Part shown: piece by piece, positions 1-64,000 of the stretch
Layout of the letters: each line of letters opens with the position of its first letter
Numbering within the stretch: position 1 is the stretch's first letter
Assembly (NCBI GenBank): GCA_003284215.1
Contig: QBVW01000002.1
Location: forward strand, 62,001 to 126,000
Length of the DNA stretch: 64,000 nucleotides
Source: SAR86 cluster bacterium AG-313-D11
GTDB taxonomy: Bacteria > Pseudomonadota > Gammaproteobacteria > Magnimaribacterales > D2472
Reading direction: 5' to 3'
Position numbers and translations under genes: made by a program
The notes under the pieces: model-generated
Database searches by the model: none
The model's input: the letters and a program-made list of their open reading frames with translations, nothing else
What the model was told of the DNA's origin: nothing

Positions 1-388
1 TATAATAAGGATCCATTTGCAAAGAAATAATTGCATCCAAATCTCCAGGAGATGATTTGCCAAACCCATATATCAGAGCTGTCTCAGCATCACCCATTTG
101 AATTTTTAGCATTGATTCATACATGGCCCATGCTGCATCCATTTCTACGTGAGATTCTTTAATTGGTGGATTGGTTTGAATAGCAGATAAACCCTCCACA
201 AAGGCAAAAGCCGCACCTTGTAGATAATCACAACTACCAGAACAGGTAAAATCAATATCCTTTTGGCTGATACCCAAATCATTAAATAGCTGATGCACCA
301 CCGGCATGATGAGTTCAACCTCATTCAATGCTCCCGCATTTTTTAATATTGGATGTTGAGCATAACCAACGATAGCAACTCTTTTCAT
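1..388 (-). CDS. thiolase / lipid-transfer-protein-like thiolase, N-terminal part (runs off left edge)
   Basis: Reverse-strand open frame from ATG at 388: MKRVAIVGYAQHPILKNAGALNEVELIMPVVHQLFNDLGISQKDIDFTCSGSCDYLQGAAFAFVEG..., thiolase-superfamily N-terminus; 4-bp ATGA overlap with the upstream DUF35 gene. Confidence 0.8.
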   Translation of the reverse strand, partial: MKRVAIVGYAQHPILKNAGALNEVELIMPVVHQLFNDLGISQKDIDFTCSGSCDYLQGAAFAFVEGLSAIQTNPPIKESHVEMDAAWAMYESMLKIQMGDAETALIYGFGKSSPGDLDAIISLQMDPYY

Positions 389-885
389 GATTCGTGGAAC
401 CTCAATGTTGCAACATCTACATCTGGTTCATCGATAGGAGCAAACCATTTAATATTTTCTAAAGAATGAGTCCACTCTTCTTTAGGCTTCCAAACAGCCT
501 GAATGCGCATACCTATTCTTATGTTCTCAATATCAACATCTTGAATAAGATGTAAAAATGATATGTTCGCTCCGTCCAATCTAATCATCGCGCAAACATA
601 AGGAGGCACGATAGGATTTCCTGGAATAGGAATGTGCACCACAGTAAATGATTCTATGCAGCCTTTATCAGTCAGTGGAACCTCTATGTCAGTTGCAACT
701 CCACATCTTGGACAACTCCCTCTTGGGGGAACGTAAACTGCTTTACATTTTGGACAACCCTGGCCGACAATATTGCCTTCTTTAACCTGGTTTAAAAACC
801 TGGTCGTGGCTGAACCGGCTGTATAGAAATACTCTAAATTAATAGGTGATTCTGAATAATCTTTTGGTATATCTTCTGCGCTCAT
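385..885 (-). CDS. DUF35 / OB-fold protein with zinc ribbon (thiolase partner)
   Basis: CPKCKAVYVPPRGSCPRCG zinc ribbon followed by OB-fold region; next to thiolase. Confidence 0.85.
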   Translation of the reverse strand: MSAEDIPKDYSESPINLEYFYTAGSATTRFLNQVKEGNIVGQGCPKCKAVYVPPRGSCPRCGVATDIEVPLTDKGCIESFTVVHIPIPGNPIVPPYVCAMIRLDGANISFLHLIQDVDIENIRIGMRIQAVWKPKEEWTHSLENIKWFAPIDEPDVDVATLRFHES

Positions 886-1337
886 TTTTCTAAAGTAAAA
901 AATTTTATATCTGTAATTCTTTTTGTTGTGGTTTCAGACCAAGCAGCTGTCACTCTTGTGCCGATGCTCAAATCTGCCTCATTACAATCTGCAATCATGT
1001 GAAGCATAGAGGAGTCAGCTCCATCAAGTTTTATTAAAGCAAAGGCAAATGGCTCTTTAATCAAATGATGCTTTTGTGGGGCTTCAATCCAACTAAACGA
1101 TTCAACTGATCCTCCGGGACCAACTTCAACCATATCATTTAAAGACTCATAAGTATCAGGATCAAATTCAGCAGCGGGTGAAAAAACTTTCCCAGTACTA
1201 CTTTTGGTCCCTAAAATTGTTTGCTTTCCCAGGGCATCAAAAAACTTAGACATTACAGGCCCATTTGAGCGCTTATAGTTATACGCAAGCTCAAAGGGGG
1301 CTCTTAGCAAATCTTTTGAATCACTCATCTTCTTCAA
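882..1337 (-). CDS. DUF35-like OB-fold protein lacking the zinc-ribbon cysteines
   Basis: Same layout as the neighbouring DUF35 protein (FALIKLDGADSSMLHMI vs CAMIRLDGANISFLHLI), but the ribbon region reads GTKSSTGKVFSPAAEFDPDTY with no Cys. Confidence 0.75.
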   Translation of the reverse strand: MKKMSDSKDLLRAPFELAYNYKRSNGPVMSKFFDALGKQTILGTKSSTGKVFSPAAEFDPDTYESLNDMVEVGPGGSVESFSWIEAPQKHHLIKEPFAFALIKLDGADSSMLHMIADCNEADLSIGTRVTAAWSETTTKRITDIKFFTLEK

Positions 1338-2985
1338 CCATTGTATTTTTAGATGTGTCTATTAAAACATGTTTCATTAATTTTCCGGAAGCATTTCTTG
1401 GCAAAGGTGTATTAATTATTTTCCATTTAGAAGGCACTTTAAAATCTGCTAAGTCCTTACCAACCCATGCTGATAATTCAACATCACTCAACTGAGAGTT
1501 TTTAGTCGATACTATCGCCATAACTTCTTGGCCCAAATCATCATGAGGTATGCCAATCACTGCTGATTCCTCAATATCTATGTGAGAATCTAAAATTAAT
1601 TCAATCTCTTGAGGATAAACATTTTCAGCTCCTCTTAAAATCAAATCTGTCCGTCTTGATGATATAAAGTAAAGCGAGCCTTTCTTGTATCCCCAGTCTC
1701 CAGTGCGTAACCATCGATCGTTGGTGAGAGCTGCAGCAGATGCTTCTGGATTATTGTAATAACCCAGCATTACCGATGGGCTTTGAACATGTATCTCACC
1801 TTCTACAGAATCCGCTGTAATTAACTTACCCTCTTCATCCCTTAATTCAATTTTAATGCTTGGCATTGATTGACCGGGTGAAGAAGGTTCTGCTTTGAGT
1901 GTTTCACCCCAATTAATAATAGTAATGGCGCCTGATTCAGTAAGCCCATAACCGTAACCAAAACTATACTCAGAATTGGGAAAAACTCCTTTTGTTCTTT
2001 CAATTAGTTCAGGAGGCATGGGAGCTCCGCCGCCACCAACAACCAATACGCTCTCAAGATTTAAGTTTTTTACTTCAGCCTCATCTAACAATCTCTTAAG
2101 GGCTGTTGGCACAGCTCCACCCCAAGAAGTAACGCTAAATTTTTGTATTAATTTAATCACCTTATCTGCTAAAAATCTTCCGTCATAAACCAGGGTTGTG
2201 GAACCTGCAAATAAGCTGGTTACAGCTCCCGCAGATAAACCTGAAACATGAAATAAAGGAGATGTGAGTAAGCTGGTTGGAGTATTCTTTGACCAATCTA
2301 TCCCATTACTTGATGAATGCTGAGAAACAGCTGCACCTTGCAACATTTGTAAGGTTGAATTGGCGATCATGGATCGATGCGAGGTCATCACACCCTTGGG
2401 TGTTCCTGTTGTACCAGAGGTATATAAAAGACAGGCACACTCATCTTCGTCAATACGTATAAAGGACTTAAGTTCTTCGGCGCATGAAGATAAATCTAAA
2501 TCTTCAAAAATGAGGATTGGATGCTTTGCTTGATCAGCAATCCTATCAAACCGTTTTTGATCACAAACAATAAAATTTGGATCAGCAGCATCTATGGCCT
2601 TGATAGCTTCAGAACCTTTCCACCAACCATTTAAACCGCAAGCGATTGCACCAATGCTTACAGTAGCCCAGAAAAATATAATCCATTCAGGGCAATTTGC
2701 AGCATAAATAGCAACTCTGTCTCCAGATTTAACATTATGTTGTGATTGCAAAATATAAGCTGCCTTTTTTACCAATGTCAGATGTTGAGTAAAACTTATA
2801 ACTTTATCTTGATAGATCAAATAAGGTTTTTCGCCATGGCTTACAGAGAGCTCAATAAAATCGACCAATGATCTAGGTCGATTTTTAAAAACATCCATAT
2901 TTACACCAAGAACATTTTCTTGATGAATTTCAAAAAAGGATTGGCTGTCTACTAGAGCTTGTATGTATTTATCAGAATGCATCAT
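1321..2985 (-). CDS. AMP-binding acyl-CoA synthetase
   Basis: LLYTSGTTGTPKGVMTSHR, GYGLTES, RTGDWGYKKG, PRNASGKLMK motifs. Confidence 0.92.
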   Translation of the reverse strand: MMHSDKYIQALVDSQSFFEIHQENVLGVNMDVFKNRPRSLVDFIELSVSHGEKPYLIYQDKVISFTQHLTLVKKAAYILQSQHNVKSGDRVAIYAANCPEWIIFFWATVSIGAIACGLNGWWKGSEAIKAIDAADPNFIVCDQKRFDRIADQAKHPILIFEDLDLSSCAEELKSFIRIDEDECACLLYTSGTTGTPKGVMTSHRSMIANSTLQMLQGAAVSQHSSSNGIDWSKNTPTSLLTSPLFHVSGLSAGAVTSLFAGSTTLVYDGRFLADKVIKLIQKFSVTSWGGAVPTALKRLLDEAEVKNLNLESVLVVGGGGAPMPPELIERTKGVFPNSEYSFGYGYGLTESGAITIINWGETLKAEPSSPGQSMPSIKIELRDEEGKLITADSVEGEIHVQSPSVMLGYYNNPEASAAALTNDRWLRTGDWGYKKGSLYFISSRRTDLILRGAENVYPQEIELILDSHIDIEESAVIGIPHDDLGQEVMAIVSTKNSQLSDVELSAWVGKDLADFKVPSKWKIINTPLPRNASGKLMKHVLIDTSKNTMVEEDE

Positions 2986-3146
2986 TGGGATTTTACTATC
3001 TTATAAATACATTCATCAATCAACGAGTATCAACTGGTTTTTTTTTGTCAATAATTCTGATAAATTTTCCAAGATTGTTCGTAAACTCCTGATTCGTTAT
3101 AGTTGATTAGATACAATGAAATAACTTAATTTTATATAGAAAGAAC

Positions 3147-3911
3147 ATGGCAGATAAAAACATACAACCATTAGCTGTAATCACAGGTGGTGCCTCAGGC
3201 ATTGGCTTGAGTGCAGTGAAGAGATTTTTAGATGAAGGCTATGAAGTACTAATACTCGATGCTAATAAAGATGCTGGAGATCAGTTAATAAATAGCCTTA
3301 GATCAGATACTTATAATTTAAATTTTGTACATTGTGACATTACCAACCATACCCAAATAGATATGGTTTTTGCCGACTTGCAAGCAAATAATCGTCCAGC
3401 ACATGTGCTTGTGAATTGTGCTGGTATCAGTCCAGCTCTGAATCCATTGCATCAATATTCAGTTGAGGAATGGCATAGAACCATCGATATTAATTTACAT
3501 GGCACCTTTTATGCCTGTCGAGAATTCTTAAAACTGGCAACCGCGCAAAAGATTGATGCAGGAGCAATTGTGAATGTTGCCTCGATCATGGGAGTAAGAG
3601 CGAGTGCAGCCCAAGCACCCTATGCAGCATCGAAGCATGCAGTGGTGGGTTTGACCAAATCAATTGCACAAGACTATGCCACCATGAACATTAGAGCAAA
3701 TGCCATTGGTCCAGGTGTCATCGATACACCCATGAATACTGAACTCATGAAAGATGAAAACATCATGCAATACATGCTGCAACGCATTCCTATGAATCGA
3801 GTTGCAACATCAGACGAAGTGGCCAACTTAATTTATTTCTTAGCATCATCCGAGGCATCTTATATAACTGGATCCTACTACCCTATTGACGGTGGGTATC
3901 TTGCAAGCTGA
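3147..3911 (+). CDS. short-chain dehydrogenase/reductase
   Basis: TGGASGIG cofactor motif, YAASK catalytic motif, C-terminal YYPIDGGYLAS. Confidence 0.92.
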   Translation: MADKNIQPLAVITGGASGIGLSAVKRFLDEGYEVLILDANKDAGDQLINSLRSDTYNLNFVHCDITNHTQIDMVFADLQANNRPAHVLVNCAGISPALNPLHQYSVEEWHRTIDINLHGTFYACREFLKLATAQKIDAGAIVNVASIMGVRASAAQAPYAASKHAVVGLTKSIAQDYATMNIRANAIGPGVIDTPMNTELMKDENIMQYMLQRIPMNRVATSDEVANLIYFLASSEASYITGSYYPIDGGYLAS

Positions 3912-4725
3912 TATTTTTACAAACAAAACTGCTTTAATCACTGGCGCTGCCAGTGGAATTGGCAGAGGCCTAGCATTGCATGCTGCAAAACTTCAAATGA
4001 ATGTTGTCTTAATGGACCTGAATGAAGATGGTTTAAATGAGACCCATAATCTTATGGCTGAATGTCCCTCCATGATCATCCAGTGTGATGTATCTAACTT
4101 AGAGGATTTTTCAAAAGCGAAAGAAAAAATTGCAAGTGAGTTTGGTACAGTTCATTTCCTCTTTAATAATGCAGGAATCTTTTTAGAGGGTCGAGCCTGG
4201 AAAGCTGATCAAAAAAACTGGCAACGAATTATTGATGTAAATTTAATGAGTGTAATTTATGGCTTAAATCTCTTTGTTGACGAGATGATTGCCAGCCAAG
4301 AGCGTTGTCATATTATCAATACATCCTCCATGGCAGGTATCATCGTTGGCCCTGCCCTTGCTCCTTATACAACCACTAAGCATGCAGTTGTAGGCTTAAC
4401 CCGAACCTTGCATGAGGACCTAGCAGGCAATGATATGGTCGGTGTATCTGTGCTCTGCCCTGGATTGGTTCAAACCAACATCATTGAAAGAGATCACCTT
4501 GGCTTAGACCTTGATGAATCCTCAATCGACCAACATGAAAGTGCTAAGAACAATGCACAGTGGCTTGCCGATGGCGTTAAAGAGGGCATGACTCCTGAAG
4601 ATCTGGCAACCATTGTTTTTAAGAAAATTGAAAACAATGAATTTTGGATTTTGACTCATCCAGAGTTTGTAGAGGTTTACTCAGGCTACTCAACAGAACT
4701 TATTGAATCGTCAACCAAAGAATAA
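3886..4725 (+). CDS. short-chain dehydrogenase/reductase
   Basis: TGAASGIGRG, NNAG, YTTTK motifs. ORF-track start is TTG at 3886; TTG at 3901 with GGTGGG just upstream is also plausible. Confidence 0.88.
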   Translation: MTVGILQADIFTNKTALITGAASGIGRGLALHAAKLQMNVVLMDLNEDGLNETHNLMAECPSMIIQCDVSNLEDFSKAKEKIASEFGTVHFLFNNAGIFLEGRAWKADQKNWQRIIDVNLMSVIYGLNLFVDEMIASQERCHIINTSSMAGIIVGPALAPYTTTKHAVVGLTRTLHEDLAGNDMVGVSVLCPGLVQTNIIERDHLGLDLDESSIDQHESAKNNAQWLADGVKEGMTPEDLATIVFKKIENNEFWILTHPEFVEVYSGYSTELIESSTKE

Positions 4726-4728
4726 AAA

Positions 4729-5775
4729 CTACTTACTTTTATTTATAGATCTAAGAATGGGATTAAAAGGAACAATTTTAAAGTTTTGATTCTTCAGCTC
4801 TTCCCCATCATAGTTATAACCGTCCTGAGCGACCATTAAACCCTTAGAAAATTTTCCTCTTAGATTGAAGTTTGTAACGTCAATGCCGTCGGTTTCTGAT
4901 GTGCCATCAATGCCTTCTGGGTCATCGTCAATAGTAAAACTTGAGATAAATTCGTGAGGATACATTCGATTATAAACGTTGTATTTATTATCTCCTTGGG
5001 ATGAAAGTAAGATATAACCCTCTTTTTCAGAAGTTTTATAGATTGTAAGCCCCTCTGGATCACCGCCAATATTTCCCTTTCGAGAATCCACAATAAAGGG
5101 ACTTTCAAATGGAAATTCATTATTTAAGTTGTAGGCTTTTAAAACACCATTCACCTCTTCCTCTGAAATAAATACCGTCTTATTTTCATCATCAAAAACA
5201 CAGCCTTCTGATTCGCCTCCATTGCTGAAAGTGCCTATTAGTGTTCGAGTCTGAGGTACCCACAACTCAACTCGAGGACCTTTATCCTCTGTAATGAAAA
5301 CGATCGGCACTCCATCAATCAAGCCGGCGCAAATACCATAAACATCTATGTTAGTTTGAATGGTCATTGACCTAGTAGCAATACCGAAAAGATTACCTGA
5401 TTGCGGAAGATTATTAAAAAAATCTTGCTGATTAAATTCCCAAAACTCAATTGATTTAGCTGTTCTATTTGACGCAGCCACATAAATTTTATTATCAACC
5501 TGTCTTACATCAATATTATTTATTTCACCAAGCGCAGCATATGATATTTTTTTTCCAGAAAGATCATATGAATAGACTCCTGCTCGTTTATCAGTTCCAA
5601 GAATTATTGACTGCTGTGGGTTGCTAAAATTAATAACTATTGCCGGGTCATCTGCAGCATCACCACTCGTTGTAACTGGCTCCGTCTCAGCAATCGCAAT
5701 GATAGAGTTATTATCGGAACACCCCACGAACAAGAAAATATTTAGTATTAAGGATAGTTTTATAAATTTAGACAT
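4729..5775 (-). CDS. beta-propeller (3-)phytase, lipoprotein signal
   Basis: LFVGC lipobox; BPP-like stretches DDPAIVINFSNPQQSIILGTDKRAGVYSYDLSGK, INNIDVR, GGDPEGLTIY, DDPEGIDGTSETDGIDV. Confidence 0.85.
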   Translation of the reverse strand: MSKFIKLSLILNIFLFVGCSDNNSIIAIAETEPVTTSGDAADDPAIVINFSNPQQSIILGTDKRAGVYSYDLSGKKISYAALGEINNIDVRQVDNKIYVAASNRTAKSIEFWEFNQQDFFNNLPQSGNLFGIATRSMTIQTNIDVYGICAGLIDGVPIVFITEDKGPRVELWVPQTRTLIGTFSNGGESEGCVFDDENKTVFISEEEVNGVLKAYNLNNEFPFESPFIVDSRKGNIGGDPEGLTIYKTSEKEGYILLSSQGDNKYNVYNRMYPHEFISSFTIDDDPEGIDGTSETDGIDVTNFNLRGKFSKGLMVAQDGYNYDGEELKNQNFKIVPFNPILRSINKSK

Positions 5776-5813
5776 ATTGGCATTGTAACTCCAACGCTCT
5801 TGTATTTAAATTT

Positions 5814-6743
5814 TTAGAATTTGTGCTCTATGCCAATTGAAAAAATATCTTTAGCTTTTCTTTTATTAAAAGACTCTAGTTGAGAATAGAATGTAAAGAT
5901 CTTGGATGATTTCCTTAACTGATAATCGTAGCCGATTGTTGTATGCTTGCCTGAATCAATTTTCATGCTTGATGAGGCGCGCTGAATTTTGAATGTACCT
6001 TTTGGACCAATTCTTCTTGAGAAACTAATCACATGACCATTCTTTGTCATGCCCGATGCAAGATTTTTAGTCTTCTGATTTAGCAGCCCGAGCTTTGATT
6101 TGTCTAGTGGAATTAAAATCGCGAGTCTTGAGGCGTCATACCCCTTCATTGAGTCGTCAACCCCAATAGCTGCTTGAAATAGATTTCCAGAAAAATTGAC
6201 TGAGTAAGATCTATACTTCTTGTCTGAAGATGAGGGATTCTTGATGGAATTGAATGTTGCAGAAATCTTACCCATGTACTTTGGGGTCGTGTAACCAATA
6301 AAATCTTCTAAACGATTTTCACCATGCAAAATATTTTTTATGTCAGGAGCCAGGTCATTGAATAGATCTATTTTTAATTGAGATTTTTTGAAAGCGGAAT
6401 CATGTGTACCAGCAAAAAGCATGCCTAAATCTGTTTGAATACCAACAAAAGTATTTCGCTGCTTTAAGGTCCCATCATCGCCTCTCGCCTTTCCGTCAAC
6501 GGGATCAAATTGATACTCTGCTTGATAAACTAACTTAAGTTTAGAGTTATCTGATAATAAGAAGCTACCTTTAATGCCAAATCTTGAGGCATTATTATTT
6601 ACATCGGTTTTATTACCATTTATATCATTTGAAGTAGATTGATAATCAATAAATACTTTTCCATACCAATCATGTGATGCATAAAGCTGATTGTTAATTC
6701 CAAATATTATAAAAACTGCAACATAAAAAGACCTAAGAGCCAT
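5814..6743 (-). CDS. gram-negative porin
   Basis: Signal peptide, GKVFIDYQST..., SRFGIKGSFLLSDNSKLKLVYQAEYQFD, C-terminal Phe (GIEHKF). Confidence 0.82.
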   Translation of the reverse strand: MALRSFYVAVFIIFGINNQLYASHDWYGKVFIDYQSTSNDINGNKTDVNNNASRFGIKGSFLLSDNSKLKLVYQAEYQFDPVDGKARGDDGTLKQRNTFVGIQTDLGMLFAGTHDSAFKKSQLKIDLFNDLAPDIKNILHGENRLEDFIGYTTPKYMGKISATFNSIKNPSSSDKKYRSYSVNFSGNLFQAAIGVDDSMKGYDASRLAILIPLDKSKLGLLNQKTKNLASGMTKNGHVISFSRRIGPKGTFKIQRASSSMKIDSGKHTTIGYDYQLRKSSKIFTFYSQLESFNKRKAKDIFSIGIEHKF

Positions 6744-6746
6744 TCT

Positions 6747-7997
6747 TTAGACTCCAAAAATAATTCTTAGTAGTACGTAGAATAAAACAGTAAAGGCAGC
6801 TCCCGCGGGGATTGTTACAAGCCATGAGGCTATAATTCTTTTGATTGATGCAAAATCAAGATGCTCCGCTCCCTTTGCCAAACCAACACCTATAACGCCA
6901 CCAACTAAAGTATGAGTTGTTGAGATTGGGAAGCCTAAATAAGATGCAGCTACTACAGTTGATGCAGTTGCCATTTCTGCTGAAAATCCAAGGCTTGGTG
7001 TTAATGCAGTAATTTTCCTGCCTACAGTTTTGATAACTCTTGATCCAAGGGTAGCCAAACCGAAAACTATACCAATACCACCGACAAATAAAACCCAGGG
7101 ACTAATAGCTGCCTTGGAACCAATTTCACCAGTATCAACAACACTAACAATTGCAGCCAATGGGCCAATTGCATTAGCCACGTCATTAGAGCCATGAGCA
7201 AAGGCCATAGCACTGGCTGAAACTATCATTAGCAATCCAAATGCAAATTCAATACCGCCCTCTCGCATAATTTGTTCTTTGTTATTTCTTAGGAAGAATG
7301 ATGTTGCCAGCCCAACCAGGGAACTGAATATTGCAATGAATAAATAAACTTCATTATCACTGAACTCAACTCCAACATGCTTTAAACCCTTTCTTGCTGT
7401 GACTAGGGAAATTACAGCAGCGACAAGAAAGCTATAAAAAGGGATGTACTTTATTGCAGCTTCTCCAGGATTAGATCTATCTAAAATAAGTTTTTTAGCT
7501 GAAATATATAGACCAAATGCTAATGTCCCTGAAAATAGCGGAGAAGTAACCCAGCTCATAGCAATATTTCCTACTTTTCCCCATGAGACTGCATCAACAC
7601 CCTTAGTAATTAATACAAAACCAATAATGGATCCAACTATCGTATGTGTGGTTGAAACAGGCCACCCTCTCAAACTGGCAACGTATAACCAAGTACCTCC
7701 TGCTAGGAGCGCAGATAACATACCAATAACAAATATATTTGTTTCATTCACATATAACTGAGGATCTACGATACCTTTTCTAATTGTAGATGTGACTTCG
7801 CCACCTGCGAGGAAAGCACCTAAAAACTCAAATATTGCTGCAATGATAATTGCTTGCTTAATTGTGATTGCTTTACTTCCTACTGAAGTACCCATGGAAT
7901 TAGCGACATCATTTGCTCCAATGCCAAAAGCCATAAAAAAGCCAATAAAACCAGCTATAAGTAATATTGTATAAGGTTCTAAAAATAAGGTTTCCAT
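6747..7997 (-). CDS. pit: inorganic phosphate transporter, PiT family
   Basis: Duplicated signatures GANDVANSMGTSVGSKAI and HGSNDVANAIGPLAAI; GWPVSTTHTIVGSIIG and GFPISTTHTLVGGVIG. Confidence 0.94.
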   Translation of the reverse strand: METLFLEPYTILLIAGFIGFFMAFGIGANDVANSMGTSVGSKAITIKQAIIIAAIFEFLGAFLAGGEVTSTIRKGIVDPQLYVNETNIFVIGMLSALLAGGTWLYVASLRGWPVSTTHTIVGSIIGFVLITKGVDAVSWGKVGNIAMSWVTSPLFSGTLAFGLYISAKKLILDRSNPGEAAIKYIPFYSFLVAAVISLVTARKGLKHVGVEFSDNEVYLFIAIFSSLVGLATSFFLRNNKEQIMREGGIEFAFGLLMIVSASAMAFAHGSNDVANAIGPLAAIVSVVDTGEIGSKAAISPWVLFVGGIGIVFGLATLGSRVIKTVGRKITALTPSLGFSAEMATASTVVAASYLGFPISTTHTLVGGVIGVGLAKGAEHLDFASIKRIIASWLVTIPAGAAFTVLFYVLLRIIFGV

Positions 7998-8087
7998 ATT
8001 AAAAAATTAAGTAATTAAATATGGTGTTAATTAAACTAGATTAATATGAAAACTAAATTTCATTTTTGTAACATTTTAATGAACCAA

Positions 8088-8104
8088 ATGACGTCAAAAT
8101 GACA
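8088..8104 (-). promoter_or_regulatory. putative Pho box (two 11-bp units) upstream of pit-porin-phytase
   Basis: Minus strand reads TGTCATTTTGA|CGTCATTTGGT, resembling PhoB-type 11-bp repeats, about 90 bp upstream of the pit start codon. Confidence 0.5.
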
Positions 8105-8152
8105 CCATTTATCCATCGTAATGATTGACGTTAATTTAAGAGGTATATTTTT

Positions 8153-8278
8153 TTAAGAGAAAAATATTACAGCTGCTAAAACAATCCACATAGAAAAAAA
8201 TCCAAACATTTGCATTTCATTTAATTTGGATGTTTTTGGGAGCAAGCCCTGCTGTTTAAGTACTTTTTTTGTATTCAT
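8153..8278 (-). CDS. small hypothetical membrane protein, 41 aa
   Basis: Not in the supplied ORF track. ATG at 8278-8276, TAA at 8155-8153: MNTKKVLKQQGLLPKTSKLNEMQMFGFFSMWIVLAAVIFFS with a C-terminal hydrophobic segment. Confidence 0.4.
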   Translation of the reverse strand: MNTKKVLKQQGLLPKTSKLNEMQMFGFFSMWIVLAAVIFFS

Positions 8279-8294
8279 AATTCTAGTTTCGTTT

Positions 8295-8322
8295 GTGACA
8301 CATTAATGACACACAAATGACA
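8295..8322 (-). promoter_or_regulatory. putative Pho box (three 11-bp units)
   Basis: Minus strand TGTCATTTGTG|TGTCATTAATG|TGTCAC: three TGTCA(T/C) motifs at exact 11-bp spacing; TAGAAT lies just downstream. Confidence 0.6.
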
Positions 8323-8394
8323 CAATACATGAATTTATTGATAAGTGCTACATTTATTTGTTTTTTTTACAACAAATGTCGATAATAAGAAATC

Positions 8395-8988
8395 ATGCAA
8401 AAACCCAAGCAAAAAAGAAGCATAGAACGTATTAAGAAGATATTAGATGCGTCCAATGATCTGTTGAGTGAAGGCAGTGTTGAATCTCTAACGATTGCAA
8501 AAATTTCTGAATTTGCAGATTTAAAACGCACCTCTACTTATAAATTCTTTGAAACCCCAGATGAGATAAAGCAGGCCTTAATTAAGAGATATATTCAGGA
8601 TTGCAATACACATCTTAAAAAAAATCTAACCGAAAATTCAGAGGGTGATTATTTTACGTGTTTAAAAAAATGTGTTGTCTCGATCATTGAATTCTTTCAA
8701 AGTAATGCTGGCGCACAAAAGCTAATCCTTGAAAACACTGTCTCCCCTCCTGTCTTGAGTTCAGATCTACATGAGATAGCAGAAACTATATTGGAACACA
8801 TAGAAAAATCTGTGGGGCTGCCAAATATGTTTAATAAATCGGGAGTTTTTTTAGTGGTGACTCAAATTGTTATCTCTATCCTCTCATTGAACACTAAAGA
8901 AAATTCGGGGCTTACTGATGTAGGTCTAAATGAAGCAGTCCGCGCTGCTAATGCCTATCTTTTGAGTTGTATTGCAACACCCGCTTAG
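8395..8988 (+). CDS. TetR-family transcriptional regulator
   Basis: N-terminal HTH: KRSIERIKKILDASNDLLSEGSVESLTIAKISEFADLKRTSTYKFFETPDEI. Confidence 0.85.
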   Translation: MQKPKQKRSIERIKKILDASNDLLSEGSVESLTIAKISEFADLKRTSTYKFFETPDEIKQALIKRYIQDCNTHLKKNLTENSEGDYFTCLKKCVVSIIEFFQSNAGAQKLILENTVSPPVLSSDLHEIAETILEHIEKSVGLPNMFNKSGVFLVVTQIVISILSLNTKENSGLTDVGLNEAVRAANAYLLSCIATPA

Positions 8989-9467
8989 GGACTGCCTGCA
9001 AAAATTACCTTGAGTAATTCTTCATCTATTTGCAAGTTCAAGGATGAGCGACCGGAAAATGTGGTTTCTTTGATCAACCACTGGTTACCAATTTTTTGAT
9101 ACACATCATGATACTCGCCCTGCAAGGTTGTGATTAATGAATTTTCTGTGTTAATCAAATTGTAGGTCAGCGACCAGTGACCAGTTGCATGGCTGGCATC
9201 GATGATTTTAATAATTGGGTTATGCGCATGATGAGATTCAAGCATATAGTCATGGCATGCAGCCTCTTGAAAAACTTTTGCTAGGTCATCTCTATTTGTA
9301 AAAGAGCCCACTGGCCCGTAATCAATTTTGCAATCAGAGATAATAAAGGTTTCGGTCATAGCCTGTACATCTTTTGCATCACATGCATTGAGATAGGTAT
9401 GTTTTAAATGTTGGATAGCCAGAATATCCTCTAGCTCTTGAACACGTTTTTCCAAATTACTATTCAT
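8985..9467 (-). CDS. SnoaL-like / nuclear transport factor 2-like protein
   Basis: LEDILAIQHLKHTYLNACDAKDVQAMTETFI...CKIDYGPVG... SnoaL_4-like pattern. Confidence 0.75.
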   Translation of the reverse strand: MNSNLEKRVQELEDILAIQHLKHTYLNACDAKDVQAMTETFIISDCKIDYGPVGSFTNRDDLAKVFQEAACHDYMLESHHAHNPIIKIIDASHATGHWSLTYNLINTENSLITTLQGEYHDVYQKIGNQWLIKETTFSGRSSLNLQIDEELLKVIFAGSP

Positions 9468-9593
9468 CAGGATATATTAATACTTTTGTGATCTCATGAT
9501 AAATTTTTTATTATTCATAGGTTCATCAATACAATCTCAAGATACAATAACCCTTAAATAAATTCTTTATAAATAGGGTTGTTAACAAATTTT

Positions 9594-10430
9594 ATGCTCA
9601 TTTCGTTTGATCAAAAGGAATATCAAAAACTCAATGATAAATCCTATCAACTTGAAAAAAGAAGATTGCAAATTGAACTGCTTAAACTGCAAGAGGATGT
9701 TATTAAAAACAAACGGAGAATTTGTATTGTCCTAGAAGGAAGAGACACCGCAGGAAAAAGCTCTGCCTATAAGTTTTTTACTCAATACTTAATTCCAAAA
9801 AACTTTCAGTATGTGAATCTTGGCATACCAACAAAATGGGAATCCTCACATTGGTTTCAACGCTGGAAAAAAGTAATTCCCAAAAAAGGCGAGATCGCCT
9901 TTCTAGATAGATCTTGGTATACCCGTGCTTTAACTGAGCCAGTTATGGGCTATTGTAGCGAGAAACAATATAGAGATTTTATGAATAGAGTAATCCCATG
10001 GGAGCAAAATCTTATTGATGATGGCGTTGAGATCATTAAATTCTATTTTTCACTATCGCAGGATCAACAAAAAAGACGAATGAAGGCTCGTAAACACTCT
10101 GAGCTAAAGTATTGGAAGCTTTCTCCCAATGATGAGCGCATCGTGACAAAATGGGATGCGTTTACTCTTTATAAAGAGCAAATGTTTGAAAAGACTTCTC
10201 CAGATTTATCTCCTTGGATTGCAATCAATGCAAACAATAAAATGATTGCTCGCTTAACTGCATTGAGATTCCTGCTGAACCAAACAGATTATGAAGAAAA
10301 AAAACTTCTTAAACCTCTAACCTGGTCTAAAAATATTAATAACTACAAAGTTTTACTAGAAGGAGTTGAGTTCAATAATTTGGACTATGAGCAATATAAG
10401 ATTTTAACCAAGTATATGGATGATGAGTAA
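9594..10430 (+). CDS. ppk2: polyphosphate kinase 2 family protein
   Basis: GRDTAGKSS Walker A, KKGEIAFLDRSWYTRALTEPVMGYC, SPNDERIVTKWDAFTLYKEQMF. ATG at 9594 preferred over the TTG start at 9579. Confidence 0.88.
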   Translation: MLISFDQKEYQKLNDKSYQLEKRRLQIELLKLQEDVIKNKRRICIVLEGRDTAGKSSAYKFFTQYLIPKNFQYVNLGIPTKWESSHWFQRWKKVIPKKGEIAFLDRSWYTRALTEPVMGYCSEKQYRDFMNRVIPWEQNLIDDGVEIIKFYFSLSQDQQKRRMKARKHSELKYWKLSPNDERIVTKWDAFTLYKEQMFEKTSPDLSPWIAINANNKMIARLTALRFLLNQTDYEEKKLLKPLTWSKNINNYKVLLEGVEFNNLDYEQYKILTKYMDDE

Positions 10431-11285
10431 ATGAAAATTGCGTCCATAGACATTGGAACTAATGCTATAAAATCTAAGATATTTAAGACAACACCTGCAT
10501 CAATTGAATTTATTCAAGGAATTAGATCGCCCATAAGACTTGGAAGTGATGTTTTCAATGAGGGAAGTCTCAGCACAGGTAAATTAGACCAGGTCATTGA
10601 AACTATTCGAGAGTATGAGGAGATATTTAAAGAAAATTCCATCAGTCATTATGAGATAGTCGCCACATCAGCTTTCAGGGATACCTCTAACTCTGAAGAT
10701 GCTAGGCGGTACATAGAAACAGCAATTAATCATCCATTGAGAGTAATATCTGGATTAGAAGAAGCGAAATTAATTAGATTTCATCCTAAGAGCAATACTG
10801 GTAAAAACAAAATTTTTGTTGATTTGGGGGGTGGGAGTACTGAATTCTTTATTCGCAATGAACAAGAAACTATTATCCGATCCTTTCAACTTGGCGCTGT
10901 GCGTAATATGTTGCAGAGAGATAATAAAGAAGAATGGCAACGTTTAGAAGAATGGCTCAAATCAATCAAACCAAAGAAAAAATTGATCGGCATAGGAGGC
11001 AATATTAGATCATTTCTTAACGCGCATGAATCAAAAGAAATGTCACTGAGTGAATTCAAGAAAAAAGTTAAAAAACTATCTATGCTAAGTACTGAAGAAA
11101 AGATTAAAAAATACTCATTTTCTCCTGACCGAGCTGACGTCATAGACAATGCTCTAGATATTTTTCAATTTATATCAGAGCATTTGAACGTTCAACAAAT
11201 TGCATCAACTAAATGGGGAATATCTGATTCCATTGCCATCAAATTATTTCATGAGCTCTATTCAAGCAAAGTTACTATTTCATAA
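10431..11285 (+). CDS. Ppx/GppA-family phosphatase (exopolyphosphatase-like)
   Basis: MKIASIDIGTNAIKSKIF and FVDLGGGSTEFF ASKHA-fold motifs; directly follows ppk2. Confidence 0.88.
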   Translation: MKIASIDIGTNAIKSKIFKTTPASIEFIQGIRSPIRLGSDVFNEGSLSTGKLDQVIETIREYEEIFKENSISHYEIVATSAFRDTSNSEDARRYIETAINHPLRVISGLEEAKLIRFHPKSNTGKNKIFVDLGGGSTEFFIRNEQETIIRSFQLGAVRNMLQRDNKEEWQRLEEWLKSIKPKKKLIGIGGNIRSFLNAHESKEMSLSEFKKKVKKLSMLSTEEKIKKYSFSPDRADVIDNALDIFQFISEHLNVQQIASTKWGISDSIAIKLFHELYSSKVTIS

Positions 11286-11363
11286 ATTCCAATAACCAGA
11301 AATTATTTAGATTGATGATCTGCGCACTTAATATTACTTGTTTCAATTAATATTCTAGGATAA

Positions 11364-13121
11364 CTATGATAAAGGAAGAGTAAACCAGAACTCGGAACCA
11401 CCCTCCTTTCTTGTTTCAACACCAACATCACCTTGTAGGTTATTTACAAGATTCCGAACTATGGCAAGGCCAAGTCCGCTGCCTTGTTTTGTATTGGCTC
11501 TTGCTTTGGCTGTTCGATAGAATCTTTTGAAAACAAATTTTTGCTCTTCCTCTGGCACTCCCTCACCAAAGTCTAGAACCGAAATGCGCAAAAAACCAGC
11601 TTGTTTTCTTGCCTTAATTTCAATTAGTGAACTCTCCGGACTATATTTAAACGCATTATCAATTAGGTTATTTAAAACCCTTTCGATAGCTTTAGTATCA
11701 CTCTGCACTTCAACATCAGTTTGACGATTAAATACTAAATCAATATTTTTTCTTTTTGCTTTATTTCTAAATGACGAGATTGCAGTTTCAATCACTTCAT
11801 TAATAACAATTGGCTCTATGACAAATTTTAAATCTCCGTATTCAATTCGTGATAAATCTATTAATGAGGTTACCATTTCGCTTAGGCGATCTGCATTATG
11901 CAAAATAGCCTTAGAAAATGTTTTAGCATCCTTCGAATTATCTAACGCCCCATTTAATAACGTTTCAGAATTTGCTTTGATAACACTTACCGGGGTTCTA
12001 AGTTCATGCGATAAGTTAGAAACAAAATCTCTTCGCATGGAATCCATCTCTCTCAGCTGAGTGGTTTCATGTACCACTAAAATTAATTCTTTTGTTGCCT
12101 TGGCTTTATTCATATGAGCCAAAATCCATCTTGTTTCATCTCCATCAGTATCAATCTCAAATTCACTATCATGTTGGCCCTTTTTTAAAGCTTTTTTATA
12201 AAGTTGTTTTAGGGGAGGTACATTTAAGTCAATAATTGATTTATTTAAAATTTCATCCAAGCCGAGAATTTGCATGATCTGATCATTTCGAAAAGTAATA
12301 ATGCCATCTTCATCAAGCACCATAATCCCCTCTCCCAAACCGTCTAAAACCAAGCCAAATTGGTCTCTTTGTTTCGCAATTAAAGAAATTTGTTCTTTTA
12401 AATTTAAAGATATGGTTGAAATATTCCTTGCCATAGAACCAAATTCATCTGACCGTTTAGTAGGCAGAGATTCTAGATTTTTTTTCTTATAACTACCTGC
12501 AGAAATTTCAGCAGCAGCCTTTTCTAGCTCTACAAAACTAGCTCTAATATAATCTCCAGCAAGCACGCTTGCTAAAATTGCAACAATGAGACCCACGACT
12601 ACGATAAGAGTGATCGAATTACCTAAAGATGCTAAAACCTGATCTAAATTCTCATAGGGAACTGATATCCTAATGACCCTTTCTTGATTATTATTTTTAT
12701 CTAAAAGTGCGAAATAAAACATTTCTTTCTTAACTGTCGAGCTGAATCTCTTGCTTGATCCATAGCCATTTTTAAAGGCGGAAATGATTTCTGGTCTATC
12801 ACTATGATTATCAAGCTCATTGATTCTGCTAACCTCAATATCAGAGTCAACAATTACATCACCATTTTTTAAAATAATGGTTATCCTAGAATCAGAGGCA
12901 GAAGCATATTCATCGGCCTCAGCTTTTAATGCAAACAAGTCACCAGAATCTATTAAGCCTGATATTGATTTTCTTAAAATTTTTGCTTGTCTTGAAAGCT
13001 CGGTTTCTATCTGCGCTTGAAGCTTGATGGATAAATCTCTTTCAGCAACAATAAAAGAGAGAGAAATACCAACAAATAAGCATGAGAGCGTAATAAAGAA
13101 AATTCGGGTCCTAATACCCAT
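11364..13121 (-). CDS. phoR: sensor histidine kinase, PhoR-like
   Basis: DFVSNLSHELRTPVSVI H-box, NLIDNAFKYSPES, GSGLGLAIV; two TM segments with HAMP/PAS; paired with PhoB. Confidence 0.87.
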   Translation of the reverse strand: MGIRTRIFFITLSCLFVGISLSFIVAERDLSIKLQAQIETELSRQAKILRKSISGLIDSGDLFALKAEADEYASASDSRITIILKNGDVIVDSDIEVSRINELDNHSDRPEIISAFKNGYGSSKRFSSTVKKEMFYFALLDKNNNQERVIRISVPYENLDQVLASLGNSITLIVVVGLIVAILASVLAGDYIRASFVELEKAAAEISAGSYKKKNLESLPTKRSDEFGSMARNISTISLNLKEQISLIAKQRDQFGLVLDGLGEGIMVLDEDGIITFRNDQIMQILGLDEILNKSIIDLNVPPLKQLYKKALKKGQHDSEFEIDTDGDETRWILAHMNKAKATKELILVVHETTQLREMDSMRRDFVSNLSHELRTPVSVIKANSETLLNGALDNSKDAKTFSKAILHNADRLSEMVTSLIDLSRIEYGDLKFVIEPIVINEVIETAISSFRNKAKRKNIDLVFNRQTDVEVQSDTKAIERVLNNLIDNAFKYSPESSLIEIKARKQAGFLRISVLDFGEGVPEEEQKFVFKRFYRTAKARANTKQGSGLGLAIVRNLVNNLQGDVGVETRKEGGSEFWFTLPLS

Positions 13122-13126
13122 ACTAA

Positions 13127-13822
13127 TTAATCTGCGTCTTTAGAAAAGCGATACCCTACTCCACGAATTGTTAGAATGTGCTCGCCAAATGGGCCAAGTT
13201 TTTCTCTAAGTCGCTTTATATGAGTATCTACTGTTCTAGTTGTTACATCAGAACTATAACCCCAAACATCTTCAAGCAATTGATCCCTTGATTGAACCCT
13301 ACCCTTTCTGTCAATTAGATGTTTGAGCAATCTAAATTCTAATGCAGTTAGAGAGATTTCCTTGCCATCTAGGTGAGCCTGGTGAGCTTCGTAATTTAAT
13401 ATTAGCCCGTCAAATGAATATTCGGTATTAACTGATTGGTCTTGTTTAGTAGGACCCCTTTTTAAGATGGCTTTAACTCTTAGAATCAATTCTCGAACGC
13501 TGAAAGGCTTAGTTACGTAATCATCGGCACCCAGTTCAAAACCAACTACTCTATCAACCTCCTCAGTTTTTGCAGTTAGTATTATGACGGGTATATGTTT
13601 TGTTTGGGATTCAGATTTTATATCTCTGCATAAGGTAAGACCAGATCCATCTGGCAGCATCAGATCTAAAATAACTAAATCAATTTTATCTGAAGCCAAA
13701 ATCTGCTCGCCTTCTTGTATGGAAGCTGCTTGCAAAACTTTAAAGGATTCTTTAGAAAGATTGTAGTCAATCGTTTTACGAATATCAGGTTCGTCTTCTA
13801 TGATTAAAATTCGTGATGGCAT
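13127..13822 (-). CDS. phoB: phosphate regulon response regulator, PhoB-like
   Basis: OmpR-family receiver (LVILDLMLPDGSG, ADDYVTKPFSVREL) plus winged helix (DVWGYSSDVTTRTVDTHIKRLREKL, RGVGYRF). Confidence 0.88.
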   Translation of the reverse strand: MPSRILIIEDEPDIRKTIDYNLSKESFKVLQAASIQEGEQILASDKIDLVILDLMLPDGSGLTLCRDIKSESQTKHIPVIILTAKTEEVDRVVGFELGADDYVTKPFSVRELILRVKAILKRGPTKQDQSVNTEYSFDGLILNYEAHQAHLDGKEISLTALEFRLLKHLIDRKGRVQSRDQLLEDVWGYSSDVTTRTVDTHIKRLREKLGPFGEHILTIRGVGYRFSKDAD

Positions 13823-13880
13823 AGATGTCTAATAATTTAATAACCCTTTATACAATATATTTAATTGAGAGTTAATTTTA

Positions 13881-15593
13881 TTATGATTGATTTTGCTCAA
13901 TTGATACAAAACTGTCGCGCAACTGTGTCTTAGAGAATTTGCCTGAAGCAACTCTTGGAAGTTCTTCATAGCTTATTTGCATCAAGGAAGGGATTTTAAA
14001 CGAAGCTAGCTTATCGTGTAAAAAATCTTTTAAATCTTGTTCTATTAATTCCATTGAAGGCTTTAGGCAGATCGCAACACACAAAGTTTCACCGAGACGT
14101 TCTTCGGGGATACCAAATACAGCAGCTTCCTGGACTGATGGATGTGAATAGATTGCAGTCTCAACTTCAATGCAGGAAATATTTTCTCCACCTCTAATTA
14201 CCATATCTTTAACTCTGTCCACGATGTAAACAAAGCCATCATCTATGTACCCCAAATCTCCGGATTTAAACCAACCATCATCATTAAAAACTTCTTTGGT
14301 TGCCTCTTCGTTTTTCCAGTACCCCACCATATTAGCTGGGCTTTTGATAACAATCTCTCCAACTGCTTTTGGCTCTGAAAGAAAATTCCAATTTTCGTCA
14401 ATAATTCTAACATCCGTTACAGGAGGTATTGCCCGACCACAACTACCTGGATGATTAAGATAATCCTTACCCAGATTTAAAGTTCCTGCTGCGTTAGTCT
14501 CAGTAAGACCATATCCAATAGAAGGCTCACTATCTTTAAAGCCATCTTTAAGCTTTTTTACGTGCTCAGGGGGTCTAGGAGCACCACCACCACTTAGTTC
14601 TTTAAAAGTTGATAAGTCATATTTGTCTCTGTCAGGATGAGTTAATAAGTCCCATGTTTGAGTTGGAACTCCGGTAATGGCCCCTATTTTTTCATCTTGA
14701 ATTAATTGTAAGGCTAAACCAGGATCCCATTTTGGCATCATCACCATTTTTCTTCCTGCAATGATGCTCATCAAAAATCCAGAATGGCTACCAGTTACGT
14801 GGAATAATGGAACGCAATGGAGAATAGCAGACTGATTTTGAGGCTCAGAGGCTGTTTGAGAATCTTTGGCTTGGTTAGCATCTGCATTGTCAACCTCTCT
14901 TTTTAAAGTCGTAACTAATGCCCAACTGAATAATGTTGCAAGAATATTTCGATGGGAAGAAAGGACTCCTTTTGGGAAACCAGTAGAGCCAGATGTATAA
15001 AAAATCGTCGCATGATCATTTGTATCTAAGCTTTGCTCCTTAAATTCATCAGATTGAGAGCTTATAAAACTATTAAAGTTTTCGTAATCATCACTGTGGT
15101 TATTAGACCTAACAACTATTTTTTTTAAAGTAGTAAATTTTTCGAGACCTCTTAATCTCTTTTCATCTGCAATAAGCACCATGGATTCAGAATTCTCAAG
15201 TCCATAAGTAACCTCATCAGGCACCCACCATGAATTAAGAAGGACGCAAACTGCACCCATGGATGTAATTGCCATAAATGAAATAATATATTCGGGATTA
15301 TTAGCCATACATATGGCAACTCGATCGCCCTTTTTTACGCCTAAAGCTTGAAGAGCATTAGCAGTTTGGGCAGATTTTTTAATGATTTCTTGATAGGTGT
15401 ATCTTTCATCTTTAAAAACAATGAACTCCCACTCAGGAAATAGAAGCCCAAATTCATAAAATTCAGTTAAGGTTTTTGGTGTATTTATAAACTCTCTATA
15501 GGTTATTCCAGAAACATGTTGCTTTTCTTGAGCTGCAAATATTTGGTCAGGAGCAGTTAAAGAATTTAGAATTTCTATATATTTTTCTGTCAT
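13881..15593 (-). CDS. AMP-binding acyl-CoA synthetase
   Basis: IFYTSGSTGFPKGVLSSHRN, GYGLTETN, FKSGDLGYIDDG, RVASGKFSK motifs. Confidence 0.92.
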   Translation of the reverse strand: MTEKYIEILNSLTAPDQIFAAQEKQHVSGITYREFINTPKTLTEFYEFGLLFPEWEFIVFKDERYTYQEIIKKSAQTANALQALGVKKGDRVAICMANNPEYIISFMAITSMGAVCVLLNSWWVPDEVTYGLENSESMVLIADEKRLRGLEKFTTLKKIVVRSNNHSDDYENFNSFISSQSDEFKEQSLDTNDHATIFYTSGSTGFPKGVLSSHRNILATLFSWALVTTLKREVDNADANQAKDSQTASEPQNQSAILHCVPLFHVTGSHSGFLMSIIAGRKMVMMPKWDPGLALQLIQDEKIGAITGVPTQTWDLLTHPDRDKYDLSTFKELSGGGAPRPPEHVKKLKDGFKDSEPSIGYGLTETNAAGTLNLGKDYLNHPGSCGRAIPPVTDVRIIDENWNFLSEPKAVGEIVIKSPANMVGYWKNEEATKEVFNDDGWFKSGDLGYIDDGFVYIVDRVKDMVIRGGENISCIEVETAIYSHPSVQEAAVFGIPEERLGETLCVAICLKPSMELIEQDLKDFLHDKLASFKIPSLMQISYEELPRVASGKFSKTQLRDSFVSIEQNQS

Positions 15594-15631
15594 AATAATT
15601 AACTATAAAATGATAGATATCCTAAACTAAA

Positions 15632-18163
15632 ATGAAAAAAAACTACATACTTCTTACAACTGTATTCATTATTGCAGCTTGTGGTGGTGGGGGTGGTGGC
15701 TCATCTCAACCTGAGATTGCATCAGTTCCTCCATCCAGCCCATCATCACCAAATTCATCAACACCAGCTGCCCCGGCGGAACCTGTGTCTCAACCCGACA
15801 CGCCAAGTTTTTCAGAATTGCAAACTGAATTTGAAAATCATTATGAGTACAGTCGTCATTGGGGTTTAGAGACTATTAATGCCTCATCAGCATATGCAAG
15901 AGGGGCTACAGGAAATAACGTTCTTATTGGAATTACTGATTCTGGTCTTGACGAAACTCATGCCGAAATAAAAGGAGCTAATCTATCTCCAAACAGCGAC
16001 CTCGAATACACTAGTTATATTCCAAATACACGCCAAAAGCGTCATGGAACCATGGTTGCATCAATCGCTGCTGGAACCCTAGACAAAGATAGAAACACTC
16101 CTATGCATGGAGTTGGGTTTGATTCAGATATTTTATTTGTGGCAATTCAATTGGCTGAACCAGATGAAAATTATGATCCAATTGATCTTGGTGAAACTGA
16201 TAGCAGTGGTAACGTTACTAATGCCGATGATGTTGCTGAAGATTTTTCTGGATTAGACGGTTTTTTCAGCTCACTTTTCGATTTCTATGATTTTTATAAT
16301 GCAGATATTGTTAATAATAGCTACGGTTTTTCTGGCAACATTATTGACTATACAGAAGCTCAAGTAAGAAACGCCTTCCCAAGCACTATACTTTCAATGT
16401 CTCAAGAGGGAACTTCAGACTATAACAAAACCATATATGTGTGGGCAGCAGGAAATGCTGGAGGATATGATGAAGCAGATAATTCAAGCCCTGAATTGCT
16501 TGCAGGAATGTCACATTTTATTGAGGAGATCCAAGGACACTCTATCGCAGTTGTAAGCATTGATGAAGATGGTGAGATTAGTGATTTTTCAAATAGATGT
16601 GGAATTGCAAAGGATTTTTGTATTGCAGCGCCTGGAGGCAGTGTCACAGTTGCATATCCTACTTCAGCAGATGATGCCGGAATATATGAGGATGAAAAAG
16701 ACGATCCCTTTAGCTGCGTTCAAGATAACTCTTGTTACGCTGTTGCTGGTGGAACGTCCTTTGCTGCACCATTTGTTACAGGAGGTCTTGCAGCAATATC
16801 TAGTTATTTCGATGGGCAACTTGGAAGCACTGAAATAGTTTCAAGATTGTTTGCAACAGCAAACAAAGAAGGTGTTTATGCAGATTCAGCAATTTATGGC
16901 CAAGGACTTATGGACTTAGCTGCTGCAACCTCCCCTGTAGGTCAAACAAGTGCAATGATGAGCTATAGCTTATCTGGGCCTATGGTAAACGCAAGTTTGA
17001 CCTCTCTGCAAATGACTAATCCTGCATTTGGTGATGCAATTGCCAGAGGTGTAAACAATCATTCAGTGATATTTTTTGACGAACTCCAGGCACCATTTAG
17101 AAATTCACTTAATTACTTAGTAACTGATTATAGAAATCAAGTTAATTCAATTTCAGGATTTAATGAAATGCAAGATTTTTCGAGATCAATGCTGCATTCT
17201 GAAGGTGAATTTTTTGAAGTTGGTCAATCTAACTTCCAAAATATATCAAATGAATTAATCACTCCATCACACTTACTTGAAACAAGAGCGGATAAAAATC
17301 AATATTTTGCATATTACAATTCATTAAACAAGACTTTTTTTAGCCAAGGAATTAATGGAAGCTGGGCGTTGGGGATATTTAAAGATCCTAACCTTAGGGC
17401 CAATAGTGGATTAAGATCAAAATTTAATAATCCATGGTTAAACTATACAGCCTCAGGGGCATCCTTTGGATCAATCAAGAAGATTAATAATGTATTTGAT
17501 ATTGCTTTAACTATTTCAGCTGGAAGAAATAAATTTAACTCCAATGAAACATTTCTTGAAACAAATTCGAGTTTACTGGGTCTAGTTGAAATTCAGTCTG
17601 ACTCTTATATACCTTCACTTCAACTTGGTGTTCTTCAAGAAAATGATTCGATTAACGGATTGGCTGGTTCAGGATCGTTTATGGGAACAAAGAATCAAAT
17701 AACAAAGTTTATTGGTCTCTCATCCGTAAATGAATTCTTTGGTGGAAAAATCTTTGGATCAATACATTGGGGACAATCATCAGACATCAGAAGCAATCAT
17801 GGAATGTTGAGATCTATCAATGAAATTAAATCTTCATCATTTGGATTTGGTTATATTCATACTGGAATCTTTGAAAGCAATGATCAACTAACAATTTCAA
17901 TTGATCAACCATTAAGAGTAGAATCTGGTATGTTGAATCTTGATGTGCCAGTTTATAGAACAAAGCAAAAAGAGGTTATTTTTAACTCTCTTAGTTTTGG
18001 ATTAAGCCCAAGCGGAAGAGAGATTAATTCAAAAATTAATTACGCAACTGGGTTCAAGAAAATAAATCTTGATTTTGCATTTGGATACAGAGCTGACCCA
18101 TTTCATATGAAAAATATGAATGATTACTGGTATACGTCGATGCGTGCAAGCATCAAATTCTAA
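15632..18163 (+). CDS. S8 subtilisin-like serine protease autotransporter, predicted lipoprotein
   Basis: IIAAC|GGGGGG lipobox-like start; catalytic ITDSGLDETH, HGTMVASIAAG, GGTSFAAPFVTGG; C-terminal beta-domain-like region ending SIKF. Confidence 0.88.
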   Translation: MKKNYILLTTVFIIAACGGGGGGSSQPEIASVPPSSPSSPNSSTPAAPAEPVSQPDTPSFSELQTEFENHYEYSRHWGLETINASSAYARGATGNNVLIGITDSGLDETHAEIKGANLSPNSDLEYTSYIPNTRQKRHGTMVASIAAGTLDKDRNTPMHGVGFDSDILFVAIQLAEPDENYDPIDLGETDSSGNVTNADDVAEDFSGLDGFFSSLFDFYDFYNADIVNNSYGFSGNIIDYTEAQVRNAFPSTILSMSQEGTSDYNKTIYVWAAGNAGGYDEADNSSPELLAGMSHFIEEIQGHSIAVVSIDEDGEISDFSNRCGIAKDFCIAAPGGSVTVAYPTSADDAGIYEDEKDDPFSCVQDNSCYAVAGGTSFAAPFVTGGLAAISSYFDGQLGSTEIVSRLFATANKEGVYADSAIYGQGLMDLAAATSPVGQTSAMMSYSLSGPMVNASLTSLQMTNPAFGDAIARGVNNHSVIFFDELQAPFRNSLNYLVTDYRNQVNSISGFNEMQDFSRSMLHSEGEFFEVGQSNFQNISNELITPSHLLETRADKNQYFAYYNSLNKTFFSQGINGSWALGIFKDPNLRANSGLRSKFNNPWLNYTASGASFGSIKKINNVFDIALTISAGRNKFNSNETFLETNSSLLGLVEIQSDSYIPSLQLGVLQENDSINGLAGSGSFMGTKNQITKFIGLSSVNEFFGGKIFGSIHWGQSSDIRSNHGMLRSINEIKSSSFGFGYIHTGIFESNDQLTISIDQPLRVESGMLNLDVPVYRTKQKEVIFNSLSFGLSPSGREINSKINYATGFKKINLDFAFGYRADPFHMKNMNDYWYTSMRASIKF

Positions 18164-18182
18164 TCCATTTACAGGGGGAGTT

Positions 18183-18950
18183 TTGGAGAAAAGGCTACAA
18201 AACCAAATTATATATATCACTGGTGCCTCAGCTGGCATAGGCCTGTCAACGGCTGAGCTTTGCCTGCAAGAAGGAGCTACAGTAGTTATTACTGGCAGGA
18301 ACGAAGAAAGACTTAATAAAGCTGAAATTGAACTTAATAAGATCTCCTCGAATGTTGTTGCACACCTTTTAGATGTAAGCATCGAATCAGATGTCATAAA
18401 TTCTCTTAACGATATTTACAAAAAATTTGGGCAAATTGATGGATTGGTGAACAATGCACCATCTATTCATGCAGGTAAAATCATCGATCTTGATATGTCA
18501 TCATGGAAAACAAATTTTAAAGCAAATCTAGATGCTGTTTTTCTAACAACTAAAACTGTCATGCCTTGGATGATGGAGGCGAAAAAAGGCTCAATTGTTA
18601 ATGTTGCGTCTGTTGTTGGTTTAAAAGGAACAGCTTATATGTCTGGGTATGGTGCTGCAAAAGCTGGTCTAATTAATTTCTCAAAAACTTCTGCAATCGA
18701 AGCTGCTCCAAATGTTAGAGTGAATTGCGTTATTCCTGGAGCCGTTCAAACTCCAGCAACTGAACGTGCAATTCCAAGTAAAGATTTAATGGATGCCACT
18801 ATTCAAACTATTCCATTAAAAAGAATTGCAAGGCCTGGTGAACTTGCGGCACCAATAGTATTTTTACTTAGCTCAGAGGCATCATTTATAACAGGAGCTG
18901 ATTTAATAATTGATGGTGGAAAAACGGCGGACTTAAATGCTGGTAACTGA
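18183..18950 (+). CDS. short-chain dehydrogenase/reductase
   Basis: TGASAGIG and YGAAK motifs. TTG at 18183 preceded by AGGGGGAG preferred over the track start at 18120, which overlaps the autotransporter. Confidence 0.87.
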   Translation: MEKRLQNQIIYITGASAGIGLSTAELCLQEGATVVITGRNEERLNKAEIELNKISSNVVAHLLDVSIESDVINSLNDIYKKFGQIDGLVNNAPSIHAGKIIDLDMSSWKTNFKANLDAVFLTTKTVMPWMMEAKKGSIVNVASVVGLKGTAYMSGYGAAKAGLINFSKTSAIEAAPNVRVNCVIPGAVQTPATERAIPSKDLMDATIQTIPLKRIARPGELAAPIVFLLSSEASFITGADLIIDGGKTADLNAGN

Positions 18951-20643
18951 AATTAATCCCAATGATGAGCTCTGGCTATCTGATGTCGAATCACCTCAAA
19001 TAATTACTGACCCGAACTTATTTAATTGGGACGATGAAGCTGATCTAGTAGTTGCAGGGCTGGGTGGAGCTGGAATAGCTGCTGCTAATGAAGCCCTTGA
19101 TCAAAATCTGACAGTCATTGGCATTGATAAAGCTAATGGAGGTGGAGCTACAGCCAAAAGTGGAGGCATTTACTATGCCGGTGGTGGAACACCTATTCAA
19201 CTTGCTGCAGGGGTAAAAGACTCTCCAGAAAATATGTTTAATTACCTTATTCAAGAAACTGGTGATGTTATAAAAGAATCTACTTTGAAAAAATTTTGTG
19301 AGACTTCAGCTGAAAATACACAATGGCTAATGGACAATGGAGTAGAGTTTGATCCCTCCTACTACAAGATTAAAACCAGTTATCCAGGAGCTGGATACTA
19401 TTTGTACCATTCTGATAATTCCATGGTTCCAAGCTATATGGAGAAAGCAGAACCTGCACCAAGAGGACATAGAGGGTTTGAGGAAGGCCCCTTTAGACCA
19501 ATTGGCGTTGGTGGAACGATTTATTATCCTCTAAAAAAATCTGCTCTAAAAAAAGGTTTGAAGGTCTTCTCTCAAACTGAGGCTCGTTCACTTGTCATCA
19601 CATCTGAAGGGAAAGTTGTTGGGATAAAAATATTAATGCTGCCGTCAGGTAAATTAGCCCAAAAACATAAACAATTAACTTCGCGTGGAGAGATGTTACA
19701 GATGCTTCTTCCGCCCTCTTACCCTGGCTCAAATTTATTGCAATGGATTGGAGGTTTTTTTATAAAAAGAGCTCAAAAAATAGAACGAAGCTTCAGGGAG
19801 GTAAAATACATCAAAGCAAAAATGGGAGTATGTCTTTCAACGGGCGGATTTATCTTTAATCGGTCTATGGTTAAAGAGTATGCTCCAAAATATTATGATG
19901 GGATGCCCCTCGGCACTCCAAATGATCAAGGTTCTGGTATACGACTTGGACAAAGTGTGGGCGGTAAAACTGATCATATGGACCGAGTTACAGCATGGAG
20001 ATTCTTAAATCCTCCTTTAGCTTTTGCTCAAGGAATAGTTGTAAACAAGAACGGTCAAAGATTTTGCAATGAGATGGTTTATGGAGCAACACTCGGGGAT
20101 GCTATGTGCGAGAATAATGAAGGAAAAGCATATTTGGTTCTTGATGCTGCACTCTTTGAAGAGGCTAAAAAACAATCAAGAGAAGCGCTTCCCTTCCAAA
20201 GAGATATGGCACGAATGTTAATGTATTTCAATGCTAGAAAAAAAGCTTCTATTGATGAGTTAGCTAAAGTATATGATTTGCCTGCTGAAAAGCTTGCTGA
20301 AGAAATTAAAAAATATAATCAAGCTGCAAATGCAAACTTGCACTGTGAATTTGGAAAAGCGCCAAGTGACGTGAAAGAATTGAATGGGCCATTTTATATA
20401 ATGGATATTTCAATTAACTCAAAATTAGCCCCTCTTACAACTTTGACTCTTGGCGGGCTTATGGTAAATGAAGAAACTGGGGAAGTTTTAAATCAATATG
20501 ATGAAGAGATCAAAGGTTTATATGCTGCTGGGAGAACGGCAGTTGGGATCTGTTCAAATATATATGTCTCTGGGTTATCTATTGCAGACTGCATATTTTC
20601 TGGAAGAAGAATCGGGCAACATCTATCATCAATGGGGGAATAA
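18937..20643 (+). CDS. FAD-dependent dehydrogenase, 3-ketosteroid delta1-dehydrogenase / fumarate reductase flavoprotein family
   Basis: DLVVAGLGGAGIAAANEA dinucleotide motif, GGGATAKSGGIYYAGGGTP, C-terminal LTTLTLGGLMVNEETGEVLNQ...GLYAAGRTAVGICSNIYVSGLSIADCIFSGRRIG. Confidence 0.87.
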   Translation: MLVTEINPNDELWLSDVESPQIITDPNLFNWDDEADLVVAGLGGAGIAAANEALDQNLTVIGIDKANGGGATAKSGGIYYAGGGTPIQLAAGVKDSPENMFNYLIQETGDVIKESTLKKFCETSAENTQWLMDNGVEFDPSYYKIKTSYPGAGYYLYHSDNSMVPSYMEKAEPAPRGHRGFEEGPFRPIGVGGTIYYPLKKSALKKGLKVFSQTEARSLVITSEGKVVGIKILMLPSGKLAQKHKQLTSRGEMLQMLLPPSYPGSNLLQWIGGFFIKRAQKIERSFREVKYIKAKMGVCLSTGGFIFNRSMVKEYAPKYYDGMPLGTPNDQGSGIRLGQSVGGKTDHMDRVTAWRFLNPPLAFAQGIVVNKNGQRFCNEMVYGATLGDAMCENNEGKAYLVLDAALFEEAKKQSREALPFQRDMARMLMYFNARKKASIDELAKVYDLPAEKLAEEIKKYNQAANANLHCEFGKAPSDVKELNGPFYIMDISINSKLAPLTTLTLGGLMVNEETGEVLNQYDEEIKGLYAAGRTAVGICSNIYVSGLSIADCIFSGRRIGQHLSSMGE

Positions 20644-20646
20644 ATT

Positions 20647-22275
20647 ATGAACTTAAATTTTGCAACTATTTGGGAAGAAATATCAGATATTCTTCCAGAA
20701 AAAACTGCCATGATTTGTGGCAATGAAAAAAAAACATGGGCTGAATATGAAACAGCTGCTTCAAAATTAGCTTCAGCTTTATCTACCTCTGGTCTCAAAG
20801 CATACTCTAAAGCAGGCTTATATCTCCATAATTCAAACGAGTATTTAGAAGCGCAATTTTCAATTTTTAAAATTGGCGGAACTCCTATTAATGTTAATTA
20901 CAGATATAAAGCAGATGAGCTATTGTATCTTTTAGATAATTCCGATTGTGAGGCGTTGTTTTACCAAGCATGTTATGGGGATCAGATAAATTTAATTAAA
21001 AATTCATTGCCAAAAATTAAAGCCTGGATTGAAGTTGATGATGGGTCTCCCTCTCTAGTTTCTGAATCTTTGAATTATTCGCAGCTTCTTGAAGATTGTG
21101 AGCCTATGCCAAGATGGGAACGACCAGAAGATATTGTGTACATGCTTTATACCGGCGGCACAACTGGAATGCCAAAGGGGGTAATGTACAACCAAGCTGA
21201 ATTTATCTCAGGAATGTTTAAAACCGTTAAAGCCATGGGTTATTTTGTTCCAGATGACATGGATAATTTAACTGAATACGTGAAAGATCTTGATAAAAAA
21301 AATGAGCTGCCCGTTAATCTTGTGGGTTGTCCATTAATGCATGGAACAGGAATGTGGCTAGGGTGCTTTCTGCCGCATAATTTAGGTGGAACTGTTGTTA
21401 CCATTCCCGGGCTTGGTTTTGATCCAGATAAGATTTGGAAAGAATGCATAAGATCTAATGTCACAAATATCATTATTGTTGGAGATGCATTCGCTCGACC
21501 AATGCTTGATGCCTTAAATACTGCTGAAGATAAAAATACACCATATGACTTAACTTCGCTTCAGCAAATTACCTCTAGCGGTGTAATGTGGAGCTCTGAA
21601 GTAAAAGCAGGTTTATTAGAGCATCATGACATGCGCTTAATGGATACTATGGGATCTACAGAAGGTGGAATGGGAGCATCATTAAGCACAAGAGAAAATA
21701 CACCTGAAACAGCTAAATTTACTTTAAATCCTGGAATGATTGTTCTTAAAGATGATGGGGAATTGGTTGAACCTGGCTCAGATGATATGGGCTTATTAGG
21801 TATCAGTGGTGACATATCCATGATTCCTATTGGCTATTACAAAGATGAGAAAAAATCTGCTGAAACTTTCCGCGAGTACAAAGGAACCAGATACAGCTTC
21901 CCGGGTGATTATGCAAAAATTGAGGATGATGGAAGCATTGTTTTGCTTGGCAGAGGCAGCAATTGCATTAATTCAGCAGGAGAAAAAATATATCCTGAAG
22001 AAGTAGAAGAAGCTCTTAAAAAGGATGTGAATGTGTTTGATTGTCTGGTTGTTGGACTCCCAGATGAAAGGTTTGGACAAAAAATTATTGCAGTTGTATC
22101 CACTGTTGAGAATAAAGAGATTTCTGAATCAGCCCTAATAAATGAGGTTAGAAATAGACTAGCAGGCTATAAGCTTCCTAAAAAAATTATTTTTACCAAT
22201 ACAGTTGAGAGAGCGCCTAATGGAAAAGCAAATTATAAGTGGGCAAAGAAATTTGCCGAAGACTCTCTTGCATAA
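20647..22275 (+). CDS. AMP-binding acyl-CoA synthetase
   Basis: MLYTGGTTGMPKGVMYN, DTMGSTEGG, PGDYAKIEDDG, RAPNGKANYKWAK. Confidence 0.92.
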   Translation: MNLNFATIWEEISDILPEKTAMICGNEKKTWAEYETAASKLASALSTSGLKAYSKAGLYLHNSNEYLEAQFSIFKIGGTPINVNYRYKADELLYLLDNSDCEALFYQACYGDQINLIKNSLPKIKAWIEVDDGSPSLVSESLNYSQLLEDCEPMPRWERPEDIVYMLYTGGTTGMPKGVMYNQAEFISGMFKTVKAMGYFVPDDMDNLTEYVKDLDKKNELPVNLVGCPLMHGTGMWLGCFLPHNLGGTVVTIPGLGFDPDKIWKECIRSNVTNIIIVGDAFARPMLDALNTAEDKNTPYDLTSLQQITSSGVMWSSEVKAGLLEHHDMRLMDTMGSTEGGMGASLSTRENTPETAKFTLNPGMIVLKDDGELVEPGSDDMGLLGISGDISMIPIGYYKDEKKSAETFREYKGTRYSFPGDYAKIEDDGSIVLLGRGSNCINSAGEKIYPEEVEEALKKDVNVFDCLVVGLPDERFGQKIIAVVSTVENKEISESALINEVRNRLAGYKLPKKIIFTNTVERAPNGKANYKWAKKFAEDSLA

Positions 22276-22299
22276 TGCATTAAATACTAGAGATAAATA

Positions 22300-23046
22300 A
22301 TGGAAAGATTTAAAGATAAAATTGTTGTAATTACTGGTGCCGGTTCAGGGATAGGAAGATCAACTGCTTTAAGGCTAGATTCTGAAGGTGCCACTTGCAT
22401 TATTGTGGACATCAATGAATCTCAGCTTGAAGAAACTTTGGCAATGATGAGTAATAGCAAATCATCATCAAAAGTGTTGGATATATCGAGTATTGAAGAT
22501 TCAAAAACTTGCTTTAAAGACATTAGAGAGTCCTATAAAAAACTTGATGCACTAATCAATATTGCAGGCATTCTTCGTTTTGATAACTCTCATGAAGTAC
22601 AAATAGAAGATTGGAATAAAATTTTAAATATAAATCTAACTGGTACCTTTTTTATGTGCTCACATGCACTACCAATGTTACTCGAGAGCAAAGGCGCAAT
22701 AGTAAATGTGTCATCAACAGCTGCGCTGGGAGCTCATGCATGGACAGCAGCATATAGTGCCTCAAAGGGAGGTATAAGCGCATTTTCAAAAACTTTAGCA
22801 GTAGAATATGGTATGAAAGGATTAAACATTAACTGTGTTTGTCCCGCTTCGATAGAAACTCCAATGTCAACAAACCCAATTATGCCAAAGGATATTGATA
22901 CTCGATTATTAAAAAAAATCATGCCTCTTGATGGGGTGAACAGATCTCCAGATGATATTGCAAGTACGATTGCTTTTTTAGCTTCAGATGATGCCATTCA
23001 TATAAATGGAATTGATTTGAGAGTTGATGGAGGCCTTCTGACATAA
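22300..23046 (+). CDS. short-chain dehydrogenase/reductase
   Basis: TGAGSGIGRST, YSASKGG, C-terminal GIDLRVDGGLLT. Confidence 0.92.
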   Translation: MERFKDKIVVITGAGSGIGRSTALRLDSEGATCIIVDINESQLEETLAMMSNSKSSSKVLDISSIEDSKTCFKDIRESYKKLDALINIAGILRFDNSHEVQIEDWNKILNINLTGTFFMCSHALPMLLESKGAIVNVSSTAALGAHAWTAAYSASKGGISAFSKTLAVEYGMKGLNINCVCPASIETPMSTNPIMPKDIDTRLLKKIMPLDGVNRSPDDIASTIAFLASDDAIHINGIDLRVDGGLLT

Positions 23047-23049
23047 AAA

Positions 23050-24741
23050 ATGAAATACTTATTACTCTTAGTGATAGCTTGTTCATTCAATTTAGAAGCT
23101 ACCATCTTCAACTCAAAAGCGATTGTTCATCCTGAAGTTGGAGAAAATGGCATGGTTGTCTCTCAACATTACCTTGCTACCAATGTCGGTCATTCTATCC
23201 TTGAGGAAGGTGGAAATGCATATGATGCATCAATAGCAGTTGCATTTGCTTTAGCAGTGGTCTTACCAAGAGCTGGTAACATTGGCGGGGGTGGATTCAT
23301 GATCATGTTCGATGAAACGTCACATCAAAGCTACAGCATTGATTACAGAGAAGTAGCACCGGAAGCTGCAACTAAAAATATGTTTCTTTCTTCAGATGGC
23401 TCTGTAAATAAGATAAAAGCTAGGCAAGGAGTCTTATCAATTGGAGTTCCTGGAACAGTTTATGGGATGTGGGAAGTGCACAAAAAATTTGGTAGCTTGC
23501 CATGGTCCAAGTTATTAGCTCCTGCCATTCAATTAGCAGAAGATGGGTTTCTTGTTTCTCCATTTATGGCTGATGCTCTTAATAGGCGATATGAAAAGCT
23601 TGGGAAATATAAAGATTTTAATCGTATTTTTTATTCAAATTATCCAGTAAAAATGAGCCAGAGGTTAAAGCAGCCAAATTTAGCAAATACATTAAAAATT
23701 ATTTCTGTTAATGGCGCAAAAGGCTTTTATGAGGGTGAGGTAGCTAAAAAGATTGATGCCTTCATGAAACAAAATGGAGGCTTAATCACTAAAAAAGATT
23801 TAAAAAACTATCGGCCAATTTGGCGAGAAACTCTGCATGGAACTTTTAATGAGTTTGAGATAATTTCTATGGGCCCTCCTTCATCTGGCGGCATTCATGT
23901 TATTCAAATGCTAAATATTCTTGAGAATTATGATCTGATGAAGATGGGTCATAATTCGCCAACTTATATAGCATTGCTTACAGAATCAATGAAGTATGCA
24001 TATGCAGATCGATCTAAATATCTTGGCGATCCTCAGTTTTATGATGTACCTGTGCAGTCATTAATTAGTAAAGAATATGCAAAAAATATATATAAAAAAA
24101 TTAAGCTTAACCAGATTACATCTTCTGACACAATCAATCCTGGATCCGAGCTCAAGCATGAGAGCATGGATACAACTCATTTTTCAGTTGCCGATAAAAA
24201 TGGAAATATTGTTTCAAATACATATACATTAAATTCTGGGTATGGTTCTGGTGTAATAATCAATGGGACAGGGATCTTAATGAATAATGAAATGGATGAC
24301 TTCGTCTCTGCTCCAGGAGCGCCAAATCAATTTGGATTAATTGGTGGTGAAGCAAATAAAATTGAGCCTTTTAAACGGCCTTTAAGCTCTATGTCTCCAA
24401 CTATAGTTTTAAAAAATGGTAAGCCCGTATTCGCAACTGGCTCCCCAGGTGGCTCGAGGATTATTACTACTGTTCTTCAATTCTTGCTAAATACCTTAGT
24501 TTTTAAAATGGAAATATCCGATGCTACTATTGCTCCAAGAATTCATCATCAATGGAAGCCAGATGTTCTTATGTTAGAAACGGGATTTGATATGTTACAC
24601 GCTAAAAAAATTGAATCATTCGGACAAAAGATTTATCTATCAGGGCCTGGGACAGCTCTGGAGAGTATTGAGATTAAAGATGGTTTATTTTATGGGTTTG
24701 GAGATACGAGGCGTCCTGACTCAAGCGCCAAAGGACTTTAA
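23050..24741 (+). CDS. ggt: gamma-glutamyltransferase
   Basis: Signal peptide; GGNAYDASIAVAFALAVVLPRAGNIGGGGFM; catalytic Thr motif DTTHFSVADKNGNIVSNTYTLN; GSPGGSRI. Confidence 0.93.
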   Translation: MKYLLLLVIACSFNLEATIFNSKAIVHPEVGENGMVVSQHYLATNVGHSILEEGGNAYDASIAVAFALAVVLPRAGNIGGGGFMIMFDETSHQSYSIDYREVAPEAATKNMFLSSDGSVNKIKARQGVLSIGVPGTVYGMWEVHKKFGSLPWSKLLAPAIQLAEDGFLVSPFMADALNRRYEKLGKYKDFNRIFYSNYPVKMSQRLKQPNLANTLKIISVNGAKGFYEGEVAKKIDAFMKQNGGLITKKDLKNYRPIWRETLHGTFNEFEIISMGPPSSGGIHVIQMLNILENYDLMKMGHNSPTYIALLTESMKYAYADRSKYLGDPQFYDVPVQSLISKEYAKNIYKKIKLNQITSSDTINPGSELKHESMDTTHFSVADKNGNIVSNTYTLNSGYGSGVIINGTGILMNNEMDDFVSAPGAPNQFGLIGGEANKIEPFKRPLSSMSPTIVLKNGKPVFATGSPGGSRIITTVLQFLLNTLVFKMEISDATIAPRIHHQWKPDVLMLETGFDMLHAKKIESFGQKIYLSGPGTALESIEIKDGLFYGFGDTRRPDSSAKGL

Positions 24742-24744
24742 GTT

Positions 24745-24834
24745 ATGCTTGATAAACTTTTAATAATTACTCTCTACGCTATTCCAACTATTGGACTATT
24801 AATAGTCTGCTTTTTGATTTCTAGAAAAAAATAA
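24745..24834 (+). CDS. small hypothetical membrane peptide, 29 aa
   Basis: Not in the supplied track: MLDKLLIITLYAIPTIGLLIVCFLISRKK, starting 4 nt after the ggt stop. Confidence 0.3.
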   Translation: MLDKLLIITLYAIPTIGLLIVCFLISRKK

Positions 24835-24933
24835 TAACGTAATTACCTAACTGATGATGAACTTTTGACTAGCTATACAGTCTTAGTATTAGTTGGTTAA
24901 ATTTTCCTCAAAAATTACCCCTAAGACCAATTA

Positions 24934-24957
24934 GAGCGGGATAGCCATTGCCCGCTC
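24934..24957. terminator. possible hairpin between convergent genes
   Basis: GAGCGGG-ATAGCCATTG-CCCGCTC perfect 7-bp GC-rich stem in AT-rich DNA; no clear U-tract. Confidence 0.35.
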
Positions 24958-24974
24958 GCACTTTATAAATAATT

Positions 24975-25163
24975 TTACTGTAGTGTTGGGTTTATATTTA
25001 TTTCTTGTATTTCTTTTATCACTGCCTCCCAAATAATCCACTCCTCAGTATTTAAGTTAGCAGCATATTCAGCGGCTCTTAGCATGGCGATTGATTCTGC
25101 ATCTTCACCATATTGAGAAATGAGATCCATGGCTATTTGATGGGTGGAATTATTGCTGTTCAT
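24975..25163 (-). CDS. hypothetical protein, 62 aa
   Basis: Isolated small ORF MNSNNSTHQIAMDLISQYGEDAESIAMLRAAEYAANLNTEEWIIWEAVIKEIQEI..., amphipathic helical pattern. Confidence 0.55.
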   Translation of the reverse strand: MNSNNSTHQIAMDLISQYGEDAESIAMLRAAEYAANLNTEEWIIWEAVIKEIQEININPTLQ

Positions 25164-25246
25164 TTTAATATTTTATAGATTATTTTCCTTCACAAGACTT
25201 CATAGACAGGGTATTTTAAACATATCAAATTATAAGTAAAAATTTA

Positions 25247-26200
25247 ATGAACGTTTACTGGTTTCAAGATTCAAAAGCAGGACATATCAAGCAAGTAAAG
25301 GTTCTCTTAGATCAGCTCAAAAAGGAAAAAGAATTTTCGATAATCACTATTAATTATTCTAATAAAGAAAGTTTTTCTAAGATGCTTGCTGCAAAGGATC
25401 AATTAGATGGGCCGATAATACTTATTGGCGCTGGTCATGATGTTTACTCAAAAATTTTGCAGTCAAAAAAATACATAGAGAAATTTATTGATAGGGATAT
25501 ATATTCAATTGCAGTTTTACGTCCCAGCTATAAACTGAATTCCTTTGATTTAATTATTGCGCCAGAACATGATTTTCGTAAAAAGCGTCTGCCAAAAAAC
25601 GTTATTACATTTCAGGGCGCTCTTGCAGCAACCTCTCAAACTCCTGCTGTAAAAACTCGGGCGATGATAGCTATTGGGGGTCCAAGCAAGCATTATAAAT
25701 TTGATCAAGAGATTTTATTGACACAAATTCACTATATTTTAAGCTTGCATCCAAAACATGAGTTTAAAATTTTTAATTCTCGAAGGACTCCTAATGCTCT
25801 CAACTTAAAATTAAAAGATGAATTTCATAGCTACCTTAATGCAAAATTTGTTGATATTAATTCGCCTGAATCTAATTCATTTCAGATGAGTGTTAATGAA
25901 TCGGCTTTAAAGTTTGTAACTCCTGATAGTTCTAATCTTGTATTTGAGTCTCTATCTACTGTCGGTCAAACCTATTTAATTCAAATAGAGGATCCGCAAT
26001 ATAGACGAATTTTTGGTACTAAAAAAATTAGAGAATCTATGAATGAAATAGTCAAGTCGAAGCGAGTTGGCGTAGTAAGCTTGTTAAAAAAGAAAGGTGG
26101 TATAGACATCTCAAGTATTGAGCCCCCTCTTTCGCATTTTGAGCCTTTAGCAGAAGTTGAAAAGGTAGCATTTTCAATAATGAAAATAGTTAATAGTTAA
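25247..26200 (+). CDS. ELM1/GtrOC1-family (mitochondrial fission ELM1-like) putative glycosyltransferase
   Basis: WFQDSKAGHIKQV start, LIIAPEHDF, TFQGALA, IGGPSKHYKFD, TPDSSNLVFESLSTVGQTYL. Confidence 0.72.
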   Translation: MNVYWFQDSKAGHIKQVKVLLDQLKKEKEFSIITINYSNKESFSKMLAAKDQLDGPIILIGAGHDVYSKILQSKKYIEKFIDRDIYSIAVLRPSYKLNSFDLIIAPEHDFRKKRLPKNVITFQGALAATSQTPAVKTRAMIAIGGPSKHYKFDQEILLTQIHYILSLHPKHEFKIFNSRRTPNALNLKLKDEFHSYLNAKFVDINSPESNSFQMSVNESALKFVTPDSSNLVFESLSTVGQTYLIQIEDPQYRRIFGTKKIRESMNEIVKSKRVGVVSLLKKKGGIDISSIEPPLSHFEPLAEVEKVAFSIMKIVNS

Positions 26201-26202
26201 AA

Positions 26203-27180
26203 ATGAAAATTGCACATTTGATATCAAGCCAAATTTTTGCAGGGATTGAGCAGCACGTATATGAATTAACATCGCTCATGTCTAATGAATCAGAACAATT
26301 TATTATTTGTGATGAGGAGATTCATCATTATATGGTGGGAGTTAAAACTACATCATTAGATATAGGATCAAGATATTCTCCGCTCAATACATACAAAATA
26401 ATCAAGTTTCTTAAGAAAAATAATATTTCTATCTTGCATTGTCATGGTGCTAAAGCGAGTGTCATTGGAAAGGGTGTAAAGATTTTTAGCAGCGTGAAAG
26501 TTGTTTGCACAATACATGGTCATAAAAAAAATAGTGTTGATTTCAAAAATATGGATGCTGTAATAGGTGTAAACAAGCTTCTAGCTGAAAATACTCCTAA
26601 TGGCACCTTCATCCCAAATTGGTTTAATCCATCTCATGAAGGAGAGCGATCTTCACGAACTGGACCCATTCTTGCCATTGGCAGGCTTGAAAAAGTTAAA
26701 GGTTTTGATCAACTAATTAAAAGTTGGATTAATATCAATCAACATTTAGAAATCATTGGGCCGGGTCCAGAAGAAGAGATGCTCAATCAACTCATTCAAG
26801 ATTTAAATCTTTCAGAGCGAATTAAGATTGTTACAAATTGTAATTACACCTCGATTGAAGAAAAGTATAAAACAGCTAGTGGTCTTATTGTGTCCAGCCT
26901 CAGAGAAGGAGGTCCGAGGGTTGCCTTGGAAGCAATTAATCATGAAATACCGGTTCTTGGAACAAGAGTGGGAATTATTCCTGAGTTGATTCCTAACGAA
27001 TGCTTATCAGAACCTGGTAACCAAAAGAGTTTACAAATTCTTCTTGAAGAAATGGTCCCTATGTTAGATCAACTAAATATGAAGGGGATAAAAGCAGCGT
27101 TAATTGAGAGTTATTCTGTTGCAAGTGCCGCCAAGAAAACAATGGAAATTTATGAGGCTTTACTTAAAGCTAGTTCGTAA
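26203..27180 (+). CDS. GT4-type glycosyltransferase
   Basis: ILAIGRLEKVKGFDQLI, GPGPEEEML, VSSLREGGPRVALEAINHEIPVLGTRVGIIPE. Confidence 0.87.
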   Translation: MKIAHLISSQIFAGIEQHVYELTSLMSNESEQFIICDEEIHHYMVGVKTTSLDIGSRYSPLNTYKIIKFLKKNNISILHCHGAKASVIGKGVKIFSSVKVVCTIHGHKKNSVDFKNMDAVIGVNKLLAENTPNGTFIPNWFNPSHEGERSSRTGPILAIGRLEKVKGFDQLIKSWININQHLEIIGPGPEEEMLNQLIQDLNLSERIKIVTNCNYTSIEEKYKTASGLIVSSLREGGPRVALEAINHEIPVLGTRVGIIPELIPNECLSEPGNQKSLQILLEEMVPMLDQLNMKGIKAALIESYSVASAAKKTMEIYEALLKASS

Positions 27181-28244
27181 ACATTCATTGTTGAACGAAC
27201 CAAAGACTCTTTGGTAAATTGTTTGGGAATTGATAGGGGTGGTGCAGTTGCTAAAACTTTATCAATTTGATCGGCAAGCATTTTAATATTTCCATGCATA
27301 ACTAAGCCAGCTGGGTTAATGAGGTTAATTGATTCTTTTACACCTCCCCTATCCCAGCCCATGACATGACTCCCACAAGCAGCTGCCTCAATAACAGTTC
27401 TTCCAAATGGTTCAGGTTTAGATGATAAATTCATCACTATATCTGAAATTTTATAAACGTTGGCTATATCTGACCTAGAGCCACAAAAAGTAAGATGAGC
27501 AGAAAGATTTTTATGTTTTATCAGTTTGTTTAATGAGTTGAAATAACTGTTTTTATTGTGTGCAACTGGGCCTGGAATAATGCCATGAAATTTTGATGTA
27601 TCTATCTTAGAGAATAGATCAATAAAGCTTTCAATTCCTTTCCAGCTAGTTATCCTGCCTGGTAGATTAAGGATTATTTTATTTTTAGTTTGCGGAAACT
27701 CCTCAAACCATGCATCTTTCCATTCTTCGTTTAAGGGCACTGCATTGAATTCTTCAAGATCGCATCCTCGATAAATTAAATGAAGGTTAGATTCATTTAC
27801 ATGATAATTTTTTTTGACGTAATCTTGAACAGTTTTAGAAATAACAATAATTTCGTCAGCATAAGACATTGATTTGCTATAAAAAGGTTTGCTGTACAGA
27901 CCATGAAATGTTGAGATAACAATAGGCTTTGTGCCTTTGAAATTTTTAAGCGCAAAGTAATTAATCCATGCTGGAAATCTTGATCGGACGTGAACTATGT
28001 CGGGCTGAAATTCTGAATAAATTTTTTGCAGATTACTAATTTGTGATATTGCTCTAAAATTTTTTTTTGCTATGGGAAGCGTAAAATGTTTAGCGCCATG
28101 ATCATCGAGTAAATCTACTAAATGCCCACCTGCTGAGATAACTGCAGAATCATGACCTAGCTTAATGAGATGTTCTGAAAGATCTACTGTGCCGCGCTCA
28201 ACTCCACCAACTTTAAGTTCTGGTAGCAGTTGTATAACTTTCAT
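27150..28244 (-). CDS. GT4-type glycosyltransferase
   Basis: LLPELKVGGVERGTVDLSEHLIKLGH, LPGRITSWKGIESFI, PEPFGRTVIEAAACGSHVMGWDRGG. Confidence 0.87.
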   Translation of the reverse strand: MKVIQLLPELKVGGVERGTVDLSEHLIKLGHDSAVISAGGHLVDLLDDHGAKHFTLPIAKKNFRAISQISNLQKIYSEFQPDIVHVRSRFPAWINYFALKNFKGTKPIVISTFHGLYSKPFYSKSMSYADEIIVISKTVQDYVKKNYHVNESNLHLIYRGCDLEEFNAVPLNEEWKDAWFEEFPQTKNKIILNLPGRITSWKGIESFIDLFSKIDTSKFHGIIPGPVAHNKNSYFNSLNKLIKHKNLSAHLTFCGSRSDIANVYKISDIVMNLSSKPEPFGRTVIEAAACGSHVMGWDRGGVKESINLINPAGLVMHGNIKMLADQIDKVLATAPPLSIPKQFTKESLVRSTMNVYELALSKAS

Positions 28245-28247
28245 AAA

Positions 28248-29453
28248 TTATTCGTATCGAAGGGCTACTGCTGGCTCTAATTGTGCTGCTTTTCTTGCGG
28301 GCCAAATACCAAAAAATAATCCAACACATGCCGAAAACATAACTGAGCCTAAAATAGCTGAGAACGGTATGGTGAAGACCCAATCTTGAAATAGCGTAAC
28401 TACAAAATATAAGCTAGATCCAAAAATTACACCAATAATTCCTCCAATGATACATAGAGTAACAGCCTCTATGATGAATTGAAGTAGTATCGCTTGATGA
28501 GTTGCACCTAGCGCTTTTCTGAGACCTATCTCTCTAGTTCTCTCTGTCACAGATACCAGCATAATATTCATCACACCAATTCCTCCAACCATAAGGCTTA
28601 TACCAGCAATACCAATTAATAAAGCAGAAAAAATTGCAGTTGCTTGTTTCTGCAAATCTGTAAACTGTGACCAATCATTGATTCTAAAATTATTTTCCTC
28701 ACCAGGTCCTATATCATGCTCTCTTCTAAGCACTCTTTCGATGGAAATCATTGCCTCTTCAGGAGAATAGGTATTTGGAACTTCAACGCGGATTGAATCA
28801 ACCCTATCTCTTCCAAATACCCTATCGGATGCAGTTAATAATGGAATATAAATTTGCTCGTCAGGATTAGACCATCCTGAGGAGCCCTCGGACTTAGCGA
28901 CGCCTATAATCTTAAAGGTTACACCGCCAAGATCAATCTCCTCTCCAACTAAAGCTTTTGAAGATGTTTTGAGTTCAGTACCAACGCTAGAGCCAATAAT
29001 TGCAACTCTTTTTCTTGCTAGATCATCTCTTTCAGTGAAAAAAATTCCCTGATCAATTTCATATCCTTGAATACTTAAAAAGTCCTCTCTTGCACCAATT
29101 ACAGAAATGCTAATACTTTCATTTTTGTATTTTAGTGATTTGCTACCGCGAATTTCTGGAGAGACTCTCCAGTTAATTTCTTTATCTTTGATTAAGGCAT
29201 CTGCATCTGAAATTGATAGAGGTGCAGCACTTATCTTTTGACTCCCTCTTCCTCGAGATGGGTAGACAGATAGCGTCCTGGCAGACAAATTAGTTATTGA
29301 GTCATCAATTGCTCTTTGAGCACTGGAGCCAATACCAACCATCGCAATAACTGAAGCTGTTCCAATAACAATGGCAATTGTAGTTAAAAGAGATCGTAAC
29401 AGATTGGCTCTGATAGAATCTAATGCTGTTGATACTGACTCTTGTAGGACCAT
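28248..29453 (-). CDS. MacB-like ABC transporter permease (FtsX domain)
   Basis: ALDSIRANLLRSLLTTIAIVIGTASVIAMVGIGSSAQ, GGIGVMNIMLVSVTERTREIGLRKALGA, WPARKAAQLEPAVALRYE. Confidence 0.93.
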   Translation of the reverse strand: MVLQESVSTALDSIRANLLRSLLTTIAIVIGTASVIAMVGIGSSAQRAIDDSITNLSARTLSVYPSRGRGSQKISAAPLSISDADALIKDKEINWRVSPEIRGSKSLKYKNESISISVIGAREDFLSIQGYEIDQGIFFTERDDLARKRVAIIGSSVGTELKTSSKALVGEEIDLGGVTFKIIGVAKSEGSSGWSNPDEQIYIPLLTASDRVFGRDRVDSIRVEVPNTYSPEEAMISIERVLRREHDIGPGEENNFRINDWSQFTDLQKQATAIFSALLIGIAGISLMVGGIGVMNIMLVSVTERTREIGLRKALGATHQAILLQFIIEAVTLCIIGGIIGVIFGSSLYFVVTLFQDWVFTIPFSAILGSVMFSACVGLFFGIWPARKAAQLEPAVALRYE

Positions 29454-29456
29454 CGA

Positions 29457-30653
29457 TTAACCAAACCTACTTTTAACTCTATCAGAAAATCTTTGCTGAT
29501 ACTTAATCAAACCTTCGCTAGGAAGTACGTAGACAACTTCATCAATTTTGATACCTGTTTTAACCTCTACATAATTTAAGTCAGTTTTTCCAACCTTTAT
29601 CCATGTTGGTATTGCACCTTTTTTAGTCTTCTTAAGCACAATATAAGCATCAAAATTCTCGCCATCGACTTTTTTTGTCAAGAAATTATTTAATACACCT
29701 TCTTTAATGCCAAGTAATGGTGCTACAGATCGGATATCCTTGCGAGTTCTTAAGGAGCCAGCAGGCAATGCTAAGGCTACCTCCTCATTTAGAATTTCAA
29801 TCTCAACATCGGTATTCATGCCAATGAGCAATAAATTATCTTCGTTCTCAATATCAATCAGAACAGGAAATGTAGTGACATTTTGATCAATTTTTGACAT
29901 GGGTTCGATCTTAGAAACAACCCCAAGAAACTTTTTGTCCCTATAAGCTGAGACTTTTAATGTAACTTCTTGGCCAATAGTAATTTTGCCAATATCTATT
30001 TCATCAATCAAAGCTCTAACTCGGACTTTATTAAGATCTGCCATTTCCATTAATAAGGTGCCGCCACCCACAGCTGATGTTGGTGAGGTAATAACTTGGC
30101 CAACTTCAGCCGGCCTGCTTATAACAGTTCCAGCAATTGGAGACCTTACACTTGTATCATCAAGAGCTATTCGTGCATTTTCTAAAAACACCTCAGCCCT
30201 TACAAGCTGAGCTCTTGCTGAGGAGAATGATTCCTGAGCATCTTCAAATGATTTATCGGAAATATTACCCTCGTCATGCAATCTCTTAGACCGCTCAAAT
30301 TGGTTTTTAGCATTACTCAAACGTACTTTAGCAACCTCAAGATCTGCATTAGCTTGGGCTAAGGTATTTGTTGGAGTTCTCTGATCTATTCTGGCAAGAA
30401 CTACACCTTCATCTACATAATCCCCAATCTCAGCTCCTAGAAAAAGAATTTGTCCGGATGCTTTTGATTTAATTTCAATTGAGGATATAGCTTCAACAGT
30501 TCCAGACGCTTCCACAGTAAGTTCAAGCTGTTGAGATGCTGCTTCTTTTAAAGCATAGAATTTAAATTCTTCCTCATCTTTACTGCCACCACAACTAACA
30601 ATGAATATCACAGATGCAAATATGCTGAATATTTTAATTATTGAGTTCTTCAT
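29457..30653 (-). CDS. MacA/RND-type periplasmic adaptor subunit (lipoprotein)
   Basis: FIVSCGGS lipobox; biotinyl-lipoyl-like region GTVEAISSIEIKSKASGQI; coiled coil; VRSPIAGTVISRPAEVGQVI. Confidence 0.92.
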   Translation of the reverse strand: MKNSIIKIFSIFASVIFIVSCGGSKDEEEFKFYALKEAASQQLELTVEASGTVEAISSIEIKSKASGQILFLGAEIGDYVDEGVVLARIDQRTPTNTLAQANADLEVAKVRLSNAKNQFERSKRLHDEGNISDKSFEDAQESFSSARAQLVRAEVFLENARIALDDTSVRSPIAGTVISRPAEVGQVITSPTSAVGGGTLLMEMADLNKVRVRALIDEIDIGKITIGQEVTLKVSAYRDKKFLGVVSKIEPMSKIDQNVTTFPVLIDIENEDNLLLIGMNTDVEIEILNEEVALALPAGSLRTRKDIRSVAPLLGIKEGVLNNFLTKKVDGENFDAYIVLKKTKKGAIPTWIKVGKTDLNYVEVKTGIKIDEVVYVLPSEGLIKYQQRFSDRVKSRFG

Positions 30654-31339
30654 GATTTTCCTTTTAATGTATCTGATTCTACCAAACCATCCTTGATAAA
30701 TATCGTTCTTTGAGCCTCAGCTGCTACCTCATTTTCATGAGTAATGAGAATAATGGTTTGCCCTTGTTTATGCAGATTATGAAAAAGGTGCATTACATCT
30801 TGTCCAGTCTGGCTATCCAAGTTTCCAGTAGGCTCATCAGCGAATAAAATAGATGGGTTGTTTACCAGGGCTCTGGCTATTGCAACTCTCTGTTGTTGCC
30901 CTCCCGAAAGCTCAGATGGTTGATGATCCATCCTTGATTCAAGTCCAACTTGAGAAAGTACTTCTTTACCTCTTTTTACTTGATCAGCCTTATCCACTCC
31001 AGCATATTTCAAAGGCAACATGACATTATCTAACGCAGTATTGCGTGCCAATAAATGAAAATTTTGAAATACAAAACCAATTTCTTTATTTCTAATACCA
31101 GCAAGATCATCAGCCTCTAGTTTGCTAACTTCTTGATTATTTAAATAATAGGTTCCATCAGTAGGACTATCAAGGCAACCTATAATATTCATAAGTGTTG
31201 ATTTGCCTGATCCAGATGGACCCATAATTGCTATAAATTCACCTTTCTGTATCCCAAAACTAACGCCTCTTAAGGCCTCTACAGTTTGGGTGCCAAGCAA
31301 ATAATGCTTGGTAATATTCTTAACGTCTATAACATTCAT
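30650..31339 (-). CDS. ABC transporter ATP-binding protein (MacB/LolD-type)
   Basis: GPSGSGKSTLMNIIGCLD Walker A, LSGGQQQRVAIARALVNNPSILFADEPTGNLDS. Confidence 0.95.
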   Translation of the reverse strand: MNVIDVKNITKHYLLGTQTVEALRGVSFGIQKGEFIAIMGPSGSGKSTLMNIIGCLDSPTDGTYYLNNQEVSKLEADDLAGIRNKEIGFVFQNFHLLARNTALDNVMLPLKYAGVDKADQVKRGKEVLSQVGLESRMDHQPSELSGGQQQRVAIARALVNNPSILFADEPTGNLDSQTGQDVMHLFHNLHKQGQTIILITHENEVAAEAQRTIFIKDGLVESDTLKGKS

Positions 31340-31794
31340 ATATGTTCACACAAAAAAACAGGGATCTCTCGTTCGGTATTGGCCTGATAAGTTGCATAGT
31401 CTGGATAAAATGAACAAATTAATGGCCACAGCTCATCCTTTTTTTCTTTAGACACCTCTTTTGCAAAATAGTTTCCATGCCCATTAATTGTCGATATTTT
31501 AAGCTGTGGATGTGCTTTAACGTTGTAATACCAATTCGGGTTCTTTGGCATCCCGCCCAAAGATGCAACAAGTATTGGCATCCCATCTTGATGCACATAA
31601 ATCAGAGGTATATTTCTAATTTTATTTGACTTAGCACCTCTTGTTTCCACAACCATGATTGGATAACCTCCTGGCCATTTATTCCAGAGCCTCCCTTTAC
31701 TCATTAAAAAAACACTGGCTTGAAACTTAGCGAAGTACTTAATAATTCGTTTAGCTGTTTTGGCTTGCTTTAAGGTATATTTTTCAGAAGTCAT
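31336..31794 (-). CDS. deazaflavin-dependent nitroreductase-like (Ddn/DUF385) family protein
   Basis: VVETRGAKSNKIRNIPLIYVHQDGMPILVASLGGMPKNPNWYYNVKAHPQL and C-terminal YATYQANTEREIPVF. Confidence 0.8.
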   Translation of the reverse strand: MTSEKYTLKQAKTAKRIIKYFAKFQASVFLMSKGRLWNKWPGGYPIMVVETRGAKSNKIRNIPLIYVHQDGMPILVASLGGMPKNPNWYYNVKAHPQLKISTINGHGNYFAKEVSKEKKDELWPLICSFYPDYATYQANTEREIPVFLCEHI

Positions 31795-31818
31795 TGATGT
31801 TTAATGGTATGTATAGAC

Positions 31819-31852
31819 ATACTTAATGTCAAGTTTACTTGACATTAAGTAT
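31819..31852. promoter_or_regulatory. perfect 15-bp inverted repeat (putative operator/promoter)
   Basis: ATACTTAATGTCAAG-TTTA-CTTGACATTAAGTAT. Minus strand shows TTGACA, 17 nt, TACCAT, upstream of the gene starting at 31794. Confidence 0.5.
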
Positions 31853-33018
31853 TACTCGAAAGCGGCTATATTTGTTTGTAAATTGCCCAGTATCAAGGCA
31901 TGAATATCGTGAGTACCTTCGTAGGTATTAACTGCTTCTAGGTTCATCGAGTGCCTCACAACATGATATTCATCAATAACTCCGTTTCCACCATGCATGT
32001 CTCGCGCCATTCTGGCCACTTCTAAAGCTTTTCCGCAGTTGTTACGCTTGATTAGAGAAATCATTTCAGGAATCATTTTCTCCTCATCAATTAACCTTCC
32101 TACTCGAAGGGCTGCTTGTAAGCCTAATGAAATTTCAGTTTGCATGTCTGCTAATTTTTTTTGAACTAATTGTTTGGCTGCAAGAGGTGTGCCAAATTGA
32201 GTTCTATCTAATGTATATTGACGAGCAGCATGCCAGCAAAACTCAGCAGCACCCATGGCGCCCCATGCAATACCATATCTAGCCATATTTAAACAAGAAA
32301 ATGGCCCTCTAAAACTTTGAGCTAGTGGAAGAACATGATCCTCGGGAATAAATACATCAGACATAAAAATTTGGCCAGTTGTTGAAGCTCTTAAGGCAAA
32401 CTTACCTTCAAGCACCTTAGTATCTAACCCTTTAAAGTCTTTTCTTGCTATAAATCCTCTTAAGACTCCCTGCTCGTCTTTTGCCCAAATAACAAACACA
32501 TCTGCTACTGGCGCATTAGTAATCCAAGTCTTAGAGCCATTTAATTTATATCCACCCTCTACTTTTTTAGCATTTGAGGACATGCTACCAGGATCAGATC
32601 CAGCGTCGGGTTCGGTCAAACCAAAACATCCTATCAAATTTCCAGCAGCCATCTGTGGCAAGAGATCTTCTTTTTGCTCTTCAGATCCAAACTGATAAAT
32701 TGCATACATAGCTAAAGATGATTGAACGCTAAATGCTGAACGATAACTTGAATCTACTCTTTCAATCTCTCTGGTAATAAGTCCATAAGAAACATAGCCA
32801 ACCCCCGCACAACCATAACCTTTGATAGATGCTCCTAAAATACCAAGCTCACCCATTTCTTTATATATTTCGGTATGAAAATTTTCATTTCTGTTTGCTT
32901 CAAGAATTCTAGGCATTAAAGATTGTTTGCAATACTCTCGAACATTGTCCTTGATCATGCGCTCTTCTTCTGTCAGTTGGTCTTCGAGGCGAAAGATATC
33001 TTCCCAGTTATTATCCAT
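31852..33018 (-). CDS. acyl-CoA dehydrogenase, glutaryl-CoA dehydrogenase-like
   Basis: [59 protein letters not shown]. Confidence 0.92.
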
Positions 33019-33056
33019 AAAAAATAAAGACAGCCTTAGTTTTTAACCAAGGCTGT
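33019..33056 (-). terminator. rho-independent terminator after TonB-dependent receptor
   Basis: Minus strand ACAGCCTTGG-TTAAAAA-CTAAGGCTGT followed by CTTTATTTTTT. Confidence 0.7.
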
Positions 33057-33066
33057 GAATTTTGTA

Positions 33067-35247
33067 CTAAAATTTGTAATGAAGATCCATGCCAATCGTT
33101 CTAGGAGGATCAAAATAACCAACTGTTAAGTACCCAAAGGAAGGCGGGAAACTAATTCCACTTGATTGATGAAATTTATTTGATAAATTTTTAATCCAAA
33201 AATTTAGCTGCATGTTTTCAGTTGGTTCAGTGAATATGTAGAAATTAGCTTTACCATTTGAATCAATATGGGTAAGCTCAGACCTAAAATCTTTAGAATT
33301 GTATGGAAAGGACGGATGCTCTCCAACTCTACTGTAATCTAACCTAGCTCTGTAATTTCCAAAATCTTGCTCTAGGGCAACAAAAACATTCGTTTCTGGA
33401 GAATACGGAATAAGCTCTAAAAGAAAACCATCGCCAGCTGATTTATTGCCAGTGAACTCAGAGTCTAGTGTGCTAATGTTTACAGTGAGTTTGGTTGAAT
33501 CTCCAATCATGGTTAAAGACTCAATTTCTAAACCTGATATATCAGCTGAATTATTTATGACTTCTGAGGCAGCTGCAGCATCTGCAGTGAAATAAGAAAT
33601 TTGCATATCCTCATGCTCATTATCAAAATAGGCTATATTTAGCATCATTCTATTATTAAAGTATTGTCCTTTGAGACCAAGCTCAGTTGATTGAATAGTT
33701 TCAGGCGCATAAGGAACAGATGCTGCAAAGGGATTTGAGCTCTCAGCATTAAATCCGCCTGCTTTAAAGCCTTCAGCTAGTTTGAAATATAAATTAGTGT
33801 TTTCACTATATGCATGCTCTAAAATAAAAGTTCCTGTAGTATCATCGAAGCTGCCTTCTCCATTTGCTGAAATAACACCAACATACTCTTTAAAACCTTT
33901 CTTATCTTCTTCTGTTGAGCGTATTCCTAAGGTCACATCCCAAGCTTCACTCAATCGATACGTTAACTGACCAAAAATTGCCTCAGACTCTCCGCTGCCT
34001 GAATAATTTTGCTGGAATACTGACCCTCCAAGAAAGAATGACTGTGGATTAGCTGTATAGGCATCATCCTCTAGAGCGTAATAACCAAGCACATAGTCCA
34101 TATTTTCGGTAGAGCCAACGAGCTGAAGTTCGAACGTTTCGGCATCATAATCAGTATCTCTTGATGTATCAGCAATATTAAAAGGACCACCATCTAAATC
34201 TAAACGGTCATACCAATCAGTCTTTCTTTTTGACCAAATCGCTTTTATGGTTCCAAAACCTATGTCTCGTGAATACTGCATGCTTGTTCCGCTAACGTCG
34301 GAAAGCTCTCTAGTTGGAGTATTGTTGCTAGCATAAGCTTGACGTTTAGCATTTTGGAATAATTCAATTGGTGCTATCCTCAATCCTCCAGCAGCTGGAT
34401 TGGCTCCAAGACCAAATGCATCACTCCAGTTTGGAATGGCATAAACTAATTGAGCAAATGGAGGCACATTGTCTTGTGAAGTCTTATCGGCTGTAAAGCT
34501 GAAGCTTGATTTCTCACCTTCGAATAGATAGGTAAGCTTATAACCTGACGAATCGATAGTATTAAGTTTATCGTTACTGGACACTGCGGCAGGAACTACA
34601 CCCTGTTGAGGTGAATAAGGAGATGCTGCCATAGTGACATAACCACCTCTTCTTTTCTCATTAAGTACAATTTTTAGAAAACCATTTCCAGCTAAAGAAA
34701 AATCATGAATAAATTGAGCTTGTCTTAAACCATAGTTACCTAACGTAAGCTTTGCTGACATTCCCTCTCCAGAAGGTTTTTTAGTAATTAGATTAATTGC
34801 ACCGCCAAGTGTATTTCTTCCATACAAAGTACCTTGAGGACCTCTAAGGATTTCAACTCTTTCCAAATCAACCACGTCAAAAATAGACCCTTGTCCTTTA
34901 CCTAAATAAACTCCATCAAGATACATTCCAACTGTTGGTTCCCAAGTAATAGCTGGATTAGTTGTTGATCCTCCCCTAATTGCAATGGTTGCAGCAGTAT
35001 TGTTTGAAGGAGTGTTAATAATATGTACATTGGGTGCTAGATTGGCTAAATCAACAATATTTGCAAGATCTAGATCGTCAATTGTAGACTCAGTAAGTGC
35101 AGTAATTGCAATGGGTGTGTCTTGAAGGTTCTCCTCTTTCTTTTGAGCAGTAACAACGACTTCTTCGAGCATGCCTGTTGCTTGAGCATTTACATTAAGT
35201 GCGAAAAACAGTGGCAGCACTAAAAAAATATTTTTGAATCTCATCAT
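33067..35247 (-). CDS. TonB-dependent outer membrane receptor
   Basis: Signal peptide, EEVVVTAQKKEENLQDTPIAITAL, VEILRGPQGTLYGRNTLGGAINLITKKP, C-terminal LHYKF. Confidence 0.94.
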   Translation of the reverse strand: MMRFKNIFLVLPLFFALNVNAQATGMLEEVVVTAQKKEENLQDTPIAITALTESTIDDLDLANIVDLANLAPNVHIINTPSNNTAATIAIRGGSTTNPAITWEPTVGMYLDGVYLGKGQGSIFDVVDLERVEILRGPQGTLYGRNTLGGAINLITKKPSGEGMSAKLTLGNYGLRQAQFIHDFSLAGNGFLKIVLNEKRRGGYVTMAASPYSPQQGVVPAAVSSNDKLNTIDSSGYKLTYLFEGEKSSFSFTADKTSQDNVPPFAQLVYAIPNWSDAFGLGANPAAGGLRIAPIELFQNAKRQAYASNNTPTRELSDVSGTSMQYSRDIGFGTIKAIWSKRKTDWYDRLDLDGGPFNIADTSRDTDYDAETFELQLVGSTENMDYVLGYYALEDDAYTANPQSFFLGGSVFQQNYSGSGESEAIFGQLTYRLSEAWDVTLGIRSTEEDKKGFKEYVGVISANGEGSFDDTTGTFILEHAYSENTNLYFKLAEGFKAGGFNAESSNPFAASVPYAPETIQSTELGLKGQYFNNRMMLNIAYFDNEHEDMQISYFTADAAAASEVINNSADISGLEIESLTMIGDSTKLTVNISTLDSEFTGNKSAGDGFLLELIPYSPETNVFVALEQDFGNYRARLDYSRVGEHPSFPYNSKDFRSELTHIDSNGKANFYIFTEPTENMQLNFWIKNLSNKFHQSSGISFPPSFGYLTVGYFDPPRTIGMDLHYKF

Positions 35248-35321
35248 AATAAATTCTCCCTTATTATCTAATGAATAATTTAAATTCTAATTTATGTAAT
35301 TAGTTTACAAGATGTAGCTAA

Positions 35322-35558
35322 TTAATCTACTTTTTCAACACGCAATATACCAAATCTTGGCGAGGAAAAGGTTATTTCTGAACTCTGCATTGCCTTAGAT
35401 GCAAGCTCGATCATTTTGTTGCTATTGCCACATATAATTATTAAAGGTAGTAGATTTTGATATTGATAGATGAAATTGACCACTTCTGATGCTACATCTT
35501 GATGTTTTGTTCCGTGGAGATCTAAATGAGTAATTCCCTTCTCTTCAAATATGCTCAT
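35322..35558 (-). CDS. small Smr-like domain protein
   Basis: HLDLHGTKHQDVASEVVNFI...LIIICGNSNKMIELA...FGILRVE resembles the Smr fold. Confidence 0.55.
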   Translation of the reverse strand: MSIFEEKGITHLDLHGTKHQDVASEVVNFIYQYQNLLPLIIICGNSNKMIELASKAMQSSEITFSSPRFGILRVEKVD

Positions 35559-35594
35559 GAGTGCATAAAAAATATTATTAAGTAGAATTTATTT

Positions 35595-36821
35595 TTAGGC
35601 AATATTGGTATTGACCATCATCACATCCATACGCCTTGCGTTATGATGACCATAGTCGTAGACAATATCATTGCCTAGACTTAAATCTGGAAACCGCTTG
35701 AATAATTCTTTCAACATAACTTCTGTTTGTGATCTTACTAAAGTAACCCCAATACAATAATGTGGTCCCTGTCCGAAAGAGATGCTTTTATCATGGTCGC
35801 GTTGAATATCAAATTTTCTGGGCTCGTTGTAGATTTTTGCATCCATTCCAGCTGTACTAGTAATTAATTGAACCATTTCACCTTTTTTAACATTATGTCC
35901 ATTAATTTCTAAATCCTCAGAGGCATACCTTGCTAAACCTGTCTTTCCAGATGATTCATATCTTAAAGTCTCTGAAATAGCTCCCTGAACAAGATTTTCG
36001 TCTGATTTCAATGCTTTGAACTCCTCGGGGTGTTGTAATAAATTCTTAATAAGGTAGCTATGTAAATCTACTGCTGTATCAGAGCCCGCTCCAAGAACTG
36101 CACCAACCAATGCACACATCTCTAGATTAGATAATTTTGATCCTTCGTCCTCAGCAAGTATCAAAGTTGATAGGAAATCATCGCCTGGATTAGCCCTTCT
36201 TTCATCGATTAATTCGTTAAGCAAATTTAATCCTTCCGGCACACCTTTGATTGCATCCTTTCGCTCTTCAGGAGTAAGCATGGGATTAATGCCTCTCACA
36301 ACACCATATGCAAGTGAATCAAAAATTGGGAATTTATCTCTCGGAATGCCGACTAAACTGGCAATGGCTTGTGTCGGAATTTTTTCAGCAATCTCGGCCG
36401 CGAAATTAAATGAATCTGGTGTTCCAATTTCATCAAACCTCTCTTTTACGAGGATAGAGAATCTATCTTTCATTTTTTCCATGATTCTTGGCGAGAATGC
36501 TGGAAGAGCAAGTTTTCTTAACCTCAAATGATTTTTTCTATCAAGAAAAAATAAATTGTTATTCATTAGTTTTTCAAATGCATCCATCTCTTCAAGAGGT
36601 TTTTTAGGAGGTGCATATTCCCAAAGATTAAAATCCGTAGAAAGACGTCTATCAAGCAGGCAATTTATGATATTTTCATGCCCTGTCACCAGCCATGCCT
36701 GCCAAGCATCAAACCTGGAGATAGGGTATTCATTAGATAGTTTTTCTAATGTAGGTACTGGATCATGAATAAATTCCTTCGAGGCTGGATTGAAGAAGTG
36801 ATCAACTGTTTGAACGGCCAT
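35595..36821 (-). CDS. cytochrome P450
   Basis: Heme-thiolate motif SFGQGPHYCIGVTL, ETLR of helix K, GAGSDTAVDL I-helix. Confidence 0.94.
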   Translation of the reverse strand: MAVQTVDHFFNPASKEFIHDPVPTLEKLSNEYPISRFDAWQAWLVTGHENIINCLLDRRLSTDFNLWEYAPPKKPLEEMDAFEKLMNNNLFFLDRKNHLRLRKLALPAFSPRIMEKMKDRFSILVKERFDEIGTPDSFNFAAEIAEKIPTQAIASLVGIPRDKFPIFDSLAYGVVRGINPMLTPEERKDAIKGVPEGLNLLNELIDERRANPGDDFLSTLILAEDEGSKLSNLEMCALVGAVLGAGSDTAVDLHSYLIKNLLQHPEEFKALKSDENLVQGAISETLRYESSGKTGLARYASEDLEINGHNVKKGEMVQLITSTAGMDAKIYNEPRKFDIQRDHDKSISFGQGPHYCIGVTLVRSQTEVMLKELFKRFPDLSLGNDIVYDYGHHNARRMDVMMVNTNIA

Positions 36822-36833
36822 TATCTGTTTAAT

Positions 36834-37712
36834 TTAAAAAATATTAGGATTTGGTAAATCGCTTCGAGTAATTATTGACTCAACACGATCCTTGAATGCT
36901 TGTTCACTTTTTTCATTTATTGGATTTATCCAATACTTACCCTCTTTAATCTGAGCTAGGCAAAAAGATGCAACTTCTTCTGGTTCAGTTGTTTCCATCT
37001 CAATTCCCATTGAGCTCATCATGTCCAACATATCTTCTACTGAGGAGATTGGATGTTCAGGAGCGTTTGGATCTCTTGCAAGCTCCTCAGGACGGTTGCG
37101 CTCTGCTGAAAATAACTTAGTTCTAACTGTATGTGGGCCTGGAAATAAAATGGACACTTTTACTTTTGCTTCGGCCTGTTCTAACTGTAATTTCAATACC
37201 TCAGTAATGCTTGAAACTGAGGCTTTGGAAGAAGTGTAAATAGGTGTTGAAGGTAAATTTATAAATGCCCCATTTCCAGAACATGTATTAATGACTCTTG
37301 ACTCTTCTCCATGAGCCAACATACCTGGAACAAATGCTTGAATGCCGTGAAGGACTCCCATTACATTGACGCCAAAAGCCCACTCCCAATCGTTTGGTTT
37401 TGTTTCCCATATTGGTAACAACTCTGCTGGTGCAACACCTGCATTATTAAAAAGTAAATGAACAGGCCCCAAGTCTGATTGACACCAACTTGCAAGATTA
37501 ATCATAGAATCGATATCTGATACATCTGCGACCTTACAAGTAACATCTAAAGACTTTGCAACAAGCTGTTGTGTTGAGCGTTCCAAGCTATCCTTTTCAA
37601 CATCCGTTAGAACAACTCTAGCACCCTCTTTGGCAAGGGCTTCGCCAATTGCAAAGCCGACACCAGAGGCTCCACCAGTTACTATGGCTAACTTGCCACT
37701 AAAGTCTTTCAT
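36834..37712 (-). CDS. short-chain dehydrogenase/reductase
   Basis: TGGASGVGFAIG, NNAGVAP, YTSSKASV motifs. Confidence 0.91.
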   Translation of the reverse strand: MKDFSGKLAIVTGGASGVGFAIGEALAKEGARVVLTDVEKDSLERSTQQLVAKSLDVTCKVADVSDIDSMINLASWCQSDLGPVHLLFNNAGVAPAELLPIWETKPNDWEWAFGVNVMGVLHGIQAFVPGMLAHGEESRVINTCSGNGAFINLPSTPIYTSSKASVSSITEVLKLQLEQAEAKVKVSILFPGPHTVRTKLFSAERNRPEELARDPNAPEHPISSVEDMLDMMSSMGIEMETTEPEEVASFCLAQIKEGKYWINPINEKSEQAFKDRVESIITRSDLPNPNIF

Positions 37713-37721
37713 ATTTAGTCC

Positions 37722-38489
37722 TTAAGCTGAGTCATACCTTGAATGCATGAATGGCACGTACGACATTGCATCAACCTCTTCCATGACCGATGCATTTGAT
37801 GAAGAAGTGCCTTCCTCCCAAACTAAAGAAACCATTTCTTTTACCGGCAAATCCACAACTGGATCTACTGGAGATTCTCTAAGGATGATCTCTCCATCAA
37901 GTTTCGTGAGAACAGACTGAGTTCTGTGCATATTTATCTTTACCAGCAAAGGGTTTTGATCTACCGCTTTGTGTTGTTCGCATGATGGGAATACTTTGAA
38001 ACAATAAACATCGTCAGTAAATGATGATGTCTCAAGCTCATCAGTTGTTTTGCCTTTGAGCTCTAAGTATGTAATTCCATGTCTTGTAACAGTTGCAACA
38101 CAATCATCTCCATCTTTGGAAGCTGTAACATCAGCTATTTTTTTTGGCTCTCCATAAGTTTCTCTACCACCAACAACAACTCCCTCAGTTTCCATCGGCA
38201 TTGTTATTTCATAAATACCCTCTTTTCCTTGATACATACAATTCACACCAAAGGTAGCGGCACCAAACTCCATTCCACCATTTAAATCAACAAATACTCG
38301 AGATATAACAATTCTTACCATAGGATCTGAATGAGGCTCTAATGGAGCAGGAATAAGTTTCTCAATAAGGCCAGGCTCAGTCTTATACCAGGCTTTGATT
38401 GCATGCATATTTGCATCAAAAAATTCTAAATTATTTTCTGCAGCTTCGATTAACTGCTCTTGCGTTTTAACAAATCTTAGTTGTGACAT
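37722..38489 (-). CDS. acetoacetate decarboxylase family protein
   Basis: AWYKTEPGLIEKLIPAPLEP, GGMEFGAATFGVNCMYQGKEGIYEITMPMETEGVVVGGRETYGEPKKIADV. Confidence 0.83.
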   Translation of the reverse strand: MSQLRFVKTQEQLIEAAENNLEFFDANMHAIKAWYKTEPGLIEKLIPAPLEPHSDPMVRIVISRVFVDLNGGMEFGAATFGVNCMYQGKEGIYEITMPMETEGVVVGGRETYGEPKKIADVTASKDGDDCVATVTRHGITYLELKGKTTDELETSSFTDDVYCFKVFPSCEQHKAVDQNPLLVKINMHRTQSVLTKLDGEIILRESPVDPVVDLPVKEMVSLVWEEGTSSSNASVMEEVDAMSYVPFMHSRYDSA

Positions 38490-38697
38490 TATTATTCTCT
38501 CCCTCGTTTAAGTTTATAATACATTTTATGAAATACATTTAACAATATTATTACTCGTAATTAAATAGTGTTAATTTAAGAAAAAATATGTTGATTCAAT
38601 TAATTAATAATGAAATCATGATAATTGTTTATTTTAAAAAATAACACAAAACAAATATAATATTTAAAATAATAATAAATAGAACAAGGAATTAATA

Positions 38698-39699
38698 ATG
38701 CCTAAACAAGAATTTCCATTTCCTATGCCCAATGGCTGGTTTTGCATTGTAAGAAGTCATGAGCTAGAGAATGGTGAGCTGAAATCAATCAAGTTTTGTG
38801 AAAAAGATGTCGCCGCATTTAGAACTGTATCTGGAAAAGTTGCTGTCTTAGACGCTTATTGTGGTTATTCTGGAATTAATCTTGGAATTAGTGGCTGCGT
38901 TGAGGGAGAAAATCTTGTTTGCACGCAACATGGAATTAAATGGGATGTTAACGGATCATGTGCTGAAATTGACGAAAAAAGTAGTGTTCCAGACTCTGCA
39001 AAAGAAATAAAAATGTTTAATTATCCTGTGGTCGAAGTTAATGGATTTATCTGGGCTTGGCATCATTTGCATAAAGAAGATCCGGAATGGGAAGTCCCTG
39101 CTATCGAAGGATTTAATGGGGACGATGATAAATGGGGTAAGACATATTATTACGACTACAACATAAACACAGTTTTACAAGAAATAGCTGAAAATGATGT
39201 TGACCAAGCTCATTTTCCTAAGGTTCATGGATCACCAAGCCTTCCTGAGACTGAGGCGATTACAGAAGGAATATATAAAAAAACTATCGCTGAAACATTA
39301 ATGGATCCAAATAATGACAGTGTTTCTGAGGAACACAAAGTTGAGGATCATGGCATGTTTACTACTACTTTTACTAGAGAGTCATGGGGTCTTGGAACCG
39401 TTGGTTTAAAAATGATTAACTTGCCGCCAAATGGAGGAGAGTTCATCATGGTAAATGCTTCAAGTCCTGTTGATAACTCCAATTCAATTTTAAGATGGTC
39501 GATGAGAGTTTCAAAAGATATTGAAGATGAATTGGGAATGGCAATAATTGATGGCATTGCAAATGGGGTATTAGATGATATGCCTATTTGGGATCATAAG
39601 AGTTATGTTGCTGATCCAATCCTGTGTGACGGAGATGGGCCAATCAACAAATTTCGTAAGTGGGTTAGTCAATTTTATTCAGATCCAATACAAAACTGA
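38698..39699 (+). CDS. Rieske-type oxygenase alpha subunit-like (KshA/DAF-36-like layout), atypical Rieske ligand
   Basis: AYCGYSGINLGISGCVEGENLVCTQHGIKWD Rieske-like segment; NDVDQAHFPKVHG mononuclear iron motif. Confidence 0.85.
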   Translation: MPKQEFPFPMPNGWFCIVRSHELENGELKSIKFCEKDVAAFRTVSGKVAVLDAYCGYSGINLGISGCVEGENLVCTQHGIKWDVNGSCAEIDEKSSVPDSAKEIKMFNYPVVEVNGFIWAWHHLHKEDPEWEVPAIEGFNGDDDKWGKTYYYDYNINTVLQEIAENDVDQAHFPKVHGSPSLPETEAITEGIYKKTIAETLMDPNNDSVSEEHKVEDHGMFTTTFTRESWGLGTVGLKMINLPPNGGEFIMVNASSPVDNSNSILRWSMRVSKDIEDELGMAIIDGIANGVLDDMPIWDHKSYVADPILCDGDGPINKFRKWVSQFYSDPIQN

Positions 39700-39702
39700 T
39701 TT

Positions 39703-40284
39703 TTGGCAAAAGTTCATTTTTTTTACTCAACCATGAATGCTGGTAAATCTACAGCATTACTTCAATCAAATTATAATTACAATGAAAGAGGAATGGATAC
39801 TTTGGTTTTTTTACCAAAAGTTGATGCAGACCTGAATAACGGCAAAATTCACTCAAGAATTGGTTTGACTGCTAATGCCCATTCTGTTGATACAGATTTT
39901 GATTTCTTTAATTTTGTATCTCAAGAAAAAATGAAAAGGTCTATTAGCTGCATTCTTATTGACGAGGTTCAATTTTTAAATAAAGAGCAAATAAGACAAG
40001 TCTGTAAAGTAAGTGATGAATTAAACATACCTGCCATGTGCTACGGAATTAGAACGGACTTCCAAGGCAAGCTTTTTGAAGGCAGCTCAGAATTGCTTGC
40101 GCTTGCAGATAATCTTATTGAATTAAAAACTGTGTGTGACTGCGGAAGAAAAGCAATCATGGTTGTTCGCCTTGATGAAAATGGTAATGTGGTAAAAGAT
40201 GGGGATCAAATAAAAATTGGTGGCAATGATTCATATAAAGTTTGTTGTCGTAAACACTTTAGAGAATTTACACAGCTAATCTAA
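39703..40284 (+). CDS. tdk: thymidine kinase
   Basis: FFYSTMNAGKSTALLQSNYNYNERG, CILIDEVQFL, CYGIRTDFQGKLFEGS, C-terminal Zn-binding Cys/His. TTG start 3 nt after the previous stop. Confidence 0.92.
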   Translation: MAKVHFFYSTMNAGKSTALLQSNYNYNERGMDTLVFLPKVDADLNNGKIHSRIGLTANAHSVDTDFDFFNFVSQEKMKRSISCILIDEVQFLNKEQIRQVCKVSDELNIPAMCYGIRTDFQGKLFEGSSELLALADNLIELKTVCDCGRKAIMVVRLDENGNVVKDGDQIKIGGNDSYKVCCRKHFREFTQLI

Positions 40285-40827
40285 CTATCTTTTTCCCCGT
40301 TTCAAAGTATTTAAATATTTATATGATGGATCATTCCTATCTGAAGTACCTATATTTGCGCCCTCAATCATGGGGTGAATTAAGTTTACTTTTGAGGGGT
40401 CATTAACATAAGCCCAATCAGCATCGACTGCTCTGCTAGAAAATTTCCAAACTCCATTCCTTTTTTCATATTCATCAAAATATCTGCCGCCAATTAGCAC
40501 ATCAAAATTTCCGGTATCTGCCAAGACCTGATGAAAAGCAAGAATATAGGTCTCCCCTTCAGCATTATCACCCATTAATTTAACGTTATGAGTGGTTACA
40601 TTATGATGTAATATTCCCATAGATTTTTGAATCTCAGGCAGCAAATCTATAAAGTCCATTGCCTTACCCTTAAAAAATGAACCATGGTCATCATGCGCAT
40701 CTTCATGATAAAGCTCTCGCATCAATTCATGATCATGCCTATCTGCTGCCCTGCAATACATGTGCACTAGGTCTCTAATAGATTCCCTATCGATGATTTC
40801 TTGAATTTTGCTATCTATATCGCTCAT
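40285..40827 (-). CDS. SnoaL-like / NTF2-like protein
   Basis: IIDRESIRDLVHMYCRAADRHDHELMRELYHEDAHDDHG, SnoaL_4 pattern. Confidence 0.82.
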   Translation of the reverse strand: MSDIDSKIQEIIDRESIRDLVHMYCRAADRHDHELMRELYHEDAHDDHGSFFKGKAMDFIDLLPEIQKSMGILHHNVTTHNVKLMGDNAEGETYILAFHQVLADTGNFDVLIGGRYFDEYEKRNGVWKFSSRAVDADWAYVNDPSKVNLIHPMIEGANIGTSDRNDPSYKYLNTLKRGKR

Positions 40828-40893
40828 ACTAATTACCTAAATTAAAACTTTCATTTAATATAAATCAAATTTTTTAATATTAAAATTAACTAG

Positions 40894-43026
40894 ATGAACC
40901 AAAAAATTAAACATCCTCTTCTAGCCTCGCCCGGTTCCATTGGAGGTTTAGAATTGAAAAATAGAATGGTCCTTGCGGCAATGGGTTCAAATTTTGCCTC
41001 AGAAGACGGACATACTTCGAAACAACTTAATGCTTATTACGAAGAAAGAGCGCGTGGTGGAGTTGGTTTAATTATTTTAGAGACATCAGCCATAACGTGG
41101 CCAGCTGGGGCATCTATGCCCAACATGATAGGTTTTTCTAAAGATGAATTTATTCCTGATCTTCAATTGCTAACGCAAAGCATTCATCAACATGGGACGA
41201 AGATTGCAGCTCAGCTAAATCATAGCGGGAAAATCGCTCAAGAAGATGTCATTGCTGGCAGACCTATTCCAGTTCCATCAATTCCAACATCTGAGCGCAG
41301 TGATATGTTTGGTCTGCTTACTCAAGATGAAATCATGAACTTTATCAAAGCTGGTGGTCCAGATGGAAAAGGTCCTCGGTATCATGAACTTTCAGTTGAG
41401 GAGATTCAAATAGAAATTCAACATTTTGTTGAAGCGGCAAAGCGAGCTAAAGCCTCAAATTTTGATGCAATTGAAATTCATGCAGGTCATGGTTATCTTA
41501 TTTCAAGCTTTCTTTCTCCAGCTGTAAATAAAAGGACAGATGAATATGGTGGAACTCCAGAGAAAAGAGCGAAACTTCTTATTGAAATTATTTCTGAAAT
41601 AAAAAAACAAATTAAGAATTTGCCAGTACTCGTAAGATTAGACGCTAATGAGTATCGAATTGATAATGGAATAACGCCAAATGATTTTTTAATTACGGCT
41701 TCCCTAGCCCAAAAAGCAGGTGCAGATGCGATTGACGTTAGTGCGTATGGCAATACAAGTAAAGGCATTGCATTTACAGAAGCTCCCCTTGTTCATGAAC
41801 CAGGCGGCTTCTTAAATTTTGTGAAGATGGCAAAGAAGGTGTTATCGATTCCGGTTATTGCTGTAGGAAGAATTGAGCTTGATGTTGCTGAAAAGGGTCT
41901 TAAGAATAATGAATTTGATTTTTTAGCTATGGGAAGAAAATTATTAGCTGATCCTGGGCTGCCAAATAAAATTATTTCAGGGCAAGAGCATCTTATTCGA
42001 CCCTGTATCTATTGTTATGTATGTGTCAGTCAAATTTTTATTAATAAGCCCATGAAATGTGCTGTGAATGGACAACTAGGTAATGAGCACCTTAAGGAAA
42101 ATATTATTCTCTCAACAGCTGAGCAAAAAAATATATTAGTTATTGGAGCTGGTCCTAGCGGCATGGAGTCGGCAAGGCTTTTAGCTATGCGAGGACATCA
42201 TGTTGAGGTTTGGGAAAAAGATAAAGATATTGGTGGGACTGTTAGGGTTGCTGCTTTAGCTTATGAGCCAAATGGACGCTTAATAGATTATTTAAAAAAT
42301 TCTTTAGATGAATTAGGTGTCAAAATAAAAATGCGTACTTTAGCAACACCTGAGTCAATTCAAGCCTTTAATCCTGATCATGTAGTCGTGGCAATTGGAG
42401 CTCACAGAGATGCCCCATCAATCGATGGAAAAGATAGAAGAAATGTTTTTGATGGAGAGCAACTTAGAGGACTATTATTTGGATCAGACTCAAATGCAAT
42501 AAAGAAGCTTTCATTCTTCCAGCAAATAATTTTAAAAATAGGAAGAGCCTCTCAATTGCTAAGGAACATCACTGCACTAAGATTTTTAAGTAAAATTTGG
42601 ATGCCTATTTCAAAAAATATTGTTGTCATTGGTGGAGATCTCGTTGGATTGGAATTGGCGGAATTCTTAATCGAGCGAGGTAGAAATGTCAAAGTGCTGG
42701 AACCTACCGGATCACTGGGTCCCAATCTCAGTATCGTAAGACGCTCTAGAGTTGTCCATCTCCTTAAAGAGCATGGAGTAGATCTTTTAACCAATGTAGA
42801 CATAAAGGAAATTAATAGTCAGGGTGTTATTGTGCAGCATGAAGATTCTGAAAAAGTATTTCCAGCTGATCAAATAATTATTGCCTTAGGAGCAAATGCA
42901 AATTTAAATCTTTCTGAAGAGCTCAATAAAATAAATATCTCGGTTTCGTCAATTGGTGACTGCACATCTGTAGGATATATTCATGGAGCTATCGCAGATG
43001 CAAGAAAAGCAGTGATAAATTTATAA
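40894..43026 (+). CDS. NADH:flavin oxidoreductase, OYE / 2,4-dienoyl-CoA reductase type
   Basis: N-terminal TIM barrel (LKNRMVLAAMGSNFA, HAGHGYLISSFLSPAVNKRTDEYGG), Fe-S cysteines RPCIYCYVC...KCAVN, C-terminal FAD domain VIGAGPSGMESARLLA. Confidence 0.92.
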   Translation: MNQKIKHPLLASPGSIGGLELKNRMVLAAMGSNFASEDGHTSKQLNAYYEERARGGVGLIILETSAITWPAGASMPNMIGFSKDEFIPDLQLLTQSIHQHGTKIAAQLNHSGKIAQEDVIAGRPIPVPSIPTSERSDMFGLLTQDEIMNFIKAGGPDGKGPRYHELSVEEIQIEIQHFVEAAKRAKASNFDAIEIHAGHGYLISSFLSPAVNKRTDEYGGTPEKRAKLLIEIISEIKKQIKNLPVLVRLDANEYRIDNGITPNDFLITASLAQKAGADAIDVSAYGNTSKGIAFTEAPLVHEPGGFLNFVKMAKKVLSIPVIAVGRIELDVAEKGLKNNEFDFLAMGRKLLADPGLPNKIISGQEHLIRPCIYCYVCVSQIFINKPMKCAVNGQLGNEHLKENIILSTAEQKNILVIGAGPSGMESARLLAMRGHHVEVWEKDKDIGGTVRVAALAYEPNGRLIDYLKNSLDELGVKIKMRTLATPESIQAFNPDHVVVAIGAHRDAPSIDGKDRRNVFDGEQLRGLLFGSDSNAIKKLSFFQQIILKIGRASQLLRNITALRFLSKIWMPISKNIVVIGGDLVGLELAEFLIERGRNVKVLEPTGSLGPNLSIVRRSRVVHLLKEHGVDLLTNVDIKEINSQGVIVQHEDSEKVFPADQIIIALGANANLNLSEELNKINISVSSIGDCTSVGYIHGAIADARKAVINL

Positions 43027-43234
43027 CGTTTATTTTAATTTCAATTGAAAGAATTGTTCTACAGTTTGATCTGCAATTTTTTGAATTTTTTTGGCATAAC
43101 TCAATATTTAGACCAAATATGCACTAACGAATGCTAATAATTTATTCTTATAAAAAAAAATTTACACGCGTGTTCAAGATAAATCTTTACTAATTATAAA
43201 TTATATATATAATGTATTATAATTAAAATCTATT

Positions 43235-43843
43235 ATGATAACTTTAATAAAAAATTCTACCTCTCAATTATCAGATGCTTTCGCATATTCAATGACAAAG
43301 TTTTTTAGATTTATAGCCGATAGCTTTTTTTTAAAAAGATACGGTCACAGAGCAGTTGTTTTAGAAACAGTTGCTGGGGTTCCCGGAATGGTGGCCGGGG
43401 TGTGGATGCATTTTAAAAGCTTAAGAAAAATGAAAGCCGGCTATGGTGAGCAAATTAGAGAAATGTTATCAGAGGCTGAGAATGAAAGAATGCACTTAAT
43501 GTTTTTTATTGAGATTGCTAAACCAAATATTATGGAAAGATTCATTGTTCTCTCATCTCAACTATTATTTGGTATTTTTTATCTATTTATGTATACATTC
43601 TTTACTAGAACTGCACACAGGATGATTGGTTATTTCGAAGACGAGGCGGTAAGTAGTTATACGGAGTATTTGAAGATGGTTGAATCGGGAGAAGTGGAAA
43701 ATACACCTGCACCTCACATAGCTATCAATTATTATAATTTAGGCGCTGATGCAAGATTATCAGATCTCATAAAATGTGTTAGAGCGGACGAGCAACATCA
43801 TAGTGAAATTAATCACAATTACGCAAATAAACTTCAAAGTTAA
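43235..43843 (+). CDS. aox: alternative oxidase (ubiquinol terminal oxidase)
   Basis: All four diiron-helix motifs: VVLETVAGVPGMVAG, EAENERMHLMFFIE, FEDEAVSSYTEYL, RADEQHHSEINH. Confidence 0.94.
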   Translation: MITLIKNSTSQLSDAFAYSMTKFFRFIADSFFLKRYGHRAVVLETVAGVPGMVAGVWMHFKSLRKMKAGYGEQIREMLSEAENERMHLMFFIEIAKPNIMERFIVLSSQLLFGIFYLFMYTFFTRTAHRMIGYFEDEAVSSYTEYLKMVESGEVENTPAPHIAINYYNLGADARLSDLIKCVRADEQHHSEINHNYANKLQS

Positions 43844-43947
43844 TTGTTGGATCTAGCGTGATCGAATAGTTGCCCTCTTCGGTACCGCGCAAGTAATAAT
43901 TTAGGAACTAAGCTGGATGTAAAAAAATATATCCCTTTTTGATAGTT

Positions 43948-44424
43948 CTATTTTCTTTGGCCATCAAGGTATTTAGAAATAATTGATTCAGTTGCGAGTA
44001 TTTTTTTTCTAGATGTTTTAGTAGCAAATAAAATTTCAAATATTAAAAAAATTAATGAGAGTATTAAGCACAACATGCAAAGAATAAATGCAAAGGAAAT
44101 AAAGCTATCTAATAAAATTTGATATATTCCTCCAACAAACATCGATCCAATAACAATGCAAACTATTAATCCGCTAAATGTACAAAAGAAAATTGCTATG
44201 TTTATAAATGTAGTTCTAAAAATTAATCTTTTACGATTCAATAAAATGATTTTTCGATCATCAGCATTGACAAGAGCAACGTAGCTTTCAAGATATCTTA
44301 GCCTATCAATAATCCTACCAAGCCTTCCTGTCATAACATTTAACAGTGCTCCGATACCAGCCAATAAAAAGACTGGAGTTACTGCAGTCTGCATTATTTC
44401 TGATATAGATTGGTATTCTTGCAT
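43948..44424 (-). CDS. DUF2721 family membrane protein
   Basis: MQEYQSISEIMQTAVTPVFLLAGIGALLNVMTGRLGRIIDRLRYLE. Start taken at 44424 because the longer ORF runs into the tRNA. Confidence 0.83.
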   Translation of the reverse strand: MQEYQSISEIMQTAVTPVFLLAGIGALLNVMTGRLGRIIDRLRYLESYVALVNADDRKIILLNRKRLIFRTTFINIAIFFCTFSGLIVCIVIGSMFVGGIYQILLDSFISFAFILCMLCLILSLIFLIFEILFATKTSRKKILATESIISKYLDGQRK

Positions 44425-44469
44425 TGCCTTTAAATTGAAATTGTAGCAAATTTTGAGATTACTATTTAT

Positions 44470-44545
44470 TGGTGGAGCTAGGCGGGATCGAACCGCCGAC
44501 CTCTTGCGTGCCACGCAAGCGCTCTCCCAGCTGAGCTATAGCCCC
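44470..44545 (-). tRNA. tRNA-Ala (anticodon GGC)
   Basis: Minus strand GGGGCTATAGCTCAGCTGGGAGAGCGCTTGCGTGGCACGCAAGAGGTCGGCGGTTCGATCCCGCCTAGCTCCACCA folds as a 76-nt cloverleaf with encoded CCA. Confidence 0.97.
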
Positions 44546-44606
44546 AAATGATGAGAATTATATATCACTAATATATGCAGAGTGAATTATTTGATATATT
44601 GAATAA

Positions 44607-45452
44607 ATGGAATTCAAGCTACCAACATCTTCCTCGAACCTAGGGGTAGAAATACAAAATATAAACATTGCAAAGAGCCTCTCTGATAAAAAGATAATTG
44701 GTATTAGGGAACATTGGGTAAATTATGGAGTTGCAATTTTTCCAAATCAAAAATTGAATCTTGAAGAGTATGAGAACTTCAGCCAGCAATTTGGACCTTT
44801 TGGAGAAGAGCCTTTCTTGATTCCAATGCAAGAGCACCCTCATATAGTAAAACTGCACAGAAAACCTGATGAGGAAGCGACTCATTTTGGAGGTGCCTGG
44901 CATTCAGATTGGTCTTTTCAAAGCTCTCCCCCTTCAGCAACCATGCTCTATTCTGAAATTATTCCACCAACAGGAGGTGATACTCTTTTTGCGAATACTG
45001 CTGATGCTTATGATGACTTATCTTCAGATCTAAAACAAAGAGTTAAAAACTTACGCTGTCTCCATAGTGCAAAACTCCCTTATGCCAAAGATGGCGTCTA
45101 CGCAACTGAAGGTAAAGCAAGAACTATGAAGATTCATACTTCAGACGAAGCAAATAAAACAATGTCTCACCCCCTTGTCAGAACTCACAGAGAAACAGGG
45201 CGACAGACTCTTTTTATAAATCCTGTATATACAATTCAAATAGAGGGATTTACCAAAGAAGAATCTGATGCTTTATTATTTGAGTTATATATTCACATGG
45301 CACAAGAAAAGTATGTTTATCGACATAAGTGGCAACCAGATATGCTGATCATGTGGGATAACCGCTCTGTTATGCATATGGCTGAGGGGGGATATGATGG
45401 CTATGAAAGACTTCTTCATAGAATTACTATTGCTGGAGATACAACAGAGTAA
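44607..45452 (+). CDS. TauD/TfdA-family Fe(II)/2-oxoglutarate dioxygenase
   Basis: GGAWHSDWSF HxD motif, PPTGGDTLFANT, distal His in LLHRITIAGD. Confidence 0.92.
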   Translation: MEFKLPTSSSNLGVEIQNINIAKSLSDKKIIGIREHWVNYGVAIFPNQKLNLEEYENFSQQFGPFGEEPFLIPMQEHPHIVKLHRKPDEEATHFGGAWHSDWSFQSSPPSATMLYSEIIPPTGGDTLFANTADAYDDLSSDLKQRVKNLRCLHSAKLPYAKDGVYATEGKARTMKIHTSDEANKTMSHPLVRTHRETGRQTLFINPVYTIQIEGFTKEESDALLFELYIHMAQEKYVYRHKWQPDMLIMWDNRSVMHMAEGGYDGYERLLHRITIAGDTTE

Positions 45453-45468
45453 TCTGAGTTAAAATTTC

Positions 45469-46926
45469 ATGAAAAATAAACCAGTCCTTGTCGGCATTGG
45501 CTCTCTGCAGCAAAAAGGATCTTTTGCTGAACTTGATGAAGCCTTGATCTTGATGGAGAAAGTTACTTTGGACGCCATTGAAGATACTCAAGCTCCAGCA
45601 ATTAAAAATTTCATAGATGAAATTCAAGTACCTAAAGGTTACTGGACCTATAGAGACCCGGGGAAATGGATAGCAGAAAAACATGGATTTGCAGCAGCTA
45701 GAACCAGCGTTACTAAAATTGGAGTGCTTCAACAAAATTTAATTAATTCAGCCTGTAAAAAAATTATAAAAGGTGATATTCGGGCAAGCCTTATTGTAGG
45801 TGGTGAGGCAAGATTTAAAAAAATTCAAGCTCTAAAAGAAGGGCTAGACTTTGAAGAAATGCAGCTTCTAGTAAATCCAGACCACTATGTTAAAGCCAAG
45901 GATGATTTATATGTAGCTGAGGAAATTGATGCCTTAGGGATGATGGCTGTTGGCTACTACGCCATCATAGAAAGCGCCATGCGATACAAGAACAATAGAA
46001 GTATAGAGAAGCATGAGCAATTTCTTGGTGATACATATGCAAGATTTTCTGAGATTGCCGCTCAAAATCCGCATGCATGGAATCAAAAAGTATTTACTTC
46101 CGAAGAAATTCAAAACCCCTCATCGAAAAATCAAAGAATTGCATATCCCTACAATAAGCTTCACAACTCTAGTTGGAATGTTAATCAAGCTTCCGCATTA
46201 ATTCTTACCAGCGAGGAGATTGCTAATAAATTGAATATTCCTATCTCTCAAAGGGTTTACCCGCTTATCTCAAGCGAAACAAATCATATGATTGGAGTCA
46301 TTCAAAGACCTGACATCACCTTCCCCATTGGTCTTCAATTAGCTTCTAATTTTTTGCTTGAAACAGCTAAAAAAAATAAAATTTACCCGTCCTTATATGA
46401 GCTTTATAGCTGCTTTCCTGTCGCAGTTCAGCTATTTTCTGAATCATTGAATGTTCCAGAGAATACAGATAAAACAATAACCGGTGGAATGCCTTTTGCA
46501 GGCGGCCCTTTAAATAATTACATGCTCCATGCAACAGCTCAAATGCTCATGAAGATCAGGAAAAACACAAATGAAATAGGCCTCATTACAGGGGTCTCCG
46601 GCATGATGACCAAGCAAGCTCTTGCCATTTGGGGTAAAGAACCTGTGATGGATTTTGAATCAATGGATGTAACCGCAGAGGCAGAAAAGCTAGAAATTCC
46701 TGTACCTATGTCCGCTCTTCAAAAAGGTGAGGCTAAGGTCATTGGATGTACAACACTTTATGAAAAATTTAATCCAATAAAAGCTGTTTTTTACGGAGAA
46801 GACTCACAAGGCCACAGATTAGTATTAACCTCTATGGAGGAAAGAATTATTAAACAAGTAGAGGCAGAAGAATGCGTAGGAAAACAAATTAAGTTTTTAA
46901 ACAATCAATTTGTCTCATTTTGTTGA
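45469..46926 (+). CDS. acetyl-CoA acetyltransferase-like thiolase-fold protein
   Basis: [55 protein letters not shown]. Confidence 0.8.
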
Positions 46927-46936
46927 TTGCTCCTTT

Positions 46937-47824
46937 TCAAATAGAGCCAGCAAGTTTGTTAAGGTAGCTAATAAAGGATTCAGCATTTACTGACAATGGT
47001 TTCTCCTTGTTACTGATCATACATATCTCATAACCTATTGTAGGTTTGATTTCTCGAGTCGAAATGCTATCACCATAAATTCCTGCACTAAAATCATCAA
47101 TAATCGAATAGCCAGAACCCTTTTCAACCATAGCTTTTGCAACTTGTATTGTTTCAGTTTCTGCGATCCAGTTCACACTTATACCCTTTTGTCTGAGAAG
47201 TTCATCTAGGTTGTATTGCGCTTGATTTGTTTTCAGATTTTTAATTTTTATAAAAGGCTCATGTTGAATTTTTGATAATTTAAAAACTCCCTCTTTTGGA
47301 GGACTATCTTTAGAGGCAATTAAAACTAATTTACCTGCATGCAGAACTGTTTTATTAAATAGAGCTGAATCATTTGGATTAAAACAAATAACCATATCAA
47401 AAGTTAGTTCTTTCAATTGATCTTCAAGATCTAAACTTTGCAAATTTACTATATTGAATTTAGTACCAGGATGCAGCTTTAGATAGTTATTTAATATATT
47501 AGGCAGCAAGCCAAGTCCCAAGGATGGAGTGCAGCCAATATTTATAATTGATGAAGGATCAGTGACTAAATTTCCAGCAATATTATTAAACTTTAGTATT
47601 TGCTGATGAGCATCAGCAGCGTGCTTAAATAAAATGTCAGCTTCCGGTGTTGGCGAAAGACGCCTTGCATGCCTTACAAAAAGTTTTAATTTTAACCTGT
47701 GCTCAGCATAAGCTAGAGTTTTGCTTACAAGTGGCTGAGAAACATTTAAAACTTTAGCGGCTCGGGTTAGAGAACCTTCATTGTAAACATGATAAAAAAC
47801 TTCAATATGTCTTGAGCTAATCAT
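46937..47824 (-). CDS. LysR-family transcriptional regulator
   Basis: FYHVYNEGSLTRAAKVLNVSQPLVSKTLAYAEHRLKLKLFVR HTH plus substrate-binding domain. Confidence 0.93.
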   Translation of the reverse strand: MISSRHIEVFYHVYNEGSLTRAAKVLNVSQPLVSKTLAYAEHRLKLKLFVRHARRLSPTPEADILFKHAADAHQQILKFNNIAGNLVTDPSSIINIGCTPSLGLGLLPNILNNYLKLHPGTKFNIVNLQSLDLEDQLKELTFDMVICFNPNDSALFNKTVLHAGKLVLIASKDSPPKEGVFKLSKIQHEPFIKIKNLKTNQAQYNLDELLRQKGISVNWIAETETIQVAKAMVEKGSGYSIIDDFSAGIYGDSISTREIKPTIGYEICMISNKEKPLSVNAESFISYLNKLAGSI

Positions 47825-47846
47825 AGGTAAAAATTATTTTATTTTC

Positions 47847-47901
47847 ATTCACTGTTATCTGTTGTGTATATTTTTTATTCATTGTTATCTATTATGTATA
47901 T
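47847..47901. repeat. tandem imperfect direct repeat (25 bp x2, 30-bp period) in the LysR/TonB intergenic region
   Basis: ATTCACTGTTATCTGTTGTGTATAT (47847) and ATTCATTGTTATCTATTATGTATAT (47877), 22/25 identical. Confidence 0.75.
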
Positions 47902-48016
47902 ATAACTATACGTTATATATTAGATCATAATTTTATCTAATAAAATTGATAAATTATCATATAAAAATTGTGTCAACTGCTACTATGATTGCTGGGAAAA
48001 TAATTCTGGGGAAAAA

Positions 48017-50956
48017 ATGAAACTTAAAAATATTAAATACTCTTTAGGCCTCTTAATGATGCCGATATCCTTGATGGTATTTGCGCAGGATAATTCGTCA
48101 CAGTTTAGTGAGGTTGAAGAGGTTGTTGTAGTTGGTTCGCAAATTAAAGGAGCAAGAATTACTGGAGCGCTGCCTGTTTCTGTAATTTCAAGTGAGGATA
48201 TTGAATCTCTTGGGGTCGATTCAGGAGATGAGCTTCTTGATAATATAGCTGAATTAGGTCAAAACACCTTCAATCAAAATGAATTTAGTGGAGGTTATAA
48301 TGCCTCGAGGGGTGATGTAGGAGCTTTTAACCTTAGAGATATTGGAACTGGTAATACCCTTACCCTTCTTAACGGAAGGAGATTAATTACTTCGCCTGGC
48401 TACCAAACAGAGCCTATTTTGGGCGGCACAATGCCAGTCATGACAACTAACTCAAATGCCATACCGGTAAATGGAGCCGATCGTATTGAAATCCTTAGAG
48501 ATGGTGCTTCGGCTATTTATGGTGCAGATGCACTAGCTGGTGTAGTCAATACAGTTTTAAAAACTAATTTTGTTGGCACAAACGTTAGATACAAATTAAG
48601 CAACTATGATAATTTAGGTGCTACTGATCAAAAGCTAAGTGTTCAATGGGGCCAAGATTTTGAAAACACTAATGTATCTCTTTATTTTGATGTTTATTAT
48701 CGAGAAGAGATTAAGGGTAATGAGGATCCTAAGTGGTTGGAGCAAGATGCCAGAGTTTCTCCAGGCCTTGGAAAATTTGAGGGAACGGCTTGGGACGATA
48801 CAAGTTGGAGAAATAATAACGCTGCCTCACCATACGGTATTTGGCATGGAGGCACTGGAAACTATCTGCATACAAGACCAAACGCTGGCAACTGTGCATA
48901 CACGGGTACTGGTGGTGATACTTGTTTGTATCTAAGCTCTTCTACAAATCCTTCTGGCTCTCTAAGAGCCAAGTATAATGAGACTCGTTGGATGCGACCT
49001 GATCTTCAAAGAGAAAACTTATTTGTCTTTATAAATTCTGAACTTGAAAACGGTATTGAGGCTTATAGTGAAATTGGTTACTACCATTCTTTTGCTACTC
49101 AGCAATTATATGGAGGCACTACACTGGGAGCCGGTGGTTGTGCAAAGACTGGCGGTTGCACCCAGCCCTTACTTATTCCTTTATCAAATTACTGGTTAAA
49201 TCAATTAGTCGACGGTGATGGTAATAAGTTAGTGAATAATGGAGATTTACTCTCTAATGGCCTTGGTTTATGGAAGTCCAGACACAGATTTGATGCACCC
49301 AGAGGTTATGATTCAGATAGGGTCACCCTTAGAATCCTGCAAGGATTTAGGGGTTCATTAGGAGACTGGGATTGGGATGGTGCAGTTTTATGGTCAGACG
49401 CTAAATCAAAACAAAAAAATGTTAATAGACAATCAATGACCTTACTTAACCAAGCTTTAGCACTATCTACTCCAGATGCTTATAATCCATTTTGTGGCGG
49501 CGGTTGCAGTGATGAGAGTTCATTTACCGTAGATATTTATAGAGAAAATACTACCGAGCTATTTCTTGCAGATTTTAAGATTTCTAATAACAACATCTAT
49601 GAATTACCTGCGGGTCCAGTAGCAGCGCTTGTTGGATTTGAGACCCGAAAAGAGGAATATACAGATGAGAGAGATCCAAGAATTGATGGAAGAGTTACAT
49701 ATACTGTTCCAACAGGGCCTAAAGCAGGTTTAACATTTCCTTTGATATCGGACATTGTAAATTCAAGTGCAACACCTGGATCAAGCGGATCAAGAACCAC
49801 TAACTCCTTATTTGCAGAACTTCAGATACCTATTCATGAAACAATTGATGCTCAGCTAGCTGTCAGATATGAAGATTCAGACGACTATGGAGATGCAACC
49901 GTTGGAAAGTTTGCTATAGGATGGCAGCCACTTGATCAGGTGAAGCTAAGATATTCTGCATCAGAAACTTTTAGAGCACCGGCAATGATTCTTGTGAATG
50001 AAGGATTTCTTGGAAGAAGCAGCACCCAAAATGATGCCCTTTTGGAATATGCATCTGGTAATAACTATGATACCTATTCCATGCAAAGGGTTACAGATGG
50101 AAATCCAAATTTAAAAGCAGAAATGGGAGACAACGAGTCCATTGGTCTTGTGATCGAACCGATAGACAATTTAATTATTACTTTAGATCAGTGGTCAATT
50201 GAAACAGAAGATACAGTTGGTATTTTTGGTATGGCTAATGCTATTTTGCTTGACACGCTTATCAGAGCTGAAGGTGGAGCAAATGAATGTATTGGTAATC
50301 CTTTGGTAATAAGAAATGCAGTACCTGAGGATACAGTCGATTGGGCTGCAGCAGGGCTTTGTCCAGCAGGACTTGTAGAGAGAGTTAATGATTTTTATAT
50401 TAATGGTGATACCCGAACAATTGAGGGTCTAGATACCAGCGTTATTTATTCGCTCAATACCGACATTGGAAGGTTTTCAGCGAAGTTTGTTCATGTGCAT
50501 TACGACACCAAAAATCAAGAAGCTGGTGGAGATGCTAAGAGGCTTAGCTTAGCTGGTCAGCCTGGCGGTGTTTTAGATGGTGTGGCATCTGTTAGAGGTG
50601 TTGACAATTTGCTTGGGCTCAATGGCTCAATAGAGGATAAATATACATTAAAACTTTCATGGAGAAATGGGCCATACCAAGTGCTAGTTTCAGGAACTCA
50701 ATGGGGTGAATTCTTTGAATCTGCCCATGTTGAGACGATAGATGGCAATAGAGAAATGTGGGTTGTTGACTCTATGACTATGATAAATCTAACATTAGGA
50801 TATACGTTTGAGAATGATCTCAGGGTGAGATTCCAAATCAAAAATATTGAAGATGAAAGAGCGCCTTTAGCTGACGAGACATTCAGCATGTATTGGGGAG
50901 ACCTTCACACTGATTTTGGAAGAAACTTCAATGTAGAATTTTACAAAAAATTCTAA
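48017..50956 (+). CDS. TonB-dependent outer membrane receptor
   Basis: Signal peptide, EVEEVVVVGSQIKGARITGALPVSVIS, ADRIEILRDGASAIYGADALAGVVN, C-terminal NVEFYKKF. Confidence 0.94.
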   Translation: MKLKNIKYSLGLLMMPISLMVFAQDNSSQFSEVEEVVVVGSQIKGARITGALPVSVISSEDIESLGVDSGDELLDNIAELGQNTFNQNEFSGGYNASRGDVGAFNLRDIGTGNTLTLLNGRRLITSPGYQTEPILGGTMPVMTTNSNAIPVNGADRIEILRDGASAIYGADALAGVVNTVLKTNFVGTNVRYKLSNYDNLGATDQKLSVQWGQDFENTNVSLYFDVYYREEIKGNEDPKWLEQDARVSPGLGKFEGTAWDDTSWRNNNAASPYGIWHGGTGNYLHTRPNAGNCAYTGTGGDTCLYLSSSTNPSGSLRAKYNETRWMRPDLQRENLFVFINSELENGIEAYSEIGYYHSFATQQLYGGTTLGAGGCAKTGGCTQPLLIPLSNYWLNQLVDGDGNKLVNNGDLLSNGLGLWKSRHRFDAPRGYDSDRVTLRILQGFRGSLGDWDWDGAVLWSDAKSKQKNVNRQSMTLLNQALALSTPDAYNPFCGGGCSDESSFTVDIYRENTTELFLADFKISNNNIYELPAGPVAALVGFETRKEEYTDERDPRIDGRVTYTVPTGPKAGLTFPLISDIVNSSATPGSSGSRTTNSLFAELQIPIHETIDAQLAVRYEDSDDYGDATVGKFAIGWQPLDQVKLRYSASETFRAPAMILVNEGFLGRSSTQNDALLEYASGNNYDTYSMQRVTDGNPNLKAEMGDNESIGLVIEPIDNLIITLDQWSIETEDTVGIFGMANAILLDTLIRAEGGANECIGNPLVIRNAVPEDTVDWAAAGLCPAGLVERVNDFYINGDTRTIEGLDTSVIYSLNTDIGRFSAKFVHVHYDTKNQEAGGDAKRLSLAGQPGGVLDGVASVRGVDNLLGLNGSIEDKYTLKLSWRNGPYQVLVSGTQWGEFFESAHVETIDGNREMWVVDSMTMINLTLGYTFENDLRVRFQIKNIEDERAPLADETFSMYWGDLHTDFGRNFNVEFYKKF

Positions 50957-50982
50957 TAGTATTAATCAATATCAACTTTAAT

Positions 50983-51007
50983 AAGGGGGCGTAAGCTCCC
51001 TTTTTTT
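50983..51007 (+). terminator. rho-independent terminator
   Basis: AAGGGGGC-GTAA-GCTCCC-TTTTTTT directly after the TonB receptor. Confidence 0.8.
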
Positions 51008-51011
51008 AAAT

Positions 51012-51872
51012 ATGAAAAAGTTATTTGCTCTATTATTATCTTGTTTCATCGCTTACGAAGTTCAAAGTAAAGAGATTTTTTATTTTTCAAATGATAATTT
51101 TAATAATATACCTGTTTATTTTGTTGCTCCTGAAAAAATTGACAGAAATTCAAGACTGGTCATTGTTATGCATGGAAGAAAAAGAAATGCTGAAGAGTAC
51201 AGAGATCAATGGGTTCAAAAGGCTAACGAGCTCAACCTAGTCATAGTAGTTCCAGAGTTTGCTGAAACAAAATTTCCTGGTGTTTTTCAATATAATTATG
51301 GAAATATTTTTCTTCAAAGCGGAGAGGAACTGCCTAAGAATCAGACCCTATTCTCATTAGTCGAGCCTCTCGCAAATTTTTCCCTCAAAAAATTTAAAAT
51401 TGAGTCCAATAAATGGGGCATTTATGGTCATGGAGCTGGCGCTCATTTTGTTCATCGATATATTCTTCATCAACCTCACGCAGATCATACGCTTGCAATT
51501 GCAGCAAATTTAGGCTGGTATTTATCCATGACAGATCAGGAGTGGCCATTTGGGTTAGCCAAATCAAATATTAGCGAGGAACAGTTAAAAGTAGCATTCA
51601 GCAGATACTTTCTTTTGATGCTGGGAAGAGCAGACACATCAAGGAAACCTAATTCACCCTATGTGAAAGAGAATTGGGATGCCATTAGCGCGCAGGGAGA
51701 ACACCGACTAGCTAGAGGTAGAAACTTTGTTAAATCTGCAGTTGCTAAATCGAAGGAAGTTAATCAATTTTTTAAATGGGGAATGGTTGAAGTTCCAACA
51801 ACCAAAGGTCACAGTAATACAGAGCAAATGGTTCCTTATGCTGCTGAAATGTTTTATGCGAGATTGAAATAA
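51012..51872 (+). CDS. secreted alpha/beta-hydrolase-fold protein (PHB depolymerase-like), GHGAG in place of GxSxG
   Basis: Signal peptide; LVIVMHGRKRNAEEY, WVQKANELNLVIVVPEF, WGIYGHGAGAHFVHRYIL, C-terminal GHSNTEQM. Confidence 0.78.
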   Translation: MKKLFALLLSCFIAYEVQSKEIFYFSNDNFNNIPVYFVAPEKIDRNSRLVIVMHGRKRNAEEYRDQWVQKANELNLVIVVPEFAETKFPGVFQYNYGNIFLQSGEELPKNQTLFSLVEPLANFSLKKFKIESNKWGIYGHGAGAHFVHRYILHQPHADHTLAIAANLGWYLSMTDQEWPFGLAKSNISEEQLKVAFSRYFLLMLGRADTSRKPNSPYVKENWDAISAQGEHRLARGRNFVKSAVAKSKEVNQFFKWGMVEVPTTKGHSNTEQMVPYAAEMFYARLK

Positions 51873-53308
51873 TGCAAGCTTATAAAAAAAGGGGTTTTTG
51901 GATAGGTCTTGCAGCTTTCTTTTTTATTCTTTTAACGCCTAATCCAGATTCCCTCTCGCCAATAGGATGGGCAGTAGCCGCAGTTACTTTATTAATGGCG
52001 ATTTGGTGGGCAACTGAGGCAGTACCAGTTGCTGTTACTGCACTATTACCCTTAGCATTGTTCCCAATGCTACAAGTAGCTGATTTTAAAACAGCTGCTC
52101 TGCCATATGCGAATCCAAATATTTATTTATTTATGGGTGGTTTTATTTTAGCTCTAGGTATTGAATCATCTGGATTACATAAACGGCTGGCATTAAAAAT
52201 GTTAATAGCTATTGGAAATAGTGGAGCTAAATTAATTGGGGGCTTCATGCTGGTTTCTGCCTCTATAAGCATGTGGGTGATGAATACATCAACCACATTG
52301 ATGTTGCTGCCAATTGGATTAGCTGTATGCTCGAGTGTTGCTGAAACTATTCCAAATTTTTCAGCAAAAGCAAGAAAGAACTTTGAAACATCACTTTTGC
52401 TTGGTATTGCATATGCTGCTTCAATTGGAGGAATGTCTACATTGGTAGGCACAGCTCCAAATATTATATTTGTAGGCTTTATTCAAGAAACTTATGGCAT
52501 TGAAATTTCTTTTGTAGATTGGATGAAATTAGGAGTACCCTTAGCCATTCTTATGCTAGGTGCATCCTGGTACACAATTACAAAAATAATTTATCCCGTT
52601 CATTTTATAGCTAATATTGAAACAAAATTACAGCTTCAAAATATGCTATCTGATTTAGGTCCTCTAGGCAGAGATGAAAAAAAAGTACTAATCATTTTTT
52701 CTTTAGCAGCTTCCGCTTGGATGTTCAGAACATTACTTGATAATTTTGTTCCTTTATCCGGCCTTACTGATGCAGGAATTGCTATATTTGCAGCATTGAG
52801 TTTTTTCTTTATTCCTTCTGAAAATGCTAAAACAGATTTACTTACTTGGGAGCAAGCTAATAAACTACCATGGGGATTACTGGTCTTATTTGGAGGTGGG
52901 TTGTCTCTAGCTGCATCAATTGGCTCATCAGGTCTTGGTAGTTGGATTGGCCAAGGCTTAACTATTCTAGGAAATGTCCCTCCCATTGTACTGATAATAG
53001 CAGTTGCAACTTTAATTATATTCTTAACAGAGATTACCTCTAATGTTGCAACCACTTCAACATTTTTACCAGTAGTTGGGGCAGTTGCAGTTGCGCTTGG
53101 TATAGCACCTGTAGCCTTAACAATCCCTGTTGTTTTAGCGGCAAGTTGTGCATTTATGCTTCCAGTAGCAACGCCACCTAATGCAATCGTGTTTGGTTCA
53201 GGAAAATTAACCATACCAGATATGATGAGAGCAGGATTTGCATTGAATATTATCGGAGTCTTTTTGGTTACCTTATTTGCCTTCTATTTAGCTCCATTGA
53301 TATTTTAA
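51872..53308 (+). CDS. DASS/SLC13-family anion (dicarboxylate) transporter
   Basis: WWATEAVPVAVTALLPLALFPMLQ, GGMSTLVGTAPNIIF, TEITSNVATTSTFLPV, LPVATPPNAIVFGSG. Confidence 0.92.
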   Translation: MQAYKKRGFWIGLAAFFFILLTPNPDSLSPIGWAVAAVTLLMAIWWATEAVPVAVTALLPLALFPMLQVADFKTAALPYANPNIYLFMGGFILALGIESSGLHKRLALKMLIAIGNSGAKLIGGFMLVSASISMWVMNTSTTLMLLPIGLAVCSSVAETIPNFSAKARKNFETSLLLGIAYAASIGGMSTLVGTAPNIIFVGFIQETYGIEISFVDWMKLGVPLAILMLGASWYTITKIIYPVHFIANIETKLQLQNMLSDLGPLGRDEKKVLIIFSLAASAWMFRTLLDNFVPLSGLTDAGIAIFAALSFFFIPSENAKTDLLTWEQANKLPWGLLVLFGGGLSLAASIGSSGLGSWIGQGLTILGNVPPIVLIIAVATLIIFLTEITSNVATTSTFLPVVGAVAVALGIAPVALTIPVVLAASCAFMLPVATPPNAIVFGSGKLTIPDMMRAGFALNIIGVFLVTLFAFYLAPLIF

Positions 53309-53313
53309 AAATT

Positions 53314-55017
53314 ATGACTTTTAGAAATACTCTCTTCAGTCTTCTATTTATTTCCTTAAATGTTTGGGGTCAAGTTAGATACATTGATTATCCTTCGCCC
53401 TTTCACCCTACCGTCGGAACTAGTGGAATGGTTGTTTCACAGAATCAAGCCTCTTCAGATATTGGAATAGAAGTTTTAAATATGGGTGGCAATGCCATTG
53501 ATGCGGCAGTGGCAGTTGGGTTTTCTCTTGCGACTACGCTTCCTAGAGCAGGCAATTTAGGTGGTGGAGGTTTCATGCTTATTTATTTAAGCGATGAAAA
53601 GAAAACAATAGCAGTAGATTTTAGAAATGCTGCACCCAAGAAACTTTCAAAAAAAGACTTTCTATTTTTAAAAAATAATTATGATCAAAGACGATATGGC
53701 TACAAAGCCTCTGGCATTCCTGGAACTGTAGCTGGGTTATTACAGACACATGATCGTTATGGAAAATTACCCTTAAAGAGAATATTACAGCCGGTTATAA
53801 AACAAGCTCTTGAAGGAATACAAGTAAGCTATGATCTGAATCAAGCTATTGGTAGTGCTGATCAAATAAATCTCGATCAAGAATCAAAAAATATCTATTA
53901 CCAAAATAGCAATCCATTGAAGGAGCATTCATTAATGAGGCGACCCGACTTAGCTTGGACTTTTCGTGAAATTGCAAGAAATGGCGAGGAAGCTTTTTAT
54001 AGTGGCTCTATTGCTAAGAAGATAGTTGAGGCAATGAAGCAAAATGACGGGTACATTTCTCTCAAAGACCTTAAAGAGTATAAACCTAGATTTGCAGAGC
54101 CAATCCAAACAACTTATAGAAATTACAAAGTTCTTGCCCATCCTCCTCCAGCTGGTGGTGCTGCAGTGTTGCTTGAAGGATTAAATATTTTAGAAAACTT
54201 TAATACTGATGAGGTTGGGCCAAACTCAGCAAAATTTCTTCACCTATTTGCAGAAGCCTTGCAGCGTGGTCACATGGACAGATCAAGATATATGGGAGAT
54301 CCTAAATTTTATGACGTTCCAATTAAAAAAATAATTTCTAAGGAAAGAGCAAGCTCTTTAGCAAAGAAAATTAATACTCAAGAAGCCACGCCACCAGATA
54401 CATTAAATCCTGATTCATTATTTCAAGAAGGGGAAAATACTACTCATTATTCAATTATTGATAAAAATGGAAATGTTGTCTCTAATACTTACACATTAGG
54501 CTACTCATTTGGTTCAGGCGTGACTATTCCTGGGACTGGGATTCTTCTTAACAATCAAATGAACAATTTTGCTTATCAGTATGGAAACTCTGAAGTAATT
54601 GATCGCTCTGCAAGCATAGGTAATCGATTTGAGCCAGGGAAAAGACCTATGAGTACTATGACACCAATTATCCTCTTTGATGAGAATAATGAATTAAAAC
54701 TCGTCACAGGATCTCCTGGAGGCGCTTTAATACCAGCTGCTGTATTAAGAGTTATAACTGGAGTTATAGACTTTAACCTAAATCTTGGTGAAGCTACGAT
54801 GCTTCCAAGACTGCACAAAGATTGGCCCTACAAAAATTTACGTTTGGAAAAAGGATTTAGCAAGGATACCCTTCAAATACTAGAATCATATGGTCATGAG
54901 CTTGAAGAATCGAAGACCATGGGTTCAACACAAAGTATTTTAATATCCTCCAAAGGTAGAGAAGGTTTTGCAGACTTAAGAAGACCCAATGCTGGGGTAG
55001 CAATTCAAATTGATTAA
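53314..55017 (+). CDS. ggt: gamma-glutamyltransferase (second copy)
   Basis: GGNAIDAAVAVGFSLATTLPRAGNLGGGGFM, catalytic NTTHYSIIDKNGNVVSNTYTLG, GSPGGALI. Confidence 0.93.
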   Translation: MTFRNTLFSLLFISLNVWGQVRYIDYPSPFHPTVGTSGMVVSQNQASSDIGIEVLNMGGNAIDAAVAVGFSLATTLPRAGNLGGGGFMLIYLSDEKKTIAVDFRNAAPKKLSKKDFLFLKNNYDQRRYGYKASGIPGTVAGLLQTHDRYGKLPLKRILQPVIKQALEGIQVSYDLNQAIGSADQINLDQESKNIYYQNSNPLKEHSLMRRPDLAWTFREIARNGEEAFYSGSIAKKIVEAMKQNDGYISLKDLKEYKPRFAEPIQTTYRNYKVLAHPPPAGGAAVLLEGLNILENFNTDEVGPNSAKFLHLFAEALQRGHMDRSRYMGDPKFYDVPIKKIISKERASSLAKKINTQEATPPDTLNPDSLFQEGENTTHYSIIDKNGNVVSNTYTLGYSFGSGVTIPGTGILLNNQMNNFAYQYGNSEVIDRSASIGNRFEPGKRPMSTMTPIILFDENNELKLVTGSPGGALIPAAVLRVITGVIDFNLNLGEATMLPRLHKDWPYKNLRLEKGFSKDTLQILESYGHELEESKTMGSTQSILISSKGREGFADLRRPNAGVAIQID

Positions 55018-55564
55018 GGCGTTAGCATTTATTCATAAAAAGGATGGTCTATCTGATAGTGATTTTAAAGATTACTACGAAAACAAGCATGCTCCCTTAG
55101 CCTCATCGCTACTTTCTTTCGAAGGCTATGAAAGAAATTATATTCACTCAGCTCTTAATCCACTCTTCACATCACTTGGATCAATAAGCATTTTTCAATA
55201 CCAATCTATAGAATCATTGGATGTGGTTGACAAACAAATGTCCTCTGATACTGGAGATACTTTGCGCAATGACGAAGTTCAATTTATGAATGTTTCTAAA
55301 AACTATTTTGTTCTAACTGAATCAAAGCAGTTAACTAAACAAGTATTTAAGAAGAAGATTTTTTATAGCGCCAAGAGTGATGAAGACTTGAATTTATTAG
55401 ATTCATACAAAGGCATAGAGAAAATTTCAGATAATCTCATTATTGAGCCAAACGAAGTTATTGGCGTTGTTGAGTATGGCATTACTAAGAAAGTATCTTT
55501 AGATGCCCTAGAACATTTAACTCAAGAACATCCTCAGGCAATGATCGCATCTTGCGTATTTTAA
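55010..55564 (+). CDS. EthD-domain protein
   Basis: MIKALAFIHKKDGLSDSDFKDYYENKHAPLASSL matches the EthD start; 8-bp overlap with ggt. Confidence 0.77.
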   Translation: MIKALAFIHKKDGLSDSDFKDYYENKHAPLASSLLSFEGYERNYIHSALNPLFTSLGSISIFQYQSIESLDVVDKQMSSDTGDTLRNDEVQFMNVSKNYFVLTESKQLTKQVFKKKIFYSAKSDEDLNLLDSYKGIEKISDNLIIEPNEVIGVVEYGITKKVSLDALEHLTQEHPQAMIASCVF

Positions 55565-56958
55565 TTTGAATTGGCTAAGTATTTTAATGCTGAATCAATT
55601 CTATTATTTACCTCAACTGAATCAAACAATGAGAGAGTTAATCCCAAGGAAGGTGATTGAGTGGATCCTGTCATTGCGATTCTTATGGGTTGGTTTAGTT
55701 TAGGGGTCGGTAAACTTAATTTAGTTTGGGCTTCCTTAAGCACATTATCAATAGACTCCTCATTCCAAATTTCTAAGCCGTTTAATTTTCTTTGCACAAA
55801 CTCCAAAACAGCCTCTGATCCAATTAAAAATTTATTTGCAGCTTTTTCATCATATGCCTGCACTTCAGAAAAATAAGGTATTAAATCTCTAGCAACTCCA
55901 AGAAGGGTTGGCTTAGAGCTTCTTAAAGCTGCAATGATTTCACGACTATTTTTCTTTTGAGTAACGTCGATACCAACGCTATCAAGAAATGGAGCTAGCC
56001 TTTCATTGAAGGCATCAAAAGATAAAGCTGCTAAATGATGATTGTTAATCCAGTCAAGTTTTGCAGAATCAAAAACAGCACCAGCTTTTTGGACTTCTTG
56101 AATTCTAAAATCTTCAATTAAATCATCTAAATAAAAAATTTCTTTATCGCCCTTAGACCAGCCTAATCTTGCAAGCATATTGATCATAGATGACTCAAGG
56201 TATCCTTGATCAAAATAGTCTTGCAAACTTGTTACAGCATTTCTTTTAGATAGTCTTTTTTTATCTTGACCTAAAACCATTGGCAAATGCGCATACTCAA
56301 GAGATGGATAGCCTAGCGCTTGTTGAATATGAATTTGTCGGGGAGTATTACTTAAATGATCTTCTCCTCGAATCACTGTTGAAACCCCTTGACTGAAATC
56401 ATCAACAACATTGCATAAATGATATGTTGGAGATCCATCGCTTCTTAAAAGAATTAAATCATCTAATTCAGAATTTTGAAAAATCACCTCGCCTCTTACT
56501 AAATCATGAAAAGCTAGCTCCCCATCTTTAGGTGTTTTGAGCCTTAATACTGTATTGTCAGAACGTTTGAGACCAAGATTTCTACTTCTTCCATCATACA
56601 TAGGTTTTTTACCGGCTGATTCCTGCTCTTTACGCATTTCATCTAGAGCTTCCTTGGAACAATCACACCAATATGCATTACCAGTTTCTATTATTTTTTC
56701 TGCAGCCAACTTATATAGATTAAATCTTTCAGATTGCCGAACAGGCGACTCGTCAGGATCAATGCCGATATCAGATAATCCTTTGAGGATATTGCTTTCA
56801 AACTCTTTGGTTGATCTTTCAGCGTCTGTGTCCTCAACTCTAATTAAAAACTTGCCTTTATTTTGTTTTGCATATACAAAATTAAACAAAGCAGTTCTAA
56901 CTCCTCCTATATGAAGGGCTCCAGTCGGACTAGGTGCAAATCTCGTAACTTTAGTCAT
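55561..56958 (-). CDS. gltX: glutamyl-tRNA synthetase
   Basis: FAPSPTGALHIGGVRTALFN, KLAAEKIIETGNAYWCDC, GQDKKRLSKRNAVTS (KMSKS-like). Confidence 0.95.
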   Translation of the reverse strand: MTKVTRFAPSPTGALHIGGVRTALFNFVYAKQNKGKFLIRVEDTDAERSTKEFESNILKGLSDIGIDPDESPVRQSERFNLYKLAAEKIIETGNAYWCDCSKEALDEMRKEQESAGKKPMYDGRSRNLGLKRSDNTVLRLKTPKDGELAFHDLVRGEVIFQNSELDDLILLRSDGSPTYHLCNVVDDFSQGVSTVIRGEDHLSNTPRQIHIQQALGYPSLEYAHLPMVLGQDKKRLSKRNAVTSLQDYFDQGYLESSMINMLARLGWSKGDKEIFYLDDLIEDFRIQEVQKAGAVFDSAKLDWINNHHLAALSFDAFNERLAPFLDSVGIDVTQKKNSREIIAALRSSKPTLLGVARDLIPYFSEVQAYDEKAANKFLIGSEAVLEFVQRKLNGLEIWNEESIDNVLKEAQTKLSLPTPKLNQPIRIAMTGSTQSPSLGLTLSLFDSVEVNNRIDSALKYLANSN

Positions 56959-57653
56959 GATGAATCTCTTTTAGCATTAATTGATGCAATCCTTTGATCA
57001 TTGGATAGCATATCCTCTTTAGAAACCACAATTTGTGGAATGGGATATTTTTTCAAATCAATGCTGGAATCACTGATCTCACTTTCAGAATTTGAATTAA
57101 TGTCTGATGACATAAATTCAAATTTGCTTTGCCCACCAGTTAAATGAATATAAACATCAGCAAGTATATTTGCATCTAGTAAAGCCCCATGGAAGCTTCT
57201 GTCATAACCTCCAATCTCAAATCTATTTGCAAGAGCGTCTAGGGAATTTCGTTGACCAGGAAATTTATTTCTTGCCATCAACAAAGTATCTTCAACATCA
57301 CATATTTCCTCAAGAGCTGGATATTTTGAAGAAGCCCTCTTCAACTCAGCATTAAGAAAACCTAAATCAAAAGCAGCATTATGAATCACTAAGATGCTAC
57401 CTTCTACGAACTCCAAAAAACTCTCTGCAATCTCTGCAAACTCTGGTTCATTCGTTAACCGCTCCAATGAAAGGCCATGAACTTTCTCCGCCTCTTCATC
57501 AATAGCTCTTTGGGGGTTTAGATATGAATGAAAATGCAAATCTGTTCTTCTTCTATCTGCGAGAGCAACGGCACCAACTTCAACAATTCGGTGACCTTGC
57601 TCAACTTCTAGTCCAGTAGTTTCAGTATCAAGAACGATAAGTTTTTTTATCAT
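56955..57653 (-). CDS. dnaQ: DNA polymerase III epsilon subunit
   Basis: [61 protein letters not shown]. Confidence 0.95.
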
Positions 57654-58084
57654 AAGATAGAATCAATTCCTTTATTTGCCAATAGATCTGCGGTTTCGTT
57701 TCCTGCATCCCCAGAATGACCTTTTACCCAGTGCCATTGTACTTGATGCTGAGAAATTAAATGATCTAATTTTTGCCATAATTCTTTATTTTTAACATCT
57801 TTTTTTGCAGCGGTTCTCCAATTATTTTTTTTCCAGTTTTGAATCCATTGAGTAATTCCGTCCATTACATATTTTGAATCTGTAAAAAGCTTCACACTGC
57901 AAGGCTCAGTTAAAACAGTTAAGCCTTCAATTGCAGCAGCAAGCTCCATTTGATTATTGGTCGTATCTATCTGTCCTCCAAAGATCTCTTTTTCGACGCC
58001 ATCAAACTTTATAAGAGCTCCCCAGCCTCCTGGACCTGGATTACCCCTGCAGGCGCCATCTGTATAAATAATTACTTGTTTCAT
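57650..58084 (-). CDS. rnhA: ribonuclease HI
   Basis: [54 protein letters not shown]. Confidence 0.97.
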
Positions 58085-58231
58085 GAGTTAAAATGCAGCA
58101 TTAATACTTATGACTTTTAAATGTTTTAAGGCTTATACTAATCATTATATTTGGTTAATTGTAACTAATGAAGGTAATCTTCTATTTACATATAAACGTT
58201 CAAGGCTAAGCTAAAAATTATAAATTTCTGA

Positions 58232-59686
58232 ATGATGTATAGATTCTTATTAATTTTTGTATTTCTTGTTATTTCTAGCTGTGAATTGCCATCTATTATT
58301 CAGGCTGATAGGTATGTTGAGCCCTCTCCCGTTGAGGCATATAACAGTGCTGAGGCCTATGCAAATGTTTGGGATCGGATAATTTTTACGAGTCAAAGTG
58401 AGCAAGCTAATCTTGATGAAAAAACACTTCGATATATTAATGCATACCTTGCTAACCCAAAACAGCTTGATAGGCTTCTTGAGAAAGGTAGATACTTTAT
58501 ATTTTTCGTTCTTGAAGAATTAGAGAGATACAGACTGCCGCCAGAATTAGCGCTTCTTCCATACATTGAAAGCAACTATGATCCATTTTCAATTTCAGCC
58601 TCAGGGGCAATGGGAATATGGCAGTTTATGCCAGCCACAGCCAGAATATATGATCTGAAAGATACATGGTGGTATGAGCAAAGGCATGATCCCTTAATTT
58701 CAACAAAAGCTGCGGTAAGATATTTAGCCTATTTACATAACAGGTTTAATAAAGAAATTACCTATACCTTGGCTGCTTATAATGGAGGACCAACCCTCCT
58801 TGAGAAGAAAATAAAAACTAATATAAAAGCAGGCAAACCTACAAATTATGAAAATCTGAAGCTGCCAAAACAAACTCAGGAATATGTCCCTAAATTCAAG
58901 GCAATTCTTGAGCTAGTTCTCAATGCTGAAAAATATGGTGTTAATTTACCCAATTTTCCGAACAAGCAAGTTTTAGGCAGCATTGAGCTTGATGGTCAAG
59001 TTGAAATACTAGCCTTTAGTGAATTTGCAGGCCTAAAACCTGAGTTTGTTTATAAATTAAATGCAGGATATACAAAATGGGCTTCGCCGCCTGGAATTAA
59101 AACCACGTTTAATATCCCAATTGAATTAGAAGAAATGCTTAATCTTAAAAAGGATAAATTTATTCAAACAAATCAAATTAACTGGGTAACTCACAGAGTT
59201 TCAAAAGGAGACAGTCTATGGAAGATAGCTAAAGAATTTGATACTGAAGTAAATCTTCTAAAAAAAGTTAATTATCTAGCATCTAATGTCTTAAGCTTAA
59301 ATCAAGAGTTATTAATCCCCCTCAGCAATGATCAAAACCAAACATTCATTCCCTATCAAGCTCATATTATCAGCGAAGGAGATACATTATGGAATCTTGG
59401 TCTCAAATATAAAATTTCTCCAGCAGAAATAGCTAAAAGTAATGGCCTGAAAATGAGCTCTCCTTTATCAATAGGAAAAGAGCTAAATATAGGTAACAAA
59501 AATATTTATCGGACTATTAATTCAAAGAAAAGAACTATTCTATACAGCGTTAAACAAGGTGATAGTCTTTATCGAATAGCAGATATCTTTAATATCGAGA
59601 TCTCAGATATTAAAGATATTAATGAACTAGCAAATAATGAAATCAGTCCAGGGCAGGTTTTAAAGATTATTATTAAAGCCTTTTAA
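58232..59686 (+). CDS. mltD: membrane-bound lytic murein transglycosylase D with three LysM motifs
   Basis: LLPYIESNYDPFSISASGAMGIWQFMPATA; LysM repeats HRVSKGDSLWKIAKEF, HIISEGDTLWNLGLKY, YSVKQGDSLYRIADIF. Confidence 0.94.
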   Translation: MMYRFLLIFVFLVISSCELPSIIQADRYVEPSPVEAYNSAEAYANVWDRIIFTSQSEQANLDEKTLRYINAYLANPKQLDRLLEKGRYFIFFVLEELERYRLPPELALLPYIESNYDPFSISASGAMGIWQFMPATARIYDLKDTWWYEQRHDPLISTKAAVRYLAYLHNRFNKEITYTLAAYNGGPTLLEKKIKTNIKAGKPTNYENLKLPKQTQEYVPKFKAILELVLNAEKYGVNLPNFPNKQVLGSIELDGQVEILAFSEFAGLKPEFVYKLNAGYTKWASPPGIKTTFNIPIELEEMLNLKKDKFIQTNQINWVTHRVSKGDSLWKIAKEFDTEVNLLKKVNYLASNVLSLNQELLIPLSNDQNQTFIPYQAHIISEGDTLWNLGLKYKISPAEIAKSNGLKMSSPLSIGKELNIGNKNIYRTINSKKRTILYSVKQGDSLYRIADIFNIEISDIKDINELANNEISPGQVLKIIIKAF

Positions 59687-60537
59687 TCAGACGAGATTTT
59701 GGGATCTAGAGCATCTCTTAGACCATCGCCAAAGAAATTTAAAGCGAATAGCGTTATGGTGAAAGTCAGTCCAGGATATATAAGTAACCAGGAATATTCC
59801 TCCATAGATTCAACTCCATATCTTATTAACGTTCCCCAGCTACTCATTGGAGGTTGGATTCCTAAACCAAGAAAACTTAAGAAGGCTTCTAATAACATCA
59901 CTTGGGGAATGGTCAGTGTTGCATAAACCGCAATAGGGCCAAGAATATTTGGAAATATATGTTTTCTAAACATTTGCATGTTGGTTACGCCCATAGCTTG
60001 AGCTGCCAATACATATTCTTGATTCTTAATTGTTAAAACCTGACCTCTAACGATCCTTGCCATAGTCAGCCACTCAACAGCTCCAATGGCAGCAAATAAA
60101 AGCCAGATATTTCTTCCAAAAATTACCATTAATAGAATAATAAAAATTATAAATGGTAGTCCGTAGAGAACATCAACAATTCTCATCATCACTGAGTCAA
60201 TTCTTCCTCCAAAATAGCCAGCTACAATGCCCCAGCTTACGCCAATAACTAAAGCAACCCCTGTGGCAACAAATCCAACCAATAATGAAACCCTGGCACC
60301 ATATAAAATTCTACTAAACAAATCTCTTCCAAGAGTATCTGTGCCTAATAAAAAATCGCTAGATGGAGGTTGAGCTCCTAAATCAAGGTTTTGATATGAA
60401 TAGGAATGCGGTGCAATCCATGGTGCAAAAATAGCCAACACTATTAAAAGAAGTAAAATAAGACCGCCTGCAACTGCTGCTTTGTTTGCAAGCAATCTTC
60501 TCCAGGCATCAGACCAGAGCGAACTCTGTTGGTTCAT
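59683..60537 (-). CDS. oppC: oligopeptide ABC transporter permease
   Basis: FLLGTDTLGRDLFSRILYGARVSLLVG, FRKHIFPNILGPIAVYATL, LEAFLSFLGLGIQPPMSSWGTL. Confidence 0.93.
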   Translation of the reverse strand: MNQQSSLWSDAWRRLLANKAAVAGGLILLLLIVLAIFAPWIAPHSYSYQNLDLGAQPPSSDFLLGTDTLGRDLFSRILYGARVSLLVGFVATGVALVIGVSWGIVAGYFGGRIDSVMMRIVDVLYGLPFIIFIILLMVIFGRNIWLLFAAIGAVEWLTMARIVRGQVLTIKNQEYVLAAQAMGVTNMQMFRKHIFPNILGPIAVYATLTIPQVMLLEAFLSFLGLGIQPPMSSWGTLIRYGVESMEEYSWLLIYPGLTFTITLFALNFFGDGLRDALDPKISSD

Positions 60538-61457
60538 GCTTCGCTCCGTGCCCTTGGGTTCATTAATAAAACTGCTATATCAGATAAAAGATTAAAAAAT
60601 ATAATCAGTGTTGAGAAGAAAATAGTAGTGCCTAAGATCATGGTGTAGTCTCTATTAAATGCCGCTTCAACATAAAATCTTCCCAGCCCAGGAATTTGAA
60701 AAATTGTTTCAACAACGAAGGAACCGCCAATCAAACCTGCAGTAGCAGGCCCTAAAAATGAAACGACTGGAACTAAGCCTCCTTGCAAGGCATGTTTAAT
60801 AATGACTTGATATTCGGGTAATCCTTTAGCTCTTGCAGTTCTAATATAGTCTTGACTGAGAGTTTCAAGCATCCCACCTCTGCTTAACCTAGCAATATAA
60901 GCTGCATAAGCTGCACCAAGTGTTATTGAAGGTAAAATCTTATCTCCGGCTAGCGAGTCCCAGCCAGATACAGGTAGAACCTCAAGATGAATCCCAAAAT
61001 ATAAAACTAATAAAGGACCCAGCAAAAATGTTGGCATGCAAATTCCAATCATTGCAATAGTCATGGGAATGTAATCCAACACAGTGTTACGTTTTACTGC
61101 AGCTACAACTCCAGCCAAAATCCCTATGATCATGGCTACGATTATTGCGTAAAAAGCCAACTCAAAAGTTACGGGTAAGCCAGTAAAGATCATCTCAGTA
61201 ACTGATCTTCCTGGATATCTAAAAGATGGGCCAAAATCACCTTGAATGAGATTAAACATATAGTCTCGATATTGAATAATTAAAGGCGCATCAAGATTAT
61301 ATACTGCATTAAGATTCTTCATTACTTGAGGCGGAACTACCTTCTCTGCATCAAATGGTCCACCTGGAGCCATCCTGACAAGGAAGAAAGTCACAGAGGC
61401 TACAACCAATATTACAGGTATTGCTATAGCAATTCTTTTTAAGATTACTTGCAGCAT
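60534..61457 (-). CDS. oppB: oligopeptide ABC transporter permease
   Basis: VTFFLVRMAPGGPFDAEKVVPP, DYIRTARAKGLPEYQVIIKHALQGGLVPVVSFLGP. Confidence 0.93.
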   Translation of the reverse strand: MLQVILKRIAIAIPVILVVASVTFFLVRMAPGGPFDAEKVVPPQVMKNLNAVYNLDAPLIIQYRDYMFNLIQGDFGPSFRYPGRSVTEMIFTGLPVTFELAFYAIIVAMIIGILAGVVAAVKRNTVLDYIPMTIAMIGICMPTFLLGPLLVLYFGIHLEVLPVSGWDSLAGDKILPSITLGAAYAAYIARLSRGGMLETLSQDYIRTARAKGLPEYQVIIKHALQGGLVPVVSFLGPATAGLIGGSFVVETIFQIPGLGRFYVEAAFNRDYTMILGTTIFFSTLIIFFNLLSDIAVLLMNPRARSEA

Positions 61458-61464
61458 CTAAGAA

Positions 61465-63072
61465 TTATCTTTCTAAATAAATGAATTTTGGATGATGGCT
61501 ATCTAATAAATTTGGATACCAACCCTTTACATCACTTGAGAGCTGATACTGCCTCACATACGTATAGATAGGTATTATTGGCATTTCATCAATTAATATT
61601 TTTTCAGCTTCGTTTAAATATTCGTAACGTTTTGTTTGATCACCTGTTTTATTAGCAAGTTCTACCAAGCGATCATATTCTTTATTTTCCCATCCAGTCT
61701 TATTATTGCCTCGGTTGGGCCTAAGAGTATCAAGAAAAGTATTGGGATCTTCATAATCTCCAATCCATCCAGCTCTAGAAATCTGAAAATCTCCAGTCAT
61801 TTCTCTGGCTAAGTACACTTTCCAATCTTGATTAACTAATTGAACAGATATGCCTAGGTTTTCTTGCCACATCTGTTGAACAGCTAAAGCAATTTTCCTA
61901 TGCCCTTCTTGGGTATTAAAAAGAATCTCTAGCATGGGAAAGTTTTTGCCACCTTCATATCCAGCTTCTGCCAAAAGAGATCTTGCAAGCTCAGGATTGA
62001 AAGGTACCTCAGTTTCAGGCTCATAACCGGCAGATCCAGGAGGCGTAAAGGAGTATGCTGCTTGCTGTCCACATTTAGAAACTTTTTCAACTATTTGAGT
62101 TCTGTTCAAAGCATATGCAAGGGCTTGTCTAATTTTTTTGTCTTTTAAGACAGGATGCAATGTGTTCACTCTATAAAAATATGTGCCCATGTAGGGCTCA
62201 ATTTTCAAGTTAGGGTTTTTGGCTTCAATATAAACAGGGCATTTTTCTAATGGCACTACGTTTGTGACATGCAATTGACCTGCACGAAACATTCTATCTT
62301 CAGTGGACTCATTGGAAACAGGATAGAAAATTATTTGATTTAACTTTACATTTTGAGCATCCCAATAGGTAGGATTTTTTTCAACAATGATTTGTTTATT
62401 TAGCTCCCATGTTTTTAAATTCATTGGGCCATTGCAGACAAAATTTCCAGGACGAGTCCATTGACCATTTCTGTCATCAATAGTGCCATGCTGCAACACT
62501 GTTTTTTTATGGACTGGGTAAGTGCTGTAATGACTTAACAACTTAATAAAAAAAGGTGTAGGATTGTTGAGCTGAACTTCAAGCACATGTTCATTAATTG
62601 CTTTAACACCTACCAAACTAAAGTCAGAAATTTTACTTTGATGAAAATCAGCAGCTCCTTCTAAATAATAAAGCATATCTGGATATTGTGAGCCAAGTGA
62701 TGGTGTCAATATTCTTTCCCAGGACCAAACAAAATCTTCTGCAACTAGCTGGTCACCGTTAGACCATTTGGCTGCCTTGTTTAAAAAGAAGGTATAAGTT
62801 TTCCCATCTTCACTGATCTGCCATGACTCAGCTACTCCTGGTAGATTTTCACCACCCTTCGGATTTGCAATAGTTAAGCCTTCGCACATGGATATTAGCA
62901 AATGATGCTCTGGAACACCTGTGACTATATGGGGGTCTAGACCTTGAGGCTCAGTTCCATTTCCGTAATGAAGAATTTGCTTCTCCAAGCCATCATCTAC
63001 TGGCGAGATTGATGGAGAGCATGCGACTATAAAGATTAGTATAAAAAAATAAGATAGATATTGATTTTTCAT
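61465..63072 (-). CDS. oppA: oligopeptide ABC transporter substrate-binding lipoprotein
   Basis: IVACSP lipobox; GTEPQGLDPHIVTGVPEHHLLISMCEGL, DQLVAEDFVWSWERILTPS, KKIRQALAYALNRTQIVEKV. Confidence 0.93.
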   Translation of the reverse strand: MKNQYLSYFFILIFIVACSPSISPVDDGLEKQILHYGNGTEPQGLDPHIVTGVPEHHLLISMCEGLTIANPKGGENLPGVAESWQISEDGKTYTFFLNKAAKWSNGDQLVAEDFVWSWERILTPSLGSQYPDMLYYLEGAADFHQSKISDFSLVGVKAINEHVLEVQLNNPTPFFIKLLSHYSTYPVHKKTVLQHGTIDDRNGQWTRPGNFVCNGPMNLKTWELNKQIIVEKNPTYWDAQNVKLNQIIFYPVSNESTEDRMFRAGQLHVTNVVPLEKCPVYIEAKNPNLKIEPYMGTYFYRVNTLHPVLKDKKIRQALAYALNRTQIVEKVSKCGQQAAYSFTPPGSAGYEPETEVPFNPELARSLLAEAGYEGGKNFPMLEILFNTQEGHRKIALAVQQMWQENLGISVQLVNQDWKVYLAREMTGDFQISRAGWIGDYEDPNTFLDTLRPNRGNNKTGWENKEYDRLVELANKTGDQTKRYEYLNEAEKILIDEMPIIPIYTYVRQYQLSSDVKGWYPNLLDSHHPKFIYLER

Positions 63073-63119
63073 GAATTAATTATACTTTAGGCAAAGATAA
63101 AAATAATATCTTTAATAAA

Positions 63120-64000
63120 CTAACTACATAGGTTTTGCTTCAGGCACTCATCAAGAAAATCTACGATTGAATTTGCAGACTTAACTCTATTAACTTTTTT
63201 TCTAAAGCCATGACCCTCATCAGGAAATACTAAATAATCAACATACACATCATTTGCTCTGACTTGGTTTACAATTTCATCACTTTCAATTTGCAAAACT
63301 CTCGGGTCATTTGAACCCTGAATTACTAGCATGGGTTTAGTAATATTTTGCGCATGAAATAATGGTGAAATTTTTCTATGCCGCTCTTCATCCGTTGCAG
63401 GATCTCCCATTTCATCATAGAGAGCAACTTTAAAGCTCTCCCACCAAGGCGGAATACTTTTAAGAGTTCTAACCCAATTGGATACTCCGAATATATCAAT
63501 ACCTACATTAAATACATTTGGATAAAATGTTAGAGCAGCGAGTGTCATAAATCCGCCATATGAGCCACCCATTACACCAATTTTATTATCATCAACCCAA
63601 GGTAATGACTGTAAATATTCCTTTGAAGCAATAATATCTTGAAGATCTTCTTGACCATGACGTTTATCATCTAAGTGATAGAACTCATTACCATACCCAG
63701 ATGAACCTCGATTGTTTACACCTAAGATTCCATAACCGTGATGGAGCATATACTGAATTTGAGAATTAAAACCCTTACGCGTTTGGCCTCCAGGTCCTCC
63801 ATGAACATACACCATCACTGGAGCAGGGTTTGATGCTGAGGCTCCTTGCGGTTTATAAAGAATAGATGGTATTTCTAAACCATCAAAACTTTCAAACCTT
63901 ATGACCTCAGAGGAAACCATGCTCGCCTCATCTAGAGTTTCAAAAGAGCGAGCTACTAGCGATGATTCATCAAAATTTTTATTAGAAAAAAATAAATCAC
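63120..64000 (-). CDS. S9 prolyl oligopeptidase family peptidase, C-terminal part (runs off right edge)
   Basis: YVHGGPGGQTRKGF, GVMGGSYGGFMTLAAL (GxSxG), DEGHGFRKKVNR. The frame stays open upstream of 63920 to the window end. Confidence 0.93.
   Translation of the reverse strand, partial: DLFFSNKNFDESSLVARSFETLDEASMVSSEVIRFESFDGLEIPSILYKPQGASASNPAPVMVYVHGGPGGQTRKGFNSQIQYMLHHGYGILGVNNRGSSGYGNEFYHLDDKRHGQEDLQDIIASKEYLQSLPWVDDNKIGVMGGSYGGFMTLAALTFYPNVFNVGIDIFGVSNWVRTLKSIPPWWESFKVALYDEMGDPATDEERHRKISPLFHAQNITKPMLVIQGSNDPRVLQIESDEIVNQVRANDVYVDYLVFPDEGHGFRKKVNRVKSANSIVDFLDECLKQNLCS

Follow-up and report, generated by a model that had tools for sequence, protein, structure and literature searches.

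How is phosphate uptake controlled when the gene for a phosphate transporter is preceded by two separate arrays of PhoB-type repeats, with a short open reading frame between them? This arrangement is found in a member of the SAR86 cluster, which is among the most abundant bacterial groups of the surface ocean and whose phosphate uptake has been little described so far. The window analyzed here is a 64,000-nt stretch of DNA, part of a 1.3-Mb SAR86 cluster assembly; the genome-wide scans described below are pattern searches.

Genes and genomic setting

The three genes in question are encoded on the minus strand. They code for a phosphate transporter of the PHO4/Pit family (pit, positions 6747 to 7997; PF01384, 376 bits against a curated cut-off of 33.7), a Gram-negative porin (5814 to 6743; PF13609), and a beta-propeller phytase-like phosphatase that appears to be a lipoprotein (4729 to 5775; PF02333, 187.5 bits against a curated cut-off of 21). 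The gaps of 3 and 38 nt reported between them in the original prediction are correct on re-reading. The description of the three genes as a self-contained operon holds only in part. They form a co-directional string that is kept across the genus, but the porin and phytase genes are not fixed members of the unit formed by pit and the small gene before it (referred to below as mini), which in another SAR86 family is found in a different neighborhood.

PhoB and PhoR are encoded within 11364 to 13822, as predicted: the sensor kinase, of the PhoR/PnpS type, at 11364 to 13121 and the response regulator at 13127 to 13822, both on the minus strand. The top match of the latter is TIGR02154, though with a score under the cut-off of that model. 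This PhoB is 42% identical to its Escherichia coli namesake, and its recognition helix reads RTVDTHIKRLR, compared with RTVDVHIRRLR in E. coli. The window also encodes ppk2 and a ppx-like gene.

Two arrays of 11-bp repeats

Direct reading of the sequence confirms that both predicted 11-bp arrays exist on the minus strand and point toward pit. The upstream array (8279 to 8323) consists of four units: TGTCATTTGTG (8322 to 8312), TGTCATTAATG (8311 to 8301), TGTCACAAACG (8300 to 8290), and a degenerate fourth unit (8289 to 8279). In an alignment of 28 distinct upstream sequences, the near-invariant columns are G at −1, 10, 21, and 32 and C at 3, 14, 25, and 36; among these relatives, unit 2 mostly reads TGACA. 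A search for the three-unit pattern that tolerated one mismatch at most had matches in 52 of the 202 SAR86 genomes, in almost every case a single one per genome; its reversed control yields only 3 matches. Conservation in relatives, which had been proposed as a check on the arrays, is thus seen in both the alignment and the genome survey.

Across the 1.3-Mb assembly, the motif TGTCATN5TGTCAY is matched exactly at two places, which are the two overlapping steps of the upstream array. When two mismatches are allowed, the 64-kb window contains 11 sites, equal to the 11.7 expected by chance. The proposed scan with a PhoB matrix, carried out with an E. coli Pho-box matrix, gives a mixed result: the upstream array is the top-scoring site of the window, yet its score does not rise above the maximum for a random 64-kb sequence. 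Because the E. coli matrix is not significant by itself, it was dropped as sole evidence, and the case for the array is built on exact spacing and conservation.

The second array (8063 to 8104, minus strand) contains units at offsets 0, 11, 20, and 31. The first two are TGTCATTTTGA (8104 to 8094) and CGTCATTTGGT (8093 to 8083), and those at offsets 20 and 31 from 8104 are weaker. The array lies where it had been predicted, although the end point given then, 8088, truncates unit 2, which in fact ends at 8083. Its score with the E. coli matrix is weak, and it is one of 11 single-mismatch TGTCATN5TGTCAY sites in the assembly. Nine of the ten others, all inspected, are intragenic; the exception (L040:1501-1517, C6 of the same genome) is an intergenic site about 225 nt upstream of a gene for a TonB-dependent-receptor-like protein. 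In the gap between mini and pit of 11 divergent loci, the spacing of TGTCA-like pairs has its peak at 11 bp exactly, with 8 pairs against 0.85 expected (p=0.002). When a matrix is built from the upstream array, it also picks up the region next to pit in loci that carry mini (Fisher p=5e-8, a value that is overstated since the loci are related) and, weakly, in genera that lack mini (p=0.002).

Relation to the Pho regulon

The same three-unit array is found in the f3-g15 genomes (G040, G058, and others) about 92 nt upstream of an aqpS-arsC-pstSCAB operon, in which PstC was identified by family search and the other genes were named from their sequences. Both G040 and G058 encode PstC and no Pit. 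The presence of the same array before pstSCAB in pit-less relatives ties it to the Pho regulon. Together with the 11-bp TGTCA repeats and the nearly identical recognition helix of the PhoB encoded, with PhoR, near the locus, it upholds the original assignment: both arrays are almost certainly PhoB-type sites, at which PhoB is predicted to bind. In the Pst-bearing SAR86 members (L110:942-1034 onward in G040; L111 to L116), the array is followed by aquaporin-like and arsC-like genes and pstSCAB, an operon that joins phosphate uptake with probable arsenate handling.

Assignment of the upstream repeats to another regulator, such as the neighboring TetR or a different OmpR-family protein, has some features in its favor. 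In this genus a tetR gene adjoins the locus divergently, the units read GTGTCA and not CTGTCA, and TGACA in unit 2 lets part of the array be read as an inverted repeat. However, the array persists in the locus of the second family, which has no tetR, and a TetR operator was rejected for this reason. The inverted-repeat reading was rejected as well, since the G and C positions recur in one orientation over all four units. As the same array also precedes the pst operon, a regulator other than PhoB appears extremely improbable.

PstC was not found in the genome analyzed here or in the 25 other genomes of the genus that were searched. An assembly gap is an unlikely reason for its absence from every one of these genomes, though some of the assemblies are incomplete. 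With no Pst found in the genus, Pit appears both to carry phosphate uptake and to stand under PhoB control.

A 41-residue membrane protein encoded before pit

The open reading frame between the arrays (8153 to 8278, minus strand) is, judging from its conservation, a genuine gene, a status that the original prediction had not recognized. Within the SAR86 order, 37 of 203 genomes, from two families, carry one copy each, and in nearly all loci the gene has 41 codons. Wherever the contig extends further, mini is followed by pit, and it is never found elsewhere. Pairwise differences are concentrated at the third codon position (2159, 771, and 3655 at positions 1, 2, and 3, respectively), and the median dN/dS of 0.20 indicates purifying selection. 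The protein has a basic N terminus, which is conserved at the amino acid level, and one long predicted membrane helix (residues 16 to 40, pLDDT 83); its conserved residues include E21, M22, and G26.

Assignment of mini to a known family was abandoned, as it has no match in Pfam (best chance hit, E 0.06). No phage-borne copy is present among the viral contigs searched. Replacement of PhoU_div by mini was also considered and dropped: PhoU_div/DUF47 (PF01865) was not found in the genus and is confined to another SAR86 family.

Being small, with a single predicted membrane helix and an upstream position, mini could also be read as a leader peptide or as a small membrane toxin, without partnership with Pit. 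Such an identity is very improbable, because mini always precedes one Pit clade and is never found elsewhere, its N terminus is conserved as amino acids, and the interval between mini and pit contains neither an intrinsic terminator nor a riboswitch or other RNA element recognizable in Rfam, which led to the rejection of an RNA-element reading.

Phylogenetic analysis places the mini-bearing Pits in a single clade (support, 99/97), with mini present in 20 of 20 loci, versus 0 of 10 for other Pits. One member of the genus, G018, encodes the other Pit type, without mini. Between the two families, the Pit proteins of the clade are 84 to 89% identical (L021 and L017 compared with the window gene at 6747 to 7997), versus about 30 to 55% for the products of neighboring genes. 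This contrast suggests that mini-pit has moved between families as a cassette. The joint inheritance of mini and one Pit clade, combined with purifying selection, argues for a function tied to Pit. This genetic linkage is the ground for the proposal that mini may act on Pit.

A candidate promoter overlapping the upstream array

In the alignment of the 28 upstream sequences, which is anchored on array unit 1, column conservation also outlines a candidate promoter, P0, on the minus strand. Its −35-like element is TAGCAC (8345 to 8350; TTGATA or TTGCAT in some relatives), with T at column −28 and G at column −26 conserved at 98% (weighted). The −10-like element, TATTGT (8322 to 8327; TAATGT in one genus), occupies columns −5 to 0 and follows the pattern TA[T/A]TGT, in which T1, A2, T4, G5, and T6 are invariant; T is likewise invariant at columns −10 and −7. 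The combined pattern, T[A/T/G]G-17-TA[T/A]TGT, is sigma70-like with an exact 17-bp spacer. It is kept in the aligned loci, a second family included, and seven further f3-g15 loci agree with it. These elements are absent before the three-unit array of the pst operon, indicating that P0 is not part of PhoB recognition. A generic promoter scan returned nothing at its threshold for P0; like the second candidate promoter described below, P0 matches the consensus weakly and is proposed on the basis of its conservation. Transcription from P0 is predicted to start at about 8315, inside unit 1, which would leave some 37 nt of leader before mini.

A different reading makes the upstream array a simple activator site, with TAGAAT (8280 to 8285, minus strand), the hexamer pointed out in the original prediction, as the candidate −10 element. 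This reading is not supported: TAGAAT is not conserved in relatives and lies 1 nt from the mini ATG, so that the transcript would start inside mini. TAGAAT was rejected as the mini promoter, being too near the ATG for a translatable mini mRNA. Because the N terminus of mini is conserved as protein, its mRNA must start upstream of the gene, which makes P0 a better candidate than TAGAAT. With the predicted P0 start inside the array, the layout of the array is of the repressor type.

Boxes of the E. coli PhoB type are mostly activating, and plain activation has to be weighed accordingly: phosphorylated PhoB (PhoB~P) at the upstream array would drive mini, pit, porin, and phytase under limitation, with the second array as an auxiliary. 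In E. coli phoA, as verified on that promoter, the −10 element lies 16 nt from the start of the last unit, and AT-rich hexamers are found here at a similar distance, 15 nt past the start of unit 3. In a few lineages (L094, L096, and L106), the ATG is 48 to 57 nt from unit 1, which would permit a leaderless or short-leader mRNA, and in relatives pst is presumably activated through the same array. In most lineages, however, the ATG lies 1 to 3 nt past the hexamer, so that a start 5 to 8 nt downstream would be inside mini, whose N terminus is conserved; moreover, conservation is seen for P0 but not for the hexamer. The distance from the upstream array to the mini ATG is 44 to 57 nt, versus about 92 nt between array and gene in the pst operon, and the upstream array lacks the activator spacing, with a −10 element about 16 nt past the start of the last unit and a leader before the ATG. 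Plain activation is therefore rather unlikely.

A proposed PhoB-dependent switch

By contrast with the upstream array, the second array fits the activator layout. An extra unit-like sequence, TTTCATATTAA (8041 to 8051, minus strand), 22 nt further along than the unit at offset 31, may belong to it, and TTTAAT (8030 to 8035, minus strand) lies 16 nt past the start of this last unit. This candidate −10 element of a promoter P2 is weak, as its second position is not the usual A and as it varies between lineages; TTTAAT is nevertheless a plausible PhoB-activated promoter for pit-porin-phytase.

These features suggest a two-promoter switch before pit, with mini off and pit on in starvation, an arrangement that is considered somewhat likely, though unproven. 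Under phosphate-replete conditions, the sigma70-type P0 (−35 at 8350 to 8345, −10 at 8327 to 8322) would transcribe mini together with pit, and the membrane-bound mini protein would most likely restrain or modulate this type of Pit while phosphate is plentiful. Under limitation, PhoB~P would occupy the four-unit upstream array over the P0 start and block the mini-pit transcript; at the second array, it would activate P2, between mini and pit, yielding pit-porin-phytase mRNA without mini. PhoB binding, P0 repression, P2 activation, and the action of mini on Pit are each inferred here. Even if PhoB used a TAGAAT-like start, that start would fall inside mini and the gene would still be excluded from the transcript. 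On either route, mini should not be synthesized where PhoB is bound, and vice versa.

TAGAAT-driven starts within mini, as well as P2, would fit yet another explanation, in which both arrays activate pit under phosphate limitation by starting transcripts inside or after mini, while mini itself is made only by read-through or basal transcription and is not specifically connected with Pit. Because mini is strictly inherited together with one Pit clade and is under purifying selection, this is quite improbable. A more tentative proposal, somewhat less likely than not, is that the 41-residue proteins are a new family and a dedicated partner, probably an inhibitor, of one Pit clade; mini would be the leading gene of the pit mRNA and would be lost from it through the PhoB promoter switch in starvation, in bacteria with no Pst detected. 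If true, a dedicated small Pit partner under opposite regulation would give one transporter two modes in a compact form. Mini is a defined small protein open to testing.

Comparison with known systems

The first gene of the Sinorhizobium meliloti orfA-pit unit is the PhoU-like orfA. This unit is repressed on Pi starvation and has a Pho box just before its start codon (PMC3131613). The SAR86 locus resembles it in being a two-gene unit that ends in pit, with a Pho box right upstream of the first start codon, but differs in that the first gene encodes a 41-residue membrane protein and a second array precedes pit itself. More generally, Pit regulation varies by species (PMC4415409).

Compared with the E. 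coli Pho boxes of phoA and pstS, the SAR86 arrays share the 11-bp direct TGTCA repeats, and the recognition helix of PhoB is nearly identical, whereas the unit is GTGTCA, with unit 2 often TGACA. The E. coli box takes the place of the −35 element and leaves room for a leader; the SAR86 upstream array instead overlaps the start site predicted for a conserved promoter and is 44 nt from the ATG. At the E. coli phoB promoter, PhoB represses at the −10 region (PMC6194859), where half-sites lie near the −10 element, as the array does at P0. There, however, a weak site is found in an activated promoter, in contrast to the strong four-unit SAR86 array, which precedes a different gene.

In E. coli, the 31-residue protein MgtS inhibits PitA (PMC10710835). 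MgtS and mini are both small single-helix membrane proteins associated with a Pit transporter, an action on Pit being inferred for the latter; they have no sequence relationship evident by Pfam, and MgtS has a role in magnesium balance, whereas mini belongs to a PhoB locus before pit. The parts of the proposed switch thus have precedents, while in the open papers searched neither the combination nor the small-protein family was found described.

Other PhoB-like sites in SAR86

The SAR86 PhoB site defined here is usable to find the rest of the regulon, and several further sites were noted. In the window, a Pho-box-like sequence, TATATATTTTTCTGTCATAATAATTAACTAT, is found at 15576 to 15606, in the 38-bp divergent region that an S8 protease-like gene shares with the acyl-CoA synthetase gene upstream of phoB. 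In family f3 (L097:4811-4925), an upstream porin gene carries a two-unit box of its own, TTTTCACTAAATTGTCACATAT, followed about 17 nt further on by the −10-like TTATCT, which is the standard activator layout. PhoB-like arrays are found near or upstream of gspC/gspD-like type II secretion genes in two families (L101:8322-8401; L122 and L123, near position 1012), hinting that secretion might be phosphate controlled in both. In genus g7 of family f1 (L118 to L121, near position 1037), a PhoB-like array follows a PhoD-like phosphatase gene and lies between convergent genes.
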